64,000 nucleotides of DNA from an uncultured Acidimicrobiales bacterium (GTDB lineage: Bacteria > Actinomycetota > Acidimicrobiia > Acidimicrobiales > SZUA-35), in NCBI GenBank assembly GCA_937922785.1, contig CALAJQ010000002.1:1-64000 (forward strand), read 5' to 3'. A model generated the notes under the pieces. It was not told where the DNA came from, did no database searches, and saw only the letters and a program-made list of their open reading frames with translations. This document shows positions 1-64,000 of the stretch, piece after piece; position 1 is the first letter of the stretch; every line of letters begins with the position of its first letter. A program made the translations under genes and the position numbers.

Positions 1-78
1 CCGGGCCGCACCCGACCCTCCTGTTGCCTAATAGGTATGTAAGATAGAACAAGGCCATTTAAAGGAAGACAGGCGCAC

Positions 79-408
79 ATGAGTGAACTAGTAACCAAGT
101 CAGCAGCAGATGTGAAATTGATCGTGTTTGCTTGCGAGGCCGGTATGGGAAGTAGCCTCATGGGCGCCAACCAGCTCAAAAAGATGGTCAAGAAGGCCAA
201 GCTGGATATCGAAGTGATTCATTCACCTGTAGCGCAGTGCCCCGCACACGCCGATGTGATTGTCACGCACAAGTCTTTGGCAGCTCAAGCCCGAGCCCAG
301 TTCCCCGATGCTGCGGTCATCCAGTTCATGATGTTCTTTGGTGACCCTGCGGTAAAGGGCCTGGTTAAGACCCTCAAAGAGGGTCAAGACGTAGTTTCGG
401 CGCTCTGA
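79..408 (+). CDS. PTS mannitol-type IIB component
   Basis: A 109-residue stand-alone PTS IIB domain. The phosphocysteine loop CEAGMGSSLMGA near residue 20 matches the CDAGMGSSA-type loop of mannitol EIIB, where the Cys takes phosphate from IIA and passes it to the sugar in the membrane IIC. No IIC gene is in the window; it may lie just upstream of base 1. A purine-rich ribosome site (AAAGGAAG, about 60-67) precedes the ATG. The stop overlaps the next start (TGATG), so the two are translationally coupled. The substrate cannot be read from the sequence; mannitol is only the family label. Confidence 0.88.
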   Translation: MSELVTKSAADVKLIVFACEAGMGSSLMGANQLKKMVKKAKLDIEVIHSPVAQCPAHADVIVTHKSLAAQARAQFPDAAVIQFMMFFGDPAVKGLVKTLKEGQDVVSAL

Positions 409-1157
409 TGACAGACACAGCAGACCAGCAGGCTGAAGTGAACAGCGAAATCCTCACACGAGATGCCGTGTACACAGATTTGCCGGAAATGACCAAAGAA
501 GAAGCAATCCGATTTGTCGGTAACGCTCTCGTGGAACGTGGTCATGTCGGTTCTAGCTACGTGGACGCAATGCTCTTGCGTGAGGAAACCGTTTCTACTT
601 TCCTAGGAAACGGCGTAGCAATGCCTCATGGCACCCTCGAGTCAAAAGAGGCTGTTATGAGTACCGGAATTGTTGTTGCCCAGAGCCGCTCAGGTATTGA
701 CTGGGGTGTAGGAACTGCTCACTTGGTCATCGGCCTCGGTGCAGTGGGTGACGATCACATTCTTGTGCTCTCCCACATCGCAGATGTGTTGCAAGATGAC
801 GACCTAGCGGAGCAGCTCTGGACCGCTGACGGTGATGAGCTTCACGCCGCCCTTAGCCTGCCCGCAACTACCGACGCTGTTGAACAGTCGGCAGCGCCCA
901 GCGAAATTACGATCTGCGAGGGCGCTGGTTTGCACGCCCGTCCTGCAAGTCTGATTGTTGATCTCGCCAAGAACTTCGACGGCTCGATAAAGATCACTAA
1001 AGATGCCAAGACTGTCCGTGCCGACTCGATCATGGGTGTGCTGTCGCTTGGCGCGGTAGCCGGAGACTCGGTTTCGATTGACATTGACGGCGAAGGTTCC
1101 GAGGAAGCTCTGGCTGAGATCACCAGGATCCTCACTACTCCGGAGGCGGAACTGTAA
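408..1157 (+). CDS. PTS IIA (mannitol/fructose type) - HPr fusion
   Basis: A 249-residue fusion. Residues about 15-145 form a mannitol/fructose-type EIIA domain with the phospho-His in GVAMPHGT. Residues about 165-249 form an HPr domain with the phospho-His motif GLHARPAS. The regulatory Ser46 region of HPr is represented by RADSIMGVLSLG. Fusing HPr to IIA means phosphate from Enzyme I could pass within one polypeptide to IIB encoded just upstream. The start overlaps the IIB stop by one base and the stop overlaps the next start by one base (TAATG), so three genes form one tight operon. Fusions of IIA with HPr are known (FruB-like), usually with fructose-type IIA. Confidence 0.9.
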   Translation: MTDTADQQAEVNSEILTRDAVYTDLPEMTKEEAIRFVGNALVERGHVGSSYVDAMLLREETVSTFLGNGVAMPHGTLESKEAVMSTGIVVAQSRSGIDWGVGTAHLVIGLGAVGDDHILVLSHIADVLQDDDLAEQLWTADGDELHAALSLPATTDAVEQSAAPSEITICEGAGLHARPASLIVDLAKNFDGSIKITKDAKTVRADSIMGVLSLGAVAGDSVSIDIDGEGSEEALAEITRILTTPEAEL

Positions 1158-1444
1158 TGGCAAGACACGATCGCGAAAGCATGATCAAAGAGGCTCACAT
1201 CAACCTTGGGTCCGAGCCGGACCCGAGTGGCGTGGCAGATCTCGTTTGCGAGAAGGGTCTAATCATCCTGGCTCCTGACGCAGGCGACTTCAAAGACGCT
1301 TTCAAGAAGGCCAAGAAGATGGACGGCTACCGCTGGATCATGCTCAACGAGGCTGACCTGTTCAAGGCGAACACCCTGTCGATCAGCTCGCGCGCTGGCA
1401 TGATCACGCCCGAGGGCAAGGTCCTAAAGAACGCCCGAATCTAA
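1157..1444 (+). CDS. Small conserved-looking protein in the PTS operon, unknown function
   Basis: A 95-residue soluble, charged protein (many Lys, Asp, Glu) with no signal peptide, membrane segment or motif I recognise. It overlaps the IIA-HPr stop by one base, so it is almost certainly co-translated with the PTS proteins and may act with them. One cysteine (LVCEKG, about residue 30) and a central DFKDAFKKAKK helix are visible. I cannot assign a family. It is not a recognisable PTS domain (no IIA, IIB or HPr active-site motif). Confidence 0.75.
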   Translation: MARHDRESMIKEAHINLGSEPDPSGVADLVCEKGLIILAPDAGDFKDAFKKAKKMDGYRWIMLNEADLFKANTLSISSRAGMITPEGKVLKNARI

Positions 1445-1476
1445 CGCAGGTCGAGGTTCTCCCAGTCCATAATGGA

Positions 1477-2994
1477 TTGGTGGATACACTCACTTCGTTA
1501 TCGCCAGGCCAGCCCGTAATCTATGGCGGCAACAAGGTCGTCCACGTGGACGACGAGTTGGCATCGGCTTTTGTTGAAGGCGACCAACTGGTTGTCATAA
1601 ACAACACTGGGGCGCTGCTTCACATTCCGCAGTCGGTCCTGGTTGAAACCCAACGAGCAGTCAGCGCAGCCGTTGGTGCTTTCGGACTTCTGGGCCGAAT
1701 CTCAGACTCGGCCATATCGAGTTTCTTTGGCGAGTTCGCCGACCTCTTACACGACGACGAATCGTTTGCGCCCATTGCTGCGGCGAACGCCGCCGACGTC
1801 GAACTGGCCAAGAGCAAAGGTCGTTCGACGACTCGATTGGTGCTGTCACCTCAGATGCGCCAAGACATGGTGGCTGGACTTCGGGTGTGGCAAAACCACC
1901 CCAGCTCAAGAGATTCAGTAATTCGAACTGTTCAACACGAAGGTTGGGCAGTCGAACAACGCAGTGCTGGATTAGGGGTAGTTGGCTTTGTGTTTGAGGG
2001 GCGCCCGAACGTTTTCGCCGACGCATGTGGGGTGCTGCGCAGCGGGAACACCGTAGTGTTCCGCATTGGCTCCGACGCCTTGGGTACGGCTCAAGCCATA
2101 GCAAAACATGCGCTTGTGCCTGCTCTAGAAAAGTCTGGCCTGCCCGCTGGTGCTGTTTCGCTGGTTGAGAGCCCGGCCCGGGCTGCGGGGTGGGCGATGT
2201 TTAACGATGAAAGGCTCTCTCTTGCTGTAGCGCGCGGCAGCGGCGCAGCTGTTTCGCAGTTGGGTGCTGTAGCCCGTCAAGCAGGCGTGCCAGTGAGCTT
2301 GCACGGAACGGGCGGGGCATGGATTGTGGCCGGCGAGTCCGCCGACGCGGACCGCCTAACCTCAGTTGTCAAACACTCACTAGATCGTAAGGTCTGTAAC
2401 ACGCTAAACACCTGCTGTGTGGTCTCTTCGAGGGCTGAGGAACTGGTTGAGGCGGTCATCGCCGGTGCCGCAGCTGCCGCTGAGGGACGTCAAGTTGACG
2501 GCCACCAGATCGCTGCCAAGTTCCACGTCAGCGAGGGTTCGCAGTGGGCGATCCCGGACGAGCTCTTTGAAGCAAAGGTGATGGTTGGACGGGCCAACGG
2601 CGCGAAGACAGAGAATCAAGCCGAGTTGATCTCCGCACTTTCGCTGGGGCAGGAGTGGGAGTGGGAAGACTCACCGGAGCTGACGATTGTCGTAGTTGAC
2701 TCGGTGGATCAGGCGATTGAGCTGTTCAACACCCAAAGCCCTCGATTCACCGCATCCCTCGTTGCCGAAGATGCCGGCGAGCAAGACAACTTCTGGCAAT
2801 CGGTGGACGCGCCGTTTGTGGGCGACGGATTCACCCGCTGGGTTGACGGCCAGTACGCGTTCGACGCACCCGAATTGGGGTTGTCCAACTGGCAGACCGG
2901 ACGCTTGTTAGCCAGAGGAGGAGTGTTGGCGGGAGATTCTGTCTTCACGATCCGCACCCGGGCAGTTCAGAATGATCCGAACGTTCATCGCTAG
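1477..2994 (+). CDS. Glutamate-5-semialdehyde dehydrogenase (ProA)-like aldehyde dehydrogenase
   Basis: The core from about residue 75 follows the ProA/gamma-glutamyl phosphate reductase family: GVVGFVFEGRPNV corresponds to the GVIGVIYEARPNV block, and VCNTLNTCCV matches the catalytic-Cys region (CNALET in ProA). ProA reduces gamma-glutamyl phosphate to glutamate semialdehyde in proline synthesis. At 505 residues it is about 80 longer than usual ProA (around 420), mainly through an N-terminal extension (GGNKVVHVDDEL, then LLHIPQ). Start is TTG at 1477 or the next codon GTG at 1480. No proB is adjacent, so a role other than proline synthesis is possible. Its stop overlaps the convergent small membrane gene. 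Confidence 0.75.
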   Translation: MVDTLTSLSPGQPVIYGGNKVVHVDDELASAFVEGDQLVVINNTGALLHIPQSVLVETQRAVSAAVGAFGLLGRISDSAISSFFGEFADLLHDDESFAPIAAANAADVELAKSKGRSTTRLVLSPQMRQDMVAGLRVWQNHPSSRDSVIRTVQHEGWAVEQRSAGLGVVGFVFEGRPNVFADACGVLRSGNTVVFRIGSDALGTAQAIAKHALVPALEKSGLPAGAVSLVESPARAAGWAMFNDERLSLAVARGSGAAVSQLGAVARQAGVPVSLHGTGGAWIVAGESADADRLTSVVKHSLDRKVCNTLNTCCVVSSRAEELVEAVIAGAAAAAEGRQVDGHQIAAKFHVSEGSQWAIPDELFEAKVMVGRANGAKTENQAELISALSLGQEWEWEDSPELTIVVVDSVDQAIELFNTQSPRFTASLVAEDAGEQDNFWQSVDAPFVGDGFTRWVDGQYAFDAPELGLSNWQTGRLLARGGVLAGDSVFTIRTRAVQNDPNVHR

Positions 2995-3239
2995 GAAAAC
3001 AAAAGCGGCATGATCACCGTTAAAGAGCCGATCAGCACAACAAGGGCAGCCAGCAACATGAAATGTGAGCTGGTCCGGGCCCGGTTGGCGGCCAGTGTCT
3101 TTTCAAGAGGGCTTCGGCTGTCGAACACTGTTCCGACTGCGACGCCTTGCATAGCGTCGTTGACCAACCGAGCCAGGCGCGAGTGGTCGGCGTTGTCGGT
3201 GTTGAAATCGTGCTGCGCGTCGTCGTGCTGAGTGTCCAT
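2991..3239 (-). CDS. Small single-pass membrane protein, unknown function
   Basis: An 82-residue protein with an acidic, His/Asp-rich N-terminus and one C-terminal hydrophobic helix (about residues 59-80, MLLAALVVLIGSL). The Arg-rich segment just before the helix predicts a cytoplasmic N-terminus and a tail-anchored topology. It ends inside the stop region of the converging ProA-like gene. An 8-bp inverted repeat covers its start codon. No family recognised. Confidence 0.6.
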   Translation of the reverse strand: MDTQHDDAQHDFNTDNADHSRLARLVNDAMQGVAVGTVFDSRSPLEKTLAANRARTSSHFMLLAALVVLIGSLTVIMPLLFS

Positions 3240-3260
3240 ATAGGCCTATCGACCTATATG
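3237..3260. promoter_or_regulatory. Inverted repeat over the start of the small membrane gene
   Basis: CATATAGG (3237-3244) is the perfect reverse complement of CCTATATG (3253-3260), with an 8-base centre. The left arm contains the start codon of the minus-strand membrane gene. It sits between that gene and the end of the phosphatase gene. It could be an operator, or a -10 region for a leaderless transcript. A related sequence precedes the membrane gene starting at 14817. Confidence 0.4.
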
Positions 3261-3269
3261 CATTAAAGG

Positions 3270-4748
3270 TTAGGGTTCGGGCACAGCTTCTTTTGCGTTT
3301 GGTGCCACGCTAAATCGGGCACTAGCTGTGACCTGGTCGTTTTCGACAAGCGCATCTGTTGCCCGATAGGTCGCCTTCAAATTGGAAGCAGAGATGTCTA
3401 GCCTGAGCCAACCCTGCTTGGGATCTAAATGCTGAACAAACTCATTCGCAAACGGTAAGAGTGGAGCGGTGGCTGCCAGCTCGTCGGGCAACCGGGACGA
3501 TATGGCTGGTGCCATAAATTCGGTAGCCAGTGGAAGCCCGGCGGAGTCTGCAACAGCTGTGACAATACCGGTATGAAGATCGCCCGAAACTACAACTGGA
3601 GTTTGGGTTAGGGAGAATTTCTCTCTGATCCAGGTTGAGTCAGCGGAATGAGCAGCCCAGCTGTAGGGCACCAGATCTGGCGAGCCGGGCAAAAGGTTTC
3701 CCACGATGACCGGCGACGCAAAGATCGTGTAGGCGGTGTCTTGCCTGATCGCGGCGTCGGCCCAATCTCGCTGGGCTTGACCAAGAAGATCTTGGCCCGG
3801 CTGAGCGTATTGGCGTGTGTCGAACAGAATCACCTGGGCCAATGAGCCGAGATCTAGGGTCCGGTAGACCTGCATCTGGGGTCCTGTGGGCTTGGGGAGC
3901 CTTGTTGGCTGGTGTTCCCACCAGGCCTTGTAGGCGGCAGTGAGAAGCTCTGGGTCGTTGTCGCTAGCGGAGTAGTCGTTGTCTATGTCGTTGTCATCCA
4001 GCCCGACGAGCCACGCACACGAAGCGTGAGCGGCTTGAAGCGCCGGATCCGAGCGATATTTGGCGTGCAACTCTCGAAGCTCTTCAAGCGTTCGGGACCC
4101 ATCGGTTCGGTAGGTGTAGTCGCCAAGCCAGATCATCAAATCCAGATCTGCATCGGCAATGTCTTGATGAGCTTGCCAGAATCCGGCTTCGCGCAACTGA
4201 CAAGAAGACACTCCAACTGACACCGAATCTGTGCCGGTGCCGGTTGTTCGGGTTTGGCCGACCGGCGAGACGAATTCGCCAGCTCGAAAGCGATAGATGT
4301 ATTCGGTCGAAGGCATCAAGCCCTCGGCAACCACATGCAAACTTAGGGCGTCATCACTAAGGGCTTCGAACACTCCGGTGGCAACTATGGCGAGGTATCC
4401 GGTGTCGTCTGCGCTTGCCATCTCCCACACCACACCGATTGGCTGCTCGGTGACTGCAATAAGGCGGGTCCACAACACCACGCTGGTTGAGTCCGGGTCG
4501 CCTGAGGCAACGCCCAACTGGAATGGATCTTGAGTCAGCTCAACCGCGGGCGCTTCGATGGGATCAAAGGTTTTGATTGTTGTCGTTGTGATTTCGGGTT
4601 GCGTGGTGGGCGGCCCCGTCGTTGGATCCGAGCTACCTGGGTCAGTGGTTGAGGTCGGACGAGTGCAAGCCCCGGCAAGCGCTGCGGTGGCTAGGCCAAT
4701 GAACTTACGTCGGCCCACCTCGAGCTTGGATGTGTTCGGTGGGTTCAT
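3270..4748 (-). CDS. PhoD-like alkaline phosphatase, Tat lipoprotein
   Basis: A 492-residue protein from the ATG at 4748, chosen because it gives a clean export signal: twin arginines in GRRKFIGLA followed by the lipobox LAGAC. It is therefore probably folded in the cytoplasm, exported by Tat and lipid-anchored. After a Thr/Pro-rich linker comes a PhoD N-terminal domain (QLGVASGDPDS, VLWTRL). The metallophosphatase core follows: WLGDYTY, LDDNDIDNDYS in place of the usual WDDHEVDNNY, and SGDLHTG. PhoD enzymes hydrolyse phosphate mono/diesters using metal ions. The Trp-to-Leu and His-to-Asn changes in the second motif make exact activity uncertain. It is divergent from the nucleotidyltransferase gene, 52 bp apart. 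Confidence 0.85.
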   Translation of the reverse strand: MNPPNTSKLEVGRRKFIGLATAALAGACTRPTSTTDPGSSDPTTGPPTTQPEITTTTIKTFDPIEAPAVELTQDPFQLGVASGDPDSTSVVLWTRLIAVTEQPIGVVWEMASADDTGYLAIVATGVFEALSDDALSLHVVAEGLMPSTEYIYRFRAGEFVSPVGQTRTTGTGTDSVSVGVSSCQLREAGFWQAHQDIADADLDLMIWLGDYTYRTDGSRTLEELRELHAKYRSDPALQAAHASCAWLVGLDDNDIDNDYSASDNDPELLTAAYKAWWEHQPTRLPKPTGPQMQVYRTLDLGSLAQVILFDTRQYAQPGQDLLGQAQRDWADAAIRQDTAYTIFASPVIVGNLLPGSPDLVPYSWAAHSADSTWIREKFSLTQTPVVVSGDLHTGIVTAVADSAGLPLATEFMAPAISSRLPDELAATAPLLPFANEFVQHLDPKQGWLRLDISASNLKATYRATDALVENDQVTASARFSVAPNAKEAVPEP

Positions 4749-4800
4749 CGTTGGCGATGTTAACCCGGATTGGGGGCGGGAATTATGGCAATATGGGCCG

Positions 4801-5622
4801 GTGAAACCATCTCTAGTAATCATGGCCGCTGGTCTCGGAAGTCGCTTCGGCGGCGTGAAGCAGCTGGCCCGTGTCGGACCTAACGACGAGGCCATCCTCG
4901 ACTTCGCAATCAAGGATGGCTTGTCGGCCGGCTTCGATGAAATCATCCTTATCGTTCGACACGAGATTCTCGATGACGTTAAGGATCAGATCGAGGCTCA
5001 ACATCCAGGGCTGAACATCGTGTATGTGTGCCAGGACGACCTCGGTCCGCCACGCGCCAAGCCTTGGGGCACCCTGCATGCTGTGCTCAGCGCCGCAGAC
5101 GCCGTCACAAAGCCGTTTGCCGTCATCAATGCTGACGACTACTACGGACCGCAGACATTCCAGCTCGCAGCGTCAGAATTGGAGAACTGCGAAGAGGGCA
5201 TGTCTTCAATCGTGGCCTTCGAGATGGCCAACATTGTGCCACCCGAAGGCGCCGTGACCCGAGCGGTGTGTGCTGTAGAAGACGGCTACCTTTCGGCCAT
5301 CGTTGAGACTGACGGTTGCGAACGCCAGGCCGACGGCACCTTCATGGCTGACGGCCAAGTTGTTCCAGGAGACACGCCTGTAAGCATGAACTTCTGGACC
5401 TTCCACCAAAGCGTCATGGCTGATTTCCAGGCGGCTTGGGAGTCCTTCTACGCAGAAAATGCCGAAGCAGAGAAGGCCGAAGCGCTTCTACCCACTGTTG
5501 TTGGTGACCTCGTCAACGCAGGTCGCCTCAAGGTCCATGTGGTCCAGTCGCCAGAGCAGTGGTACGGGATCACTAACCCCGACGATTTCGAGATGGTCAA
5601 GGCAGCGCTTGCCCATCGCTAA
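4801..5622 (+). CDS. Sugar nucleotidyltransferase-like protein
   Basis: A 273-residue protein starting at GTG 4801, which puts the nucleotide-binding signature MAAGLGSRFGGVKQ right at the N-terminus, as in GlmU/RfbA/GalU-type NTP transferases. Further features are the KPWGTLHAV substrate loop and the metal-binding VINADDYYG (Asp-Asp). Such enzymes join a sugar-1-phosphate to an NTP. The exact sugar is not readable, and no other cell-wall sugar gene is adjacent. The reading frame stays open upstream over the phosphatase gene, but that extension would not fit the family. Its end and the convergent menE end are 16 bp apart. Confidence 0.8.
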   Translation: MKPSLVIMAAGLGSRFGGVKQLARVGPNDEAILDFAIKDGLSAGFDEIILIVRHEILDDVKDQIEAQHPGLNIVYVCQDDLGPPRAKPWGTLHAVLSAADAVTKPFAVINADDYYGPQTFQLAASELENCEEGMSSIVAFEMANIVPPEGAVTRAVCAVEDGYLSAIVETDGCERQADGTFMADGQVVPGDTPVSMNFWTFHQSVMADFQAAWESFYAENAEAEKAEALLPTVVGDLVNAGRLKVHVVQSPEQWYGITNPDDFEMVKAALAHR

Positions 5623-5638
5623 CAGCTAGCGTTTGTAG

Positions 5639-6751
5639 CTAAAGCGCGTGCCGCTTGACCTTCCCGAGGGCGGTCTTGGGAAGCTCTGAAACCAATTCGA
5701 TTTCGCGCGGGGCGTACCAAGCGCCGAAGTTCTCTTTGGTTGCGTCTCTGAGTTGATCCAGGTTTGGTCCGGCATTTGTTGGCACGACAATTGCAACTAC
5801 CCGCTGGCCCCAGTCGGGGTCTGGCTTGCCTATTACTGCAACCTCTCCAACACCGGGCTGCTTGGCCAGGAAGGGTTCTAGCCGGCTGGGCCAGACTTTT
5901 TCGCCGCCGGTTGCGATCACATCTCCAATGCGCCCGAAGACGCTGAGGACGCCCTCGTCATCTATCTGGCCAGCGTCACCGGTGGCGAACCATCCGTTGG
6001 AATCGAACGGATCGACCTCACCATTGGAGGTCCGATAACACCGCAGCAGCATTGGCGCCTTCAGCTTTACCTCGCCCTCGGCCGAGATCTGAATCTCAAC
6101 TCCGGGAAGCGCTTGGCGGTCATATACAACTCCAGACCCTGTTTCTGTCATGCCGTAGGTGGCGACCGCGTTTGGCGGCCGATCAGACGGAATAGCTCCG
6201 CCTCCCAACAAGATTGTGGTGAAGGCTGTGGGGTCAATCTGGCGCATGGCCCGGGTCACCAGCGAGACCCTGGTAACTCCGTTGTTTGCAGCTGTCATAA
6301 CGGCTGCGGGGTCAAAGTTCCGATGCAGTTCGAGGGGGGTGCTGGTCAATAGCGCCCGCGTCACAACTGACAGCCCACCGATGTGGGCCAACGGCAAGCA
6401 CCCGAGCCACTTGTCCTGGTCGGGATCTATGCCAAGCTGCTGAGAGGTTGCAACCGCTGAGGCCAACACAGCGTCAGAAGTCAGAACCACCCCTTTGGGG
6501 TCACCCGTGGTCCCACTTGTTGCCAACACGATTGCGTCGCCGTCTTGTACCGGGCGGCCTGCGGGTAGTTTCGTCCGGCCGGACCGATCGACGATTGCGG
6601 TCGGAGCCAGCGCTGCCAGGACTCGATCGGTTTCGACCTTTGGGAGTCGAGGGTCAATCACGGTGATTGCGTCGCCGTCGTCCCAGACCTCCATTAAGGC
6701 AGAAACAAACTCCGGCCCCGGCTCGATCGATAGGGCGACCAATTCAGACAT
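5639..6751 (-). CDS. menE: o-Succinylbenzoate-CoA ligase
   Basis: A 370-residue acyl-adenylating enzyme. The AMP-binding P-loop ATSGTTGDPKGV, the YGMTETGSG motif, the hinge/ATP-contact GWFATGDAG and the C-terminal catalytic Lys region (PKTALGKVKR) are all present. MenE activates o-succinylbenzoate with ATP and CoA in menaquinone synthesis. It is shorter than typical acyl-CoA ligases, as MenE often is in actinobacteria. The assignment rests on family motifs plus the surrounding menF, menB, menD, menH and menC. Start at the ATG at 6751, giving MSELVALSIE; the next gene diverges from almost the same point. Confidence 0.9.
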   Translation of the reverse strand: MSELVALSIEPGPEFVSALMEVWDDGDAITVIDPRLPKVETDRVLAALAPTAIVDRSGRTKLPAGRPVQDGDAIVLATSGTTGDPKGVVLTSDAVLASAVATSQQLGIDPDQDKWLGCLPLAHIGGLSVVTRALLTSTPLELHRNFDPAAVMTAANNGVTRVSLVTRAMRQIDPTAFTTILLGGGAIPSDRPPNAVATYGMTETGSGVVYDRQALPGVEIQISAEGEVKLKAPMLLRCYRTSNGEVDPFDSNGWFATGDAGQIDDEGVLSVFGRIGDVIATGGEKVWPSRLEPFLAKQPGVGEVAVIGKPDPDWGQRVVAIVVPTNAGPNLDQLRDATKENFGAWYAPREIELVSELPKTALGKVKRHAL

Positions 6752-6773
6752 GCCCAAAGAGTACGATCTTCTG

Positions 6774-7688
6774 ATGGCATCGGATGGAACCAAGATCTGG
6801 CGAGATGGAGAGATGGTCGACTTCGAAGATGCAACAGTGCATGTTTTGTCCAACTCCAATCAACGAGGCTCGACTGTATTTGACGTTATGCGCGTGTATG
6901 AAACTGTCGAAGGCCCCTCGGTTCTAGGCCTTCGCGAACACGTCGCCCGTTTCGTCAGATCGATGGCCCACATGGGCATGGACTGGGGTGGATCGATCGC
7001 CCAGCTTGAGGCCGGGATCGGTCAGGTTGCCAGGGCTCACCCGGGATCGCCGGTGATCAAGGTGGTAGCCACTTGGAGCGAAGTTGGCACGGCTTCGCTT
7101 CCAGTCAATCTGACACCAAACATCTGGATCGCTGCCCTGGACCCAACCCAGACAGTCGACGCAGCACCCAAGAAAACCGAGCTAAAGCTTAAGGTCGCGC
7201 ACGGCCCGAAAATTCCTGACGCTGTGTTGCCGGTTAGTCTCAAAGTCGGCGCGATGTACACCCCAGGCATTAGAGAGATTATGGCCGCTCGGGCCGCTGG
7301 CTTTGATGACATCGTCTTCAGAGACATCGACGGTGCTTTGGCTGAGGGGTCAACTAAGTCTTTGATAGTGGTCAAGAACGAGCGGCTAATCCTGCCGGGC
7401 CTGAACCAGGTGCTTGACAGCATCAGTAGACGCACGGTCCTTGAGCTTGCACAACACCTACGGATCGCGTGCGAGATTCGTCACGTCTATTGGGATGAGG
7501 TGACAACTGCTGACGAGCTATTTGCCAGCTCGACTACGGCGCCAGTGATGCCTGTGGTTAAGGTCGGCGAAGATCAATACGACACCGGCCCCATAACCAA
7601 GTCGCTGCAAGCTGAGGTGGATTCGCTGCTTGCCGGAACTCACGAGCTGTCTACGCGTTGGTTGACGCCAGTTTCAAAGCTTGGCTAG
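6774..7688 (+). CDS. Class IV aminotransferase (branched-chain/4-amino-4-deoxychorismate lyase type)
   Basis: A 304-residue PLP enzyme of fold type IV. The N-terminus IWRDGEMV, then VHVLSNSNQRGSTVFD, matches the branched-chain aminotransferase/ADC-lyase pattern. The PLP-lysine region lies around LKVGAMY, and EGSTKSLIVV follows as the usual EGxxxN/S block. The ATG at 6774 is preceded by AAAGAG about 11 bases upstream. An alternative ATG at 6750 would share bases with the menE start codon. Its position among menaquinone genes, a chorismate-consuming pathway, is suggestive of chorismate metabolism, but amino-acid transamination is equally possible. Confidence 0.8.
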   Translation: MASDGTKIWRDGEMVDFEDATVHVLSNSNQRGSTVFDVMRVYETVEGPSVLGLREHVARFVRSMAHMGMDWGGSIAQLEAGIGQVARAHPGSPVIKVVATWSEVGTASLPVNLTPNIWIAALDPTQTVDAAPKKTELKLKVAHGPKIPDAVLPVSLKVGAMYTPGIREIMAARAAGFDDIVFRDIDGALAEGSTKSLIVVKNERLILPGLNQVLDSISRRTVLELAQHLRIACEIRHVYWDEVTTADELFASSTTAPVMPVVKVGEDQYDTGPITKSLQAEVDSLLAGTHELSTRWLTPVSKLG

Positions 7689-7697
7689 TCGGGCCAG

Positions 7698-8072
7698 CTA
7701 TCGCTCACGATAATGGGGCACTAGTCGCTCGAGATGGCCGACCCAATCTTGGGCATTTGGCACTGCAACCCCGAGGTTTGTTTGGGTTCGTGGGTCCTCG
7801 TCGACCACAACGCGCAAGATCGGTTTCAGCATGCGCCAGTACGATGCCCGTCCGACAAGCGCGTCGGTCTGTTCAAAGAGTGAGATCCGATCGAACGGAA
7901 TGTGAATTAGGCGTCTTCCTCTGAATCCAGTGGCGACGATCCTTCGATCGGTAAGAAAGAAGTTGGCTCGATGGCTACGACGAATCATGGATCCGTCCTT
8001 CTGGTAGCGGTACTGAGCTCGGCTGCTTTCCAGCACGACCTCGCCGACGCTAAGCCATTCCGGCTCAATCAT
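7698..8072 (-). CDS. PH-like domain protein
   Basis: A 124-residue soluble protein resembling bacterial PH-like domains: GEVVLESSRAQY, then FFLTDRRIVATG followed by IPFDRISLFE, the usual beta-strand pattern in which a membrane-trafficking-like fold is built. No catalytic motif is visible. Its ATG overlaps the stop of the SRPBCC gene by 4 bp, so both are co-translated. Function unknown; PH-like domains generally bind lipids or proteins. Confidence 0.6.
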   Translation of the reverse strand: MIEPEWLSVGEVVLESSRAQYRYQKDGSMIRRSHRANFFLTDRRIVATGFRGRRLIHIPFDRISLFEQTDALVGRASYWRMLKPILRVVVDEDPRTQTNLGVAVPNAQDWVGHLERLVPHYRER

Positions 8073-8548
8073 GTCGAGTGGGACTTTGCATAGTCATCGA
8101 GCCGTTGTCCTGCTTTGGTGGCTTGGGAGTCAAGGATCATCTCTAGTGGGGCGCTCCAAAGGTCACCGTCATAGCTGAGCGCTATTTCCAGCTCGGTTCC
8201 CGGGCTCGGATCACCTGCTGCCGGTGCGGCATCAACACTCATTACCCAGTTTGAGTGTTGGCGGCCGTCAGTTTCCTCCCGTTCGAACTTGACCGCAGAT
8301 TCTGTGTATACGGTCCGGATCATACGAAGCTTCTTTGACCTCGCAAACGGGCCAATCTTCGCCCTCAGGGTCACAAGAAAGACCCCTTGAATATCGGCAT
8401 CGGGCACGGCCTCATGCACTAGCCCGAGCCAATCGGGATAGGTCGCAAGGTCGCCAACTACCTCCATCACATCTTTAATTGGAGTGTCTACTGAAACCGA
8501 AATCGCACGGTGCATATATTCCATTGTGCCCGTTGTAGCCTCAGACAT
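8069..8548 (-). CDS. SRPBCC (polyketide cyclase/START-like) family protein
   Basis: A 159-residue protein with the SRPBCC hydrophobic-ligand fold: a start such as ISVSVDTPIKDVMEVVGDLATYPDWL, and a C-terminal amphipathic helix. Such proteins bind lipids or aromatic ligands. It is followed by the PH-like gene with a 4-bp overlap. The ATG at 8548 lies directly against the divergent menF GTG at 8549. The internal ATG at 8524 (MEYMHRAI) is a good alternative, since it begins where the family homology begins and leaves room for control sequence. A link with menaquinone is only positional. Confidence 0.7.
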   Translation of the reverse strand: MSEATTGTMEYMHRAISVSVDTPIKDVMEVVGDLATYPDWLGLVHEAVPDADIQGVFLVTLRAKIGPFARSKKLRMIRTVYTESAVKFEREETDGRQHSNWVMSVDAAPAAGDPSPGTELEIALSYDGDLWSAPLEMILDSQATKAGQRLDDYAKSHST

Positions 8549-9748
8549 GTGACGTCGGAGACAACCTCGCTGGCTCAGGATTTGGATCTGCAGCGCATTG
8601 GCGGGCAGAGCGGCTATCTGTGGTCTTCAGGATCGTTCTGCCTGGCTGGAGTGGGTGTCTACCAGCGGATCCCAGTGACGTTGAGCGACCCCTCATCAGT
8701 CGAGCTTGCGGTGCGGCGGTTGGCGGAGTTGTCAAAGCGGGGCGAGCGGCCTCCAATCGCGTTTGCTGGGCTGCCATTCGACCGGGCGGCGGTGGGGGAG
8801 CTAGTGGTCCCTCAGGTTGTGGCCGGCTCTGATGGCGACAGCCGTTGGTTAACAGTTGTAGAAGACTCGCTAGGGCTTGAGGAGGCGAACGAGCTTCTTC
8901 GGGCCAGCGACAAGATCGGCACGGGCCCTTCGCAATACTCGGTTGCCTCGATTCACCAGCCTGAGTTTTGGCGAGACGAGATCGTGGCGAAGGCGATCAA
9001 AGAGATTCAGTCGGGCCGCCTAGACAAAACTGTTTTGGCTCGTGAGCTTGAGATCATTGCCGACTCTGCCTTTGACTACGGCGTGATTCTCGATCGCCTG
9101 CACCACCGGTATAAAACCGCAATTCGATTCAATGTGGAAGGCTTCTTAGGTGCTTCTCCCGAGTTGCTTGTGGCTAGACACGATCAAGTTGTCAGCGCCC
9201 ACCCGTTGGCTGGAACAGCTCCGAGGTTCGACGACCCAGATGAAGATCAGGCCAGTGCTAAAGACCTGGAAGCATCAGTAAAGAACCAGTGGGAACACCG
9301 AATTACCATCAACTGGTTGTTGGAGAACCTTCTGCCGTTCTGCTCTTACGTTGACGCCGACCCCGAACCCCAAATCGTCACCCTCGCCAATGTTCATCAT
9401 TTGGGCACTCGAGTTGAAGGACTTTTGTCGTCGCCGCCAGCCCACGTTCTCGAGCTGGTTGCAGCCTTGCACCCAACTCCAGCGGTTGGCGGCGCACCAC
9501 AAAGGGAAGCCTTGCGGGTCATTGCCGAGCTAGAGCAAGCTGAACGTAATCAATACGCTGGCCCGGTCGGCTGGGTCGACGCAGCTGGCAACGGCGCCTT
9601 TGCCGTTGGCATCCGCTCGGCCACGATTAAGGGCAACACAGCGCGCCTGTTCGCTGGAGTAGGCGTAGTCGCCGACTCCGAACCACAATCGGAACTAGAC
9701 GAAACAGAGTCCAAGTTCCAAACCATGCGCAACGCCCTAACCAAATAG
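8549..9748 (+). CDS. menF: Isochorismate synthase
   Basis: A 399-residue chorismate-binding enzyme starting at GTG 8549. The catalytic core is clear in the second half: KTVLARELEI, then FLGASPELLV, HPLAGTAPR, LHPTPAVGGAPQ and YAGPVGW. These are the conserved blocks of MenF/EntC/PabB. MenF converts chorismate to isochorismate, the first menaquinone-specific step. The LHPTPAVGG block and the K in KTVLARE favour isochorismate synthase over anthranilate or ADC synthase. It stands alone on the plus strand between menE and menB. Confidence 0.92.
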   Translation: MTSETTSLAQDLDLQRIGGQSGYLWSSGSFCLAGVGVYQRIPVTLSDPSSVELAVRRLAELSKRGERPPIAFAGLPFDRAAVGELVVPQVVAGSDGDSRWLTVVEDSLGLEEANELLRASDKIGTGPSQYSVASIHQPEFWRDEIVAKAIKEIQSGRLDKTVLARELEIIADSAFDYGVILDRLHHRYKTAIRFNVEGFLGASPELLVARHDQVVSAHPLAGTAPRFDDPDEDQASAKDLEASVKNQWEHRITINWLLENLLPFCSYVDADPEPQIVTLANVHHLGTRVEGLLSSPPAHVLELVAALHPTPAVGGAPQREALRVIAELEQAERNQYAGPVGWVDAAGNGAFAVGIRSATIKGNTARLFAGVGVVADSEPQSELDETESKFQTMRNALTK

Positions 9749-9787
9749 GGGTCAAGGGCAACGCACCGGGTTGCGAGTACTGCAGAA

Positions 9788-10699
9788 TTAGTAGTGATAG
9801 GGATAGTCGGACCAGTCGGGGTCGCGTTTTTCTAAGAAGGCGTCCCGGCCCTCTTGGGCTTCATCAGTCATGTAGGCAAGGCGGGTCGCCTCACCTGCGA
9901 ATACCTGCTGTCCCATCAGCCCATCGTCGGCCAAGTTGAACGCAAACTTTGCCATTCGCTGGGCTGTCGGGCTTTTGCCGCAAATCTCAGTTGCCCACTG
10001 CAGCGCTTGAGTTTCCAGTTCGGCGTGAGGGTAAACAGCATTGACGGCGCCTTGTTGCATGGCCTCGGTAGCTGAATAGGTCCGGCCTAGGAAAAAGATT
10101 TCGCGTGCCTTCTTCTGGCCAACTTGTTTAGCGAGGTAAGCCGAACCGAAGCCACCATCGAAGGAGGCCACATCGGTGTCGGTTTGTTTGAACTTGGCGT
10201 GTTCTTCGCTGGCGATTGTTAGGTCGCTCACAACATGGAGACTGTGGCCGCCGCCTGCGGCCCAACCAGGAACTACCGAGATAACAACCTTTGGCATTGT
10301 TCGGATAAGCCGCTGCACCTCAAGAATGTGAAGTCGCCCGCTTCGAGCAGGGTCAATTGCTTCAGCCGTCACACCATCACCTTCGGTGTAGCGGTAGCCG
10401 TCCTTGCCTCGAATCCGTTGATCGCCACCAGAACAAAAAGCCCAGCCGCCGTCCTTTTCCGATGGCCCATTGCCGGTCAAAAGCACACAACCGACGTCGG
10501 AGAGCTGCCGAGCATGGTTCAGGGCGGTGTAAAGCTCATCGACAGTGTGTGGACGGAACGCATTTCGCACTTCAGGCCTGTCGAAGGCCACCCTAACTGC
10601 GCCTACGTCTTTAGCCCGGTGGTAGGTGATGTCGGTGAAGTTGAATCCCGGGACTTCGTCCCAGAGGCTCGGATCAAATATTTCAGAGACCTGCGTCAT
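9788..10699 (-). CDS. menB: 1,4-Dihydroxy-2-naphthoyl-CoA synthase
   Basis: A 303-residue crotonase-family enzyme. It opens with the MenB-specific FTDITYHRA, followed by ARVAF-like strand sequence, RPEVRNAFRP, CSGGDQRIRG, VVPGWAAGGGHSL (oxyanion hole) and TDVASFDGGFGSAYLA. The bicarbonate-independent/dependent class can be judged at the DVASFDGG segment, where Asp is present, as in many actinobacterial MenB. The C-terminal DWSDYPYHY is typical. It closes the o-succinylbenzoyl-CoA ring in menaquinone synthesis. It follows menD by 3 bp in the same operon. Confidence 0.95.
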   Translation of the reverse strand: MTQVSEIFDPSLWDEVPGFNFTDITYHRAKDVGAVRVAFDRPEVRNAFRPHTVDELYTALNHARQLSDVGCVLLTGNGPSEKDGGWAFCSGGDQRIRGKDGYRYTEGDGVTAEAIDPARSGRLHILEVQRLIRTMPKVVISVVPGWAAGGGHSLHVVSDLTIASEEHAKFKQTDTDVASFDGGFGSAYLAKQVGQKKAREIFFLGRTYSATEAMQQGAVNAVYPHAELETQALQWATEICGKSPTAQRMAKFAFNLADDGLMGQQVFAGEATRLAYMTDEAQEGRDAFLEKRDPDWSDYPYHY

Positions 10700-10702
10700 G
10701 GC

Positions 10703-12373
10703 TCAGAATCTACTAGCGGTTACGGCATCGGCGATAGCTGTGTTCAGCTGCTCGTGAACCTCCACGTTTGAGCGCCGCTCAGTCCGAGCGATCACAACCT
10801 GAACACCACTTGGTTGGCTGATAGCCGAACCCCGGTCGACCCAGTCAACCGCAGAGATTCCGTGGGCCGCCGCCAGCGCTGCAATGTTTGTGCCGTGCGG
10901 GGTGCCAAACAGCTTTTCGTATCTGTCGGTCGCCAAGAGTTCGGCTTGGGACAGGAACGAGAAGATTCCGCCGCCGTCGTTGTCGATCACAACGATGGTC
11001 AGATCGAGGCGTCGGTTGCCCAAGGCGATCAGCGCGTTCGTGTCGTGGAGGAAAGCAACGTCACCGATCACCATCGTCGTTGGCTTACCTGTCAGAGCGA
11101 TCCCAATAGCGGTCGAAGTTACCCCGTCGATCCCGTTGGCGCCGCGGTTAGCGAACGTCTCGACGTCTGCTCTGCCGGGCGCAAACCACTCAAGGTCCCT
11201 AACTGGCATAGAGGATGACACCACAATGGCACCCCCGTCGGGCACCTCGGTCGCAACTGTTCGCAGAACCCCAGGCTCGGTCACAGTCAGCTGCTCGAGC
11301 TGACCTGTGATGGCTTGTTCGGCGGTGGCGTCCGCATCTAGCCAAATCGAAAGATCATCCATCGGCGAAGGCTGGGCCAAGTCGATTAGCTGGCCGGCTA
11401 GGCCTCGTTCAGGCACCGCTACGGTGGCCGAATTGTGGGGGTCTATCCAGCGGCCAGGGGGCATGGCGGCCACAACTGGCACCCCGGATCCAAGCCACAA
11501 TCCGATGACTTTGGACGAAAGTGGCTCGCCGATAACTAAGGCAACCTCAAAGTCGTCGGTGAACCCTGGAATTCGAAACAGAGAGTCGCCGTGCTGCACG
11601 GACTCGCCGGGCAGGCGGCATCCCGAGCGGTGATCGGCCACAAGCGGCCAGCGAAGATGGCGAGCCAGCTGGATGACGTCTGTTGGCTCACTCACACCTC
11701 GGCCAGCGATGATTACACCACGCTTACCCGACACCGCTTCTACCACCGCTGAGATGCCATCGTCTCGATCTTCAGCGCCTGGCCAGCTTCGGGCTTCGAG
11801 GAACCCAAGAGTTTCCGGCAGCGGTTCAGGCTGACCTACAAGCGGTTCTTCGAAGCTCAGATTTAGCTGGGCCGGTCCGGGAGCCGAAGGTCCGCCCAGA
11901 CACGCAAGCCACGCTTCTCGGGCAATGCCTCGCCAGGAATCTGACGCCCCCGAATCTGGCACGCCCGGTTCGATGAATGCCCTCACAGAGCTTCCGTATA
12001 GATTCTGTTGTTTGATGGTTTGGGGAGCGCCAATTCCCCAAAGCCTCGGAGGCCTGTCGGCGGTGGCAACAAGGATCGGCACAGCCGAAGCATCGGCCTC
12101 GGCGACAGCACCGTGGAAGTGAGTTGCCGCGGTCCCCGAAGTGCACAACAAAACTGCGGGCAGTGTTGTAGCTAGACCATGGCCCAGAGCTGCAAATGAC
12201 GCGCTCCTTTCGTCGTGGAACACCTCTACCGAGAGTTCGGGCCGGTCACAAAGAGCGATGGCCAGTGGTGTTGAACGAGATCCAGGAGCCACAAAGGCCG
12301 CTCTCAACCCCAGTAATATCCATTCGTCAACCAGGGTGGCGCAAAAGGTGGCGTTGTCGGTTGCTATTCCCAC
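10703..12373 (-). CDS. menD: SEPHCHC synthase
   Basis: A 556-residue thiamine-diphosphate enzyme starting at GTG 12373. The N-terminal PYR domain contains VAPGSRSTPLA and HDERSASFAALG with the catalytic Glu region. The C-terminal PP domain contains GDVAFLHDTNAL (GDxxFxHD) and NDGGGIF, the ThDP/Mg motif characteristic of MenD. MenD joins isochorismate and 2-oxoglutarate. It is co-transcribed with menB and diverges from menH, 49 bp apart. Length matches the family. Confidence 0.95.
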   Translation of the reverse strand: MGIATDNATFCATLVDEWILLGLRAAFVAPGSRSTPLAIALCDRPELSVEVFHDERSASFAALGHGLATTLPAVLLCTSGTAATHFHGAVAEADASAVPILVATADRPPRLWGIGAPQTIKQQNLYGSSVRAFIEPGVPDSGASDSWRGIAREAWLACLGGPSAPGPAQLNLSFEEPLVGQPEPLPETLGFLEARSWPGAEDRDDGISAVVEAVSGKRGVIIAGRGVSEPTDVIQLARHLRWPLVADHRSGCRLPGESVQHGDSLFRIPGFTDDFEVALVIGEPLSSKVIGLWLGSGVPVVAAMPPGRWIDPHNSATVAVPERGLAGQLIDLAQPSPMDDLSIWLDADATAEQAITGQLEQLTVTEPGVLRTVATEVPDGGAIVVSSSMPVRDLEWFAPGRADVETFANRGANGIDGVTSTAIGIALTGKPTTMVIGDVAFLHDTNALIALGNRRLDLTIVVIDNDGGGIFSFLSQAELLATDRYEKLFGTPHGTNIAALAAAHGISAVDWVDRGSAISQPSGVQVVIARTERRSNVEVHEQLNTAIADAVTASRF

Positions 12374-12422
12374 TTTGGCAAGAGAACCACACTTGAGCCT
12401 CGCGACGGGGCATCCTGTGGGG

Positions 12423-13184
12423 ATGACTTTGCATTCTCATACCATCGGCGCGGGTCCGCGTGTGGTCCTAGTGCACGGCTTTACCCAGAACTCCAACTGC
12501 TGGGGGCCATTCGCTGAGAAGCTAGCCGAGCAGTTCGAGGTTGTGCTGGTGGATGCCCCGGGTCATGGCAAATCGGGCCATGACACTGCAGATCATTGGG
12601 AGGCGGGTCGTTTGCTTTTGGAAGTGGGCGGAGCGGCTACCTATGTGGGCTATTCGATGGGTGGTCGCATTGCCTTGCACGCCGCGCTGCAATCCCCAGA
12701 GTTGGTGAACGGGCTGACTCTGATCGGTGCGCACCCAGGGATGAGATCAGACTATGACCGTTCTGAACGGCGTCGCAGTGATGAGGCCCTGGCCAGTGAG
12801 CTTGAAAGTGGCGGCCTTGAAAAATTCATCGACCGTTGGCTGGAGAATCCTCTGTTTGAACAATTAGACGAGACCAACAACTTCCGGAGCGAACGCCTAG
12901 CCAACAGGCTGGAGGGTTTGATCGGTTCGATCATCAATGTTGGGACTGGGTCACAGCAACCTCTTTGGGACCAGTTGGATCGACTGCGCATGCCAATCTT
13001 CTTGCTTGCTGGCGAGTCGGACCACAAGTTCGTGAAGCTCGGCCTCCAGACTCTTGATGTACTAGGTCCAACCGCAACACTTTCTATCGAGCCAGGGCTG
13101 GGTCACTCGGTTCACTTGGAGAAGCCTCAGCGGGTCGCAGCTGCGGTCGCAAGCTTTATTGAGAGCGAAGTCTTAGACCTTTAG
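12423..13184 (+). CDS. menH: SHCHC synthase (alpha/beta hydrolase MenH)
   Basis: A 253-residue alpha/beta-hydrolase from ATG 12423. It has LVHGFTQN, the nucleophile elbow GYSMGGRIAL with Ser, LAGESDHKF for Asp, and GLGHSVHLE for His. The GYSMGGR elbow and TLIGAHPGM stretch are those of MenH, which removes pyruvate from SEPHCHC. Context (divergent menD upstream, convergent menC downstream) supports this strongly. Its 3' end overlaps menC's 3' end by 29 bp on the opposite strand. Confidence 0.9.
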   Translation: MTLHSHTIGAGPRVVLVHGFTQNSNCWGPFAEKLAEQFEVVLVDAPGHGKSGHDTADHWEAGRLLLEVGGAATYVGYSMGGRIALHAALQSPELVNGLTLIGAHPGMRSDYDRSERRRSDEALASELESGGLEKFIDRWLENPLFEQLDETNNFRSERLANRLEGLIGSIINVGTGSQQPLWDQLDRLRMPIFLLAGESDHKFVKLGLQTLDVLGPTATLSIEPGLGHSVHLEKPQRVAAAVASFIESEVLDL

Positions 13185-14205
13185 CCAAAGTGAGTCGATC
13201 AAGAAGCTCAGTGTCAGGAAGCGGCGCGACGCCGGGCTCGGTTGGTGTTGTGACATAACCTCCAACCATTTCAAGATCGGGCCACGGATCTTCCTTTAGC
13301 CAGCGTCTTGCCGGAGAAAGGTCGCCGGTCAGCCCAAAGTTCTCGCCAGCGGCCAGTGCCGCAAGATAGTGACGGCCGAGGCCGCTTTCGAGCATCCCGC
13401 CAGCAGATATCAACCAACCCATTTGGGTGGCTTCCTTAATGAGCTGTGCCGTCGCCGCGAGACCACCGACTGGGCCCGGCTTGATAACCAGACCGTCATA
13501 GAAACCTCGCGCCGCAAGGTCGATTGGCGTGCGGATTGCCTCGTCAGCCATTACGGGAATTCCCACAAGTTCTTTCAGCCGAAGGGTGAGATTTTTTGAG
13601 TCGTTGGAGAAGGGCTGTTCGATGGCGCTGATATCAAGATCGCTGAGGGCGGCTAAATCCTCTAGATCGCCCTCATCCAGGGACCCGTTGGCATCGAGCT
13701 GGATTTCTAAGCCTGCGAATTGGTCACGAAGAGCCGTAGCCCGATCGAGGATCTGGCCAGAGCCGATCTTTAGTTTGATGCGCAAGTAACCCTGGCCAAC
13801 CAGAGCCTCAACCTTGAACAACGTTTCGCTTACGGTTCCTAGTCCGACCGTTGCGCCGGCTCGAATCTTGGATCTAGTGGCACCCATGTGGTCGGCCAGC
13901 GAAATTGAGTCAGCTCGCAACCTCAGGTCGAGGTCTGCCATCTCTAGTCCGGCGAAGGCCATCGGATGGCTGGTGGCTGAGACGGGCATTCCACTGGTCA
14001 GTATTCCGAATGCTCCGCGGGCCCATTCGGGCGTGTAGCCACGAGAGTTCAAAGCACTGCACTCACCCCATCCGACATTGCCGGCTGCGTCGGTCGCCTT
14101 GATGAAGACAAGTTCGCGATCAACAGAAGGGGCATTATCTATTGATGTGGCAAGGCGATCGCGGGTTGGCAGCGATACCAGCAAGACCTCATATCTCTCG
14201 GACAT
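13156..14205 (-). CDS. menC: o-Succinylbenzoate synthase
   Basis: A 349-residue enolase-superfamily protein. Motifs: GWGECSALN near the N-terminus, LRIKLKIG with the catalytic KxK lysines, the metal ligands QLDANGSL (Asp), IEQPF (Glu) and ADEAI (Asp), and LVIKPGPVGG with the second catalytic lysine. MenC dehydrates SHCHC to o-succinylbenzoate. It completes the o-succinylbenzoate half of the pathway encoded here. menA, menG and a DHNA-CoA thioesterase are not in the window. Confidence 0.93.
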   Translation of the reverse strand: MSERYEVLLVSLPTRDRLATSIDNAPSVDRELVFIKATDAAGNVGWGECSALNSRGYTPEWARGAFGILTSGMPVSATSHPMAFAGLEMADLDLRLRADSISLADHMGATRSKIRAGATVGLGTVSETLFKVEALVGQGYLRIKLKIGSGQILDRATALRDQFAGLEIQLDANGSLDEGDLEDLAALSDLDISAIEQPFSNDSKNLTLRLKELVGIPVMADEAIRTPIDLAARGFYDGLVIKPGPVGGLAATAQLIKEATQMGWLISAGGMLESGLGRHYLAALAAGENFGLTGDLSPARRWLKEDPWPDLEMVGGYVTTPTEPGVAPLPDTELLDRLTLAKGLRLRSQ

Positions 14206-14223
14206 GACTTCAAACTAGGTTCG

Positions 14224-14817
14224 TTAGGCAGAAGATGCTGCGTCGGCCTGGGCCAACGCGTCAAGCGTGGCCATTGCCCGAAGAACCTTGCGGCGTTCGA
14301 GCCTTTTCTTCCGCTCCAGACCAATGACGGTGGCGAAGAACCAGATTCCGCCAAAAACCGCAATAGGTCCCCAGAACTCGGTGCTCCAGCGTTCTTGCAA
14401 TTCATACCCAAGGGCGTGGCCGAACGCGAAACCGGCCGCGATTGTGGTGGCCACCTGAACCTTGGGGTTGTATTTGATAAATCCCAGCGCCTCGGCGCAG
14501 TAGGCCACAGTTGCCGGAATGCTAAGGATCCAGATCGGCGCAGGGTCGATTTCGGTCGGCCAGAAGGTGAAGCCTTTGATTGCAAACAGAGCAGCAGTCA
14601 GAAAACCGATTGGGTACAAGGCTGCACACCGACGACACACGTGACGGCTACCGACTTTCACACAGCGTTCCCCGTAGTGTTCGGGCCAGTGGTGCGCCAA
14701 CCACATGTTCTTGCGTCCAAGAAGCCGGTTTTCCTCCGCGGCAATGGAGGCCAGTTTCGCCTCAAACATTTTCATTGCGACCGGATTGGTAGCTGGCTCC
14801 GGGTTCTCAGAACTCAT
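14224..14817 (-). CDS. Membrane protein with Cys-rich CRRC motif (DUF2085-like)
   Basis: A 197-residue protein from ATG 14817. A cytoplasmic N-terminal segment precedes HHWPEHYGERCVKVGSRHVCRRCAALY (read as separate blocks ERC, HVCRRC), resembling the Cys pair of DUF2085 proteins. Four hydrophobic segments follow (about residues 76-90, 97-115, 125-145, 155-175), then a basic coiled tail (LERKKRLERRK). It may bind a metal through the cysteines. Bases just upstream of its start resemble those at 3237-3260. Family assignment is tentative. Confidence 0.55.
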   Translation of the reverse strand: MSSENPEPATNPVAMKMFEAKLASIAAEENRLLGRKNMWLAHHWPEHYGERCVKVGSRHVCRRCAALYPIGFLTAALFAIKGFTFWPTEIDPAPIWILSIPATVAYCAEALGFIKYNPKVQVATTIAAGFAFGHALGYELQERWSTEFWGPIAVFGGIWFFATVIGLERKKRLERRKVLRAMATLDALAQADAASSA

Positions 14818-14897
14818 ATATAGGTCTATCGGCCCACGCGTTTGAGACTTAAGGCAGCGCCAAAGACTTATTCGGGCCGTCGGACTAGGGTCGTTTT

Positions 14898-15440
14898 GTG
14901 GAGGATTTGGTGATTCGCATTGCCAACAAGTCTGATGGCATGGCCATCGGGCGCGTCCACGTTGAGTCTTGGCAATCCACTTATTCACACATCGTTCCCC
15001 AGAGCTACCTTGACGCTTTGGATCCCGAAGTCAGGGGTGCCAACTGGCGTGATGCAATTGAGGGGAACCCGAGTCCAACCGGGTTTCGCAGATTGGCCGC
15101 AGAAGTTTCAGGCGTTGTGGTCGGTTTCGCTTTGGTCGCACCAGCCAGAGCGACAGAGGCCGAACCTGACCCTCCGCCTGAGATGGGTGAGGTCGTCCTT
15201 ATCTACACCGTGGAGGCCGTTTGGGGAACCGGGGTTGGTTCCAAGCTGATGGCCAAGTGCGTGGAGTCGCTCCTAGATCTGGGATTCGTCGAGGCGATCC
15301 TTTGGGTAGCAACCGAAAACGCTCGTGCTCGTCGTTTCTATGAACGTGAAGGCTGGCAGCTAACGGGTCTAACTCGGGTGGAAGAACTAGACGGAAACCG
15401 AATCCCCGAATCGCAGTATCAAATCGTCCTGGGTCGCTGA
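14898..15440 (+). CDS. GNAT family N-acetyltransferase
   Basis: A 180-residue acetyltransferase from GTG 14898. It begins IRIANKSDGMAIGRVHVESWQSTY, a typical GNAT N-terminus, and has the acetyl-CoA motif A region (EAVWGTGVGSKLMAKCVE, with the Q/RxxGxG/A pattern as WGTGVGSKL) and the motif B stretch ATENARARRFYEREGW. Acceptor unknown. It converges with the EamA gene, 4 bp apart. Confidence 0.85.
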   Translation: MEDLVIRIANKSDGMAIGRVHVESWQSTYSHIVPQSYLDALDPEVRGANWRDAIEGNPSPTGFRRLAAEVSGVVVGFALVAPARATEAEPDPPPEMGEVVLIYTVEAVWGTGVGSKLMAKCVESLLDLGFVEAILWVATENARARRFYEREGWQLTGLTRVEELDGNRIPESQYQIVLGR

Positions 15441-15444
15441 AGCC

Positions 15445-16353
15445 CTAGATCTGAGCGTGAGACAGGTGCTTGAGCCTCAGCATTAGGCCGAGTGACACCA
15501 GCACTGTGGCCATGCCGAGAACTTGTAGAAGGTTTACCGATTCTCCGTCCAGCACCAAGGCTGCGACCGCTACCGAAACCACTGGGCTGATCAACGTCAA
15601 TTCCGAAACGGCAATGATTGGCACCCGAGGATGAGCCCAATTTAGAAGCAGATGGCCCGTACCAGGGATGGCAACCATCAAGGGAACCCACCACCACTTG
15701 CCGGGTCCCGGATCGAGCGTGCGGCTGAATATTAGAGTGACTGGCAAGACAACTACTGAGCTCATGATTAGCGATAGGCCCTGGTATTCCAGTGCCCCCA
15801 GTTTCTGACGAGCCTGTTTTGAGAACACAAAGTAGAGCGTCCACATCACCAGGGTGGCGAAGGCCAAGAGGTCGCCCTCGATGCTTCGCGAAGGCGAGTC
15901 TGCCGAGGCGAACAACATTAACGCAATGCCGCCAAGCGCAATGACTGCAAACACCCATTCTCCAAGTGTTGCTGTCTCGCCGAACCGTTTGGAGAAGAAC
16001 GCCAGAACCAGAACCGGTTGGAGGGCCAGAATCATTGTTGTATTCGCAACGCTGGTTAGCTGTATCGCAGAGAAGAACAGGACAATTTGGATCCCGAAGG
16101 TCAGCCCACCGGGAGCCGCAACCTTGAATTTCTCCATCGACAGTCGGCCACCGGCCAACAGCAGGGCTGCTGTGTAAACAACCGCCGCACCCCAAAGACG
16201 GTGGAATCCAAGTACTGGACCTTCAATGTCGGCCGCCTTCGCTACCACGCTGCCAATGCCCATCAAGACAACAGCCATCGTGACTGAGCTAAGACCTAGC
16301 CGTTCCTCTGACGCCGCAGGAACGGTGGGCGCGTCAGGGGAGGGGACATCCAC
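15445..16353 (-). CDS. EamA/DMT-family transporter
   Basis: A 302-residue membrane protein with about ten hydrophobic helices in two repeats, as in the drug/metabolite transporter superfamily: AVVLMGIGSVVAKAADIEGP, FHRLWGAAVVY, and later SPVVSVAVAALVLDGES and GMATVLVSLGLML. The first half ends at LFASADSP and the second EamA repeat begins at DLLAFATLVMW. Substrate cannot be predicted. Confidence 0.88.
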   Translation of the reverse strand: MDVPSPDAPTVPAASEERLGLSSVTMAVVLMGIGSVVAKAADIEGPVLGFHRLWGAAVVYTAALLLAGGRLSMEKFKVAAPGGLTFGIQIVLFFSAIQLTSVANTTMILALQPVLVLAFFSKRFGETATLGEWVFAVIALGGIALMLFASADSPSRSIEGDLLAFATLVMWTLYFVFSKQARQKLGALEYQGLSLIMSSVVVLPVTLIFSRTLDPGPGKWWWVPLMVAIPGTGHLLLNWAHPRVPIIAVSELTLISPVVSVAVAALVLDGESVNLLQVLGMATVLVSLGLMLRLKHLSHAQI

Positions 16354-16444
16354 CGGGCCACGCTAGCTGGGCGGCCAGCTAGACTTGACCTCTTGTGTCA
16401 AAGCGCGCCACAGTTCCTTTAGATACCTTCCCAGGAGAACAGAT

Positions 16445-17653
16445 ATGCCAGAAGCAGTAATAGTCTCAACCGCTCGTAGCCCAATTGGTCGTGCCTTCAA
16501 GGGCAGCCTCAAGGACGAGCGACCAGACGACATCAGCAGTCAGATCATTAAGGCTGTTCTAGACAAGGTTCCAGAACTACCCACCGATGAAGTCGAAGAC
16601 CTAATCGTGGGCACCGGCAACCCCGCTGGCCAGCAGGGATACAACCTTGGGCGGGTCTTGGCAGTCATGTCAGGTCTTGACAACGTGCCCGGCGTAACAG
16701 TCAACCGGTACTGCTCATCGTCACTTCAGACGATCCGAATGGCAGCGCACGCAATCAAGGCTGGCGAGGGTGACGCCTTCATCGCAGCTGGCACTGAATT
16801 CGTTTCCAGCTATGGAGCCGGATCAGCAGACTCAGGCGGCAACTTCAATCCCGCATTCGGTGATGCCATGGCGCGAAGCGCAGCCCGTAGCGAGGGTGGC
16901 GCGGAATCATGGACTGCCCCCGATGGTCTGCCAGACATCTACATCGCAATGGGTCAGACCGCAGAGAATGTTGCACAGCAAGAAGGCGTAACTCGTGAGG
17001 AGCAGGATGCTTGGGGCGTCAGCTCCCAGAACCGGGCTGAGGCCGCAATCGAACGTGGCTTCTATGAGATGGACATCACTCCGGTAACTCTGTCTGACGG
17101 AACTGTTCTTTCCAAGGATGACGGCCCTCGCGCTGGAACAACTCTTGAGGGCGTTGCCGGCCTCAACCCAGTGTTCCGCCCCGACGGAACCGTTACCGCT
17201 GGCAACGCTTGTGGCCTTAATGACGGCGCGGCAGCGGTTGTTGTAATGAGCGACACACGAGCAGCCGAGCTTGGGATCAAGCCGCTTGCCCGCATCATCA
17301 GCTCGGGCGTGACCGGTCTAAACCCTGAGATCATGGGTCTTGGTCCAATTGAAGCGTGTCGCCAAGCGATGCGCCGCGCTGGCATGACCATTGATGACAT
17401 TGATCTTGTTGAGATCAACGAAGCGTTTGCCGCTCAGGTTCTTCCTTCAGCCAAGCACCTTGGAATCTCCCATGACAAGCTCAACATCAACGGTGGCGGC
17501 ATCGCCCTAGGTCACCCTTTTGGTCAGACCGGTGCCCGCATCATGACCACCTTGATCAACAACCTGACTGAGTCCGACAAGACCATCGGCATGGAGACTA
17601 TGTGTGTTGGTGGCGGCCAGGGTATGTCAATGATTGTCGAGCGTCTTAAGTAG
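16445..17653 (+). CDS. Acetyl-CoA C-acyltransferase (thiolase)
   Basis: A 402-residue thiolase starting at ATG 16445, with AGGAGA ribosome site about 9 bases upstream. The nucleophilic Cys is Cys90 in NRYCSSSLQ. The substrate His lies in NEAFAAQVL, the catalytic His in GGGIALGHPFGQTGAR, and the second Cys in CVGGGQGM. It degrades or forms 3-ketoacyl-CoA. The NEAFA (not NEAFAVV) and long loop KDDGPRAGTT do not separate beta-oxidation from acetoacetyl-CoA synthesis. No fadB-like partner is adjacent. Confidence 0.93.
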   Translation: MPEAVIVSTARSPIGRAFKGSLKDERPDDISSQIIKAVLDKVPELPTDEVEDLIVGTGNPAGQQGYNLGRVLAVMSGLDNVPGVTVNRYCSSSLQTIRMAAHAIKAGEGDAFIAAGTEFVSSYGAGSADSGGNFNPAFGDAMARSAARSEGGAESWTAPDGLPDIYIAMGQTAENVAQQEGVTREEQDAWGVSSQNRAEAAIERGFYEMDITPVTLSDGTVLSKDDGPRAGTTLEGVAGLNPVFRPDGTVTAGNACGLNDGAAAVVVMSDTRAAELGIKPLARIISSGVTGLNPEIMGLGPIEACRQAMRRAGMTIDDIDLVEINEAFAAQVLPSAKHLGISHDKLNINGGGIALGHPFGQTGARIMTTLINNLTESDKTIGMETMCVGGGQGMSMIVERLK

Positions 17654-17657
17654 GACG

Positions 17658-18392
17658 TCAGCTACCTGTGGAAGCCGCAAGCTTTTCAGCCAGCCATTCA
17701 CGGTGGGCTGAGGGCTTGCGGCTGAACAGATCCAAGCCCAGTTTCGTGATTTGGCTTTCAAGCCGAATCAAGAGCGACGGATCATCTGTGCCAAGCACGC
17801 GAGCGTCTCGGTGATCCCAAATCAGTTGGCCTAGTTCGCCGAACTTGGCAGAACGTTTCGTGTGGGCACCGCCCAACAACGCTTCGCTTTGTAGATGTAC
17901 TCGTTGAGTTGCCTTCCGGCACTTGTTAAGAGACTCAATGTCGAACGGTTCGTCGTCTTCCTCGGGGAGGGCTCGCAAAAAGCGACGGCGAGCCTGCCGG
18001 AAAGTTCGGCCGGCAGCGCCGATGATTTCAGCCTTTGGGATCTTTAGACCATCCAGAAGTTCGGGCAATTCTGCTTGGGCGATGGCTACGTCGGAGGCAG
18101 TAGCGGTCAGCTCAGCTCGCAGACTGGGGCCTAGCGGTGGGGGAACGGCGAGCTTGACACAGCTGTCGCGGATTGGCCCAAGTCTGCTGGCGCCGATTCC
18201 TAATGCATCGTTTAGCTCGCGAAAGCGCTTGTTGCCCGGTTCGAGCAGCCGCATCACTGCACGGGCGGAGCGAATGGAGGTCCGAGCAGCCGAAACGCCG
18301 GCAGGGAGATCGGTTTCGGCCAACACCAAAGCGTCGCTGGCGTCGGCCAGCTGGCTGTGGATGTAGTCGCCAAGTTGCACCGTTCGGTTCAT
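17658..18392 (-). CDS. CHAD domain protein
   Basis: A 244-residue mostly helical protein with scattered conserved basic residues: ARTSIRSARAVMRLL, RELNDALG, FRQARRRFLRALPE, and LNKCRKATQRVHLQ. This is the pattern of CHAD domains, helical bundles that bind polyphosphate through conserved His/Arg/Lys. No CYTH domain is fused or adjacent, and no polyphosphate kinase is in the window. It is transcribed with, and follows, the small lipoprotein gene. Confidence 0.75.
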   Translation of the reverse strand: MNRTVQLGDYIHSQLADASDALVLAETDLPAGVSAARTSIRSARAVMRLLEPGNKRFRELNDALGIGASRLGPIRDSCVKLAVPPPLGPSLRAELTATASDVAIAQAELPELLDGLKIPKAEIIGAAGRTFRQARRRFLRALPEEDDEPFDIESLNKCRKATQRVHLQSEALLGGAHTKRSAKFGELGQLIWDHRDARVLGTDDPSLLIRLESQITKLGLDLFSRKPSAHREWLAEKLAASTGS

Positions 18393-18416
18393 TTCATTCG
18401 CCTTCTTGAGCAGGCG

Positions 18417-18731
18417 CTACGAATCCAGAACTGGGCCTTGCACGCCTTGAATTACTCCACACTCTCTTAACGCATCGGTCGCAAAGTCTTCAAATCCAGG
18501 AACTGACCCAAGATCGGCTTCAGCCTCGTTGATTTGTTCGGCGGTGAAGCCCGACCCCGGGCCAAAGATGATGCCGGCGGCACATTCGGCCTGGTCACGG
18601 GGTACTTCACCGATTTCGACCAGTGTTTCGATGAGCGTTTCGGCCTCGACGGGATCTTGATCGCTACAGCCAGCTAGAGCGATGGCCATCAACAGAAATG
18701 AAGCGAATTTTGAGGTTCTGCTAATACGCAT
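18417..18731 (-). CDS. Small secreted lipoprotein, unknown function
   Basis: A 104-residue protein from ATG 18731 (GTG 18737 also possible). The signal peptide FASFLLMAIALAGC ends at a lipobox Cys. The mature part is acidic with two more cysteines (AECAAG, LRECG), which could pair once exported. It diverges from another lipoprotein gene. Function not recognised. Confidence 0.7.
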   Translation of the reverse strand: MRISRTSKFASFLLMAIALAGCSDQDPVEAETLIETLVEIGEVPRDQAECAAGIIFGPGSGFTAEQINEAEADLGSVPGFEDFATDALRECGVIQGVQGPVLDS

Positions 18732-18804
18732 CCACACAGTGAACCAGCCAGCGCCACAGACCGCTCACGATTGTGGTGAATCTGCCGATTTGGAGGACAT
18801 GAAG

Positions 18805-19443
18805 ATGCGGTTTTTGTTGGTGGCGATAGCGATTGGATTGGCGGGGTGCGTCTCTGATGACCAAACCAGCGCGTCAACGGAGGGCGACTCCAGCACGCGC
18901 CAGTCTGCTGAAACCACAAGCCCTTCGACGACCGCTCCAGACAGTTCGACAACTGAGGAGTCAACATCAACAAGTGGTCCCACCACCTCAAATGGCGACG
19001 ATGAAGCTCTCACCGACCGCGATGAAGAATCCGACTCCGAAACTTCAGAGGACAACACTTCTGACAGCACAGAGCGAACTCAGGGAGCGCCAATCACGGT
19101 GACGACGATTGGGTCAGAAGCGGTCGGCAAGAAATCGGTAAGCAGCAACGTGACTGTTACCGACTCCTGGTGTGAGGCGTCTGAGGCCGGATCGCTACTT
19201 GCTTTCGCAGAAATCGCAAATGCAGGAACACTTGAAGGTGACTTCATTGTTGAGTTCGAAGTGCTCAACGCGCTAGGCGTGCGAGTAGGCGAAGGGCTCG
19301 ACGTTGTGTATGAGGTCAAGCCGGGTCAGAGCTTCATAGCTCGAGAAACCGTTTCCGACGCTGTCGGTTGGGAAGGCGACGCCCGAAGCTGGACCTGTCA
19401 AGTATTGCGAATCAGCACACCAGACGCCATCCTCGGCGACTAA
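18805..19443 (+). CDS. Lipoprotein with Ser/Thr-rich linker and FxLYD-like beta domain
   Basis: A 212-residue lipoprotein. GGAGG ends 9 bases upstream of ATG 18805, so I prefer that start to ATG 18799. The signal peptide ends in the lipobox IGLAGC. Next comes a long Ser/Thr/Glu/Asp-rich linker (about residues 22-95). The C-terminal domain (about 105-212) has two Cys (SWCEA, WTCQV) and alternating strands, like small beta-sandwich domains of the DUF4352/FxLYD kind. It is probably surface-exposed. Function unknown. Confidence 0.75.
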   Translation: MRFLLVAIAIGLAGCVSDDQTSASTEGDSSTRQSAETTSPSTTAPDSSTTEESTSTSGPTTSNGDDEALTDRDEESDSETSEDNTSDSTERTQGAPITVTTIGSEAVGKKSVSSNVTVTDSWCEASEAGSLLAFAEIANAGTLEGDFIVEFEVLNALGVRVGEGLDVVYEVKPGQSFIARETVSDAVGWEGDARSWTCQVLRISTPDAILGD

Positions 19444-19454
19444 GTCAGGCGAAA

Positions 19455-21332
19455 CTATTTGGGTTTGCCAATGCCAAGCTGAGTAGAGGCATGCAAGTTG
19501 TGTAGCGACGCGTAGAGGCCATCGAGTTCCAGCAGCTCGGCATGGGTTCCTTCCTCGGCGATGTGACCATCGCTTAAGAGGCAGATTCGGTCGGCGAGGG
19601 ACAAAGTAGAGAAGCGGTGGGAGATCAAAAGAGTCGCTCGGCCGCGTGCAAGGTCAGCGAACTGGCGGAAGACTTCATACTCAGATTCGGGATCAAGATT
19701 TGCCGTCGGTTCATCCAACAGCATTATTGGTGTGTCTCTGGCGAACGCCCGGGCGATGGCGATCCGTTGCCACTGACCGCCGGATAGGGAAGTGTCACCG
19801 AACTCGCGGCCCAGCATGGTGTCAAACCCGTCGGGTAGCTGGTCGATGAGGTCTGACAGACCAACCAGTTCAGATATGTCGCCTACCTTTTCGGGAGAAT
19901 CCAGTAGTCGCTCCCAATCACCAAAAGCCACGTTCTCTCGGGCGGTGCCGCTGTACCGACCGAAGTTTTGGAACACAACAGATACGCGATCGCGCAGCTC
20001 TTCGGTGGTGAAGTTGCGGGTCAGGGCTCCGTCCACTGCGATCTCACCGGAGCTTGGCAGATAAAGGCCAGCTATCAGCTTTACCAGTGTCGACTTGCCT
20101 ACACCGTTTCGGCCAACAAGTCCGACCGTTTCGCCCGGTCTAACGGTCAGCGAGAGATTTTTAAGTATGGGTTCGGCCGCACCGGGGTACGTGAACGTCA
20201 GGTTCTCAACAACCAACTGACCAGTGGCTTCGATTGGCTGAGCTCGCCCAGCCTGTCCAGCTTCTTTGGTGGCAGATCTAGCCCGAAGATCACGGGTCTG
20301 TTCGTTGGCGAAGAAAGTTTGCATTTGCTCGAGATGAGAAAGGTGCCAGCGCAAAGATCCGATGTTGGAAACGGACGAGTCCACCGCGGATCTAAGCGAT
20401 GCGGCAGCTGCAGCAAAGACTGCGATGTCACCGATCGACAAATCAGCATCAATTGCTCGCCCAACGGCTTGGAACAGCGCAAAGTGAACAGCTACGACGG
20501 CCAAGATGTTGAACGTGGCCGATCCCAGGAACTCCCGCCCAAAAACCTTGCGGTTCTCTTCGGCGATCGTGCCGAGTCGGTGGTCTATTCGTTTCACGAA
20601 CAGCGGACCGAGGTTTAGTGATCTGGCTTCCATCAAGGGCTCGCCCGTGAGCAGTTGGCCCGAAAGATATTGAGCCCAGCGGTGGGATCTTGACTGATGT
20701 CGTCTGGTTTCAAAACGAATTCGAGCAACCCACCAGCGATAAAGCACATAGGGGATTGCAAGAGGGACGAAGTAGTAAAGAAGCCGTGGTTCAATAGAGC
20801 CGAGTACCAGCAGCAACGTGGTCGCTGTGATCAACGCCGTAGTCGCTTGCACCACATTTGCCACTGTTGCGTGAACATGAGTTCCTGGCGCCTGGCGGAT
20901 GTGGTTCACCGAATCTTGAAACTCAGGAGTTTCGAAGTTGCCGAACTTCAACTTTCCCGCGTGGTCGGCGATTCGAACGTGAAGTATGTGGTTCAGCGCT
21001 TCAGCGTCAGCTTGGCGAAGGTAAGTGCCGGCAGCAGCGGTCAACGCCATCACCGCAGTCAGAACCAGGCTCAGCAACACGTAACCGCCCGGTGCCAAGC
21101 GGCCATCAAGCGTTTCGCCTGCGGTAGCCGCCGACCCGGTCAGGCTGTTCACAAGGCCTCTCAGCACAAGTGCAAGAGCGGCGGGCAAGAGGCTTCGAAT
21201 AAGCGGAATGGCCAGCAAGCCGGTTAGGCGTCCGGGCGAGACTTGCCACGATGTCTTGAACGCAAACGCAACGCTAGGCAGGACACTCTTGAGATCGATT
21301 GCCCGGTCACGTTGTGGTCGATCAGCAGGCAT
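19455..21332 (-). CDS. ABC exporter, fused permease and ATPase
   Basis: A 625-residue half-transporter. Six transmembrane helices occupy about residues 20-330, then the ATPase: Walker A GLVGRNGVGKST, Q-loop VVFQNFGRYSG, signature LSGGQWQR, Walker B IMLLDEPTANLD and H-loop ISHRFST. The domain order is that of MsbA/LmrA-like exporters that work as dimers. The substrate is unknown. Its ATG overlaps the last base of the nucleotidase gene's stop codon by one base, so the two form one operon. Confidence 0.92.
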   Translation of the reverse strand: MPADRPQRDRAIDLKSVLPSVAFAFKTSWQVSPGRLTGLLAIPLIRSLLPAALALVLRGLVNSLTGSAATAGETLDGRLAPGGYVLLSLVLTAVMALTAAAGTYLRQADAEALNHILHVRIADHAGKLKFGNFETPEFQDSVNHIRQAPGTHVHATVANVVQATTALITATTLLLVLGSIEPRLLYYFVPLAIPYVLYRWWVARIRFETRRHQSRSHRWAQYLSGQLLTGEPLMEARSLNLGPLFVKRIDHRLGTIAEENRKVFGREFLGSATFNILAVVAVHFALFQAVGRAIDADLSIGDIAVFAAAAASLRSAVDSSVSNIGSLRWHLSHLEQMQTFFANEQTRDLRARSATKEAGQAGRAQPIEATGQLVVENLTFTYPGAAEPILKNLSLTVRPGETVGLVGRNGVGKSTLVKLIAGLYLPSSGEIAVDGALTRNFTTEELRDRVSVVFQNFGRYSGTARENVAFGDWERLLDSPEKVGDISELVGLSDLIDQLPDGFDTMLGREFGDTSLSGGQWQRIAIARAFARDTPIMLLDEPTANLDPESEYEVFRQFADLARGRATLLISHRFSTLSLADRICLLSDGHIAEEGTHAELLELDGLYASLHNLHASTQLGIGKPK

Positions 21333-21985
21333 CAGGCTCCCGATTCAAGCCCTTTCTTACGGGCCAAACGTCCTGCCCCGGCATCAACCCCAGGTAGTTG
21401 CAGCTGGCTCAAATGCCCGTGTTCGGCAACCTTTGCCATCACAACTTCCTCAAGCTCATCCCAATTCGAAGCCCTAGGCCCGGCCAATTCACGGTTGTAT
21501 GGCTGGTCGAACACGACCACCTCGTTACCTGCTTTGCGCAGGCCCTCAACATTGTGGGGAGCGTCATCAACATAGAGATCGGCCTCTACTTGTGGCTTAG
21601 CACCCAGGAAGCAGATGTCTCTGTAGGGGATGCTGGCTTCATCAAGCCATGAGACGGTATCGCTAACCGCTTCGGCATGACCCCAGTTGGAGTAAAGCCG
21701 GTGAGTGATTATCCGAATCCATACTCCAGCGTCGCTGAGGCGCCAAAGAGCATCGGCGCAACCCTCCATGGCCGGCAAGTGTCTCAGCATCCGCAGTTCT
21801 GTGACCGCGTGCTGGTGGATTCGAACAAAGTCTTCGGGGCTAAGACCCCACTCTTGGAAGCCCCACGAACGCTCCAAAGGTAACTCTTCGGGTTCAATCC
21901 CACGGTCTGCTGCAACGGCTGCTCTAAATCCCGCTGTGTAATCGGCGCACACGCCATCGAGGTCTACCCCGAAAACAAAGTCCAT
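21332..21985 (-). CDS. HAD-family 5'-nucleotidase (deoxyribonucleotidase type)
   Basis: A 217-residue HAD phosphatase from ATG 21985, which starts MDFVFGVDLDGVCADY with the nucleophile Asp in DLDGV. RIITHR supplies motif II and LYVDDAPHN motif IV. The layout with short cap RSWGFQEWGLS is that of 5'(3')-deoxyribonucleotidases (NT5C). Such enzymes dephosphorylate dNMPs. It sits divergently to purL with 65 bp between, and its product overlaps with nucleotide metabolism. Confidence 0.78.
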   Translation of the reverse strand: MDFVFGVDLDGVCADYTAGFRAAVAADRGIEPEELPLERSWGFQEWGLSPEDFVRIHQHAVTELRMLRHLPAMEGCADALWRLSDAGVWIRIITHRLYSNWGHAEAVSDTVSWLDEASIPYRDICFLGAKPQVEADLYVDDAPHNVEGLRKAGNEVVVFDQPYNRELAGPRASNWDELEEVVMAKVAEHGHLSQLQLPGVDAGAGRLARKKGLESGA

Positions 21986-22050
21986 TGTCGCCAACATTAG
22001 TTGCCACTCGGCGTTCAACTACCGATGTGTGCTGTCTAGCCTGTTCCAAC

Positions 22051-24840
22051 GTGGGGCAAACACTCTCTGTAATTGTCGGACCGGGCATCAAGAGCGTTGC
22101 AGGAGACCAGCTGGTCTCCTCAGCGGAGATGTTCGGGCTAGGTGTCAAGTCTGTAACCGAGTTCACTCTGGTGCATATTCGAGCCGAGCTCGATAGTGAA
22201 GAGGTGGCCATTCTGGTGGACCGGCTGCTGGCCGATGCGTTGGGGCAGTGGTGTCAACCGGCAGCAGACAAACTGGCTGTTGGTGGTGATTTTGTTATCG
22301 AAACTGGTCTGCGACCTGGAGTGACTGACCGAGAGGGAGCCGAGTTGGTCAGAGCTGCTGGAGAGCTGGGAATCCACGTGAAGGCGGCCACCATGGGCAA
22401 GCGATACGTGATCGAGGGGGACCTCACCTCTGACGAGCGGACCACCTTGGCTGAACGTGTCCTTCACAACACCGTTATTGAGCGCTGGTCCCTTGACGCC
22501 TTGCCTCCAGCTTTCACCGATGGCGCATCTAAGTCACCTGCAGTTGAAACAGTTGCGGTGATTGGCCTCGGCGAGGACGAGTTGGCCGCCGTCAACCAGG
22601 GTCGGCGCCTAGGCCTGGATCCTGAAGAGATGATTGTGATCCGAGATCACTTCACAGCGCTTGGTCGAAACCCCAACGACGCCGAGATCGAAACTTTGGC
22701 CCAAACGTGGAGCGAGCATTGCGCTCATAAGACCTTCCGTGCGCACATCACCATGGATGACGGCACCGAGATCAACGGCCTAATGAAGATGCTGCGGGCT
22801 ACCACAGAAGCCATCGACGCACCATGGGTTCGCTCAGCATTTGTCGATAACGCCGGAATCGTTGCGTTCGATGATCACTTTGACTTGGCCCTCAAGGCCG
22901 AGACACACAATCACCCTTCTGCTCTTGAACCATTCGGTGGCTCGAACACCGGAGTTGGCGGAGTTGTTAGAGACATCTTGGGTGTGTCAGCCAAACCCAT
23001 CGCTATCAGTGACATCTTGTGTTTCGGGCCAGAAGACACCGACCCATCTGATCTGCCTGATGGCGTGCTGCATCCGAAACGAATACGTGACGGCGTGATC
23101 GCTGGAGTTGGCGACTACGGCAACAAGATCGGCGTTCCCAACATCGGCGGTGCGATTGTGCACGACTCTGGCTACACGACGACCCCGTTGGTGTTTGCTG
23201 GTTGCCTCGGACTGCTGCCGACCGGTTCCAACCCAACCAACGCTCAGCCTGGCGATTCAATTGTTGTACTCGGCGGAGCCGTTGGTCGTGACGGTGTCGG
23301 TGGGGCGACGTTCTCGTCTCAAACCATGGGAGTGGAAACGGCTGATGTGGCTGGCTCTTCAGTTCAGATTGGTGACCCGATCGTGGAGAAGGGCTTGATC
23401 GACGTTGTGCTTGAAGCCCGAGATCAAAAGCTCTACACCGCGATCACAGACTGTGGGGCCGGCGGTTTGTCCTCGGCAGTAGGCGAGATGGCTGAGGAGC
23501 TTGGCGCCGAGGTCGATCTTCAGCTCGTGCCCCGAAAATACCCCGGCCTTGCGCCGTGGGAGGTCTGGCTAAGTGAAGCCCAAGAGCGCATGGTCTTGGC
23601 AACTTCTAATCCAGATGCTCTTGTCGCCCTCTCCGAGCGTTGGGGTGTCGGGTCCTCGGTGATCGGGACCTTCACTGGCGAGGGCCGCCTTGTGGTTACC
23701 GACGGTGACACCAGCGTGATCGACATCAATTGTGAATTCCTGCATGACGGCAGACCCCGTCGCAAGATGGCTGCGACGAGACCCGCGTTGGATCGACCAC
23801 AACGAGACGCTGGCGGCTTCGATGCCAACCGAGCGTTGCTTGATCTGTTAAGTCATCCCAGTATTCGATCAAACGAGGCGGTCATCCGCACCTATGACCA
23901 CGAGGTCATGGGTGGCACACTCGTTCGTCCATATGGCGGAGTTGCCGCCGACGGTCCAGCCGACGGCACCGCAATGATCCCACCTGGAACTTCAGGTGAG
24001 CGTGCACTGGCGATGGGCATCGGTGTGAACGCCCTGTTAGGCGATCTCAACCCTGAGGCAATGGCCTGGCACGTGGTGGACGAAGCAGTCCGCAACGCAA
24101 TCGTGGCTGGCGCCGATCCGACCCAGCTTTCCCTGCTGGACAACTTTGGCTGGGGAAACCCAACCGATCCGCAGACGTTGGGCCGGCTGGTGGCGGCTGT
24201 TAAGGGTTGCTGCGACGCAGCTTTGGCCTTAGGTGCCCCGTTCGTAAGTGGGAAAGACTCCCTTTACAACGTATTCGTACCGCCATCGGGAGTTCCTGAT
24301 CCGGTTTGTTCCACCCTTGTGATCACCGCCGTTGGCATCGTGCCCAACATCGACACAGTGCCTCTGACTGGCGTTGTTGAAGCCGGTGACGACATCTGGC
24401 TTGTAGGCCCAGCCGCTGGTGCGCTGGGTGGTTCCCATCTTGACGCAGTCCTTGGTGCCGACGGTGGGGGAGAGGTTCCTCAGCCTGACGTTTCAGCGAT
24501 CGATCGCCATCATCAAATGCACAACGCGATCACTTCAGGGCTGGTGCGCAGCGCACACGATCTATCTGAAGGCGGGCTGACCGTAGCAGCAGCAGAATGG
24601 GCCCACGCTGGCAGGCTTGGCGTTTCGATCAACTCCGATTCAACGCCAGAGGCTCTCTTTGGCGAAGGAGCAGGTCGTTACCTTGTTGAGGTTCGACCCG
24701 GCGACAGCGACGGCTTCAGTCAGCTAGTTCCGTCAGCGGTGAAGGTCGGCTCGGTCATCGAAGATCAAGTCGTAAGGGTTGGTGATGTAAGCGTGCCCCT
24801 TACTGAAGTCAGCGCTGCCTATATAGGAGGAGCGGCATGA
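22051..24840 (+). CDS. purL: Phosphoribosylformylglycinamidine synthase, PurS-PurL fusion
   Basis: A 929-residue protein from GTG 22051. Residues 1-160 resemble the small PurS subunit: LRPGVTDREGAELVRAAG and MGKRYVIEG, then VLHNTVIERWSL, matching the PurS pattern of conserved PGV/G-K-R and a final N-PVIE stretch. The PurL part follows with WSEHCAHKT, FGGSNTGVGG, ITDCGAGGLSSA and HDLSEGGL. The enzyme converts FGAR to FGAM using ammonia from PurQ, encoded directly downstream with a 4-bp overlap. A PurS-PurL fusion is also seen in some Deltaproteobacteria such as Geobacter. Confidence 0.93.
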   Translation: MGQTLSVIVGPGIKSVAGDQLVSSAEMFGLGVKSVTEFTLVHIRAELDSEEVAILVDRLLADALGQWCQPAADKLAVGGDFVIETGLRPGVTDREGAELVRAAGELGIHVKAATMGKRYVIEGDLTSDERTTLAERVLHNTVIERWSLDALPPAFTDGASKSPAVETVAVIGLGEDELAAVNQGRRLGLDPEEMIVIRDHFTALGRNPNDAEIETLAQTWSEHCAHKTFRAHITMDDGTEINGLMKMLRATTEAIDAPWVRSAFVDNAGIVAFDDHFDLALKAETHNHPSALEPFGGSNTGVGGVVRDILGVSAKPIAISDILCFGPEDTDPSDLPDGVLHPKRIRDGVIAGVGDYGNKIGVPNIGGAIVHDSGYTTTPLVFAGCLGLLPTGSNPTNAQPGDSIVVLGGAVGRDGVGGATFSSQTMGVETADVAGSSVQIGDPIVEKGLIDVVLEARDQKLYTAITDCGAGGLSSAVGEMAEELGAEVDLQLVPRKYPGLAPWEVWLSEAQERMVLATSNPDALVALSERWGVGSSVIGTFTGEGRLVVTDGDTSVIDINCEFLHDGRPRRKMAATRPALDRPQRDAGGFDANRALLDLLSHPSIRSNEAVIRTYDHEVMGGTLVRPYGGVAADGPADGTAMIPPGTSGERALAMGIGVNALLGDLNPEAMAWHVVDEAVRNAIVAGADPTQLSLLDNFGWGNPTDPQTLGRLVAAVKGCCDAALALGAPFVSGKDSLYNVFVPPSGVPDPVCSTLVITAVGIVPNIDTVPLTGVVEAGDDIWLVGPAAGALGGSHLDAVLGADGGGEVPQPDVSAIDRHHQMHNAITSGLVRSAHDLSEGGLTVAAAEWAHAGRLGVSINSDSTPEALFGEGAGRYLVEVRPGDSDGFSQLVPSAVKVGSVIEDQVVRVGDVSVPLTEVSAAYIGGAA

Positions 24841-25586
24841 AACCCCGTGTATTGATTCCAGTTGCACTTGGTACAAATCGAGACGGAGATCTTGCCGACG
24901 CGTTTGAAGCGGCAGGGGCCGACGCCGATCGGGTCCCTCTATCGGCCCTACGTTCGGGCGAAAAGAAGCTGTCTGACTACCAGGTCCTGGCTGTCCCTGG
25001 GGGTTTCTCCTACGGCGATGCTTTGGGCGCTGGTCGTCTCTTGGGGCTTGATCTGGTTGAGTGGTTTGGCGAACAGTTGAACGCCGCTGTTGCTGCGGAG
25101 ATGCCGATATTTGGTGTTTGTAATGGCTTCCAGGCTTTGGTTAGGGCTGGTCTTTTGCCGGGAAATCGGAAGGCAGTTCTATCCCACAACCAAAGCGGGA
25201 GGTTCGAATGCCGTTGGGTGACGCTGTTGCCAGAGTCAAACTCGATTTGGACTTCCAACTTGCACGAGCCTCTGCGTTGCCCAGTTGCGCATGGCGAAGG
25301 TCGATTCGTAGTTGACGATCTAGCGGCTCTCGAATCCAGCGGCCAGATCGCCTTCCGATATGGAGCTGCCGATGGGAGCAGAGCCGGCGAGGCTTACCCA
25401 GCAAACCCGAACGGGTCCGTGGGTGACGTGGCCGGTGTCGTCGATTCGACCGGCTTAATCCTTGGCATGATGCCCCACCCTGAAGACCACATCCTTGATC
25501 GCCAGAACCCACTTAGGGGGCGCACAACTGGCGGAAACTGTCTGCCCTTGTTCCAAGCAGGCATTCGCTCCCTGGTTTCTTCATAG
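24837..25586 (+). CDS. purQ: Phosphoribosylformylglycinamidine synthase glutaminase subunit
   Basis: A 249-residue class I glutamine amidotransferase with the nucleophile Cys in FGVCNGFQAL, PGGFSYGD, and the His-Glu pair in MMPHPEDH. It supplies ammonia to PurL. The ATG overlaps the purL TGA by 4 bp. Length is close to the usual 225-260. An imperfect 14-bp hairpin lies just after the stop. Confidence 0.95.
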   Translation: MKPRVLIPVALGTNRDGDLADAFEAAGADADRVPLSALRSGEKKLSDYQVLAVPGGFSYGDALGAGRLLGLDLVEWFGEQLNAAVAAEMPIFGVCNGFQALVRAGLLPGNRKAVLSHNQSGRFECRWVTLLPESNSIWTSNLHEPLRCPVAHGEGRFVVDDLAALESSGQIAFRYGAADGSRAGEAYPANPNGSVGDVAGVVDSTGLILGMMPHPEDHILDRQNPLRGRTTGGNCLPLFQAGIRSLVSS

Positions 25587-25587
25587 C

Positions 25588-25628
25588 TGTCTGGACTTCC
25601 ACCCACCCAGCGGTTGGAACTCCAGACA
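25588..25628. terminator. Hairpin between converging purQ and hydrolase genes
   Basis: TGTCTGGACTTCCA (25588-25601) pairs with TGGAACTCCAGACA (25615-25628), with a single C-C mismatch and a 13-base loop. It fills the 43 bp between two convergent stop codons, so it can stop transcripts from both sides. There is no T-run, so it is a probable rather than a classical intrinsic terminator. Confidence 0.65.
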
Positions 25629-25629
25629 A

Positions 25630-26370
25630 CTATTCGGGTCTGTCGGCATTCAGTAGTCGAGCTACGTACTCGACCGAGCTAATTACTTCGAATGTGGGAA
25701 CAGCGCTGTGGCTGCCAGGGTTTGCGTGAAGTGTTTTACGGCCAGTCGCCAGCGCATCGAACAACTCAAGCGCTACGTCACGAGTCACTTTCTTGTCGTC
25801 CCACTGAACAATGAATCGAACTGGGCACTGAACCGAGCGGGCGTGCTTCATCATGTCGTCGGCGTTTGGTCCCATGTTTCCCATCAGGCCAAAGACTGCA
25901 ACAGAGATCCGCTGATCGAGAGCAGCTAGAGGCAAGCCGATCATCGTTCCTAGCTGCAGGCCCCAGTATCCGGTCGCTCGATTACCGAACTCGGACTCAA
26001 TGAAATCAAGTGCGGCCTTCCACTCAGCTACCATCCCGTCAGTCCCACCGCCTTCATCAAAGCGACGTCCCAATGCGTTTAGGTCCGAGCTGTACCCACC
26101 CTTGGGGTGAGCGGCAACAGCTCGCTCTCCGTGTCCGGGGGCATCTATAGCCATAGATGCAATGCCCATTTCGCCAAGACCGTGAGCAAGTTGGGTGACA
26201 TATTCTGCTTGCTTGTGACCAGACGCCAGGTGTCCTAACAAACACAGCTGATTTGGGTTGGTTTCTGCGGGTGCCCAGTAGACACCAGGTACACGACGGC
26301 CACCGCATTCAACCTCGAAACCTTGCTCGCTTAGACCATCAAGATCGGTACTTGTGTCGTTCCATGCCAT
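25630..26370 (-). CDS. Alpha/beta hydrolase family protein
   Basis: A 246-residue protein from ATG 26370. It has AIDAPGHGERA, the elbow-like YWGLQLGTMIG, FIVQWDDKKV with a candidate Asp and PGSHSAV with a candidate His. The nucleophile position in GLQLG lacks the usual Ser (GxSxG), so the enzyme may be non-canonical or inactive. Related hydrolases with dipeptidyl-peptidase-like folds show such loss. It interrupts the plus-strand purine genes. Confidence 0.65.
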   Translation of the reverse strand: MAWNDTSTDLDGLSEQGFEVECGGRRVPGVYWAPAETNPNQLCLLGHLASGHKQAEYVTQLAHGLGEMGIASMAIDAPGHGERAVAAHPKGGYSSDLNALGRRFDEGGGTDGMVAEWKAALDFIESEFGNRATGYWGLQLGTMIGLPLAALDQRISVAVFGLMGNMGPNADDMMKHARSVQCPVRFIVQWDDKKVTRDVALELFDALATGRKTLHANPGSHSAVPTFEVISSVEYVARLLNADRPE

Positions 26371-26533
26371 GTTCGTGTTGATCCTAGTTGAAGCTCTAGT
26401 ATGAGCTTCGGCACAGAGTGGCTCCGAGTTGAGCAAGCTTGCCGAACAATCCTTCAAGTCATCGGGCCTAGGTTCGGAATTACAAGGGCGTCTAGCGTGC
26501 ACGAATAAGTCAAGGTCTAGCTAGGCTTTGGGG

Positions 26534-27475
26534 GTGGCTGACGCGGAGACCTTAACCACCATCTCTTTTGACTTGCCCGGTCATCAAACCGGCAAGGTCC
26601 GTGAAGCTTGGCAGCTTCCAGAACAGAGAAGGTTGCTCGTTACTACTGACCGAATCTCGGCATTTGACCGAGTTATCGGGGCAGTACCGAACAAGGGGCA
26701 GGTGCTAAATCAGTTGGCAGCCTGGTGGTTCGCTAAGACGTCGGACATCGTGGCCAACCACGTCATTGAGGTACCTGACCCAAACGCGCTTGTCGCGATA
26801 GACGCAACACCTCTCCCCATCGAAGTGATCGTTCGTGGCCGCCTAACTGGCAGTACCTCAACGTCGGTTCTGCCTCGGTACAAGGCTGGCGAGCGAATTC
26901 TCTACGGCTACCATCTTCCCGACGGATTGGCCGATCATGGCCCACTGCCGGAGCCACTGATCACGCCAACCACGAAGGCCACCGCCGGCGGGCATGACGA
27001 GCCAATCACCGTAGACGAAGTTTCAAACTCGGGTCTGGTTGAGGCCGGACTTTGGCTCGAGGTGCAGAAGGCCGCTCTGTCACTCTTTGAGCGTGGCACC
27101 CAAGTAGCCGCAGACGCTGGCTTTGTTCTAGCCGACACCAAGTATGAGTTCGGAATCGCCCCAGACGGCACCTTGATTCTCATCGACGAAATGCACACGC
27201 CAGACTCATCCCGCTATTGGGCCATCGAGACCCTCGACGAGCGTCTCGCTGAAGGCAAAACCCCTGAGTCCTTTGACAAGGAACCAGTACGTCTTGCCCT
27301 CCAAGCAACTGGGTACAAGGGCGACGGCCCGGTTCCAGAGATGAATGCCTCGGTATGGCAGGCAGCATCTGATCGTTATGTAGAGCTCTACGAGAGACTC
27401 ACCCACACTGACTTCCAGCCCGGCGAACAACCGGCTGCTGATCGAATCGCAAACAACATTTCACATCTCCTATAG
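26534..27475 (+). CDS. purC: SAICAR synthetase
   Basis: A 313-residue protein. Features: GKVREAW near the N-terminus (GKVRDxY in the family), TTDRISAFD, PNKGQVLNQLAAWWF, RGRLTGS, and LIDEMHTPDSSRYW. The length and the RISAFD/DEMHTPDSSRYW motifs match the long yeast Ade1-type enzymes rather than the ~240-residue bacterial form. It makes SAICAR from CAIR and aspartate. GTG 26534 is chosen over TTG 26528. purE follows 9 bp downstream. Confidence 0.95.
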   Translation: MADAETLTTISFDLPGHQTGKVREAWQLPEQRRLLVTTDRISAFDRVIGAVPNKGQVLNQLAAWWFAKTSDIVANHVIEVPDPNALVAIDATPLPIEVIVRGRLTGSTSTSVLPRYKAGERILYGYHLPDGLADHGPLPEPLITPTTKATAGGHDEPITVDEVSNSGLVEAGLWLEVQKAALSLFERGTQVAADAGFVLADTKYEFGIAPDGTLILIDEMHTPDSSRYWAIETLDERLAEGKTPESFDKEPVRLALQATGYKGDGPVPEMNASVWQAASDRYVELYERLTHTDFQPGEQPAADRIANNISHLL

Positions 27476-27484
27476 GGGTTTAAT

Positions 27485-27976
27485 ATGGCCGAGACACGAG
27501 TAGTAATTCTTAGCGGATCGGCCAGCGATGGCCCTTGGGTAGACAAGATCGCTTCTACCTTGGATGGATTGGGCGTCTCCTACGTGAGACGTGTTGGTTC
27601 AGCTCACCGCGTTCCCGAACATGTGTTGGAACTGCTTCGGGGTTATGACTCCGATGGCATTCCCACTGTGTTCATTACGGTTGCTGGCATGAGCGATGCA
27701 CTTTCGGGCTTGACCGACGCAAACGTCGTGTCACCAGTAATTGCGTGCCCTCCCAAGTCAGACTCTTTCGGCGGACTGGATGTTCTGTCGAGCCTTCGGA
27801 CCCCACCGGGGGTGGCTCCTATGGTTGCCCTGAATCCACAGAACGCTGCTATCGGTGCAGCAAAGATCTTGGGCCTGTTGGACAACACCATCAGAACCCA
27901 GGTTGGAGCCGATCAGAAGGCCCGAGCCGACAAAGTGTTGGCTGGCGACGAGTCGATAGCAGACATCAAGCTGTGA
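27485..27976 (+). CDS. purE: AIR carboxylase, class II-like PurE
   Basis: A 163-residue PurE-fold protein: LSGSASDGPWV, VGSAHRVPEHV, then VAGMSDALSGL, VIACPPKSDSFGG and LSSLRTPPGVAP. The ACPP...SSLR-P-G pattern resembles class II AIR carboxylases (Treponema denticola, metazoan PAICS) rather than the LPGMxAA...LLSIVQMP pattern of class I mutases. Class II enzymes carboxylate AIR with CO2 directly and need no PurK; no purK is in this cluster. It is adjacent to purC, a pairing that is fused in animal PAICS. purF begins within its stop. Confidence 0.9.
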   Translation: MAETRVVILSGSASDGPWVDKIASTLDGLGVSYVRRVGSAHRVPEHVLELLRGYDSDGIPTVFITVAGMSDALSGLTDANVVSPVIACPPKSDSFGGLDVLSSLRTPPGVAPMVALNPQNAAIGAAKILGLLDNTIRTQVGADQKARADKVLAGDESIADIKL

Positions 27977-29427
27977 TTGACCCCGACTCCGATGTCGGAG
28001 CGGACCGGCTGGGCTTCGAACTAGATCGCCCCAAAGAAGAGTGTGGCGTACTCGGAATTTCCACAGTTGGCGACGACGCCGCCCGCAGCGCGTTCTTTGG
28101 CCTTTATGCACTTCAGCATCGGGGTCAAGAGGCAGCTGGCATTGCCGTTAGCGACGGTCGAGCGGTACGAATTCACAAAGGCCAGGGCTTGGTGTCTCAG
28201 GTCTTCGAGCCAGGTTCGCTCGATCATCTGGTTGGCGGCTTGGCCATCGGGCACACGCGCTATTCAACAACGGGATCTAACTCGGACCGGAACGTTCAGC
28301 CCTACGTCGTTGAGACCATGCATGGCCCTTTAGCGGTGGCCCATAACGGCAACCTTGTGAACGCCGACCAGCTTCGAATCGGGCTTTTGGAGCGCGGTGC
28401 TGGCCTGCAAAGCAGTTCCGACTCTGAAGTCTTGGCGCTAATGCTGGCAGCTTCGGAAGGTGCCAGCTGGGAAGAACGCCTTGGCAATGTGATGCACAAA
28501 TGGGAAGGCGCCTTCTCGTTGGTGATCATGTGTGGCACCAAGATAATTGCCACCAGGGACCCGTGGGGTTTTAGGCCGCTGTCGTTTGGCAAGCTTCCAA
28601 ATGGCGGTCATGTTGTTGCCTCAGAAACTGGTGCCTTGAAGACCATTGGTTGTGACAACATCCGCGAGATCAACGCCGGAGAGATTGTTGTTCTGCAAGG
28701 CCAGGTGGCTCGCAGTCATCAGGCCATCATGCCTAAAGACCAAGCCCGCTGCACGTTCGAGCAGATCTACTTCTCTAGGCCCGACGCAGAGTGGGACGGA
28801 ATGAACGTCCACCAAACTCGACAGAAACTCGGAGTCGAACTTTGGCACGAGCATCCGGTCGAGGCCGATGTGGTCATGCCAGTTCCAGACTCGTCAATGC
28901 CGGCCGCAATTGGCTTCGCGTCAGCTAGCGGGATCATGTACAACGAAGGTTTTGTGAAGAACCGCTACATCGGCAGGACCTTCATTGAACCCACCGACGA
29001 GCTCCGTCGCCAAGGTGTGGCAATGAAGTTCAACACCTTGAACGAGAACATCTTTGGCAAACGAGTCGTCATTATCGATGACTCGATTGTTCGCGGCACA
29101 ACCAGTGGCCCTCTTGTGCGCATGGTTCGCGAAGCCGGAGCCACCGAAGTTCACGTGCGCATTACTTGCCCGCCGATTGCCCACCCGTGTTTCTTTGGTG
29201 TGGATATGGGGTCATACGAAGAGCTCATCGCCCATCAACTTGGTGTGCCAGAGATCTGTGAACACATCGGTGCTGACAGTCTCGGATTCCTAAGCGTTGA
29301 CCGAATGATGAAGGCACTTGATCGAACCGAGGGATATTGCAACGCTTGTTTCACCGGTTCATACCCAGTGCCTGTGCAGCTAAATCTGCTAACTACCAAG
29401 CAACGCTTTGACGGCGTCCTGAAATAG
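27973..29427 (+). CDS. purF: Amidophosphoribosyltransferase
   Basis: A 484-residue enzyme from GTG 27973, overlapping purE by 4 bp (GTGA). The mature nucleophile is Cys24 after a short propeptide (KEECGVLG), so it is the processed, B. subtilis-like type. Glutaminase core: YALQHRGQEAAG, SDSEVLALM. PRPP site: VVIIDDSIVRGTT. Iron-sulfur ligands are likely in GYCNACFTGSYP and RCTFEQIYFSRPD. It makes phosphoribosylamine, the first committed purine step. purD follows 10 bp later. Confidence 0.96.
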   Translation: MIDPDSDVGADRLGFELDRPKEECGVLGISTVGDDAARSAFFGLYALQHRGQEAAGIAVSDGRAVRIHKGQGLVSQVFEPGSLDHLVGGLAIGHTRYSTTGSNSDRNVQPYVVETMHGPLAVAHNGNLVNADQLRIGLLERGAGLQSSSDSEVLALMLAASEGASWEERLGNVMHKWEGAFSLVIMCGTKIIATRDPWGFRPLSFGKLPNGGHVVASETGALKTIGCDNIREINAGEIVVLQGQVARSHQAIMPKDQARCTFEQIYFSRPDAEWDGMNVHQTRQKLGVELWHEHPVEADVVMPVPDSSMPAAIGFASASGIMYNEGFVKNRYIGRTFIEPTDELRRQGVAMKFNTLNENIFGKRVVIIDDSIVRGTTSGPLVRMVREAGATEVHVRITCPPIAHPCFFGVDMGSYEELIAHQLGVPEICEHIGADSLGFLSVDRMMKALDRTEGYCNACFTGSYPVPVQLNLLTTKQRFDGVLK

Positions 29428-29437
29428 CGAGACATCA

Positions 29438-30763
29438 GTGGACGTATTAATCATCGGTTCTGGGGGCCGAGAGCACGCGCTGGTGAACGCGGTGCTGCGG
29501 TCTGACCTTCTCACCTCAGTGCGAGTAGCGCCTGGCAATCCAGGAATGTCTCCGCACAACTTGGCCCTGGATCCTCAAGACCATGAAGCGGTGGTTGCTT
29601 ACTGCCTTGAATCAGACATCGATCTTGTAATTGTTGGTCCTGAGGTTCCGTTGGTTGCCGGCCTAGCAGATTCCTTAACTGCAGCTGGCATTGCGTGCTT
29701 TGGGCCCAGCGCCGCAGCCGCTCAGCTTGAAGGGTCCAAAGCGTTCACTCGTGAGTTCGCCGCTCGTAACGGCATTCCGGGCCCTCGTTCGATGGCGTTT
29801 GCAAACGCAGACCTAGCCATCGCATGGCTTGACGTCGTCGGAGACACTGCAGTTGTTAAGGCCGACGGTCTTGCCGCAGGCAAGGGTGTCGTGGTGCCTT
29901 CCACATTGGCTGAAACCGAAGCCGCTATCACCGAGATGTTGACTGGCCAAGCCATAGGTGACGCTGGCCGAGTAGTGGTCCTTGAAGAGCAAATGAGCGG
30001 GCCAGAGATCTCGCTCTTTGGCATTAGTGACGGTAAAGACTACGTAACGCTTGCTCCCGCTCAAGACCATAAGCGGGTCGGCGCCGGTGACACAGGGCCT
30101 AACACTGGCGGAATGGGAGCATTCGCCCCTGTTCCAGGCATAGATGACGCCACAATCAAAGATCTTTCCGATCAGTTCATTGGTGCGGCGATCCGAGGCA
30201 TGGCGGCTGAAGGCAACCCCTATGTTGGCGTCTTGTATGCCGGCTTGATGCTCACCGAAAACGGGCCCCGTCTGGTGGAATACAACTGCCGCTTTGGTGA
30301 TCCCGAGGCCCAGGTCATACTGCCATTGATTAGCAGTGACCCTCTTGAGTTGATGGCTGCAGCGGCCAACCACGGCTTGGCCGACGTCGAGGTCTCCCAA
30401 TCAACCGACACGCTTGCGAACGTTGTGGTGGCCGCCGAGGGCTACCCGGCGAACCCGACCAGGGGTATCCCGATTCCCAAGTTACCTGAGGGTCCAGGGT
30501 TGAGCGTCCTGCACGCAGGAACGGTTCGAGATGAAGAAGGCACCTTGGTCTCATCCGGAGGGCGGGTCCTGAACGTTGTTGGCCGTGGTCCCGATCTAGC
30601 GAGCGCACTACAGATAGCCAACGAAGGTGTTGCCCAGATCGTCGGGAACGGCCTGTTTGCCCGTCCCGATATTGGGTGGCGCCACGCCTCAAACACCAGT
30701 ACTCACAGCGCCGCTACGAACGATTTAGCCGGTACGAACGATATGGAGTCTTCAAATGAGTAA
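29438..30763 (+). CDS. purD: Phosphoribosylamine-glycine ligase
   Basis: A 441-residue ATP-grasp enzyme from GTG 29438. It has VLIIGSGGREHALV, APGNPGM, VGPEVPLVAGL, GPSAAAAQLEGSK, KADGLAAGKGVVV and NTGGMGAFAP, then YNCRFGDPEAQ for the metal site. It joins glycine to phosphoribosylamine. An extension of about 20 residues at the C-terminus (NTSTHSAATNDLAGTNDM) is unusual and low-complexity. purM starts 8 bases inside its end. Confidence 0.96.
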   Translation: MDVLIIGSGGREHALVNAVLRSDLLTSVRVAPGNPGMSPHNLALDPQDHEAVVAYCLESDIDLVIVGPEVPLVAGLADSLTAAGIACFGPSAAAAQLEGSKAFTREFAARNGIPGPRSMAFANADLAIAWLDVVGDTAVVKADGLAAGKGVVVPSTLAETEAAITEMLTGQAIGDAGRVVVLEEQMSGPEISLFGISDGKDYVTLAPAQDHKRVGAGDTGPNTGGMGAFAPVPGIDDATIKDLSDQFIGAAIRGMAAEGNPYVGVLYAGLMLTENGPRLVEYNCRFGDPEAQVILPLISSDPLELMAAAANHGLADVEVSQSTDTLANVVVAAEGYPANPTRGIPIPKLPEGPGLSVLHAGTVRDEEGTLVSSGGRVLNVVGRGPDLASALQIANEGVAQIVGNGLFARPDIGWRHASNTSTHSAATNDLAGTNDMESSNE

Positions 30764-31790
30764 CCCAAACGACGCCTACGCCCAGGCTGGGGTTTCCCTT
30801 ACCGCTGGAGCCGCCACCACAAAGCGGATTTCCGCTGCGGTAAAGAGCACTCATGACTCTCGAGTGGTGTCTGGCCTTGGGTCATTTGGCGGCGTGTTTG
30901 CCATGAGCGATCTAGCCGCCATGGATGAGCCGCTTCTGGTTGCAACTACCGATGGAGTTGGTACCAAGACCGTCCTGGCCGAACAACTGGATCAGTGGGA
31001 AGGCTGTGGCGCCGACATTGTAAATCACGGCATCAACGACGTTCTAGTGCAAGGCGCTAAGCCACTGTTCTTTCTGGACACCGTTGCTTCAGCCACACTC
31101 GATCCTGAGATTGTCGGGCGTGTGGTTGACGGAATGGCCGCCGCATGTCGAGAGGCCGACTGTGTCTTGCTTGGCGGTGAAACCGCAGAAATGCCCGACG
31201 TTCTAACTGCGGGCTCGGTTGATATCGCTGGCACCTTGGTTGGCGCTGTTGACAAAGCAGACCTGCTCCCGCGGCCAGGGATTGAGCCAGGGCACAAGCT
31301 TTATGGCTTGATGAGTTCAGGCTTACACACCAACGGCTACAGCCTGGCTCGCAAGGTCGTGGCCGAGCTAGATCTGCACGAACCGCTACCGGGCGGACAA
31401 GGCGAATCCATCGGCGAAGCGCTGTTGGCAGTTCACCGAAACTACTTACCTCCGCTTCGGGCCGCTCTAGAGGACAGCACAATTGACGCTCTGGCCCACA
31501 TCACCGGAGGTGGGCTAATTGACAACTTGCCTCGTGTTTTGCCTGATGGCATGGGTGCAACCATCGACACAACGGCCTGGACTCAACCGCCGCTGTTCAA
31601 ATTCTTGATCGCCAGGTCGGGTCTGACACACATTGAGGCCCATCAGGTGCTTAACTGCGGCATCGGCATGGTGGCCGTTGTTGCTCCCGATCAGGTATCT
31701 GCGTTCACCGCCGCAATGGATGAAGAAGTCTTCCTAATTGGCGAGGTGACCTCCCATGACGGAACAGGTGACCGCGTGGAGATCAATTGA
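30756..31790 (+). CDS. purM: AIR synthetase
   Basis: A 344-residue enzyme with GLGSFGGVFAM, ATTDGVGTKTV, DIVNHGINDVLVQGA, LLGGETAEMP, SSGLHTNGYSLAR and HITGGGLIDNLPR. PurM closes the imidazole ring of AIR. It shares the PurL fold. The stop TGA overlaps the purN ATG by one base. Length agrees with the family. Confidence 0.96.
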   Translation: MSNPNDAYAQAGVSLTAGAATTKRISAAVKSTHDSRVVSGLGSFGGVFAMSDLAAMDEPLLVATTDGVGTKTVLAEQLDQWEGCGADIVNHGINDVLVQGAKPLFFLDTVASATLDPEIVGRVVDGMAAACREADCVLLGGETAEMPDVLTAGSVDIAGTLVGAVDKADLLPRPGIEPGHKLYGLMSSGLHTNGYSLARKVVAELDLHEPLPGGQGESIGEALLAVHRNYLPPLRAALEDSTIDALAHITGGGLIDNLPRVLPDGMGATIDTTAWTQPPLFKFLIARSGLTHIEAHQVLNCGIGMVAVVAPDQVSAFTAAMDEEVFLIGEVTSHDGTGDRVEIN

Positions 31791-32383
31791 TGAAGCAGTT
31801 AGTAGTTTTGGCCTCAGGTAACGGAACCAATGCCCAGGCGCTTATGGACGCCTGCGCTGACGGTCGAGTCAAGGCCGAGGTGGCTGCGGTTGTGACCAAC
31901 CGTGCTGCGATCGGCGTGCTGGACCGGGCAGCTGGTGCTGGAATCCCAGCAGACATCGTCTCCGCTGAACCTGACGAAGAGCGTGCCGACTACGACAAAC
32001 GCTTAGCTGATCGGGTTAGAGAATTCCGGCCCGACCTTGTTGTGTTGGCCGGTTGGGATCGAATCCTCACCGCCGGTTTCTGTAAATCGTTTAGGATCGT
32101 AAACCTGCATCCGGCGAAGCCGGGAACAATCACCGGACTAGGGGCAATCGAGAAGGCCTATGAGGCCTGGCAGCGGGGCGAACTTCGCGAATCGGGTGTA
32201 ATGGTTCACTGGGTACCTGATGCCCAGGTTGATGCTGGCCCCGTGATCGAGTGGAAGGCAGTTGCGTTTCACGCCAACGACACGCTTGAAGCCTTCGCTC
32301 ACAGGATGCATGAGACCGAGCACAAGGTAATTGTCAGCGCCGTCAGCGCCGCACTAGAACAGATAGCAATCGTTGCGAGATAA
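31790..32383 (+). CDS. purN: Glycinamide ribonucleotide formyltransferase (Ade8-like)
   Basis: A 197-residue enzyme from ATG 31790 (TTG 31787 also in frame). It has LASGNGTNAQAL, VLAGWDRILTAGF, the catalytic NLHPAKPG with Asn and His, and VDAGPVIEW with Asp, completing the N-H-D triad. Typical bacterial PurN reads NIHPSLLP; NLHPAxPG with TGLGAIEKAYEAW is closer to eukaryotic Ade8/GART. It uses 10-formyl-THF. Confidence 0.93.
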   Translation: MKQLVVLASGNGTNAQALMDACADGRVKAEVAAVVTNRAAIGVLDRAAGAGIPADIVSAEPDEERADYDKRLADRVREFRPDLVVLAGWDRILTAGFCKSFRIVNLHPAKPGTITGLGAIEKAYEAWQRGELRESGVMVHWVPDAQVDAGPVIEWKAVAFHANDTLEAFAHRMHETEHKVIVSAVSAALEQIAIVAR

Positions 32384-32441
32384 CGAAGTCTCTCAGCGAA
32401 AGAACAACAATTAACTAAGCACGTTTGATGGAGTTAGCAAC

Positions 32442-33926
32442 TTGAGTTCTCGACACCGCAATGCAGAGTTGTTTAGCGCTTTTGAGTCGCTAACTTTTGA
32501 TGATGTCTTGATCGTTCCGGGCTGGAGCGAGCTACTGCCTTCGGAAGTGGACATCAAGACCAACCTGGCCGGCGTCGAACTTCAGGTGCCGCTGATGTCT
32601 GCCGCCATGGACACCGTCACTGAAGCGCCCCTGGCAATCGCTTTGGCCCGTGAAGGTGGAATCGGTGTACTTCACCGAAATCTGTCAATCGAGGATCAGG
32701 CCCGAGAGTGTGAGCGGGTAAAGCTTGCCCAGGCCGGCATGATCAACTCGCCGATTAGCTTGCACCCAGGGGCCACCTTGGCCGAGGCCGAGGATCTGAT
32801 GGCTCACCACAAGATCTCGGGGATTCCCATTTGTGATGACGATCGGCGGTTAGTTGGAATTCTGACCAACCGTGACATCCGCTTCTGTAAGGCCAGTGAC
32901 TACACCCGACCCGTCACCGATTACATGACGCCTGCCCCAATTGTGACTGCCCCGATGGGCACAACGTTGGAAGAAGCGGTCGAGGTTCTTCACGAGCATC
33001 GAATCGAAAAGCTGCCTTTGGTGGATGATCAGGGTCGGCTCGGCGGGCTGATCACTGTTAAGGACATTTCCAAGCGGATCGAAAAGCCAAACGCCAGCGT
33101 CGATGGTCAAGGCCGCCTGCGGGTTGGCGCCGCCGTCGGCGTCACCGACGTCGAGGAAAGAACTGAAGCTTTAGCCAAGGCTGGGGTGGACATGTTGTTT
33201 ATCGACACTGCCCATGGTCACACCCGTGGTGTCCTTGACGCCGTGCTTACGATCAAGAAGGGTTGGCCTGAGATCCCGGTTGTTGGCGGCAACGTGGTTA
33301 CAGCTGAAGGGGTCGAGGCTCTTGTTGAAGCCGGTGCCGATGTTGTGAAGGTTGGGGTTGGCGCAGGCTCGATCTGCACCACTCGCATCGTTGCTGGGGC
33401 TGGCATGCCGCAAATGACAGCAATCTTTGAATGTTCAGAGGCCGGTCGTTCGCTGGGCGTTCCCGTGATTGCCGACGGCGGAGTTGTCACCTCTGGCGAC
33501 GTCGTCAAGGCGTTTGTGGCTGGAGCCCACGGAGTGATGCTGGGCAACATGTTGGCCGGGGTCGATGAAGCGCCAGGCGACCTTGAACTGGTCGACGGCG
33601 CAATGTGGAAGACCTACCGAGGAATGGGTTCAGCCGGAGCGATGCGGGGCCGCGCTTCAGACCGTTACGGCACAGGCACCGCCGCCAGCTCCAACAGCCA
33701 ATCTAAGGCGAAGCACGTGGCCGAAGGTGTTGAGGGCCGGGTCCGATATGCCGGTCAGTTGGCCGAGCTATCGTCACAAATTGTTGGAGGGCTGCGGTCA
33801 GGCATGGGTTACGCCGGCGCCAGCAACCTCGAAGACCTACGCAACAACACTCGGTTAACCAAGATCACCGGCGCCGGCCTTCGTGAGTCTCACCCCCACG
33901 ACATCACCGTCCTTCGAGACGAGTAA
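32442..33926 (+). CDS. guaB: IMP dehydrogenase
   Basis: A 494-residue barrel enzyme from TTG 32442; no other start in frame fits the family N-terminus [11 protein letters not shown]. It has [12 protein letters not shown], two CBS domains (about 95-210) and the active-site loop [11 protein letters not shown] with its Cys. The flap RGMGSAGAM and [10 protein letters not shown] follow. IMPDH oxidises IMP to XMP, the branch to GTP. The CBS pair likely senses nucleotides. Upstream 58 bp hold no clear terminator, so readthrough from purN is likely. Confidence 0.95.
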
Positions 33927-33952
33927 CACCAGCGGTTCTAACGCCTCATCTT

Positions 33953-34019
33953 CGGTTCTGGCTGTGGCCAGAACCGAATCCGGGCGTGAGCACAGCCAGA
34001 ACCGTGGGGTTTTGGCCGT
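33953..34019. terminator. Alternative hairpins after guaB, bidirectional terminator
   Basis: A 10-bp perfect stem CGGTTCTGGC (33953-33962) / GCCAGAACCG (33967-33976) with a TGTG loop. A third copy CACAGCCAGAACCG (33991-34004) can instead pair over 14 bp with 33953-33966. These two hairpins exclude each other. TGGGGTTTT follows (34005-34013). The region lies between converging guaB and DUF4173 stops. Confidence 0.7.
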
Positions 34020-34021
34020 TC

Positions 34022-35548
34022 TCAGCAGCTGAGTTCGCCAAGTGCTGCCTCCGCCTTGGCTTGGGACCAGTTCCAACTGAGAACCCAGTAATTGCGGGAC
34101 ACATCGTTAGGTTGACAAAGCTCACTCTGCAGAACTTCGGCGACCCCAACATCGAGATCATCCAACGCATCTACTAGCGCAGGAGCTGCATCGGGAGACA
34201 AGGTTGCCAAGTATCGGCCGTCCACTAACACCGTTGCCGAGTGGCCTCGGTCGGTGTTGTACTTGGCCACAATGGACTCCGGGTTGGCCCATCCGAATCC
34301 GACGGTTGCCAAGGCGGCCAACACTAATGGGGCCAAGGTCGTCCAATTGTTTGCGCCGGTGAGTCCTGAAAGCCGGACGGCAACCAGCAGCAGCACAGCA
34401 GCCAACCATGCCAAGAAGCACGCAACCGAAAGGCGCAACATGGTCAGGCCAAACTCGTCCATGTACAGGTCAAGTCGGCCGTATGTGGTCACTACAAGCG
34501 CAATCGTTTCAACCACGGCGAAGATGCCCATTCCGACGAAAATGAGATTCACCCGACGACTCTTGCGGTCGGTGAAGCGGTCAATCAGAGTCAATAGCCC
34601 GACTACCACTGCAGCCACTACGACTAGTTCGAAGAACCCGCGACGAGCGTATTCAGCCCTTGAGAGGCCCTCGGTTAGAAGTATTTCGTCAGCCTGGCCC
34701 GTAGCCACGAACACCTGAATGGCACACCAGATACCGAGAACCACGTTGATCGAGGCCAAGGCCATGAACCCCTCGACGCCGAAACGACCCATCTGAGGTT
34801 GAGCCTCGGGCAGTGGTTCGGTTGAGCTGGCTGTAGCGCCGACTGCACCAACTACAAATGTGAACAGTCCTACTAAGAACAGGTGTGTCCAGATGCTGGA
34901 GCCTGCCAGTCCGCCCAGGAGTGAGGCAAAGACTGAGTCAGCGGCCGCAAGCAGTAGAACTAGCAGTGTGGCAATTGCAGTCGCAACCACGGTGCCTCTG
35001 ATTATCGAAACAATCTGCACCGAGCCCTGCCGCCTTGCCTCCAAGGCCGGTGCACTGATCCAGCCAAAGGTGTGCACGATCAGGTTCTCAAACCATCTGA
35101 ACGCGACCCTCAGCAGTATGAAAGGCCGAGCCGCCAGCACCTGTGCTGAGGCTCCGAGCAGAACGAACGTGGCAATAGCCGCACAAGTTGGCCCGATAAC
35201 CCAAGCTGAGGTTCGCAGCAGAAGGTTGGTGGATAGCAGCGCTACCAGAGCCAACGCCCCATAGAGCTCGGGGGTTTTCTTCGTGGCCGTCACAAGAACA
35301 ACGCAGGCGCACCCGACAGCAGCTACAGCCCCGATCACCGACGCAAAGTTTGAATGAGTTGCCAAGTTCATCGCCAAGGCGGTGAATAGCACCAGACAGA
35401 GAATGCCCACTCCCGCTGGCTTGCGGGGCCACTCCTTGGGTTCGAACGTAACGCTTGTTCCGGCGACCGGGGGAGGCGGAGTCGATGGCGGCTTAGGTAT
35501 TTGGTCTGTCGGGTGCACTTTGGTCCTTAGATTGTCGTTCAGGTTCAA
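34022..35548 (-). CDS. DUF4173/DUF4153-like integral membrane protein
   Basis: A 508-residue protein with about ten hydrophobic helices and a Pro-rich, cytoplasmic N-terminal stretch. The segment LTEGLSRAEYARRGFFELVVV and the surrounding helices match the DUF4173/4153 family. The C-terminal soluble tail holds PDAAPALVDALDDLD. The start is uncertain: TTG 35548 opens the frame; GTG 35518 is a second option. Function unknown. Confidence 0.75.
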   Translation of the reverse strand: MNLNDNLRTKVHPTDQIPKPPSTPPPPVAGTSVTFEPKEWPRKPAGVGILCLVLFTALAMNLATHSNFASVIGAVAAVGCACVVLVTATKKTPELYGALALVALLSTNLLLRTSAWVIGPTCAAIATFVLLGASAQVLAARPFILLRVAFRWFENLIVHTFGWISAPALEARRQGSVQIVSIIRGTVVATAIATLLVLLLAAADSVFASLLGGLAGSSIWTHLFLVGLFTFVVGAVGATASSTEPLPEAQPQMGRFGVEGFMALASINVVLGIWCAIQVFVATGQADEILLTEGLSRAEYARRGFFELVVVAAVVVGLLTLIDRFTDRKSRRVNLIFVGMGIFAVVETIALVVTTYGRLDLYMDEFGLTMLRLSVACFLAWLAAVLLLVAVRLSGLTGANNWTTLAPLVLAALATVGFGWANPESIVAKYNTDRGHSATVLVDGRYLATLSPDAAPALVDALDDLDVGVAEVLQSELCQPNDVSRNYWVLSWNWSQAKAEAALGELSC

Positions 35549-35686
35549 ACTTAAAGATCAGTTGTCAGGAAGTCCCCGGCCCAATGTGAAGAGAATGTGC
35601 AAGTCTTCACGATGCCCAGCGGAGCGCGCTGCCGAGCTGTCCGATTTCCGCTAGCCATTCGTACCTTCTCGCGGCAGGATGGATGT

Positions 35687-37216
35687 ATGGCACCGCTGGC
35701 GACTGGAGCGCATACTGAAACGAATACCGAAGCTTGGATGCTGGCGGTTGAATCACGTGATGCTCGTTTCGACGGGTGGGTCACAGTGGGTGTGTCTTCA
35801 ACCGGTATCTACTGTCGGCCCTCTTGCCCAACGCCAGTAAGGCCCAAGCGATCGAATATGAAGTTCTTCGCTACACCCGCTGGGGCTCAACAAGCAGGTT
35901 TTCGGGCCTGTAAGCGGTGTGCCCCTGACGCAGTGCCAGGGTCTCCGGAGTGGAATCGACGTGACGACCTGGTGGCCCGAGCCATCAGAGCAATTGACGA
36001 TGGTGAACTAGATCGTGGGGGAGTGGTTGGGGTTGCCGCCGGGCTTGGCGTTAGCTCGCGTCATCTTCACCGAGTGCTGCTTGATGAGGTGGGTGCCGGG
36101 CCGTTGGCTTTAGCCCGTTCTCGACGAGCACGAGCGGCTAGAACTTTGATCGAGACAACTTCCATCGCATTTAGCGAGGTCGCCTTTGCTGCCGGCTTCG
36201 AGAGTATTCGCCAGTTCAACGACACGGTTCGTGAAGTGTTCGCGGTCACTCCTACTGAACTCCGGGCCAAGGCCAACAAATCGGCCAAAGGTTCAAAGGG
36301 AATCTTGGGCTCTGAACCGGGTTGGATTGAGCTACGGCTGAGTTACAGACCGCCAATTGATATGGAGCAGCTATGGGGCTGGATCGGAGCTCATGCCATC
36401 GGTGGGGTTGAAGAGGTCACCGACAACGGCGTGTTTCGACGCTCGATGCGGCTAGCAAACGGTCCCGCCATCGTCGAGCTGCAGCCGGCTGATGCGGACG
36501 CCGATTACATTAAGGCTCGCTTTCGGCTTGAATCACTGAGTGATCTTCAGCAGGCGATCCAACGCAGTCGGGCAATCCTCGATCTTGACGCCGACCCAAC
36601 CCTTATTGGGGAAACTTTGACCGCAGCAGATCCAGTGTTCGGCCCTCTAGTGGCTGAGAGTCCTGGGCTGCGTTCTCCAACTGATGTCTCTGGACTTGAT
36701 GCCGGGGTGCGGGCAATAATCCACCAGCAAGTCTCGGTGCAAAGTGCCCGGGCCGTTGGTTCCAGACTGTTTCAAACCCATGGCGATGAACTCGAACACC
36801 CTGTCGGCGGTGTGCGATTCCTAACGCCAACCGCTGAGACCTGGGCCAGTCTTGACCCCCTCACATTAGGTATGCCCAAAAGCAGAGCCGAGACCTTGGT
36901 TCGGTTTGCCGAAGCGGTCGCCGACGGAACGGTTGACCTGGGCCCCTCGGCCAACCGGGCAGCGGCGCATGATGCGCTTGGGGCCATCAAGGGCATCGGG
37001 CCGTGGACCCAAACAATCATTGCGCTGCGTGGAATGCGTGATCCCGACGTGTTTAGCGCTGGCGATTTGGCTCTGCGCCGGGTTGCTGGGTCACTTGGTC
37101 TCCCCGAAGAGGCCAACGCCCTGGACGAACACGCTGAACGGTGGGCCCCCTGGCGCTCATATGCAATGCATCAACTATGGAACAAATACTTCGAATGGCA
37201 GGAGCTGAACAAATGA
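35687..37216 (+). CDS. Ada/AlkA fusion: alkylation-response regulator and 3-methyladenine glycosylase
   Basis: A 509-residue three-part protein. The Ada N-terminal zinc domain supplies Cys in GIYCRPSCPTP and RACKRCAP, the site that accepts methyl phosphotriesters and switches the regulator on. An AraC-type helix-turn-helix follows (LGVSSRHLHRVL, FAAGFESIRQF). The C-terminal AlkA glycosylase has GIGPWTQTIIALRG (HhH-GPD) and the catalytic Asp region DVFSAGDLALRR. It senses and repairs alkylated DNA. The ATG at 35687 is chosen; 35738 is also possible. ogt overlaps its stop by 4 bp. Confidence 0.9.
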   Translation: MAPLATGAHTETNTEAWMLAVESRDARFDGWVTVGVSSTGIYCRPSCPTPVRPKRSNMKFFATPAGAQQAGFRACKRCAPDAVPGSPEWNRRDDLVARAIRAIDDGELDRGGVVGVAAGLGVSSRHLHRVLLDEVGAGPLALARSRRARAARTLIETTSIAFSEVAFAAGFESIRQFNDTVREVFAVTPTELRAKANKSAKGSKGILGSEPGWIELRLSYRPPIDMEQLWGWIGAHAIGGVEEVTDNGVFRRSMRLANGPAIVELQPADADADYIKARFRLESLSDLQQAIQRSRAILDLDADPTLIGETLTAADPVFGPLVAESPGLRSPTDVSGLDAGVRAIIHQQVSVQSARAVGSRLFQTHGDELEHPVGGVRFLTPTAETWASLDPLTLGMPKSRAETLVRFAEAVADGTVDLGPSANRAAAHDALGAIKGIGPWTQTIIALRGMRDPDVFSAGDLALRRVAGSLGLPEEANALDEHAERWAPWRSYAMHQLWNKYFEWQELNK

Positions 37217-37725
37217 CAAACAAGACTTCCAACCAAGGTGCCAAGCTGGTGTCCCAAACTTATGAATCTCCTTTAGGTGATCTGTTGATCGTGGCCAGCG
37301 AAGTTGGACTGAGGGCCATCTTGTGGCCCTTGGAAACCGAGCACACAAGAATCAAGTTGGACGACTACACCGAAGGCGCCAACGCAGTGATCACCCAAGC
37401 CAGGGTTGAACTTGATGAGTACTTCGCCGGAACGCGAAGAGACTTTGATGTGCCAATCGATCCTGTAGGCACCGAATTCCAAAAAGACGTGTGGCGCTCA
37501 CTTCGAAAAATTGGTTATGCAAAAACATCGTCCTACGGTGAACAGGCAAACGGGATGGGCAAGCCCAAAGCAGTCCGGGCGGTTGCGTCAGCTAACGGCA
37601 AAAATCCGATCTCAATAGTTGTGCCGTGCCACAGAGTCATAGGCTCAAACGGATCGCTCACCGGCTTCGCCGGCGGCCTCGACTCAAAACGCTGGCTACT
37701 AAATCACGAGCTCACCCACGCCTAA
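37213..37725 (+). CDS. ogt: Methylated-DNA-protein cysteine methyltransferase
   Basis: A 170-residue protein with the active-site VVPCHRVIGSNG and GFAGGLDSKRWLL, and upstream the helix-turn-helix arginine finger in KAVRAVASANGKNP. It removes O6-methyl from guanine by transferring the methyl to its own Cys. Its ATG lies within the Ada-AlkA stop (4-bp overlap), so the pair makes an alkylation-repair operon likely autoregulated by Ada. The stop precedes the convergent selenoprotein gene. Confidence 0.94.
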   Translation: MTNKTSNQGAKLVSQTYESPLGDLLIVASEVGLRAILWPLETEHTRIKLDDYTEGANAVITQARVELDEYFAGTRRDFDVPIDPVGTEFQKDVWRSLRKIGYAKTSSYGEQANGMGKPKAVRAVASANGKNPISIVVPCHRVIGSNGSLTGFAGGLDSKRWLLNHELTHA

Positions 37726-37791
37726 TTGGGGGTCAAGTCTCAAAAGTAGCTAGGTGTCGCCATCTGTGGATAACTGTCTAGCTTGCTTCAG

Positions 37792-38097
37792 CTAGTGGCG
37801 ACAGCTTGGCTTGTGCTCGTGATGAGCTAAGGCAACTAGCTTGACCCCAAACAGCAGGTTCTTGCGGGTCACTAGTTCGACCTTCTCGGCGTAGCTGATT
37901 AGAGCCGGCGCAATCAAGACGGTTAGATCGTCCTCTTTGTGACGACGATAGCTGGAGGTGTTTTTGCCCTTGAGGTAGGTGTCGACCGACACCTCTTCGG
38001 TAGCGCCTCAGGCCGTCGGACTGATGAAGTCGATGGCGGCTGTGCCGCCCTTGCTGGCTATAGCTTGCTTGGCCGATTCAGAAATTACGAGCTCCAT
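37792..38097 (-). CDS. Candidate selenoprotein, CC/Se-motif family, in-frame TGA as Sec
   Basis: A 101-residue frame starting at ATG 38097 and broken by one TGA (38010-38008). Upstream of the TGA it encodes MELVISESAKQAIASKGG and then AAIDFISPTA. Downstream, in the same frame, it continues GATEEVSVDTYLKG and DDLTVLIAPALISYAEKVE to a stop at 37792. An N-terminal VISESA...KGG, Sec or Cys after a central strand, then strand-rich sequence is the layout I know for the small HesB-like CC/Se-motif (seleno)protein family. A SECIS-like hairpin begins 14 bases after the TGA (separate entry). The alternative is a nonsense-mutated gene. Partner function unknown. It converges on ogt and diverges from rmuC. 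Confidence 0.75.
37978..37993 (-). promoter_or_regulatory. Putative bacterial SECIS element
   Basis: On the minus strand GGTGTC-GGTC-GACACC is a perfect 6-bp stem with a tetraloop GGUC. Counting from the base after TGA, the loop Gs are at positions 21-22. In E. coli fdhF the loop (AGGUCU) has its Gs at about 19-20. SelB recognises the GGU loop on such a stem. Both shape and distance fit. Confidence 0.7.
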
Positions 38098-38213
38098 AAC
38101 AACACAGTAACCGTCGGCTCTGCCCGCCTATTCCAAACGCTGCGTGCACCTGGTAAGCGCACCATACAAGGGGTTTTTCGATGCTGTCGTAGGTCATCTT
38201 TAATGTTGTAAAT

Positions 38214-39224
38214 ATGACTATTTCAGTGATTGCTCTCGTTCTGGGCCTCATAATCGGACTGCTGGCAGGAGTTCTCCTTGCTCGGCGGCCGACACAGTCC
38301 CAACCGGACATCTCGGGCGATCTCGCCCGCACCACCGATGTGATGACCGATGGCTTGCACCATGTGTTTGATCAGCTCCAGGCCATGGGGCAACAGTGGG
38401 CTGCCGCTGATGGTCGCCTCAGCAGCGATCTGCGCCACACGATGACAGCCACCCAGCAACTGGCTCAGACCACTGATTCGTTACGCAACGCCCTAGCATC
38501 TCCAAAGTCGAGAGGGCAATGGGGCGAGCGCATGGCCGATGATGTCCTTCGCGTCGCGGGATTTATTGAGGGAATCAACTACGAGCGTGAGACCACGCTT
38601 AGCAGCGGAGGTCGTCCGGACTTCACGTTTCATCTTCCTCAGAATCGCTGTGTCCACATGGATGTGAAGTTTCCAGTAGACAACTATCTTCGCTGGCTCG
38701 AATCCGATGAACTAAGTCAACCCAACTTCGAGAAGGCCTTTATTCGAGATGTGCGCATGCGCGTAACCGAGCTGGGCGACCGGGGCTACATCGACCCGGG
38801 CACAACGGTTGACTACCTGCTGCTGTTCATTCCTAACGAGTCTGTGTATGGCTTTGTTCATGAACACGATCCCGACTTTGTCGATTTTGCGTTGGCACGC
38901 AAGGTGGTTCCGGTTTCGCCTACCTCGCTGTTCGCAGTTCTGGCGGTTATCCGCGCGGCGGTAGACAACTACCAGTTGTCCACAGCCGGTGACGCTGTTC
39001 TGGCCTCAGTCGGCGGACTCCGGGCCGAGTGGGCCAAAGTGGTCGGCGCAGTGCAAAAGATGGACCGGGCACTAACAACCGCTCGCGTCGCAATGGACGA
39101 TTTGTCAGGCCCCCGTACTCGGCAGTTTGAGCGTCAGCTGACCAAGCTGGAAGAACTTGGCGTCCCCGAAGATGATGCTGCGGTCAGCAGCCAAGGCTCC
39201 ACAGAGCTGCGCCGAGTTATCTAG
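38214..39224 (+). CDS. rmuC: DNA recombination protein RmuC
   Basis: A 336-residue protein. An N-terminal membrane helix (IALVLGLIIGLLAGVLL) precedes a coiled-coil stretch (about 35-100), then the RmuC nuclease-like domain: RGQWGERMADDVL, GGRPDFTFHLP, HMDVKFPVDNYLRW, YLLLFIPNESVYG and VVPVSPTSLFAVL. RmuC proteins limit inversions/recombination at repeats. The PD-(D/E)xK-like residues PDF...DVK are visible. Length is short for the family (E. coli about 475). Confidence 0.92.
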   Translation: MTISVIALVLGLIIGLLAGVLLARRPTQSQPDISGDLARTTDVMTDGLHHVFDQLQAMGQQWAAADGRLSSDLRHTMTATQQLAQTTDSLRNALASPKSRGQWGERMADDVLRVAGFIEGINYERETTLSSGGRPDFTFHLPQNRCVHMDVKFPVDNYLRWLESDELSQPNFEKAFIRDVRMRVTELGDRGYIDPGTTVDYLLLFIPNESVYGFVHEHDPDFVDFALARKVVPVSPTSLFAVLAVIRAAVDNYQLSTAGDAVLASVGGLRAEWAKVVGAVQKMDRALTTARVAMDDLSGPRTRQFERQLTKLEELGVPEDDAAVSSQGSTELRRVI

Positions 39225-39262
39225 GTTCCAGCTCCAGATTAATCCCGCACTAGATTAGGTCG

Positions 39263-40225
39263 GTGCGCGAACGTCCTGAGTGGGTAGATGAAGTTGACGA
39301 GATGGTCGAAGGGTGTCGTCGGGCTCTCGGCGTGCTTCCCTATGATCCGACACCTGGCGGCCTTTACAGCTGTTCGGACCTCTACGCCGGTTTGGAAAAC
39401 GGTTTCGAAGCCACAGTTGATCAACAGATCTACCGCAGGGCTCAGATATCGGGCGGACCGCCGGTGGCTCCTGTTGAGGCCCTGGTGCAGAGAACCCACG
39501 ACCATGGCATCACGATGGCCCTTAACCAGTTCCGCCACTCGAAGGCTCTCGTTGGAGTTATGGGCGGCCACGCAATGGCCCGAGGCAGCGACGGCTATAA
39601 CCAAGTCGTTCAACTGGGCCGAGCTATCGCCAAATCTGGCCGTGTGGTAGTCACCGGTGGAGGCCCCGGGGCAATGGAGGCTGCGAATCTTGGCGCTGCA
39701 ACTTCAAACCTTAAAGAGGCCCAGGTCGAGGCGATGGTTGCCGAATTGGCCGAGGTGCCCACCTTCTCCGACGATCCAACCCGCTTCATCGAACTAGCGG
39801 TTAACCAGGCCCAAGCGCTGGTTGACCCGGTCGAGAATCTCTCAGTTCCAACCTGGTTCTACGGTCACGAGCCATCAAACCCCTACGCAACAGACATTGC
39901 CAAGTACTTCTCCAACTCGGTTCGAGAAGATGGGCTACTGGCTATAGCAACCGCCGGCATCGTTTTTGTGCAAGGTGGTCCTGGAACGATCCAGGAAGTG
40001 TTCCAAGACGCAGCACAAAACGCCTACCGGACCTATGGCGACCCGGCTCCGATGGTTTTCCTGGAGCCACCTTCGGGGCCTCCGTTCTGGGCCGATTCGG
40101 GAGTCATGGACGTTCTTGACCGGACCTTCCTTAACCACCACGGAGATCGTCGGCCGGGCTGGGAACTTCTGACTCGAGCCACCGACCTGAAAGAAACCAT
40201 GGCCGGCCTGGCCAAGACCAGTTAG
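39263..40225 (+). CDS. LOG/TIGR00730-like Rossmann nucleotide-binding protein
   Basis: A 320-residue protein from GTG 39263. It has VGVMGGHAMARG, VVVTGGGPGAMEAANLG (LOG family PGGxGTxxE counterpart) and VQGGPGTIQEVFQDA, where the Gly-Gly-x-Gly-Thr and Glu bind nucleotide. LOG proteins hydrolyse nucleoside 5'-monophosphates; longer relatives such as PpnN are nucleosidases. The additional N-terminal ~85 residues (DLYAGLENGFEATV) are not recognised. Function is likely purine nucleotide turnover, inferred. Confidence 0.75.
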   Translation: MRERPEWVDEVDEMVEGCRRALGVLPYDPTPGGLYSCSDLYAGLENGFEATVDQQIYRRAQISGGPPVAPVEALVQRTHDHGITMALNQFRHSKALVGVMGGHAMARGSDGYNQVVQLGRAIAKSGRVVVTGGGPGAMEAANLGAATSNLKEAQVEAMVAELAEVPTFSDDPTRFIELAVNQAQALVDPVENLSVPTWFYGHEPSNPYATDIAKYFSNSVREDGLLAIATAGIVFVQGGPGTIQEVFQDAAQNAYRTYGDPAPMVFLEPPSGPPFWADSGVMDVLDRTFLNHHGDRRPGWELLTRATDLKETMAGLAKTS

Positions 40226-40255
40226 AGCCTGGCCAAGCCAGCTAGCTAACGCAGG

Positions 40256-41014
40256 CTAGTTATTGTTCAAGAACTCAACAACTGCGCCGAGGGCCGCTTC
40301 AGCCGCTGAGCGAGGGCCTAACAGGTGGCCCCCTGACTCCATCGCAAACATCTGTCCGTGAGCTCCGGCCGCAGCGTACAGGGCCTCTCCGTTTGAGAAT
40401 GAGACCACGTCATCGTCCTTCGCATGAATAACGAGGTGAGGCCGGTCCAGTTCGGCTGCAGCGGTTAGGACATCATGGTTCTCAAGGTCTTCGAGAAATT
40501 GGCTTTGGAGATAGAACGACCGGCCACCAATTCGAACCTCAGCCCGCCCTTCTGATTTCAGCTCGTCGATCTGGCCAGCAAAAAGATGTGTGACGTGGGT
40601 GGCATCGCTGGGAGCGCCAACTGTCACCACCGAACGAACCGTCTTTAGTTTTGCCGCCGCCAGAACGACAGCAGCGCCGCCGAGGCTGTGGCCTAACACT
40701 CCGCAGGGTCCATACCCCATCTCAATCAAAGTGGTTGCTGCCCTGATTACGTCGCTCACATTGCCACTAAGCGTTTTGGTTTCGAAGTCGCCGCCGCTTT
40801 CGCCCCGTCCTGTGAAGTCGAATCGCATGGTTGCGTAACCGGCCTCGGCCAACCCGTCACCGAGACGAGTCATCGTGTGGATGTCCTTCGAGCAGGTGAA
40901 GCAGTGAGCCATCAACACCGACCCTCTCGCCTTGCCTTCAGGGAGATGTAGCTTGCCGGCAAGCTTGTGACCTTGGCTTCCAACGAATTCGACATCTTGC
41001 TGAACGGGCTTCAT
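40256..41014 (-). CDS. Alpha/beta hydrolase of the hydrolase-OsmC type, without OsmC
   Basis: A 252-residue hydrolase from ATG 41014. AHCFTCSKD, FDFTGRGESGGDF and NVSDVIRAA match the hydrolase half of bifunctional alpha/beta-hydrolase/OsmC proteins. Catalytic residues: Ser in GHSLGGAAV, Asp in AKDDDVV, His in GGHLLG. The OsmC peroxidase half is missing: the protein ends just after the hydrolase and the next gene is unrelated. It diverges from the MBL gene, 27 bp apart. Confidence 0.8.
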   Translation of the reverse strand: MKPVQQDVEFVGSQGHKLAGKLHLPEGKARGSVLMAHCFTCSKDIHTMTRLGDGLAEAGYATMRFDFTGRGESGGDFETKTLSGNVSDVIRAATTLIEMGYGPCGVLGHSLGGAAVVLAAAKLKTVRSVVTVGAPSDATHVTHLFAGQIDELKSEGRAEVRIGGRSFYLQSQFLEDLENHDVLTAAAELDRPHLVIHAKDDDVVSFSNGEALYAAAGAHGQMFAMESGGHLLGPRSAAEAALGAVVEFLNNN

Positions 41015-41041
41015 GGACCCCAGTATGGCTAATGTCTGGCC

Positions 41042-42025
41042 ATGGGCATTACCCACAACCGAGACTTCACCCCGACCTATCACAAGATGGAAGAGCTTTC
41101 GCCGCTCGTCCGGCGGGTTGTCGCAGAAAATCCGAATCCATTTACCTTCACGGGAACCGGCACGTATGTGATCGGCAGAGGCGAGGTGGCGGTGATCGAT
41201 CCGGGTCCGGCCCTTGCTGCCCACCTAGGTGAAATTGTGTCTGGGCTGGACGACGGCGAGGTCGTAACCAAGATTTTGGTTACTCACACTCACACCGATC
41301 ACACTGCCGGGGTTAACGATCTGGTGGCTCGAACAGGAGCAACCACCTACGGCTTTGGACCTCACGGTGACGTGCCCGATGAGGATCCGCTGGAGAAGGT
41401 GACATTCGATGAGTACTTCACTGCCGAGGAATCGGCAGAGTTCAAGAAGGCCTGGGATGAAACCCCTCCCGAGTTAAGAAGCGAAGGGGCCGATCAGGAC
41501 TTCTTGCCGGACGTCGCCGTTGGCGACGGCGACACAATTTCCGGCGACGGCTGGACCGTTGAAGTGGTTCACACGCCGGGCCACACTTCCAACCACGTGT
41601 GCTTTGCTCTTGTCGAAGAGGGTCTGCTGTTCACTGGTGACCATGTGATGGGTTGGGCAACTTCGGTGATCTCTCCACCCGATGGTGATCTGTTTGACTA
41701 CATGAACAGTCTTGAGAAACTGCTGGACCGAAGCGACGTTCGTTATTGGCCCACCCACGGGCCGGCCATTGACAACCCGCACGACTATGTACGCAGCTTC
41801 ATCGAACATCGCAGAAACCGTGAGGCCCAGATAGTTACTGCTCTTAATGCCGGTCCAAGTGACATCAAGTCGATCGTTCCTGACATGTACGCGGCCGTTG
41901 ACAAACGACTTTGGCGGGCCGCCGCAAACTCGGTTTACAGCCATCTGCTTTCGTTGCATCGCGAAGGAAAAGTGTCAGTTAGCGGGGGTACTCCGAACCT
42001 AATTGCAACATGGCAATTGGAATAA
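41042..42025 (+). CDS. MBL-fold metallohydrolase (LACTB2-like)
   Basis: A 327-residue protein. The dizinc motif THTHTDHTAG (HxHxDH), HTPGHTSNH, GDHVMGW and WPTHGPAI (final His) are intact. The C-terminal winged-helix (SVYSHLLSLHREGKV) is typical of LACTB2/RNase-like members. It may hydrolyse thioesters, RNA or lactones; context does not decide. Its stop precedes a repeat-rich spacer before valS. Confidence 0.85.
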   Translation: MGITHNRDFTPTYHKMEELSPLVRRVVAENPNPFTFTGTGTYVIGRGEVAVIDPGPALAAHLGEIVSGLDDGEVVTKILVTHTHTDHTAGVNDLVARTGATTYGFGPHGDVPDEDPLEKVTFDEYFTAEESAEFKKAWDETPPELRSEGADQDFLPDVAVGDGDTISGDGWTVEVVHTPGHTSNHVCFALVEEGLLFTGDHVMGWATSVISPPDGDLFDYMNSLEKLLDRSDVRYWPTHGPAIDNPHDYVRSFIEHRRNREAQIVTALNAGPSDIKSIVPDMYAAVDKRLWRAAANSVYSHLLSLHREGKVSVSGGTPNLIATWQLE

Positions 42026-42151
42026 AAAAGTTCTTCCCAAATAGTTCGCCGTAAGGGTTGACGGTGCCCCTGTTAGCACGCGAGAGTCGGTGACCGGCCC
42101 ACCCTTTCGAATCTGATTCTGTCGAGGATGAAGTCGTTAAAGGTCGGCACC

Positions 42152-42222
42152 GAGAGGTCCCGTTCGGCACCGCATGGCGCTTGCTACCGCAGTTCTATGT
42201 TGGAAAACGGACGGGGCCTCTC
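42152..42222. repeat. Inverted repeat spanning the valS stop
   Basis: GAGAGGTCCCGT (42152-42163) pairs with ACGGGGCCTCTC (42211-42222) over 12 bp with one G-T pair and a 47-base loop. It overlaps the valS TGA (42221-42223). TTCGGCAC-type octamers repeat at 42164, 42144 and 42233. No T-run follows. It may act as a transcript end or as a small structured RNA. The rest of 42026-42150 shows nothing I recognise. Confidence 0.45.
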
Positions 42223-44788
42223 ACCCACTAAGTTCGGCACTGACAGATCGCTCGTCACCTTCGCTAAGTGAGATTGTCCCAGCTGCCGCAGCTTCAGCGA
42301 CGTCTTCAATAGCAAGGCGTGCCAAGCTAACGGTTTCTGCTTGGTCAGTCATCGCTGCGTTGCTCAGTTCAGCTCGTAAAGAGCTACCCGCTTCGGTCTT
42401 TATCCGCCTGAAGTCGCTTAGGGCTTGCCCTGCGACGGTTAAGACTCCAGGCGACACACCAGCGCTGTCGGCCTCCAGTGGTTCAGAGTTAGGCCACGAA
42501 GCGTTGTGGACGCTTCCTTCTCGCCACCAGCTCCAAACCTCTTCGGCTGCGAAAGGGATGAATGGGGCAAACAAGCGCAACAGTGTGTCCAGGGCTCGGG
42601 CCAGTGCCGCGTGAGATGACGCCGCCGCTACGTCTCCGCGTGAGCCATAAGCCCGGTTCTTCACCAGTTCGATGTAGTCATCGGTGAAGTTCCAGAAGAA
42701 GGATTCGGTCCGCTCCAGCGCTCGCGCGTAGTCAAAGCTTTCGAATGCTCGTGTGCACTCCGAAACCAGTTTCCCAAGTTGAGCCAACATTGCTTGATCA
42801 AGGGGTTCGGTTACTGGCGCATTAAGCGCAGCGTTGAGATCACCCATGCCAAGCGAGAACTTTGAAGCGTTCAATAGTTTGATAGCAAGACGACGACCAA
42901 TCTTCATCTGGTCTTCGTCAAAGGCTGTGTCGGTGCCAGGGCGACCTGAGCTAGCCCAGTAACGAACGGCATCGGAGCCGTACTTGTCGAGCAGATCTAT
43001 CGGGGTGACAACGTTGCCAACTGACTTTGACATCTTCTTGCGGTCTGGGTCGAGAATGAATCCGGACAGACACGCATTCGCCCACGGAGCAGTGCTGTGC
43101 TCGAAGTGACCGCGAACCATTGTGGAGAACAGCCACGTCCGAATGATGTCGTGACCTTGGGGTCGCATGTCATATGGGAAGACCCGCTCGAACAGCCCCG
43201 ACTCGCCGGCCCAGTCGCCAGCGATCTGTGGAGTCATTGAGGAAGTTGCCCAAGTGTCCATGATGTCGGGCTCACCCATGAACCCGCCGGCCTGATTGCG
43301 TTGTGACTCTTCATAGCCTGCGGGTACGTCCGTGGAAGGGTCAATCGGCAGGTCCGCCTCGTCTGGAACCAAAGGCGTCTCATAAAGAGGCTCGCCATTC
43401 TCATCCAGCGCGTACCAAAGCGGGATTGGCACTCCGAAGAATCGCTGGCGGCTTACTAGCCAGTCACCGTTCAGGCCTTCTACCCAGTTTGTGTAGCGGC
43501 TTCTCATGTAGCCAGGGTGGAAGGAAACCTCGCCTCCTCTGCCAACAAGGTCACCGTTGAGGTCCGAGTCGCGGCCACCATTGCGGATGTACCACTGACG
43601 GCTGGAAACAATCTCTAGTGGCTTGTCGCCCTTTTCGAAGAACTTGACCGGGTGAGTGATCGCTCGTGGCTCACCAACCAAGGTGTCGGTCTCGTTAAGC
43701 ATCTCAACTAGGGCGGCTCGTCCTGAGAACACGGTCTTGGTTGCCATGTTTGCGTAGCGCTCAGCGGCCTCTGGGCCCATCACTTCAGGAGCATCGGCTA
43801 TGAATCGCCCGTTGCGGCCGATGACTGCTCGTGCGGGCAAGTTCAGCTCCCGCCACCACGTCACGTCGGTGGTGTCACCGAAGGTGCAGATCATGGCCAC
43901 GCCAGTGCCCTTTTCTGGATCTGCGAGTTCGTGGAAGACCATCGGAACTTCAACACCAAAGACAGGGGTTGTGATGTTCTGCCCCTTCAGCGGCAGGAAC
44001 CTTTCGTCTTCGGGGTGGGCCACAACCGCAACACAGGCGGGCAGTAGTTCTGGGCGAGTTGTGTCGATCAGCAGGTCTGATCCGTCAGGTTTAGTGAACC
44101 TGAGCGTGTGATAAGCGCTTGGTTGCTCACGGTCTTCCAGCTCGGCCTGGGCCACCGCAGTTTGGAATGTGACGTCCCAAAGGCTGGGAGCCTCTTGCTG
44201 GTACGCCTCGCCGCGGGACAAGTTGCGTAGGAAACCGCGTTGGGAGACTGCCCGACTTTTGGCCGAGATGGTCTCATACAACAGCGTCCAGTCAACCGAC
44301 AGACCAAGAGTTTCGAAAAGGGTCTCGAACGCCTTTTCGTCTTCTTGAACTAGTTCTTCGCAGAGCTCGATGAAGTTGGGTCTGCTTATCGCAACCTGTT
44401 GTTTGGCTGCCTTGCCGGTGTCAACGAGCTTGCCTTCTTTCGCTGGCGGCTCGAAGTTGTCCTGGTAGGGGACAGACGGATCACACCGCACGCCGTAGTA
44501 GTTCTGCACTCGGCGTTCGGTGGGCAGACCGTTGTCATCCCAGCCCATTGGATAAAAGACCTTCTTGCCGGTCATTCGTCTGTAGCGGGCAATGGTGTCG
44601 GTGTGGGTGTAGGAGAAGACGTGGCCGATGTGAAGGCTGCCAGAAACCGTGGGCGGGGGAGTATCAATGGAGAAGACGTCGTCCCTAACTGCGGATCGAT
44701 CAAAGGCGTAGGTCGAATCTTGGCGCCACGAAGCCGCCCATTTCGCTTCTAGACCGTCAAGAGTTGGCTTGGAGGGAACCTCAGACAT
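42221..44788 (-). CDS. valS: Valyl-tRNA synthetase
   Basis: An 855-residue class I synthetase. HIGH appears as SLHIGHVFSYTHTD, KMSKS as DRKKMSKSVGN, and editing-domain DTTRPELLPACVAV. The CP1 ending and VRYWASSGRPGTDTAFDE with KIGRRLAIKLLNA are of the type found in archaeal/alphaproteobacterial ValRS, not the E. coli type. It lacks the long C-terminal coiled coil of ~950-residue forms. Charges tRNA-Val with valine and hydrolyses mischarged threonine. The giant HD-GYP gene lies 47 bp upstream on the same strand. Confidence 0.95.
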   Translation of the reverse strand: MSEVPSKPTLDGLEAKWAASWRQDSTYAFDRSAVRDDVFSIDTPPPTVSGSLHIGHVFSYTHTDTIARYRRMTGKKVFYPMGWDDNGLPTERRVQNYYGVRCDPSVPYQDNFEPPAKEGKLVDTGKAAKQQVAISRPNFIELCEELVQEDEKAFETLFETLGLSVDWTLLYETISAKSRAVSQRGFLRNLSRGEAYQQEAPSLWDVTFQTAVAQAELEDREQPSAYHTLRFTKPDGSDLLIDTTRPELLPACVAVVAHPEDERFLPLKGQNITTPVFGVEVPMVFHELADPEKGTGVAMICTFGDTTDVTWWRELNLPARAVIGRNGRFIADAPEVMGPEAAERYANMATKTVFSGRAALVEMLNETDTLVGEPRAITHPVKFFEKGDKPLEIVSSRQWYIRNGGRDSDLNGDLVGRGGEVSFHPGYMRSRYTNWVEGLNGDWLVSRQRFFGVPIPLWYALDENGEPLYETPLVPDEADLPIDPSTDVPAGYEESQRNQAGGFMGEPDIMDTWATSSMTPQIAGDWAGESGLFERVFPYDMRPQGHDIIRTWLFSTMVRGHFEHSTAPWANACLSGFILDPDRKKMSKSVGNVVTPIDLLDKYGSDAVRYWASSGRPGTDTAFDEDQMKIGRRLAIKLLNASKFSLGMGDLNAALNAPVTEPLDQAMLAQLGKLVSECTRAFESFDYARALERTESFFWNFTDDYIELVKNRAYGSRGDVAAASSHAALARALDTLLRLFAPFIPFAAEEVWSWWREGSVHNASWPNSEPLEADSAGVSPGVLTVAGQALSDFRRIKTEAGSSLRAELSNAAMTDQAETVSLARLAIEDVAEAAAAGTISLSEGDERSVSAELSG

Positions 44789-44835
44789 CCCTACAGGCTA
44801 GAGGACTAAGTAGCTATCAATTGCCCAATTCTTGG

Positions 44836-47800
44836 CTACTGCCAGTTTGGATAATACAAACTGTGCACAGTCTCGTCCCTCATGCCGAACTGTCCCTGAG
44901 CCGACGGGTGATCGATTGTAGGGGTGGTGTCAGCCGCTGGGCAGACGTGGGCGCCAGTGCCGGCGTTGCCGGTGGCAGTGAATTCCCAGCATGCCGCGGT
45001 GTTTGCGTCGCTCACAGTTGCCAAAGCGATAGTGGTTCGGTTCAGCGGATCAGGCTTGCCGCCGATCTCGAGCATTGCTGCTTGGCTGACGTCCCAGATT
45101 CCTAACTTGGCTTCGGGCACTTCGATGGCCGGATTTTCAGTCTCACTCCAGCCGACATAGTCAACAATCAAGCCGTCAGCGTCTAGCAGCCAGAGATCAT
45201 CGCCAGCCAGGTCCCACGGAGTTACGTTTCCACCAAGGCGGAATGTCGAGAACAAGACGTATTCGTCGGGGTCGATAGTTGAGGGCCACTTCTCAATGAT
45301 TCCGAAGAAGTTGTCTGAGAGGTCGATCACGCGACCATTGACGTCAGGGGTGCCGCCGGGGGCGTGGTCCTGCAGCGTCCACCCATCTATGGAGACCGGT
45401 GAGCCAGAGATGTTTAACGCTTCGGCCTCTTCCATCTCTTCTTCGCAGATGATTCCAGCACACGCCCTAATGTCGTCGTAGGCGATCTCGGTAAAGATGA
45501 TGTCGCCGGCATTGGGCGACAGTCCCTGATCGGAGAAAGTTATCGACCCGTTGAACACTGTTGTGGCAACCCCGTCAGAAGCATCGATCGTGTAGTTAAC
45601 CGTCTGGCCCAAATCGGCTGGGTTAGTGGGCGTGCCGGCAATAACGAAGTTCGATCCGCTCGGGCTAATCGAAAGACCGTCCGGGAGTGTGTCGTCGGTG
45701 ATCGACACAGTGTCGCCGTCGGCGTCGGTCACAGCGAAGGAAACCGGGTTGGTCGCAACGTTGATGAATTGCTGGTCAATAGTTATTGCGCCGAAGACTG
45801 GTGCAGCATTGGGGACTACGTCTATTACCCACTCGGAACTATCACAATCACCAGCTGCGTCACAGACATCGAACGGGATTACAACTTGTGTTCCGCCGAA
45901 GGTCGGGTTGGGGCTAAACACCAACCTGTTTTCAGCGTTTAAAGAAAGGGTGCCTTCGCTGGCCGCCACAGCGTCGGCGCCGACAGTGTGCGTGTCTCCA
46001 ACGTCAGGGTCCTCAACGACGTAATCATCGGGAAGCACGACGTCGGCCGGCGGGTTGAAGGTCGTACCGACCGTTGAAGGGCCAGAAGTGATCACCGGAG
46101 GGTCGTTCACAGGGTCAACGGTTATGTCGATGTAGAAGACACCACAACTTGTGGCGTCGCACACATCAACCTCATAGGTTGCAGAGCCGTTCGCATTGAG
46201 GTCCAAACTGAGCGCTAGACCGCCGTCGCCAGGGTCAGACCAGCCTCCGAGGTTGTCGCCAGTGAAGCCACTGACTGTGTAAGTGAGGTCGGCAAGAGCA
46301 GTGTCGGGGTCGGTCGTGTTGGCCTCTAGTGACGCTCTCGTTATTGCTAAATCGGTGGCGGGATCCTCGTCGATTGCCGGGATCGTCAAGTCGGTGGTGG
46401 ATGGCGGGTCATCAACTTCGGAGAACTCGAGAATCATTTCGCCGACTTCGTCAGAACAGGCGCCCTCTAAGTCACAAACGATGTAGGTGAGAAGAACATC
46501 AGCAGAGCTTTGTGATTCGGGCGTGTAGGTGAAACCTTGGTTGTCAGCGTCAATCACTAGGCCGCTGCCAGGGTCGGTGATCAGCAACTCAAGCTGGCTA
46601 AACGGCGAGTCAGGGTCAGAGAACAGGTTCAGCGCCAGAATCTGGGCCGAAGAAACCTGGGTGTCGGTGTTTTCGGTGCCAGGGAAGGTAGTGGTCAGAA
46701 TGCTGATGACCGGTTTGTCATTGACCGGATTGATGTTGAAGTTCACATCAAACGGTTCGCAGTTGGCCGCTGGATCGGTATTGGAGTCACAGACCTGGAA
46801 CGGAAACGTCGTTGGGCCGTTGGCGTTTGTATTGGGAAAAAAGTGCCAGTCACCGTTTGGCCGTTCGGAAATCGCGCCTAGGTCCACCGAAGGAACTCCG
46901 GCGGTGAACGTCAGCTCTGAGTCAGGAGAGTCGGGATCGGCAGCGGCTGCAACAAGTTCGGCTCTTGTCACCACAACCGGGTTTGGCGGATCCTCGTCGA
47001 AGGGGGCAACGTCGATATTGGTTGGCTGGGGCGCATCGTCCACTGGGGTGAAGATCAGTTCAATCTGTCCCAAGTCAGGGCTACAAGACCCGGCGTCACA
47101 CACCTGGTAGGGAACCTGAACCGTGCCGGCGAACCCGGGTGCGACGAAGTCAAAGCCTTGGCCGTTCTGAACCAGGACACCGTCGGCGACAGGCTGGAAA
47201 TTAAAGGCTACGTCGGCAAGATCGGTGTCGATGTCGTCAACCAGAGCCTGCATGTCAGCGTCGGTGAAGGTCACCACTGTTCCCTCGCTGTAGGTCGCGG
47301 AGAACGGGCTTACTTCGATGGTGGGAGGGTCATCAACTGGAGTGACCGTAACCGTGATTGTGCTTGACGGACACGAGGTTGTGGTGGTCAAGTCGCACAC
47401 TGAGTAGGTCACCACTGTTTGTCCGTGCTCATCAGCGTTAGGCCGATATCGGAACCGCTGTGTGACTGGGTCATAACTGGGGGTGCCCAGCGTCGGGTTG
47501 GTCTGGGTAAAGGAGAAGGTCAGATCTTCGAGAGGTGAGTCTGAGTCGTTAGCCAATGCGTACAAAGAGCTGGCGTTTAGGTTTACGTCGTTGTCTTCGC
47601 GAACGGTCTTGGTATACGGGCCGGGTTGTGGCGGATCGTCGACGGCCGCGAAAGTAAGAGTCAACTGGCTGTCAGTGCAGGCCTTGACGAAGTCACAGAC
47701 TCGGTAGTCGACGATTACCGGGTCGGTACTGTCTGGCGCGGGCAAGTAGCTGAAGCCGGTGGGGTTGGTGCTGTCCGGAGTCATTATCAGACCCGCTGGC

Positions 47801-50382
47801 AGTGGGCTGGAGATCTCTGCGGTCAGTTCTTCGGCGGCATCGTCTACATCGGTTGCGTCAGCAAGAATCGCCTGGAAGCTCACGTCGGTGGCTATATCTT
47901 CAGTTCCGTCGAACGTCAGAGCGTCGGCCGGGGTGGGGTTGTCGTTTACCCCGGTTAGCTCAAGCACGATGTCTGCTGGGTCGCTGCATCGCGATCCGCT
48001 GCAGGCTTGGTAATCAATTCTGATCGTGCCCTCATAGTCCTGCGGAGGCTTGAAAGAGGCTGTACTAACGGTTGTTGTGAACGTGCCGCCAGCTGCGTCG
48101 GGTTCGCCCCAAACCACTGTTAGGTCCCCACCGTCAGGGTCGGTGTCGTTTGCGAGTAGAGCATCAGATGTCACTTCGAAGAGTGTGTCCTCGGCGCGGC
48201 TGAAGCTGTCGTCGTTAGCAATCGGGCTGTCGGGTTGGGCGGTGATGTTGACGGTCACCGTGGCTTCGTCGCACAGCGGACCTGAAACATCGCACAGTTG
48301 GTATGAGAGTGAAACCGGAGCGGTCGAGTTTGAAGCCGGTGTAAAAGTGGATGACGCCGCATTGAAGTTCGGGTGTGGATCCCAGGTGATTCGGGTTGCC
48401 GCGCCGTCAAACTCGAGGTCGTTCCCTGAGATCATCGCATTCGAGATTTGCAACGCCACGTCTTCCAACGTGGTGAAAGTGTCGTCGTTGGCAACCGGTG
48501 CGTCGTCGACACCCGTTATGGCAACGCCGACTTCTGCCTCATCACACTCGGACGCATCACATACCCGGTAGGAGATGGAGAGATCCTTTGTTGAGTGCGC
48601 TGGTGGCGTGTAGCTAATGGCCCCACCAGAGATGGTGTAGGTGCCGGTTATTGGCACAGACCAAGTGACGGTGAGCTCGTCGCCGTCAACATCGGTGGCA
48701 TTGGCCAGAACCCGCTGTGGAGTCAGGTTCAGCGTTGAGTCTTCACGGATGACCACCGCAAGATCGTTGGCAACTGGCGGATCGTTAACTGCGGCTACCT
48801 CAAGTGTGACCACAGCGTCTGAGCAAAGGTTGAGGGCGGAGGCGTTGCACGCACGGAAGCGAAACTCGTCGGTCCCGTTGAAATTCTCATCCGGCGTGTA
48901 GCTGGCTGTGATGCTGGTCTCGATGTTTGAAGAGAAGCTTGATCCGACTTCCGGAAGTCTCAACGTTCCGTGTTCGGGACTCCCAACTAGCCGGAAGATC
49001 GTTTCGGTGCCCTCTGCGGTTGATGAAAGAACGACCGGGGTAGTGATGTCTTCGGTTCCCGACACGACCCTGGCTTGGGCTTGAGGGGTGGCTGGCTGAG
49101 GCTCGGGTTCATCGCCGGTATCAGGATTGGGAACTTCGGCCGGCTGTTCGCCCGGCTCCTCTACTGGAGGCGCAGGAACATCAACTGACATCGGTGGGGC
49201 CACGAACGCCGCGATTTCTGGCGGTGGCGTGCCGAAGCCACCAACAGACACAACCGTGGCCGCCGCTGTGGCTACAAAAGGAAGAACTGTCTGGGTGGCC
49301 GCTGTACCAATCAGTGATGGGGCATTACCGACCGCGCTGATGTTGGCAAGCCAGCTAAGTGGTCCAACGGCAAAGCGCAAACGGCCAAGCCCGATGTTGA
49401 GAAAGGCCCGGGCAACGTCGGGGTCAAACTGACCGCCGGCACACCTTGCGATTTCTGCTCGTGCTTCTGAAGCTGGACGAGGTGCCTTGTAGCTACGGGC
49501 CGATGTCATCACGTCAAAGGCGTCAGCTACGGCAACGATGCGGCCGCCTAGTGGAATGTCTCGGCCGGCCAGTTGGTCCGGATAGCCGTTGCCGTCCCAC
49601 CGTTCGTGGTGGTTTCGAACTGCGTAGCCCCAGGGCCCGAGGAATTCGCGCAGCGGCTCAATGAGCTCGTCACCCTTCCATGTGTGAGACTTCAGTGAGG
49701 CCCACTCATCTTCGGTCGGTCGCCCTTCCTTGTTCAGGATTTCCGACGCTACGTAAATCTTGCCGACGTCATGAAGTAGTGCTGACCAACGAAGCTTGGC
49801 TGCGTCCTCTTCGGGCAGCTTCATCTCTTCGGCGATCATGTCGGTGTAGGCCCTGACCCGTTCGCAGTGACCTCGGGTGAGTCGATCGTGAAGTGACAGC
49901 GCCGCCACCAGTTCGAGCATCAGCTCTGCGTGCTCTGCGGTGTCGTCGGGAATGCCGTTTTCGCGGACTTCGGCGATGCGTCTTTCCAGCTTCCTTGTGC
50001 TGTTGGTTTTCATCGCCAGGCTGTAGCGGGATGGCGCGGCGTCAGGGAAGACCAGTGACAGTTTGAACAGTGCAGCGAGGGGGAGAAGTCGTCGCGTAAT
50101 CTTCTCGCTGACAAGTAGAACGATTACCCCGATCGAGAACAGGCCAATCCACCACGGCAATCTTGAAATGCCGACCTCATACGGCGGAAACTTTCGGGCC
50201 AACGTGAAGGTTGCGGCGAAGGACAGAACACTTGGGGTTATGAGAATTGCCCACCTCAGTGCCTTCGCTACCCCAGGCCGACTAGCCCAGCTTTTGTTGT
50301 CCGCTGACTGGCCGTGTTGAACCGGGCCATCACTCTGTGCCGCTTTTGCGCGGTGAGAGGGAGGTGGTACGGCGGTCGTCAC
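44836..50382 (-). CDS. Giant HD-GYP phosphodiesterase with cadherin-like repeats and a lamin-tail domain
   Basis: An 1848-residue protein from GTG 50382. Two N-terminal membrane helices (about 43-62, 76-92) precede an HD-GYP domain with HDVGK (H204, D205), HHE (258-260) and DGNGYP (263-268), so it likely cleaves c-di-GMP in the cytoplasm. A third helix (about 357-380) and a Pro/Glu-rich linker (385-435) lead outside. Residues about 436-1520 hold about ten cadherin-like repeats of ~105 residues, each starting near a VxDxP(V) motif and ending in a VCDxxxC pair; an Ig/He_PIG-like unit follows, then a lamin-tail domain from about 1625. This joins signal turnover to a surface adhesin-like region. 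valS lies downstream on the same strand. Confidence 0.85.
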   Translation of the reverse strand: MTTAVPPPSHRAKAAQSDGPVQHGQSADNKSWASRPGVAKALRWAILITPSVLSFAATFTLARKFPPYEVGISRLPWWIGLFSIGVIVLLVSEKITRRLLPLAALFKLSLVFPDAAPSRYSLAMKTNSTRKLERRIAEVRENGIPDDTAEHAELMLELVAALSLHDRLTRGHCERVRAYTDMIAEEMKLPEEDAAKLRWSALLHDVGKIYVASEILNKEGRPTEDEWASLKSHTWKGDELIEPLREFLGPWGYAVRNHHERWDGNGYPDQLAGRDIPLGGRIVAVADAFDVMTSARSYKAPRPASEARAEIARCAGGQFDPDVARAFLNIGLGRLRFAVGPLSWLANISAVGNAPSLIGTAATQTVLPFVATAAATVVSVGGFGTPPPEIAAFVAPPMSVDVPAPPVEEPGEQPAEVPNPDTGDEPEPQPATPQAQARVVSGTEDITTPVVLSSTAEGTETIFRLVGSPEHGTLRLPEVGSSFSSNIETSITASYTPDENFNGTDEFRFRACNASALNLCSDAVVTLEVAAVNDPPVANDLAVVIREDSTLNLTPQRVLANATDVDGDELTVTWSVPITGTYTISGGAISYTPPAHSTKDLSISYRVCDASECDEAEVGVAITGVDDAPVANDDTFTTLEDVALQISNAMISGNDLEFDGAATRITWDPHPNFNAASSTFTPASNSTAPVSLSYQLCDVSGPLCDEATVTVNITAQPDSPIANDDSFSRAEDTLFEVTSDALLANDTDPDGGDLTVVWGEPDAAGGTFTTTVSTASFKPPQDYEGTIRIDYQACSGSRCSDPADIVLELTGVNDNPTPADALTFDGTEDIATDVSFQAILADATDVDDAAEELTAEISSPLPAGLIMTPDSTNPTGFSYLPAPDSTDPVIVDYRVCDFVKACTDSQLTLTFAAVDDPPQPGPYTKTVREDNDVNLNASSLYALANDSDSPLEDLTFSFTQTNPTLGTPSYDPVTQRFRYRPNADEHGQTVVTYSVCDLTTTTSCPSSTITVTVTPVDDPPTIEVSPFSATYSEGTVVTFTDADMQALVDDIDTDLADVAFNFQPVADGVLVQNGQGFDFVAPGFAGTVQVPYQVCDAGSCSPDLGQIELIFTPVDDAPQPTNIDVAPFDEDPPNPVVVTRAELVAAAADPDSPDSELTFTAGVPSVDLGAISERPNGDWHFFPNTNANGPTTFPFQVCDSNTDPAANCEPFDVNFNINPVNDKPVISILTTTFPGTENTDTQVSSAQILALNLFSDPDSPFSQLELLITDPGSGLVIDADNQGFTYTPESQSSADVLLTYIVCDLEGACSDEVGEMILEFSEVDDPPSTTDLTIPAIDEDPATDLAITRASLEANTTDPDTALADLTYTVSGFTGDNLGGWSDPGDGGLALSLDLNANGSATYEVDVCDATSCGVFYIDITVDPVNDPPVITSGPSTVGTTFNPPADVVLPDDYVVEDPDVGDTHTVGADAVAASEGTLSLNAENRLVFSPNPTFGGTQVVIPFDVCDAAGDCDSSEWVIDVVPNAAPVFGAITIDQQFINVATNPVSFAVTDADGDTVSITDDTLPDGLSISPSGSNFVIAGTPTNPADLGQTVNYTIDASDGVATTVFNGSITFSDQGLSPNAGDIIFTEIAYDDIRACAGIICEEEMEEAEALNISGSPVSIDGWTLQDHAPGGTPDVNGRVIDLSDNFFGIIEKWPSTIDPDEYVLFSTFRLGGNVTPWDLAGDDLWLLDADGLIVDYVGWSETENPAIEVPEAKLGIWDVSQAAMLEIGGKPDPLNRTTIALATVSDANTAACWEFTATGNAGTGAHVCPAADTTPTIDHPSAQGQFGMRDETVHSLYYPNWQ

Positions 50383-50461
50383 TGTGGATGTATCGACTCG
50401 AATCTCCCGCTTCCTTAGACGAATTTATTGGGCTGACTTCCCTAGGCGGTGGGGTAGTCTG

Positions 50462-51823
50462 ATGACTGTGATCAGCCTTTATGACACCGCTCGACAAGCG
50501 GTTTTTCCCCTGGTTCAGCGAGATTCAGGCAAGTTGTCGCTTTATGTGTGCGGGCCCACCGTTTATGCACCACCGCACATTGGTCACGGACGCCAGTCAT
50601 TGGTCTATGACTTCCTTCGCCGGTTTATGGAATGGAGTGGCGTCGAAGTCAATCACACGTCAAATATCACTGACATTGATGACAACATCATCAAGCGTGG
50701 TCTAGCTGAAGACCGAGACCCGGCCCAGATCGCCATCAAGTGCGAGAGTATTTGGTGGCAGGCCATGGACAAGCTCAACGTTCTGAGGCCCCACAACATC
50801 CCTCGGGCAACTGAATACGTGGACCAAATGGTTGAGTTGATTGCTCGGCTCATCAAGTTAGATAAGGCCTACGTCACCGCGGACGGAGTCTACCTGGCAG
50901 TTGAGACCGTGCCGGGGTACGGCTTGCTTACAAACCAATCGCTTGATGACCTCATTGAAGGTGGTGGCGAACGCACAATTGTTGGTGGTGAGAAGCGCCA
51001 CACGGCAGACTTTGTGTTGTGGAAGTTCGCCAAAGAGGGAGAGCCATTTTGGCCTTCGCCTTGGGGTAACGGAAGGCCGGGCTGGCACACAGAATGTGTT
51101 GTGATGAGCCTCGACATTTTGGGTGAAGGATTTGATCTTCACACCGGCGGCTTAGATCTGGTTTTCCCGCATCACGAGAACGAGCGGGCCCAGGCCCTGG
51201 CAGTTGGATCAGACTTCGCAAGTCATTGGATGCATCATGGCTTTGTAGAAGCTGACGGCCAGAAGATGGGCAAGTCGCTAGGCAACACCATGAACTTGTT
51301 GGATGTCATGGAGGCCTATGACCCTCGGGCTTATCGCCTGATCATGCTTCAAAGTCACTACCGCTCACCGGTTGAAGTAACTGACACTTCGATGAGTAAC
51401 GGCATGGCCGCCCTCGAACGTCTGGACGCGTTTGCTCGCCGGACCTCAAATCTTGACGGTCAAAGCGACGCCGATACCTTGGCCAAGTTCAAAGAGGCGA
51501 TGGACAACGACTTAGACACCCCAGCAGGCGTCGATCTTATGTTCCGTCTAGTCCGTGAGGCCAACACTGCGTTGGACAACGCGAACACCGCTGAAGCCGC
51601 AACGGCGGCAGCGACCGCTTTGGAAATTGCTTCTGTATTTGGTCTTGAGTTGGTTGCCGGGGGAGAGGAGCTGCCATCAGAGGTGCAAGCCCTGTTGGAT
51701 GAGCGCGCCGAGGCGAGGAAGTCCAAGGACTTTGCCCGATCGGATGCAATAAGGGATCAACTCGCTGCCGACGGCTGGACAGTTACCGACAGCGCAGATG
51801 GTCAAGGCGCCCACCGCAACTGA
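50462..51823 (+). CDS. cysS: Cysteinyl-tRNA synthetase
   Basis: A 453-residue class I synthetase from ATG 50462, chosen as it aligns with the family N-terminus SLYDTARQ. It has YVCGPTVYAPPHIGHGRQ with the zinc-binding Cys and HIGH variant, GWHTECVVMS, HTGGLDLVFPHHENE and KMGKSLGN (KMSKS variant with Gly). It charges tRNA-Cys. MshC is a relative, but length and the FPHHENE block favour CysS. It diverges from the giant protein gene, 79 bp between. Confidence 0.93.
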   Translation: MTVISLYDTARQAVFPLVQRDSGKLSLYVCGPTVYAPPHIGHGRQSLVYDFLRRFMEWSGVEVNHTSNITDIDDNIIKRGLAEDRDPAQIAIKCESIWWQAMDKLNVLRPHNIPRATEYVDQMVELIARLIKLDKAYVTADGVYLAVETVPGYGLLTNQSLDDLIEGGGERTIVGGEKRHTADFVLWKFAKEGEPFWPSPWGNGRPGWHTECVVMSLDILGEGFDLHTGGLDLVFPHHENERAQALAVGSDFASHWMHHGFVEADGQKMGKSLGNTMNLLDVMEAYDPRAYRLIMLQSHYRSPVEVTDTSMSNGMAALERLDAFARRTSNLDGQSDADTLAKFKEAMDNDLDTPAGVDLMFRLVREANTALDNANTAEAATAAATALEIASVFGLELVAGGEELPSEVQALLDERAEARKSKDFARSDAIRDQLAADGWTVTDSADGQGAHRN

Positions 51824-51839
51824 TCTAACATCAAAACCT

Positions 51840-52253
51840 ATGGATCTCGATAAACCGGGCGGCACTAGTGGCGGTCTAGGAACATTTGTTGCTGGCACTG
51901 CTCTCGCCTTGGCCGGTACCTGGTTCTTTGTGGACGCTGTTCGGGTGACGACCTACGGCAGTGGCATGATTAGCCGCGGCCTTGGAGGGTCGGCGGGTGC
52001 GGGAATCATTTTCTTGCCGCTGTTTGTTGCAGTCATTGCGCTGTTCAACGACGCTCGAAAGAGCTGGCCTTGGGCCCTAGGGGCATTTGGTCTAGCAATC
52101 ATTGTCATTGAAGTGCTCAGTCAATTGCGCTTCTTCTTCGACCAAAAGCTCTCCCACTTCCTGATCATGCTGATCACTGTTGCAGCGGGCATTGGCCTTG
52201 TGACGAGATCTCTTAAGCAGATGCCGCCGGTAACTGACGAGCTGAACCGCTAA
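51840..52253 (+). CDS. Small multi-pass membrane protein, unknown function
   Basis: A 137-residue protein from ATG 51840 (an upstream ATG at 51798 overlaps cysS). After a Gly/Ser-rich start come about four hydrophobic helices (FVAGTALALAGTWFFV, GIIFLPLFVAVIALF, ALGAFGLAIIVIEVL, FLIMLITVAAGIGLV) with short loops. No family recognised. It is probably transcribed with cysS. Confidence 0.65.
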   Translation: MDLDKPGGTSGGLGTFVAGTALALAGTWFFVDAVRVTTYGSGMISRGLGGSAGAGIIFLPLFVAVIALFNDARKSWPWALGAFGLAIIVIEVLSQLRFFFDQKLSHFLIMLITVAAGIGLVTRSLKQMPPVTDELNR

Positions 52254-52269
52254 CCTTAGGAATCAACAA

Positions 52270-52358
52270 CCAACTAACCGGGGAGCTCGCACTTGCGGGC
52301 TGAGAGGGCAACAAGGCCGACCCGAGAACCTGCTCTGGATAATTCCAGCGAAGGGAGA
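52270..52358 (+). promoter_or_regulatory. TPP (thiamine pyrophosphate) riboswitch
   Basis: The conserved THI box is present: CGGGGAGC, GCTGAGAG, then GAACCTG, CTCTGGATAATTCCAGCG and GAAGGGAG. These correspond to the pyrimidine-sensor GCUGAGA and the GGAUAAUGCCAGC pyrophosphate-sensor helices of TPP aptamers. The final GGGAG (52352-52356) is both the closing strand of P1 and the thiB ribosome site, 9 bases before the ATG. TPP binding would therefore likely block translation. Confidence 0.92.
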
Positions 52359-52365
52359 TTACAAA

Positions 52366-53427
52366 ATGAAACTTACACGTCTGCTTCCGATCTTTATGGG
52401 TCTGGCCCTAGTCGCTGCAGCTTGCGGAGGTTCGGGTGAGCTGAACTCAGAAGCTGTCGCTAGTGCGGACACCGATGGAGTCAACCTGACGCTTGTCACT
52501 CACGACTCGTTCTTAGTGACTGAAGGCATCTTCGACTCCTTTACCTCCGAAACCGGCATTGAGGTTTCGGTTGTTAGCTCTGGTGACGCTGGCGAAGTTG
52601 TTGCCCGTTCGATCCTGACTGCAGGCCAACCTGAAGGGGACGTGCTGTTCGGCATCGACAACACGTTCTTGCAGCGAGGCCTCGATGCTGACTTGTTTGT
52701 GCCTTATGAATCAAGCCTGTTGGCCACAGTGCCCCAAGCGTTACAACTTGACGCTGACAACCGAGTCACCCCGATTGACTACGGCGACGTTTGTGTCAAC
52801 TACTGGATTGACTCACTTCCGGGTGGCGAAGAGCCGTCCACCATTGCCGACTTAGCTAAGCCGCAATTTGCTGCCAGCTTCGTAACACAAGATCCAGAGC
52901 AAAGCTCTCCCGGGTTTGCGTTCCTGCTGGCAACTATCTCGGCCTTCGGCGACGACTGGGAGTCTTACTGGGAAGACCTGGTGGCGAACGGCGTGACAAT
53001 TGGTTCGGGGTGGACCGAGACCTACTACGGCGACTTCATTGCTGGCGGTGGAGACCGAGCTTTGGTGACTTCTTATGCAACTAGCCCGGCCGCTGAAGTC
53101 TTGTTCTCTGAAGTGCCTATCGACTCCGCTCCAACCGGCGTCTTGGCCGACAGCTGTTTCCGTCAGGTTGAGTTCGCTGGAATCCTGCGAGGTACTGAAC
53201 ACCCCGAGGCCGCAGCCAAGTTGATCGATTTCATGCTTTCGGCCCCGTTCCAAGAGGACATCCCACTGAACATGTTTGTGTTCCCGGCCAACAGCGACGC
53301 CGCCTTGCCTGAAGTGTTCAGCACCCACTCGGTCGAAATCGATTCGCCGTTGTCACTAAACCCGGCTGAGATTGAAGAGAACCGATTGGCATGGACTGAG
53401 CGTTGGACCGAAATCGTCAGAGGGTAA
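52366..53427 (+). CDS. thiB: Thiamine ABC transporter substrate-binding lipoprotein
   Basis: A 353-residue protein with a lipoprotein signal (LALVAAACGG), then a ThiB/TbpA-type periplasmic-binding fold: VTHDSFLVTEG, GDVLFGIDNT, PIDYGDVCVNYW. These match the thiamine-binding protein family. Regulation by a TPP riboswitch directly upstream settles the substrate as thiamine or a derivative. thiP overlaps the 3' end. Confidence 0.92.
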   Translation: MKLTRLLPIFMGLALVAAACGGSGELNSEAVASADTDGVNLTLVTHDSFLVTEGIFDSFTSETGIEVSVVSSGDAGEVVARSILTAGQPEGDVLFGIDNTFLQRGLDADLFVPYESSLLATVPQALQLDADNRVTPIDYGDVCVNYWIDSLPGGEEPSTIADLAKPQFAASFVTQDPEQSSPGFAFLLATISAFGDDWESYWEDLVANGVTIGSGWTETYYGDFIAGGGDRALVTSYATSPAAEVLFSEVPIDSAPTGVLADSCFRQVEFAGILRGTEHPEAAAKLIDFMLSAPFQEDIPLNMFVFPANSDAALPEVFSTHSVEIDSPLSLNPAEIEENRLAWTERWTEIVRG

Positions 53428-55013
53428 AAACCTGGCGATTGCTCTTGGCGTCTGTTCCCGTTGGGTTTCTGGCGCTGATGGTGATTTGGCCGCTAGTGGC
53501 CGTGCTGGTTCGGTCATTAGCTGATGTTGGGCCTCAAGATGCGTGGCAGATTCTGACGCGTGGGTCGGTGTTGCGCGTTCTTCGGTTCACCTTTTTGCAA
53601 GCCATCATCTCGGCCCTAGCTACGTTGGCCATTGGTTTGCCAATTGCCCACGCGTTGGCCCGGTATGAGTTCTTCGGCCGCACCGCAATTCGTGCAATCA
53701 CCGTTGTGCCCTTTGTGCTGCCTACTGTGGTTGTGGCGTCAGCCTTTGACGCCCTGTTCGACTCTGCCGGGCTTGACCTTTCGCGCTCGATGACTGCAAT
53801 CATCATGGCGCACGTCTTCTTCAACGTCGCCGTGGTTGTGAGAATGGTTGGTGGGCATTGGCAGACCATTGGCCCATCGCTGGCCGAGGCTGCTTCTGCG
53901 CTTGGTGCAAGCCCGTGGCGGGCATTTCGAGAGGTCACGCTGCGTCGACTAGCGCCGGTGATCACCGGTGCCGGCGTGATCGTGTTCCTATTCTCGTTCA
54001 CCTCGTTCGGGGTGATTCTGATCTTGGGCGGCCCAACCCGAGCGACTCTAGAGACCGAGATCCGTCGTTATGCAATCTTTCGAGGCGAGCTTGACGTTGC
54101 CGCAATCCTGGCGCTCGTTCAGATTTTGGTGGTTGCGGTGCTTGCGGTTGCGGGTGCCCGGTTTCAGCGACGCTTCTCCACAAGCTCGACCTCACGGGCC
54201 AAGGCAGTTAGGAAAGCGCCGGCCTCGCTGAGGGCTTGGGCACACCTTGGGCTGGTGCTGGGTCTGATCGGGTTGGTAATCGTTGTTCCGCTTGCGGCTT
54301 TGGTTGAGAGGTCATTAAGCGTGGGTTCGGGCTACGGGTTTGGGAACTACACCGCCCTGGCTGAATCGCTGACCCTTCTTCCGGTTTCGCCACTTGGGGC
54401 CATTGGTCGTTCTCTCCTGATTGCGTGGGCTGCTGCGATGGTTTCGGTGGCTGTTGGGATGAGCGCAGCACGGGTCATTACCAAGGGCGGGCGGTTGGCA
54501 TCGGTGCTAGAGGCCGGGGTGCTAATCCCGCTGGGGGTGTCGGCTGTTACCTTGGGGTTTGGCTATGTAATCGCGTTCACCATGTTGGACTTTCGCAGCT
54601 CCATTTGGATTGTTCCTCTAGCCCACGCCGTGGTTGGGCTGCCATTTGTGTTGGCGGCTTTGTTGCCCGCTTGGCGGGGTATCGATCGCTCGATCACCGA
54701 CGCTGCGGCGTCATTGGGCGCTCCGCCTCGCCAAGTGTTTCAACTGGTCGAGTGGCCGTTGATAAACGCGGCGTTAGCAACCGGGGCCGGCTTTGCTGCG
54801 GCGGTCAGCCTGGGTGAATTCGGGGCAACCTCTTTCATCTCGCGAGGGTCTGCCACCTTCACTGCTCCTCAGGCGATATTCCGATTACTTAGCCAACCTG
54901 GTGAACAGCTTCGGGGTCAGGCGATGGCGCTTAGTGTTGTGATCGGTCTTGTAGTGAGTGTTCTGGGAGCCATTCTGGAACGAAGAAGGGGAGAGGCAGC
55001 GGTTCTGTTATGA
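53403..55013 (+). CDS. thiP: Thiamine ABC transporter permease
   Basis: A 536-residue two-domain permease with about twelve helices. Both halves carry the EAA loop that docks the ATPase: EAASALGASPWRAF and DAAASLGAPPRQVF. It is a fused double permease like ThiP. The start is the TTG at 53403, inside the end of thiB; no better start is in frame. thiQ overlaps its stop by 4 bp. Confidence 0.9.
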   Translation: MDRNRQRVKTWRLLLASVPVGFLALMVIWPLVAVLVRSLADVGPQDAWQILTRGSVLRVLRFTFLQAIISALATLAIGLPIAHALARYEFFGRTAIRAITVVPFVLPTVVVASAFDALFDSAGLDLSRSMTAIIMAHVFFNVAVVVRMVGGHWQTIGPSLAEAASALGASPWRAFREVTLRRLAPVITGAGVIVFLFSFTSFGVILILGGPTRATLETEIRRYAIFRGELDVAAILALVQILVVAVLAVAGARFQRRFSTSSTSRAKAVRKAPASLRAWAHLGLVLGLIGLVIVVPLAALVERSLSVGSGYGFGNYTALAESLTLLPVSPLGAIGRSLLIAWAAAMVSVAVGMSAARVITKGGRLASVLEAGVLIPLGVSAVTLGFGYVIAFTMLDFRSSIWIVPLAHAVVGLPFVLAALLPAWRGIDRSITDAAASLGAPPRQVFQLVEWPLINAALATGAGFAAAVSLGEFGATSFISRGSATFTAPQAIFRLLSQPGEQLRGQAMALSVVIGLVVSVLGAILERRRGEAAVLL

Positions 55014-55978
55014 GCGAGAGCGACACCGGAACGAACAGTGCTGTTGAGCTGGAGAACGTTTCAGTCACCTACGGAACGACCGAGGCATTGACCTGCGTTG
55101 ACCTCTCGGTACAACCCGGCGAGATCGTCGCCGTGATCGGTCCTAGTGGGTGCGGCAAGAGCAGTCTGCTTCGGGCCGTGGCCGGCCTAGAACCACTGTC
55201 GGGTGGGGTTGTACGTCTTGACGGAACCGACGTTGCATCGATGCCAACTCATCAGCGTGACATCGGTCTGATGTTTCAAGACCATGCTTTGTTTCCTCAC
55301 CTTGATGTAACTGGCAATGTGCAGTTCGGGTTAAAGATGTCTGGGGTAGACCCGCACGCGGCCACGGCGCGAGTCAGTGCAATGTTGAACTTAGTGGACC
55401 TACAAGAGTTGTCTTCCCGCAAGATTGATGAATTGTCGGGCGGTGAAGCCCAACGAGTGGCGTTGGCCAGAGCGCTGGCTCCTTCACCGAAGGTGCTGAT
55501 GTTGGACGAACCTTTCGGATCTCTCGACCGCGTTCTGCGTGAGCAGCTAGTGGTGGATGTACGCAATCTGTTGCGTGCGGTGGGTCAAACCGCGATTCAC
55601 GTGACGCACGATCAGCCCGAGGCCTTTGCATTGGCGGACCGAGTGGTCATCCTCAACGAAGGCGAGATTGTGCAAGTTGGCAATCCCGAAGACTTGTGGC
55701 GGAATCCGAACTCTTTGTTTGTGGCCAGGTTCCTTGGCCACAGGAACCTGTGGCCCACACCAGAAGGTGGGTTCGAACTTGTCCCGCTTTCGGCGCTGTC
55801 GGTTGCCGCCGGTGGTGAGCTGGCCGTTGAGGTTCAGAGCGCTACGTTCGCTGAAGGGCAGTGGCGCCACATCGCTGTTGGTCCCCGAGGACCAGTTGAG
55901 TTCAGCCACGAATCGCTGGTAGAAGGTGCCGCTACTTTGACCGTCGACCAAAGCCAGACCAGACACTTACCAAGCTGA
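55010..55978 (+). CDS. thiQ: Thiamine ABC transporter ATPase
   Basis: A 322-residue ATPase. Walker A GPSGCGKSSL, Q-loop LMFQDHALFPH, signature LSGGEAQRVAL, Walker B VLMLDEPFGSLD and H-loop HVTHDQPEAF. A C-terminal region (about 230-322) goes beyond the ~230-residue ThiQ, resembling a regulatory TOBE-like tail. It powers thiamine uptake with ThiB and ThiP. Its stop is followed by a repeat-rich spacer. Confidence 0.9.
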   Translation: MSESDTGTNSAVELENVSVTYGTTEALTCVDLSVQPGEIVAVIGPSGCGKSSLLRAVAGLEPLSGGVVRLDGTDVASMPTHQRDIGLMFQDHALFPHLDVTGNVQFGLKMSGVDPHAATARVSAMLNLVDLQELSSRKIDELSGGEAQRVALARALAPSPKVLMLDEPFGSLDRVLREQLVVDVRNLLRAVGQTAIHVTHDQPEAFALADRVVILNEGEIVQVGNPEDLWRNPNSLFVARFLGHRNLWPTPEGGFELVPLSALSVAAGGELAVEVQSATFAEGQWRHIAVGPRGPVEFSHESLVEGAATLTVDQSQTRHLPS

Positions 55979-55986
55979 CTCCCTTT

Positions 55987-56130
55987 CCGTTCTGGCGGTG
56001 TAGGCCGCACCCATGTTGGTACTGACCTGGGAAACCGCCACCACTCCCGTTCTGGCGGTGTAGCCAGTCAAACCCGGCTGGTAGCCCGGTCGGTTCAGGA
56101 TCTGTGACTGGTAGCCAGGTCAGTTCAGAT
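55987..56130. repeat. Cluster of paired direct repeats between thiQ and the acyltransferase
   Basis: CCGTTCTGGCGGTGTAG occurs at 55987 and 56047, a period of 60. CTGGTAGCC-GGTC-GTTCAG occurs at 56078 and 56108, differing at two bases, period 30. ACCGCCA (56034-56040) and TGGCGGT (56052-56058) can form a hairpin, which may end the thiBPQ transcript. Shorter pairs are CAAGCTGAC near 55972 and 56147 and GTTGGTACTGA near 56015 and 56153. No protein coding is evident here. Confidence 0.6.
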
Positions 56131-56169
56131 TCGACATTTGCCAAGCTGACGCCGTTGGTACTGAGAGCT

Positions 56170-56823
56170 ATGGTGCCACCAGTGATTACGCCAATCGACT
56201 CCCACGACTATTTCATCAAAATGGGTAAGCGGCTTCGGCTGATGTTCACCCCGCTAGCCAACTTCGATCTGCAGGAAGATGTTGATTTGCCGGAGGATCG
56301 GCCCATCATTATGGCGGCCAACCACGTCAGCTTCTTGGACTTTGTTGGCGCAATGGCCATCTTTGAAAAGCTAAATCGCTCAGCCCGAATTCAGATTCGA
56401 GCCGATCTGTTCGATTCCAAATTCATGGGTGGCTTTTGTCGCAAGATCGAAGCGATACCAACTTCTAGTGCCACCAGGGAACAAGCCGAGGCAACCACAA
56501 TCGAAACGCTCAACCGTGGCCACATCGTTGCGATGATGCCCGAGGGTCGACTCACCAGGCCGTCAGAGCGGGTGAACGGCGTTGGTCCAGGCAAAACGGG
56601 AATCTCACGAATAGCGCTGGCAACCGGGGCGGTGTTGGTGCCGGTTGCGATGGTTAACACTGAAAAGGTTTGGCCTCGGGGGAAACCGCCTCGACCACAT
56701 ATCCCGCGCCCTTTGGTGAAGGTCAAGGTGGGCCCGGCAGTGGAGTTTCCCAGCAAGACCGATCATCAGGAGAACGCCGACTTCACCATGGCAACAATCG
56801 CCGATCTGCTTAACGCTGGTTGA
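56170..56823 (+). CDS. 1-Acyl-glycerol-3-phosphate acyltransferase-like (PlsC)
   Basis: A 217-residue acyltransferase. HX4D motif as NHVSFLD, acceptor-binding MPEGRLTRPS and VPVAMVN. It likely adds an acyl chain to lysophosphatidic acid or a related acceptor at the membrane. The GTG at 56104 lies in the repeat region and gives 239 residues; ATG 56170 keeps the whole domain. Start is uncertain. Confidence 0.85.
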   Translation: MVPPVITPIDSHDYFIKMGKRLRLMFTPLANFDLQEDVDLPEDRPIIMAANHVSFLDFVGAMAIFEKLNRSARIQIRADLFDSKFMGGFCRKIEAIPTSSATREQAEATTIETLNRGHIVAMMPEGRLTRPSERVNGVGPGKTGISRIALATGAVLVPVAMVNTEKVWPRGKPPRPHIPRPLVKVKVGPAVEFPSKTDHQENADFTMATIADLLNAG

Positions 56824-56915
56824 ACCCGACCCGTCATGGTCGGCTTGAACTGGGGCAATCACCTACCGCGAAGCTAGGCAATTTGGTTTATCTGGGCTCC
56901 GATCGTGCCGATAAG

Positions 56916-56959
56916 GTTACCGACAGGTAACATCAACAACTAAGTTACCAACAGGTAAT
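56916..56959. promoter_or_regulatory. Two palindromic operator-like sites upstream of the acyl-CoA dehydrogenase
   Basis: GTTACCGACAGGTAAC (56916-56931) is a perfect 6-4-6 palindrome. GTTACCAACAGGTAAT (56944-56959) repeats it with two changes, 28 bp centre to centre. The sites lie 30-73 bases before the GTG of the acyl-CoA dehydrogenase. Such paired sites usually bind TetR- or FadR-type repressors that respond to acyl-CoA. Confidence 0.65.
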
Positions 56960-56988
56960 ATTTCGCCCTTAACGAACGAGAGCCAGTA

Positions 56989-58200
56989 GTGACGAACTCC
57001 TTCCAGCTAGACGAAGACCTTCTCCAGCTCCAGAAATGGATCCACGACTTTGCCGAAGACGTTATGCGTCCGGCGGCTGAAGAGTGGGACGAGCGCGAAG
57101 AGTTCGCTTGGCCAATTGTTGAAGAAGCCGCTCAGATCGGGCTCTACAGCTGGGAGTTCCTGGCTGAGATCATGATGAATGATCAGACTGGCCTGGCTTC
57201 GCCAGTTGCTTTGGAAGAGATCTTCTGGGGTGATGCCGGTTTGGGCATGTGCTTCATGGGTAGTGGTTTGGCCGCTGCGGGAATCGCAGCCAGCGGGACG
57301 CCAGAGCAAATGCTTGAGTGGGTTCCCCAGTGTTATGGAACACCTGGCGATTTGGCTGTTGGCGCATTCTGCGCGTCAGAACCAGATGCTGGATCTGACG
57401 TGGGCGGCTACCGAGCACGCGCTGTCTATGACGAAGCCAACGACGAGTGGGTTCTCAACGGCACTAAGGCCTGGATCACAAACGGTGGCATCGCCGACAT
57501 CCACGTAGTTGTGGCAGTTGTCGATCCGTCGCTTGGAACCAAGGGTCACGCCAGTTTCATCGTTCCGCCGAACAACCCCGGTCTGACAATGGGTCAGAAA
57601 TACAAGAAGCATGGCATCAAGGCATCACACACCGCCGAAGTAGTTCTAGACGATTGCCGCATCCCCGGACACTGCCTATTGGGTGGCAAGGAAAAGCTGG
57701 ATGAGCGTCTGGCCCGAGTTCGTGAAGGCAAGCCCGGAAACTCCCAGGCCGCAATGCAAACTTTCGAAGCAACCCGACCAGCTGTTGCCGCTCAGGCAAT
57801 TGGCATCGCACGGGCAGCGTATGAGTACTCGCTTGAGTACGCCAAAGAGCGTCACGCCTTTGGTCGTGCGATCATTCAGAACCAGTCGATTGCTTTCATG
57901 CTTGCCGACATGGCCACTGAAATCGACGCCGCTCGTTTGCTAACCCACCGTGCAGCGGTACTTGGCAAGAACCGAGCGTTCAAGAACGCCGAAGGTTCAA
58001 TGGCCAAGCTAAAGGCCGGCCGAGTTGCGGTACACACAACCGAACGAGCCATCCAAATCCTGGGCGGCTACGGCTACACCCGCGAGTACCCAGTAGAGCG
58101 CTGGCACCGAGACGCCAAGATCTTCGACATCTTCGAAGGCACCGAACAAATCCAACAGCTAGTGATCAGTCGGGCCATCTCCGGCTTGCGTATCGAGTAA
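56989..58200 (+). CDS. Acyl-CoA dehydrogenase
   Basis: A 403-residue flavoenzyme from GTG 56989. The FAD/substrate regions AFCASEPDAGSD, WITNGGIADIHV, and RHAFGRAIIQNQ are intact; the catalytic base lies near the C-terminal IFEGTEQIQQLVI, where the Glu of FEGT is expected. It begins fatty-acid or related acyl-CoA breakdown. Two operator-like palindromes upstream suggest acyl-CoA control. A hairpin follows the stop. Confidence 0.94.
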   Translation: MTNSFQLDEDLLQLQKWIHDFAEDVMRPAAEEWDEREEFAWPIVEEAAQIGLYSWEFLAEIMMNDQTGLASPVALEEIFWGDAGLGMCFMGSGLAAAGIAASGTPEQMLEWVPQCYGTPGDLAVGAFCASEPDAGSDVGGYRARAVYDEANDEWVLNGTKAWITNGGIADIHVVVAVVDPSLGTKGHASFIVPPNNPGLTMGQKYKKHGIKASHTAEVVLDDCRIPGHCLLGGKEKLDERLARVREGKPGNSQAAMQTFEATRPAVAAQAIGIARAAYEYSLEYAKERHAFGRAIIQNQSIAFMLADMATEIDAARLLTHRAAVLGKNRAFKNAEGSMAKLKAGRVAVHTTERAIQILGGYGYTREYPVERWHRDAKIFDIFEGTEQIQQLVISRAISGLRIE

Positions 58201-58212
58201 CTCTTCTCGCGA

Positions 58213-58235
58213 AGTTTCGTCCGCAGGGCGAAACT
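58213..58235. terminator. Hairpin after the acyl-CoA dehydrogenase
   Basis: AGTTTCG (58213-58219) pairs with CGAAACT (58229-58235) around a 9-base loop. A second hairpin, CCAAGT (58265-58270) with ACTTGG (58276-58281), lies a little further on. No T-run follows. Confidence 0.5.
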
Positions 58236-58354
58236 CGGTTAGTGAGCGCAGCGAACGGCGGGGTCCAAGTCTCGAACTTGGCTAACTCCGTTATCTGTGG
58301 ATAACTAAGTCATCCCTACCCTGGGTACGGATGAGCACGATACGTCGGACGTAA

Positions 58355-58563
58355 TGGCGATCATCCGACAAGCGACGACCCGGGGTCTGGGAAGTGCGCG
58401 GATACACTGGCAAAGACGTCGAACGGAAAGTCGACTCAGGTTTCGCGGACGGTCTACGGAACCAAAAAAGATGCCAACCTCGCGGCTGCAGAGCTGACAG
58501 TGAAGCCAGCCCGAAATGCTGGTGGTCGCAAGCTCCGTCAGTTGCTCGATCAGGAGACGGGGC
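58355..58563 (+). pseudogene. N-terminal remnant of a tyrosine recombinase/phage integrase, frameshifted
   Basis: After a TAA at 58352, one frame reads KRRPGVWEVRGYTGKDV; from about 58419 the next frame reads NGKSTQVSRTVYGTKKDANL and then AAAEL. Joined, these give the N-terminal arm-binding domain of actinophage-type integrases (GxWEVRV-x-GRD...SRTVRGTKKDA). A one-base shift near 58415-58420 separates them. No catalytic core (R..HxxR..Y) is present, so it is a decayed fragment marking a former mobile element. Confidence 0.65.
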
Positions 58564-58566
58564 GCA

Positions 58567-59250
58567 GTGGCCGAAGAACTGAGCAAGGCGGAGAAGCGAG
58601 AGGTCACGCACAACGTGCGAGAGCACGCCGCAGTAGCGGGCGAGCTGCTCGACCGGCTTGATGGCCTCTATGACGAACGGCCTGATGCGCTGAGCAGACT
58701 TGTGGAGCACATCGACTCGCATATGGCCGTACTCAAGGATTCAGCGCTGGGCCAGCTCGCCTCGGCTTCCAGGTCGCGGTTGGTCGACCTTGCTCCGTCT
58801 CGGCTAGGCGAGACCGCATTGAATCGGCAAGCGCTCGCTGCAACAGATGAACTTCGTTGGCTGTGTGGCTCAATGTGGGCAGAAGACTACGCACATTCGG
58901 TGATTGAGCATGAGCGTGTGGACGAGCTGCAAAGATTGCTTGATGCCGGGTCGGATGTGGATGCCCCTACCTCAGACGGAATGACGCTGCTCCACCACGC
59001 GATCGACATCGAAGTCGATAGCGCCGCACAAACCGGTTCGCCTCTTGAAGCTGAGCTGACGACTCTCTTGGTGAGCAGTGGCGCTGACCTGAACCATCAG
59101 TGGCACGGCAAGACTCCGCAAGAAGCGGCTACGGCGCGCGGTCACGATCTCGCGGTGGCAGTCATTCGGGCTGCGCTTGCAGCCGACGAGGCTGGCGAGC
59201 GTCGGATGGCTGCGACGAAACGGTCACGCTGGGCCTTCTGGCGGCAGTGA
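58567..59250 (+). CDS. Ankyrin-repeat protein
   Basis: A 227-residue protein from GTG 58567. The first ~120 residues are helical and charged (KAEKREVTHNVREH) with no recognised motif. Residues about 130-205 form ankyrin-type repeats: VDELQRLLDAGSDVDAP, DGMTLLHHAID, then LLVSSGADLNHQW and GKTPQEAATARGH. It is probably a protein-binding module in the accessory region. Partner unknown. Confidence 0.7.
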   Translation: MAEELSKAEKREVTHNVREHAAVAGELLDRLDGLYDERPDALSRLVEHIDSHMAVLKDSALGQLASASRSRLVDLAPSRLGETALNRQALAATDELRWLCGSMWAEDYAHSVIEHERVDELQRLLDAGSDVDAPTSDGMTLLHHAIDIEVDSAAQTGSPLEAELTTLLVSSGADLNHQWHGKTPQEAATARGHDLAVAVIRAALAADEAGERRMAATKRSRWAFWRQ

Positions 59251-59511
59251 TGTCCTGACGGAAACGCGAATATCGTGTTGTGCGGTCGTTAGTAAAGTTC
59301 TAGCGATTTCGATCGAGCGTTGTACTAGGGGTTGAGAGCGGTCACCGAAACGAGCCGCTGAAGTCATGTTGTCGGCCGACTGTCAGTTTTCGATTGGAAG
59401 ACGCCGCTTTCGGAGGTCAAGTGGCGTGAGTTGATCGCCTTCACGACGAGCTCGTTGACCGCGGCTACGTGGTGACATGGTTCGGTCATTATCTAGCCGT
59501 AATATGCACTG
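59251..59511. other. Non-coding spacer, nothing recognised
   Basis: This 261-base stretch has no open frame with protein-like content on either strand, no palindrome long enough to stand out and no match to an RNA family I know. Confidence 0.5.
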
Positions 59512-59949
59512 ATGGGCAACGCCGACCTTCGCCTGCCGTCCCGCGCACTGGTCTGTCTCATTAGCGTCTGCGCTTGCAGCTCGGATGAAGAGTTAAAGCC
59601 TGATAACACCGTCGAAGTTGTCGAATCGTCTGCGCCAGCAGCGACCTTTCTCCTCGGGTCCGGACTCGTGTGCCCAACTGACTCTTTCGAGCACGTCGAG
59701 TATGACTACGGCGTGCCGGATGAAATAGGCTCGGCAAGTGCAGCGGCTGCTGTTGATGCTTGGTGGGAACCCAACGAAGAAGGGCAGGCCCGTGACCGTG
59801 GCGACTACACGGAGACTGTCGGAAGCGATGGCTTAGTCTTTCGCTACTCCGCCGTGGGCAGCGAGAATGTCATCCTCATGCTGCGTGTGGCGTCAACACA
59901 AGATTCGAAATGGCATGTAGGTCAAGCAGAGATCTGTGCCGGTGCGTAA
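59512..59949 (+). CDS. Putative secreted lipoprotein, unknown function
   Basis: A 145-residue protein with a short N-terminal hydrophobic stretch (ALVCLISVCAC) ending in a lipobox-like Cys. The mature part is acidic and has two further Cys (GLVCPTD, AEICAG). Tryptophans in AWWEPNEEG and the strand-rich end suggest a small beta-sandwich domain. No family recognised. Confidence 0.6.
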   Translation: MGNADLRLPSRALVCLISVCACSSDEELKPDNTVEVVESSAPAATFLLGSGLVCPTDSFEHVEYDYGVPDEIGSASAAAAVDAWWEPNEEGQARDRGDYTETVGSDGLVFRYSAVGSENVILMLRVASTQDSKWHVGQAEICAGA

Positions 59950-60006
59950 GGGTCTGACGAACGCAAACGCTACAAGCCTCGGCGTGGCTGATAAGGCTAA
60001 GGCGTC

Positions 60007-60501
60007 ATGAGGGATAGCTCACGATGGCACGCAAGGGGCTGGTACTGGAAGGCCTGTGGACTCTTCATTCTCGTTGTTGCGTTTGCTACTCCGTTGATCG
60101 TCATTGCAAACGATGCGTTCGAAACGGCGCTAGGGATGGTTCTCCTTGCCAGTCCGTTTGTGATCTGGATCTGGCGTATCGCTGCTTGGGAAGAAGCGTC
60201 CGGCCTAGCGGTCCGTAATCTATTTCGTACCAAGCGCATACCGTGGGACACAATTGAGAGGCTTGAAGTCAGCGATACCTTCTGGTCTCCCGGAACCACC
60301 TGGTCTGGCTGGGCCTACGGGGCAGTCAAACACAATGGGGGAAAGACCCATATCAAGGCGATGATCGCTATCTACGCATTCCGCCCAGAAAGCATGGTTG
60401 CCGAGCTACGTGAGCTAGCAACCCGAAACGGTCTGTCGGTCGACGAATCGTCCATATCTGAGTTGATTCCGTCCGCGCCGCCCGGCCCCAAGTCGGCGTA
60501 G
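60007..60501 (+). CDS. Membrane protein with PH-like domain
   Basis: A 164-residue protein with two helices at the N-terminus (FILVVAFATPLIVIA, MVLLASPFVIWIWRI), then a PH-like domain: GLAVRNLFRTKRIPWDTIERLEV. This is the layout of actinobacterial PH-domain membrane proteins (CFP-6-like). The arginine-rich tail end (LRELATRNGLSV) follows. Function unknown. Confidence 0.65.
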   Translation: MRDSSRWHARGWYWKACGLFILVVAFATPLIVIANDAFETALGMVLLASPFVIWIWRIAAWEEASGLAVRNLFRTKRIPWDTIERLEVSDTFWSPGTTWSGWAYGAVKHNGGKTHIKAMIAIYAFRPESMVAELRELATRNGLSVDESSISELIPSAPPGPKSA

Positions 60502-60605
60502 CACGGTGAGAGTGCGTGAGAGCTGCGCGGTTAGGCCATTTAGATTGGTCTTGCCCAGACCGCAGTCGAGATTCACGACCGCCGGTCTGATCTATGGTAT
60601 AGCCG

Positions 60606-60986
60606 ATGTCGTTCGATGTGTTCCTGCAGGCGTTCGAGTCTGGCGGTGTGGTTGACGGAGACGGCACTGCTTCCCTGGAGGTGCTCGGGTCATTCATAGC
60701 CGAGCTAGATGGGAGCTCCGCTCGCTTAGTCACCGGAGACGGAGAAGCTGACGTTTTCGGAATTGACCGTCCGTCGTCTGGCTTCATGTTGAACCACGCC
60801 AGTGGTGATGAGGTGTGGCAGCTCGTTCTTGAGTCTGCGGTGGCAGCGGGGTTCTTTGTTATCCCCGTCGGTTGTCCTGTCGCTGCCGTGCCTGGCACTG
60901 ACCTAGCACAGCTCCCGCCCGAGCTTGGCTCTGCTGTTGTTGTCGATAGCGGAGCTGATCTGCAGCGTCTCATCCGTAGTTGCTGA
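60606..60986 (+). CDS. Small protein starting MSFDVFLQ, unknown function
   Basis: A 126-residue soluble protein. MSFDVFLQAFESG is a start I have seen on unassigned actinobacterial proteins, some near immunity or toxin loci, but I cannot name a family. No membrane segment or catalytic motif is visible. It sits alone between spacers in the accessory region. Confidence 0.6.
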   Translation: MSFDVFLQAFESGGVVDGDGTASLEVLGSFIAELDGSSARLVTGDGEADVFGIDRPSSGFMLNHASGDEVWQLVLESAVAAGFFVIPVGCPVAAVPGTDLAQLPPELGSAVVVDSGADLQRLIRSC

Positions 60987-61440
60987 TCTGGTCGTGCCAC
61001 TCCTGATCCTCAAGATAGAAACCACGGCCCGCCTCGCTAGTTGCTCTTGAAGTCGGCGAGCTGACTACTGGCTCTACTTACCTGTCCGTAATCGACCTGC
61101 GTTGTTGCTGGTTTGGCCCTTAGAGAGTGCCGCCCTCTGGCCAGTTTGACCAGTGGGTATTGGGCTGCTCGGTTGGTGCATAGAGTCCCGGGCTTGCGCC
61201 ACGGGCTATCGCCGCAAGCTATCTGAAGCACTCGGTCTCGCCTCTCTGCCCGGTTCATACACCAGGGTACGAAGTTGAGCGATTGATCTGCTCTCAGGAG
61301 GTGGCCGCTCTGAGACCGAGCGATTTTGCACCCTCCGATTCTCAAGTGCTGATCTGGCAGCGGAGCGCCGGGGGATGCCAGATGACTGTCAGGGTCTGCT
61401 TCTACACTCTCCGTTATCTGCAGTTGCACGAGGAGGCATC
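60987..61440. other. Spacer with no recognised gene
   Basis: The 454 bases hold only one longer open frame on the minus strand (61037-61429), whose protein is Arg/Ser-rich and lacks recognisable motifs, so I do not call it. The end carries GAGGAGG (about 61430-61436), the ribosome site of the antitoxin gene. Confidence 0.45.
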
Positions 61441-62148
61441 GTGAAAAGAGATGAACGATTCAGCCGCAAGCTGTACACGGTCGCAGAGGCGGCGCGGCTC
61501 GTCGGCATGCACCCATCGACCCTTGACACATGGGCACACGGATATGAGCGACATCCGCCCGGTCGGCCCGCTGTTAGGCAAGGGCCCCTGATCACTGCTC
61601 TTGATCGCGTCGCAGGCGATAGCCGAAGCATCCCTTTCATAGGCCTCGTGGAAGCCTCGGTCGTTCAGGCGTTTCGGCAAACAGGACTGCCTATGCAGCG
61701 CATCCGTCGTGCGCTTGAGGTGCTCACGGAACAAGGCGAGTTCGGGCACCCGCTAGCCAGCCGACAGCTCTATAGCGATGGCGCGGAGGTCCTCTACGAT
61801 TACGCAAAGAGCTCGGACGACAAGCAGCTGGGGCTCCTCACGATCGTCAATTCTGGCCAGCGGGTATTCCACGATGTGATTAGCCAGTACCTTGAGCGAA
61901 TTTCGTTTGAAGACCGGTGGGCGAGTGAACTGATTCTCCCCGTTACCGAGCGTCACTTGCTCAGAGTGGTCCCGGAGATCGAGGGCGGCGCCCCGCTATT
62001 CGTCCATGGTGGCGCGCCTTTGAACGCGGTTAGGGCGCGGTTCGTTGCGGGTGAGCCAGTCGAATCGATAGCGAAGGACTACGGCGTCCCACGTGATGAG
62101 ATTCAGGAAGTAATCGATGCCATCTGGCCATCGCAACAAGTCGCCTGA
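61441..62148 (+). CDS. Antitoxin-like protein with N-terminal HTH and DUF433 domain
   Basis: A 235-residue protein from GTG 61441, with GAGGAGG 5-6 bases upstream. Residues about 10-40 form a MerR-like HTH (LYTVAEAARLVGMHPSTLDTW), then a linker. Residues about 190-235 match DUF433: APLNAVRARFVAGEPVESIA and YGVPRDEIQEVIDAIW. DUF433 proteins pair with PIN-like toxins. The next gene, a PIN-like protein, overlaps its end by 32 bp, so the two form a toxin-antitoxin pair that the HTH protein probably autoregulates. Confidence 0.82.
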   Translation: MKRDERFSRKLYTVAEAARLVGMHPSTLDTWAHGYERHPPGRPAVRQGPLITALDRVAGDSRSIPFIGLVEASVVQAFRQTGLPMQRIRRALEVLTEQGEFGHPLASRQLYSDGAEVLYDYAKSSDDKQLGLLTIVNSGQRVFHDVISQYLERISFEDRWASELILPVTERHLLRVVPEIEGGAPLFVHGGAPLNAVRARFVAGEPVESIAKDYGVPRDEIQEVIDAIWPSQQVA

Positions 62149-62542
62149 TCCACCACCGGTCTTCTTTCTAGACAGGGGTCTTGGGCGCTATTTGCTAGCG
62201 GAGGCACTGAGAAAGCGCGGCTACGAAGTGTTGCCGATGGCGGACGTGTACACCGGTGGCAAAGACGAAAGGGTGCCCGACGATGACTGGATCCTTCGAG
62301 CTGACTCCGAGGGATGGATTGCACTCACCAAGGATTACTCGATCATCCGCGATCACATCGAAACTCTGGCCACGACGAGTCTGCGCGTATTCTCTCTGAA
62401 CAATGCAAATCTCACTGGTCAGCAGATGGCCGAACGATTCGACCATCATCTGAACCGAATCGTCCAGCGGGCTACGAAGCCTGGCCCATATCTGTATGTC
62501 GTCGGGTCGAAAGGGCTCGAGAGGCGGTGGCCTAAGGCCTGA
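62117..62542 (+). CDS. PIN-like (DUF5615) toxin
   Basis: A 141-residue PIN-like protein. VFFLDRGLGRYLLAEALRKRG gives the N-terminal Asp, VPDDDWILRA and WIALTKDYSI the further acidic sites (Asp in TKD) expected of a nuclease centre. It overlaps the DUF433 antitoxin by 32 bp. Such toxins cut RNA in VapC-like systems. The ATG at 62117 is the first; a later start near VFFLDR is possible. Confidence 0.78.
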   Translation: MPSGHRNKSPDPPPVFFLDRGLGRYLLAEALRKRGYEVLPMADVYTGGKDERVPDDDWILRADSEGWIALTKDYSIIRDHIETLATTSLRVFSLNNANLTGQQMAERFDHHLNRIVQRATKPGPYLYVVGSKGLERRWPKA

Positions 62543-62730
62543 CCTGAGTGGGTGTCTAAGAGTTGATACGAGCCGTCGAGGTGATGGCTGTTGAGCGTTC
62601 GTCTTGCCGTCGACTTTGTCGATTTGAGAAGATGCATTGGACCACGAACCCCGGCATGGATAGACCGTTTCGGGCTAACTTTCTTCGCATTTGGACATCG
62701 AAGTAGGAATTGCGACCCCAAAGTTGGCTA

Positions 62731-64000
62731 CTACTGAGCGTTCATTGAACTACCAAGGCACCTAAGCCGGTGCCCCGTCAATCGTGGAGGTTCCACGACG
62801 TGGTAGCGACCGTTGCTGGAGCGCTTGACGGCTGCAACGAAGGGCGTCTCGAGAAACTCGAGGACTTCACGGATTTCCTCGGTGCTGGGAGCCTCCGGCT
62901 CCGACCGCATTATCAAGTAGAGACCCTCCACGCTCAGCGCTCCCTGCGTGATTTCATCGTCACCGGTTGCCTCGTTCGATAGCAACTCGAGCACGCGTCC
63001 GACTAGACGCTGGCTGCGTTGAGCCACCGAGAAAGCTGCTTGTACACTGTTAAGGCTGGCAAGGCCGGGAGTGCCGAAGAGCGACTGCAACGCATTCAGC
63101 GCCAGAGGAGTGCGGCTCTGAAAGCCGACAAGCTCGCAAAGCTGATCGGCTGTAATCAAAACTACATTGTTGTCCGCTGACAGCCGTTCGAGTCTTGGGC
63201 TAAAGCGCCAGCCAACGACCGCAGAGTAATCGGCGCTGTGGAGGCGGCGGTGCTCGCTAAGCACGGCCAAGTTGACGGCACCTTCATTTAGAGTGCCACC
63301 GCCTGTTGTCTTTGCATCCACAGCCACGGTGTAGCCGTCGGAGTTGGTGATGATGCTTGACGCTAGTACGTCCGTCCTTCCGCTTCCGCCAAGTAGTTCG
63401 GTTTCGAACCCGATCAAGCGAAAGGCATCACATATCGCTTCCTCGAACTTTGTTGGTTCAGCGCTGTTCCGGCTTTCTGCTCTGAGCCTGTCGACCACCG
63501 CCATAGCTTCCACTGCGCCGTCCACGTTTAGAATGCTTGACGTTAAGAAGCCGTTACTCGCAATTTGAGACGGTGCTTCTAGTGGAAGAGAGTCTCGGAA
63601 CGCCAGACCTTCGGCCGTCAGTTGATGTCGGCCTCCGAATGCTTCCTCTAGAAGCCCAAGGGCTCGCAGCAGGTGAACCCTACGTCTTACATCTTCGCGC
63701 CGCAGGGCGCTTATGCCATACCTTGCTTGAGCCGCTGATAGCAGTTCGCCAACCGTTTCTGCTTCGGACATTTCATCTAGAATTTCGCCAAAGAACCTAA
63801 GCTTGCAGTGCAAGAAGCGGGCCAGGTCGATTCCGTCTGCATCTTTGGCCCATGAGAGCGCAACTGGTGTTGCCCGGTACTCCGTCTTACTCGACCGAAT
63901 GATGAACCCATTCTGTCGCAAGAAGACCAAGCCTGACTGGATCGACGAGGCTGCCACTTCTAGATTTTCTTGGCAATAGGCTTCGATCTCGTTGCTTCCA
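62731..64000 (-). CDS. PD-(D/E)xK nuclease-like protein, 5' end beyond the window
   Basis: At least 422 residues are visible; the frame stays open to base 64000, so the start is outside (the GTG at 63957 is internal). A winged-helix-like N-terminal half (LLRALGLLEEAFG, LTAEGLAFRD) is followed by KFEEAICDAFRLIGFE and GRTDVLASSI, then VAVDAKTTGG: the Glu...Asp...DAK pattern of restriction-endonuclease folds. It could be a restriction or Mrr-like defence enzyme. No methylase is visible in the window. GC and context match the accessory region. Confidence 0.65.
   Translation of the reverse strand, partial: GSNEIEAYCQENLEVAASSIQSGLVFLRQNGFIIRSSKTEYRATPVALSWAKDADGIDLARFLHCKLRFFGEILDEMSEAETVGELLSAAQARYGISALRREDVRRRVHLLRALGLLEEAFGGRHQLTAEGLAFRDSLPLEAPSQIASNGFLTSSILNVDGAVEAMAVVDRLRAESRNSAEPTKFEEAICDAFRLIGFETELLGGSGRTDVLASSIITNSDGYTVAVDAKTTGGGTLNEGAVNLAVLSEHRRLHSADYSAVVGWRFSPRLERLSADNNVVLITADQLCELVGFQSRTPLALNALQSLFGTPGLASLNSVQAAFSVAQRSQRLVGRVLELLSNEATGDDEITQGALSVEGLYLIMRSEPEAPSTEEIREVLEFLETPFVAAVKRSSNGRYHVVEPPRLTGHRLRCLGSSMNAQ

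Follow-up and report, generated by a model that had tools for sequence, protein, structure and literature searches.

In a stretch of 64,000 nucleotides of an uncultured Acidimicrobiales bacterium (hereafter, the window), we found a short reverse-strand frame that, on comparison with related sequences, appears to be a functional selenoprotein gene in which UGA at codon 30 is read as selenocysteine (Sec). We put the probability of this at about 0.95, a figure that covers the selenoprotein reading and excludes the function of the protein. Translated with TGA as Sec (U), the frame from ATG 38097 to TAG 37792 has 101 codons plus the TAG and a single TGA (Table 1). The context of residue 30 is P27-T28-A29-U30-G31, and the sole Cys of the protein is that of the C-terminal CRH. 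All that a conventional gene caller lists is a downstream open reading frame of 66 residues from GTG 37992. An earlier reading of the letters of this DNA, without database searches (the sequence-only reading), had described the same frame with its one TGA as a candidate selenoprotein, and had stated that gene callers would report only the 66-residue part or nothing; both statements hold, and the candidate is now supported by homologs with TGA or Cys at the site and by the Sec machinery of the genome. In the mechanism that we propose, SelB would recognise a hairpin just 3' of codon 30 and deliver the Sec-charged tRNA with the UCA anticodon, and reading of UGA 30 as Sec would yield the 101-residue protein.

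Table 1. Coordinates of the features discussed. Positions are those of the window unless a genome (G), contig (C) or locus (L) is given.
Feature	Position	Strand	Basis or remark
Putative selenoprotein gene, Sec at codon 30	37792..38097	-	Translation with TGA=U; a lone in-frame TGA in 40 genomes (source genome included)
UGA, putative Sec codon, residue 30	38008..38010	-	IscA-type proteins: first cluster-binding Cys at the aligned position
Putative SECIS hairpin AGGTGTC-GGTC-GACACCT	37977..37994	-	Codon freeze in homologs; alignment across phyla
C-terminal Cys-Arg-His	37795..37803	-	In at least 19 relatives, a second UGA replaces this Cys
Canonical A-type carrier gene near selA	G000 C21:36827-45553; likewise G010 C169, G017 C15, G018 C4, G064 C28
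Loci with two in-frame TGA codons	L076, L080, L083, L084, L085, L086, L088, L091, L092, L097, L114, L121, L123-L129

Regarding the start of the gene, a Shine-Dalgarno sequence was found at few of the starts in the window and its homologs, and the signal of the window gene itself is weak. A TANNNT pattern lies at -11 to -14 from the ATG in about half of 30 homologs, and the window has TACTGT at -12; this pattern (window region 38098-38122 and the homologs) is as expected for leaderless mRNAs. The window also holds an ordinary TPP riboswitch (52269-52374, forward strand, 57.8 bits).

Conservation of the UGA codon and the selenocysteine machinery

The comparison set consisted of 148 related genomes, the source genome included, 43 of which have a homolog. 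Exactly one in-frame TGA was found in 40 (again including the source genome); the remaining homologs were two intact frames with Cys at residue 30 (Cys30) and one partial match covering residues 69-101 only. All 40 genomes with the TGA form have selA, and the form is absent from all 50 genomes that lack selA (Fisher p = 2.4e-9, although the genomes are related and the samples are thus not independent). Both full-length Cys30 forms (L033 and L036) are in genomes without selA (G014 and G004, respectively), so that the in-frame UGA is matched by Cys in organisms that do not decode Sec. Further Cys30 forms were found in other actinobacterial families (L102, L105, L107, and L108), and no residue other than Sec or Cys was seen at position 30 among the homologs read. 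The subfamily is spread over Acidimicrobiia, other Actinomycetota, Chloroflexota, and one Acidobacteriota metagenome-assembled genome. Across the order and two other phyla the interrupting codon is always TGA and always accompanied by the hairpin, and within the order the TGA form is always in selA genomes; we infer that the TGA is kept by selection.

These data bear on two readings without selenium. One is that two short proteins are made, or that UGA specifies another amino acid such as Trp. GTG 37992 does open a downstream frame, but the N-terminal part would be only 29 residues long and is as conserved as the rest of the protein, the residue that replaces the TGA codon in the Cys30 forms is Cys and not Trp, and the TGA form is absent from the selA-less relatives; the split gene is ruled out by the conserved TGA, and we consider this reading as a whole very improbable. 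The other, a pseudogene created by a nonsense mutation or a sequencing error in an ordinary gene, would fit a frame that is open but for one stop, and the weak Shine-Dalgarno signal, but the conservation of the TGA with its hairpin, and within the order with selA, rules it out and leaves it a negligible probability.

The source genome carries a tRNA-Sec with the UCA anticodon (66.7 bits, above the Rfam cut-off), selA (384.6 bits) adjoining selB (275 bits) on contig 21, and selD (368 bits); selA, selB, selC, and selD are thus all present. The sequence-only reading had named two findings that would speak against it, a lack of homologs with Cys or Sec at residue 30 and a genome lacking selB and tRNA-Sec. 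Such homologs proved plentiful and the machinery complete, and it withstood both comparisons. As a separate observation, the selD gene of the source genome (L047, G000 contig 16:164748-165671) has an in-frame TGA at the usual Sec position, in AGUGCKL, and judging from this codon its SelD is itself a selenoprotein.

Two of the Cys30 loci, L102 (in G628) and L107 (in G802), lack the SECIS codons, yet their genomes have selA. Since Cys30 also occurs in selA-bearing genomes, Cys is an allowed state at this site, and its presence need not mean that the machinery was lost; from their codons and genomes, these two loci are apparent cases in which Sec and Cys were exchanged while the Sec machinery was retained. 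Among 42 homologous loci, the gene neighbourhood revealed no conserved partner naming a pathway, and synteny was seen only among close relatives.

The hairpin downstream of codon 30

The core of the hairpin, GGTGTC-GGTC-GACACC at 37993-37978, begins fourteen bases past the TGA, and its stem can be extended to 7 bp. The GGTC loop is at +21 to +24 past the UGA; a hairpin therefore stands just 3' of the codon with G/GU in its apical loop, in the manner of a SECIS element. The stem and loop are those given in the sequence-only reading, which had also placed them at the same distance as in E. coli fdhF. This was wrong by 2 nt, as the loop of fdhF starts at +19 (its sequence was verified in 5368 E. 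coli genomes) and that of the window at +21. Furthermore, the stem of E. coli fdhF has a bulged U (GGU-U-GCA), whereas the window hairpin has no bulge.

No Rfam family matched the window hairpin. Its folding energy alone is unexceptional (z about -1) and was therefore left out as evidence. The hairpin is significant because it is conserved, with synonymous codons frozen in the TGA homologs and the hairpin codons lost in the Cys30 homologs. In 27 TGA genes, codons +6 to +10 included GTG (27/27), GTC (27/27), GAC (26/27), and ACC (27/27), and Ser, where present, was always encoded by TCG (24/24). The sole synonymous change among these five codons was one GAC to GAT, which keeps a G-U pair, and conserved residues outside the hairpin showed mostly mixed codon use in the same genes. 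At the corresponding codons, the Cys30 genes have GTT AGC GTT AGC ACT and GTG TCT GTA TCT ACA; the freeze is gone. An equivalent hairpin was found in the Chloroflexota and Acidobacteriota members, sometimes one codon later. In two subgroups, the pair adjacent to the loop-closing one is mismatched (GGTGGC or GTGCC against GACACC), which shows that this pair is not essential.

A second in-frame UGA in relatives

In at least 19 relatives, mostly from Chloroflexota, another in-frame TGA stands precisely at the position of Cys98 (the number, in the alignment of homologs, of the Cys of the C-terminal CxH, which is the third-last residue of the window protein). When the homologs were read past the first stop, every member that stops just before the Cys98 position was found to stop at TGA. 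The second TGA is followed by x-His and, within two to four codons, by a real stop, as in APT-TGA-AH-stop versus PTCAH-stop in relatives. Ten of the first 14 two-TGA genes came from the contig and class scans, and four from scanning the Chloroflexota class to which one of the genomes (G852) belongs; 13 of them belong to Chloroflexota records or to that class, and L097 to another family of the class of the window.

In 13 of these 14 genes, the best hairpin after the second TGA has a loop that is located at +19 to +25 and begins with GT or GGT; the fourteenth has CGTGC. None of 23 controls with Cys98 had such a hairpin, and among mononucleotide-shuffled sequences it was seen in 0.18 of 14 on average (maximum 2). 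The scores of the second hairpins were higher than those of the Cys98 genes (p 5e-5), while some single-sequence shuffle values, such as those of L083, L085, and L088, were not significant alone. The hairpins were chosen by pairing, so that the pair counts of the second SECIS are biased; the Cys98 and shuffle controls are the fair tests. In five further genes (L125-L129) from the same class scan, which had no part in setting the criteria, SHG or xAxH stands between the TGA and the stop, and the loop of the hairpin, at +21 to +28, reads CGTGN or CTTGC. The second hairpin lies largely beyond the stop codon, and each TGA has its own SECIS-like hairpin. Given the second TGA at the Cys98 position, its own hairpin, and these controls, the relatives very probably encode two-selenocysteine HesB-like proteins.

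The protein tree, which is weakly resolved, groups the two-Sec forms together, though not as one clade, and requires six changes; these forms may still have a single origin. selA was above the cut-off in seven of the first two-Sec genomes tested (G187, G852, G853, G855, G856, G858, and G859), and in the draft genomes G849, G854, and G860 the selA search gave only a fragment, nothing, or weak paralogs. Apart from the two-Sec forms, two members with U30 (L089, 6001-6420, and L090, 6001-6405) have no C-terminal Cys, with a long acidic C-terminal extension instead.

Fold and family membership

The AlphaFold2 model of the window protein has a pLDDT of 86.9, with about 50 to 67 in the C-terminal tail. 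With VIA-align, the top nine rows were all A-type-carrier-like entries, including SufA (Z 8.3 over 85 residues), IscA (Z 7.7 over 91), and DsrR (7.5), and the next unrelated fold had Z 2.1. Foldseek ranked the same A-type carriers first. The window protein is thus predicted to have the A-type carrier (HesB/IscA/SufA) fold, and to this extent the sequence-only reading, which had assigned it to a small HesB-like CC/Se-motif family, was correct. In a profile comparison, residue 30 (Cys/Sec) pairs with the first conserved Cys of the canonical carriers of the source genome and its relatives, in a match of modest strength (47% probability, E 2e-4).

Pfam had no match for the window protein, PF01521 at its gathering score included, and the same search with all 43 relatives gave scattered weak matches only (best E 0.026). 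The three Cys of PF01521 (the first Cys and the C-terminal CxC) are not all represented, the third position being the terminal His. A search of PDB sequences with the profile found no meaningful match. TIGR01911 did not match the window protein at E up to 10, and its UxGP motif is absent. NF049953 (hypothetical protein DG, 172 positions), considered for its GUxG motif (PMC13188914), had no match in four genomes, none of which was positive, and was rejected.

As for the CC/Se motif family (NF041239), the window protein scored 25.4 bits against a cut-off of 40 and has neither a CC pair nor CxxU. The model was matched by all 43 aligned relatives, and the cut-off was passed by three of the ten scored individually (L075, L091, and L092); in a class-wide scan, the curated model was positive in 5 of 395 genomes, the source genome not among them. 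With a match below the cut-off and no CxxU, the window protein belongs to a distinct subfamily, and with neither motif it is a relative of the CC/Se family and not a clean member, so that this part of the earlier assignment holds only in the looser sense.

A canonical A-type carrier is encoded separately in the genome (C21:36827), and the window protein is therefore not its replacement. In five genomes, such a carrier gene was found roughly 5 to 10 kb from selA (Table 1); this closeness probably represents old synteny.

Possible function of the protein

From the predicted fold and the ligand positions, we infer as the most likely function, at about even odds, that Sec30 and the His-rich C-terminal CxH tail form a selenolate/thiolate site that binds iron, another soft metal, or an Fe-S cluster. 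Sec30 would take the place of the first cluster-binding Cys of IscA-type proteins, the C-terminal Cys-x-His would be at the predicted C-terminal ligand site, and in some Chloroflexota relatives both ligand positions would be Sec; such a metal or cluster role would be apart from that of the canonical A-type carrier of the genome. The C-terminal CGC ligands of the carriers are represented here by only one Cys and one His, which makes cluster binding conjectural. The more specific proposal, that the family is a branch of the A-type carriers in which ligand cysteines have turned to Sec (at the first site, or at both in the two-TGA relatives) and ligate a metal or cluster, we regard as doubtful.

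The main alternative is that the selenoprotein acts in thiol/selenol redox chemistry, with Sec30 and the C-terminal Cys or Sec forming a reversible selenenylsulfide or diselenide without metal. Selenoproteins of known function are mostly oxidoreductases (PMC13188914), and the restriction of residue 30 to Sec or Cys agrees with such a role. However, the predicted fold belongs to Fe-S carriers rather than to thioredoxin, a CxxU/UxxC motif is absent from the window protein, and the His-rich tail beside the C-terminal Cys suits metal binding; metal-free redox chemistry is conceivable, and we give it rather less than an even chance. Because the tail is modelled at low confidence, the geometry from Sec30 to the C-terminal Cys does not decide between the metal site and the redox pair.

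If the metal site does bind iron or an Fe-S cluster, these proteins would be naturally selenolate-ligated, and even di-selenolate-ligated, carriers. The present results add a selenoprotein subfamily that scores below current annotation cut-offs; in the case of the two-Sec forms, gene callers would also lose the last residues. Two positions in one small fold show a natural series of Cys/Cys, Sec/Cys, and Sec/Sec forms, by which the benefit of selenium in a HesB/IscA-like site is directly testable.

Comparison with known systems

Both related families appear with a single Sec in a 2026 catalogue of prokaryotic selenoproteins (PMC13188914). One of them, NF041239 (the Moorella CC/Se motif family (seleno)protein), has in common with the window protein the small HesB-like class, and Sec30 aligns with the CC motif of its Acidimicrobiia members. 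However, its listed motif is CxxU (PMC13188914), where the window protein has PTAU and no CC pair, and its known members are listed with one Sec (PMC13188914), whereas some relatives of the window protein would have two. The other, the HesB-like selenoprotein TIGR01911, is named after the same A-type-carrier-like (HesB) class, but its listed motif is UxGP (PMC13188914) and the window protein has UGAT. With the IscA/SufA/ErpA carriers (PF01521), the window protein shares the predicted fold, the position of the first Cys (Sec30), and the C-terminal Cys, and in place of their C-terminal CGC it has CRH.
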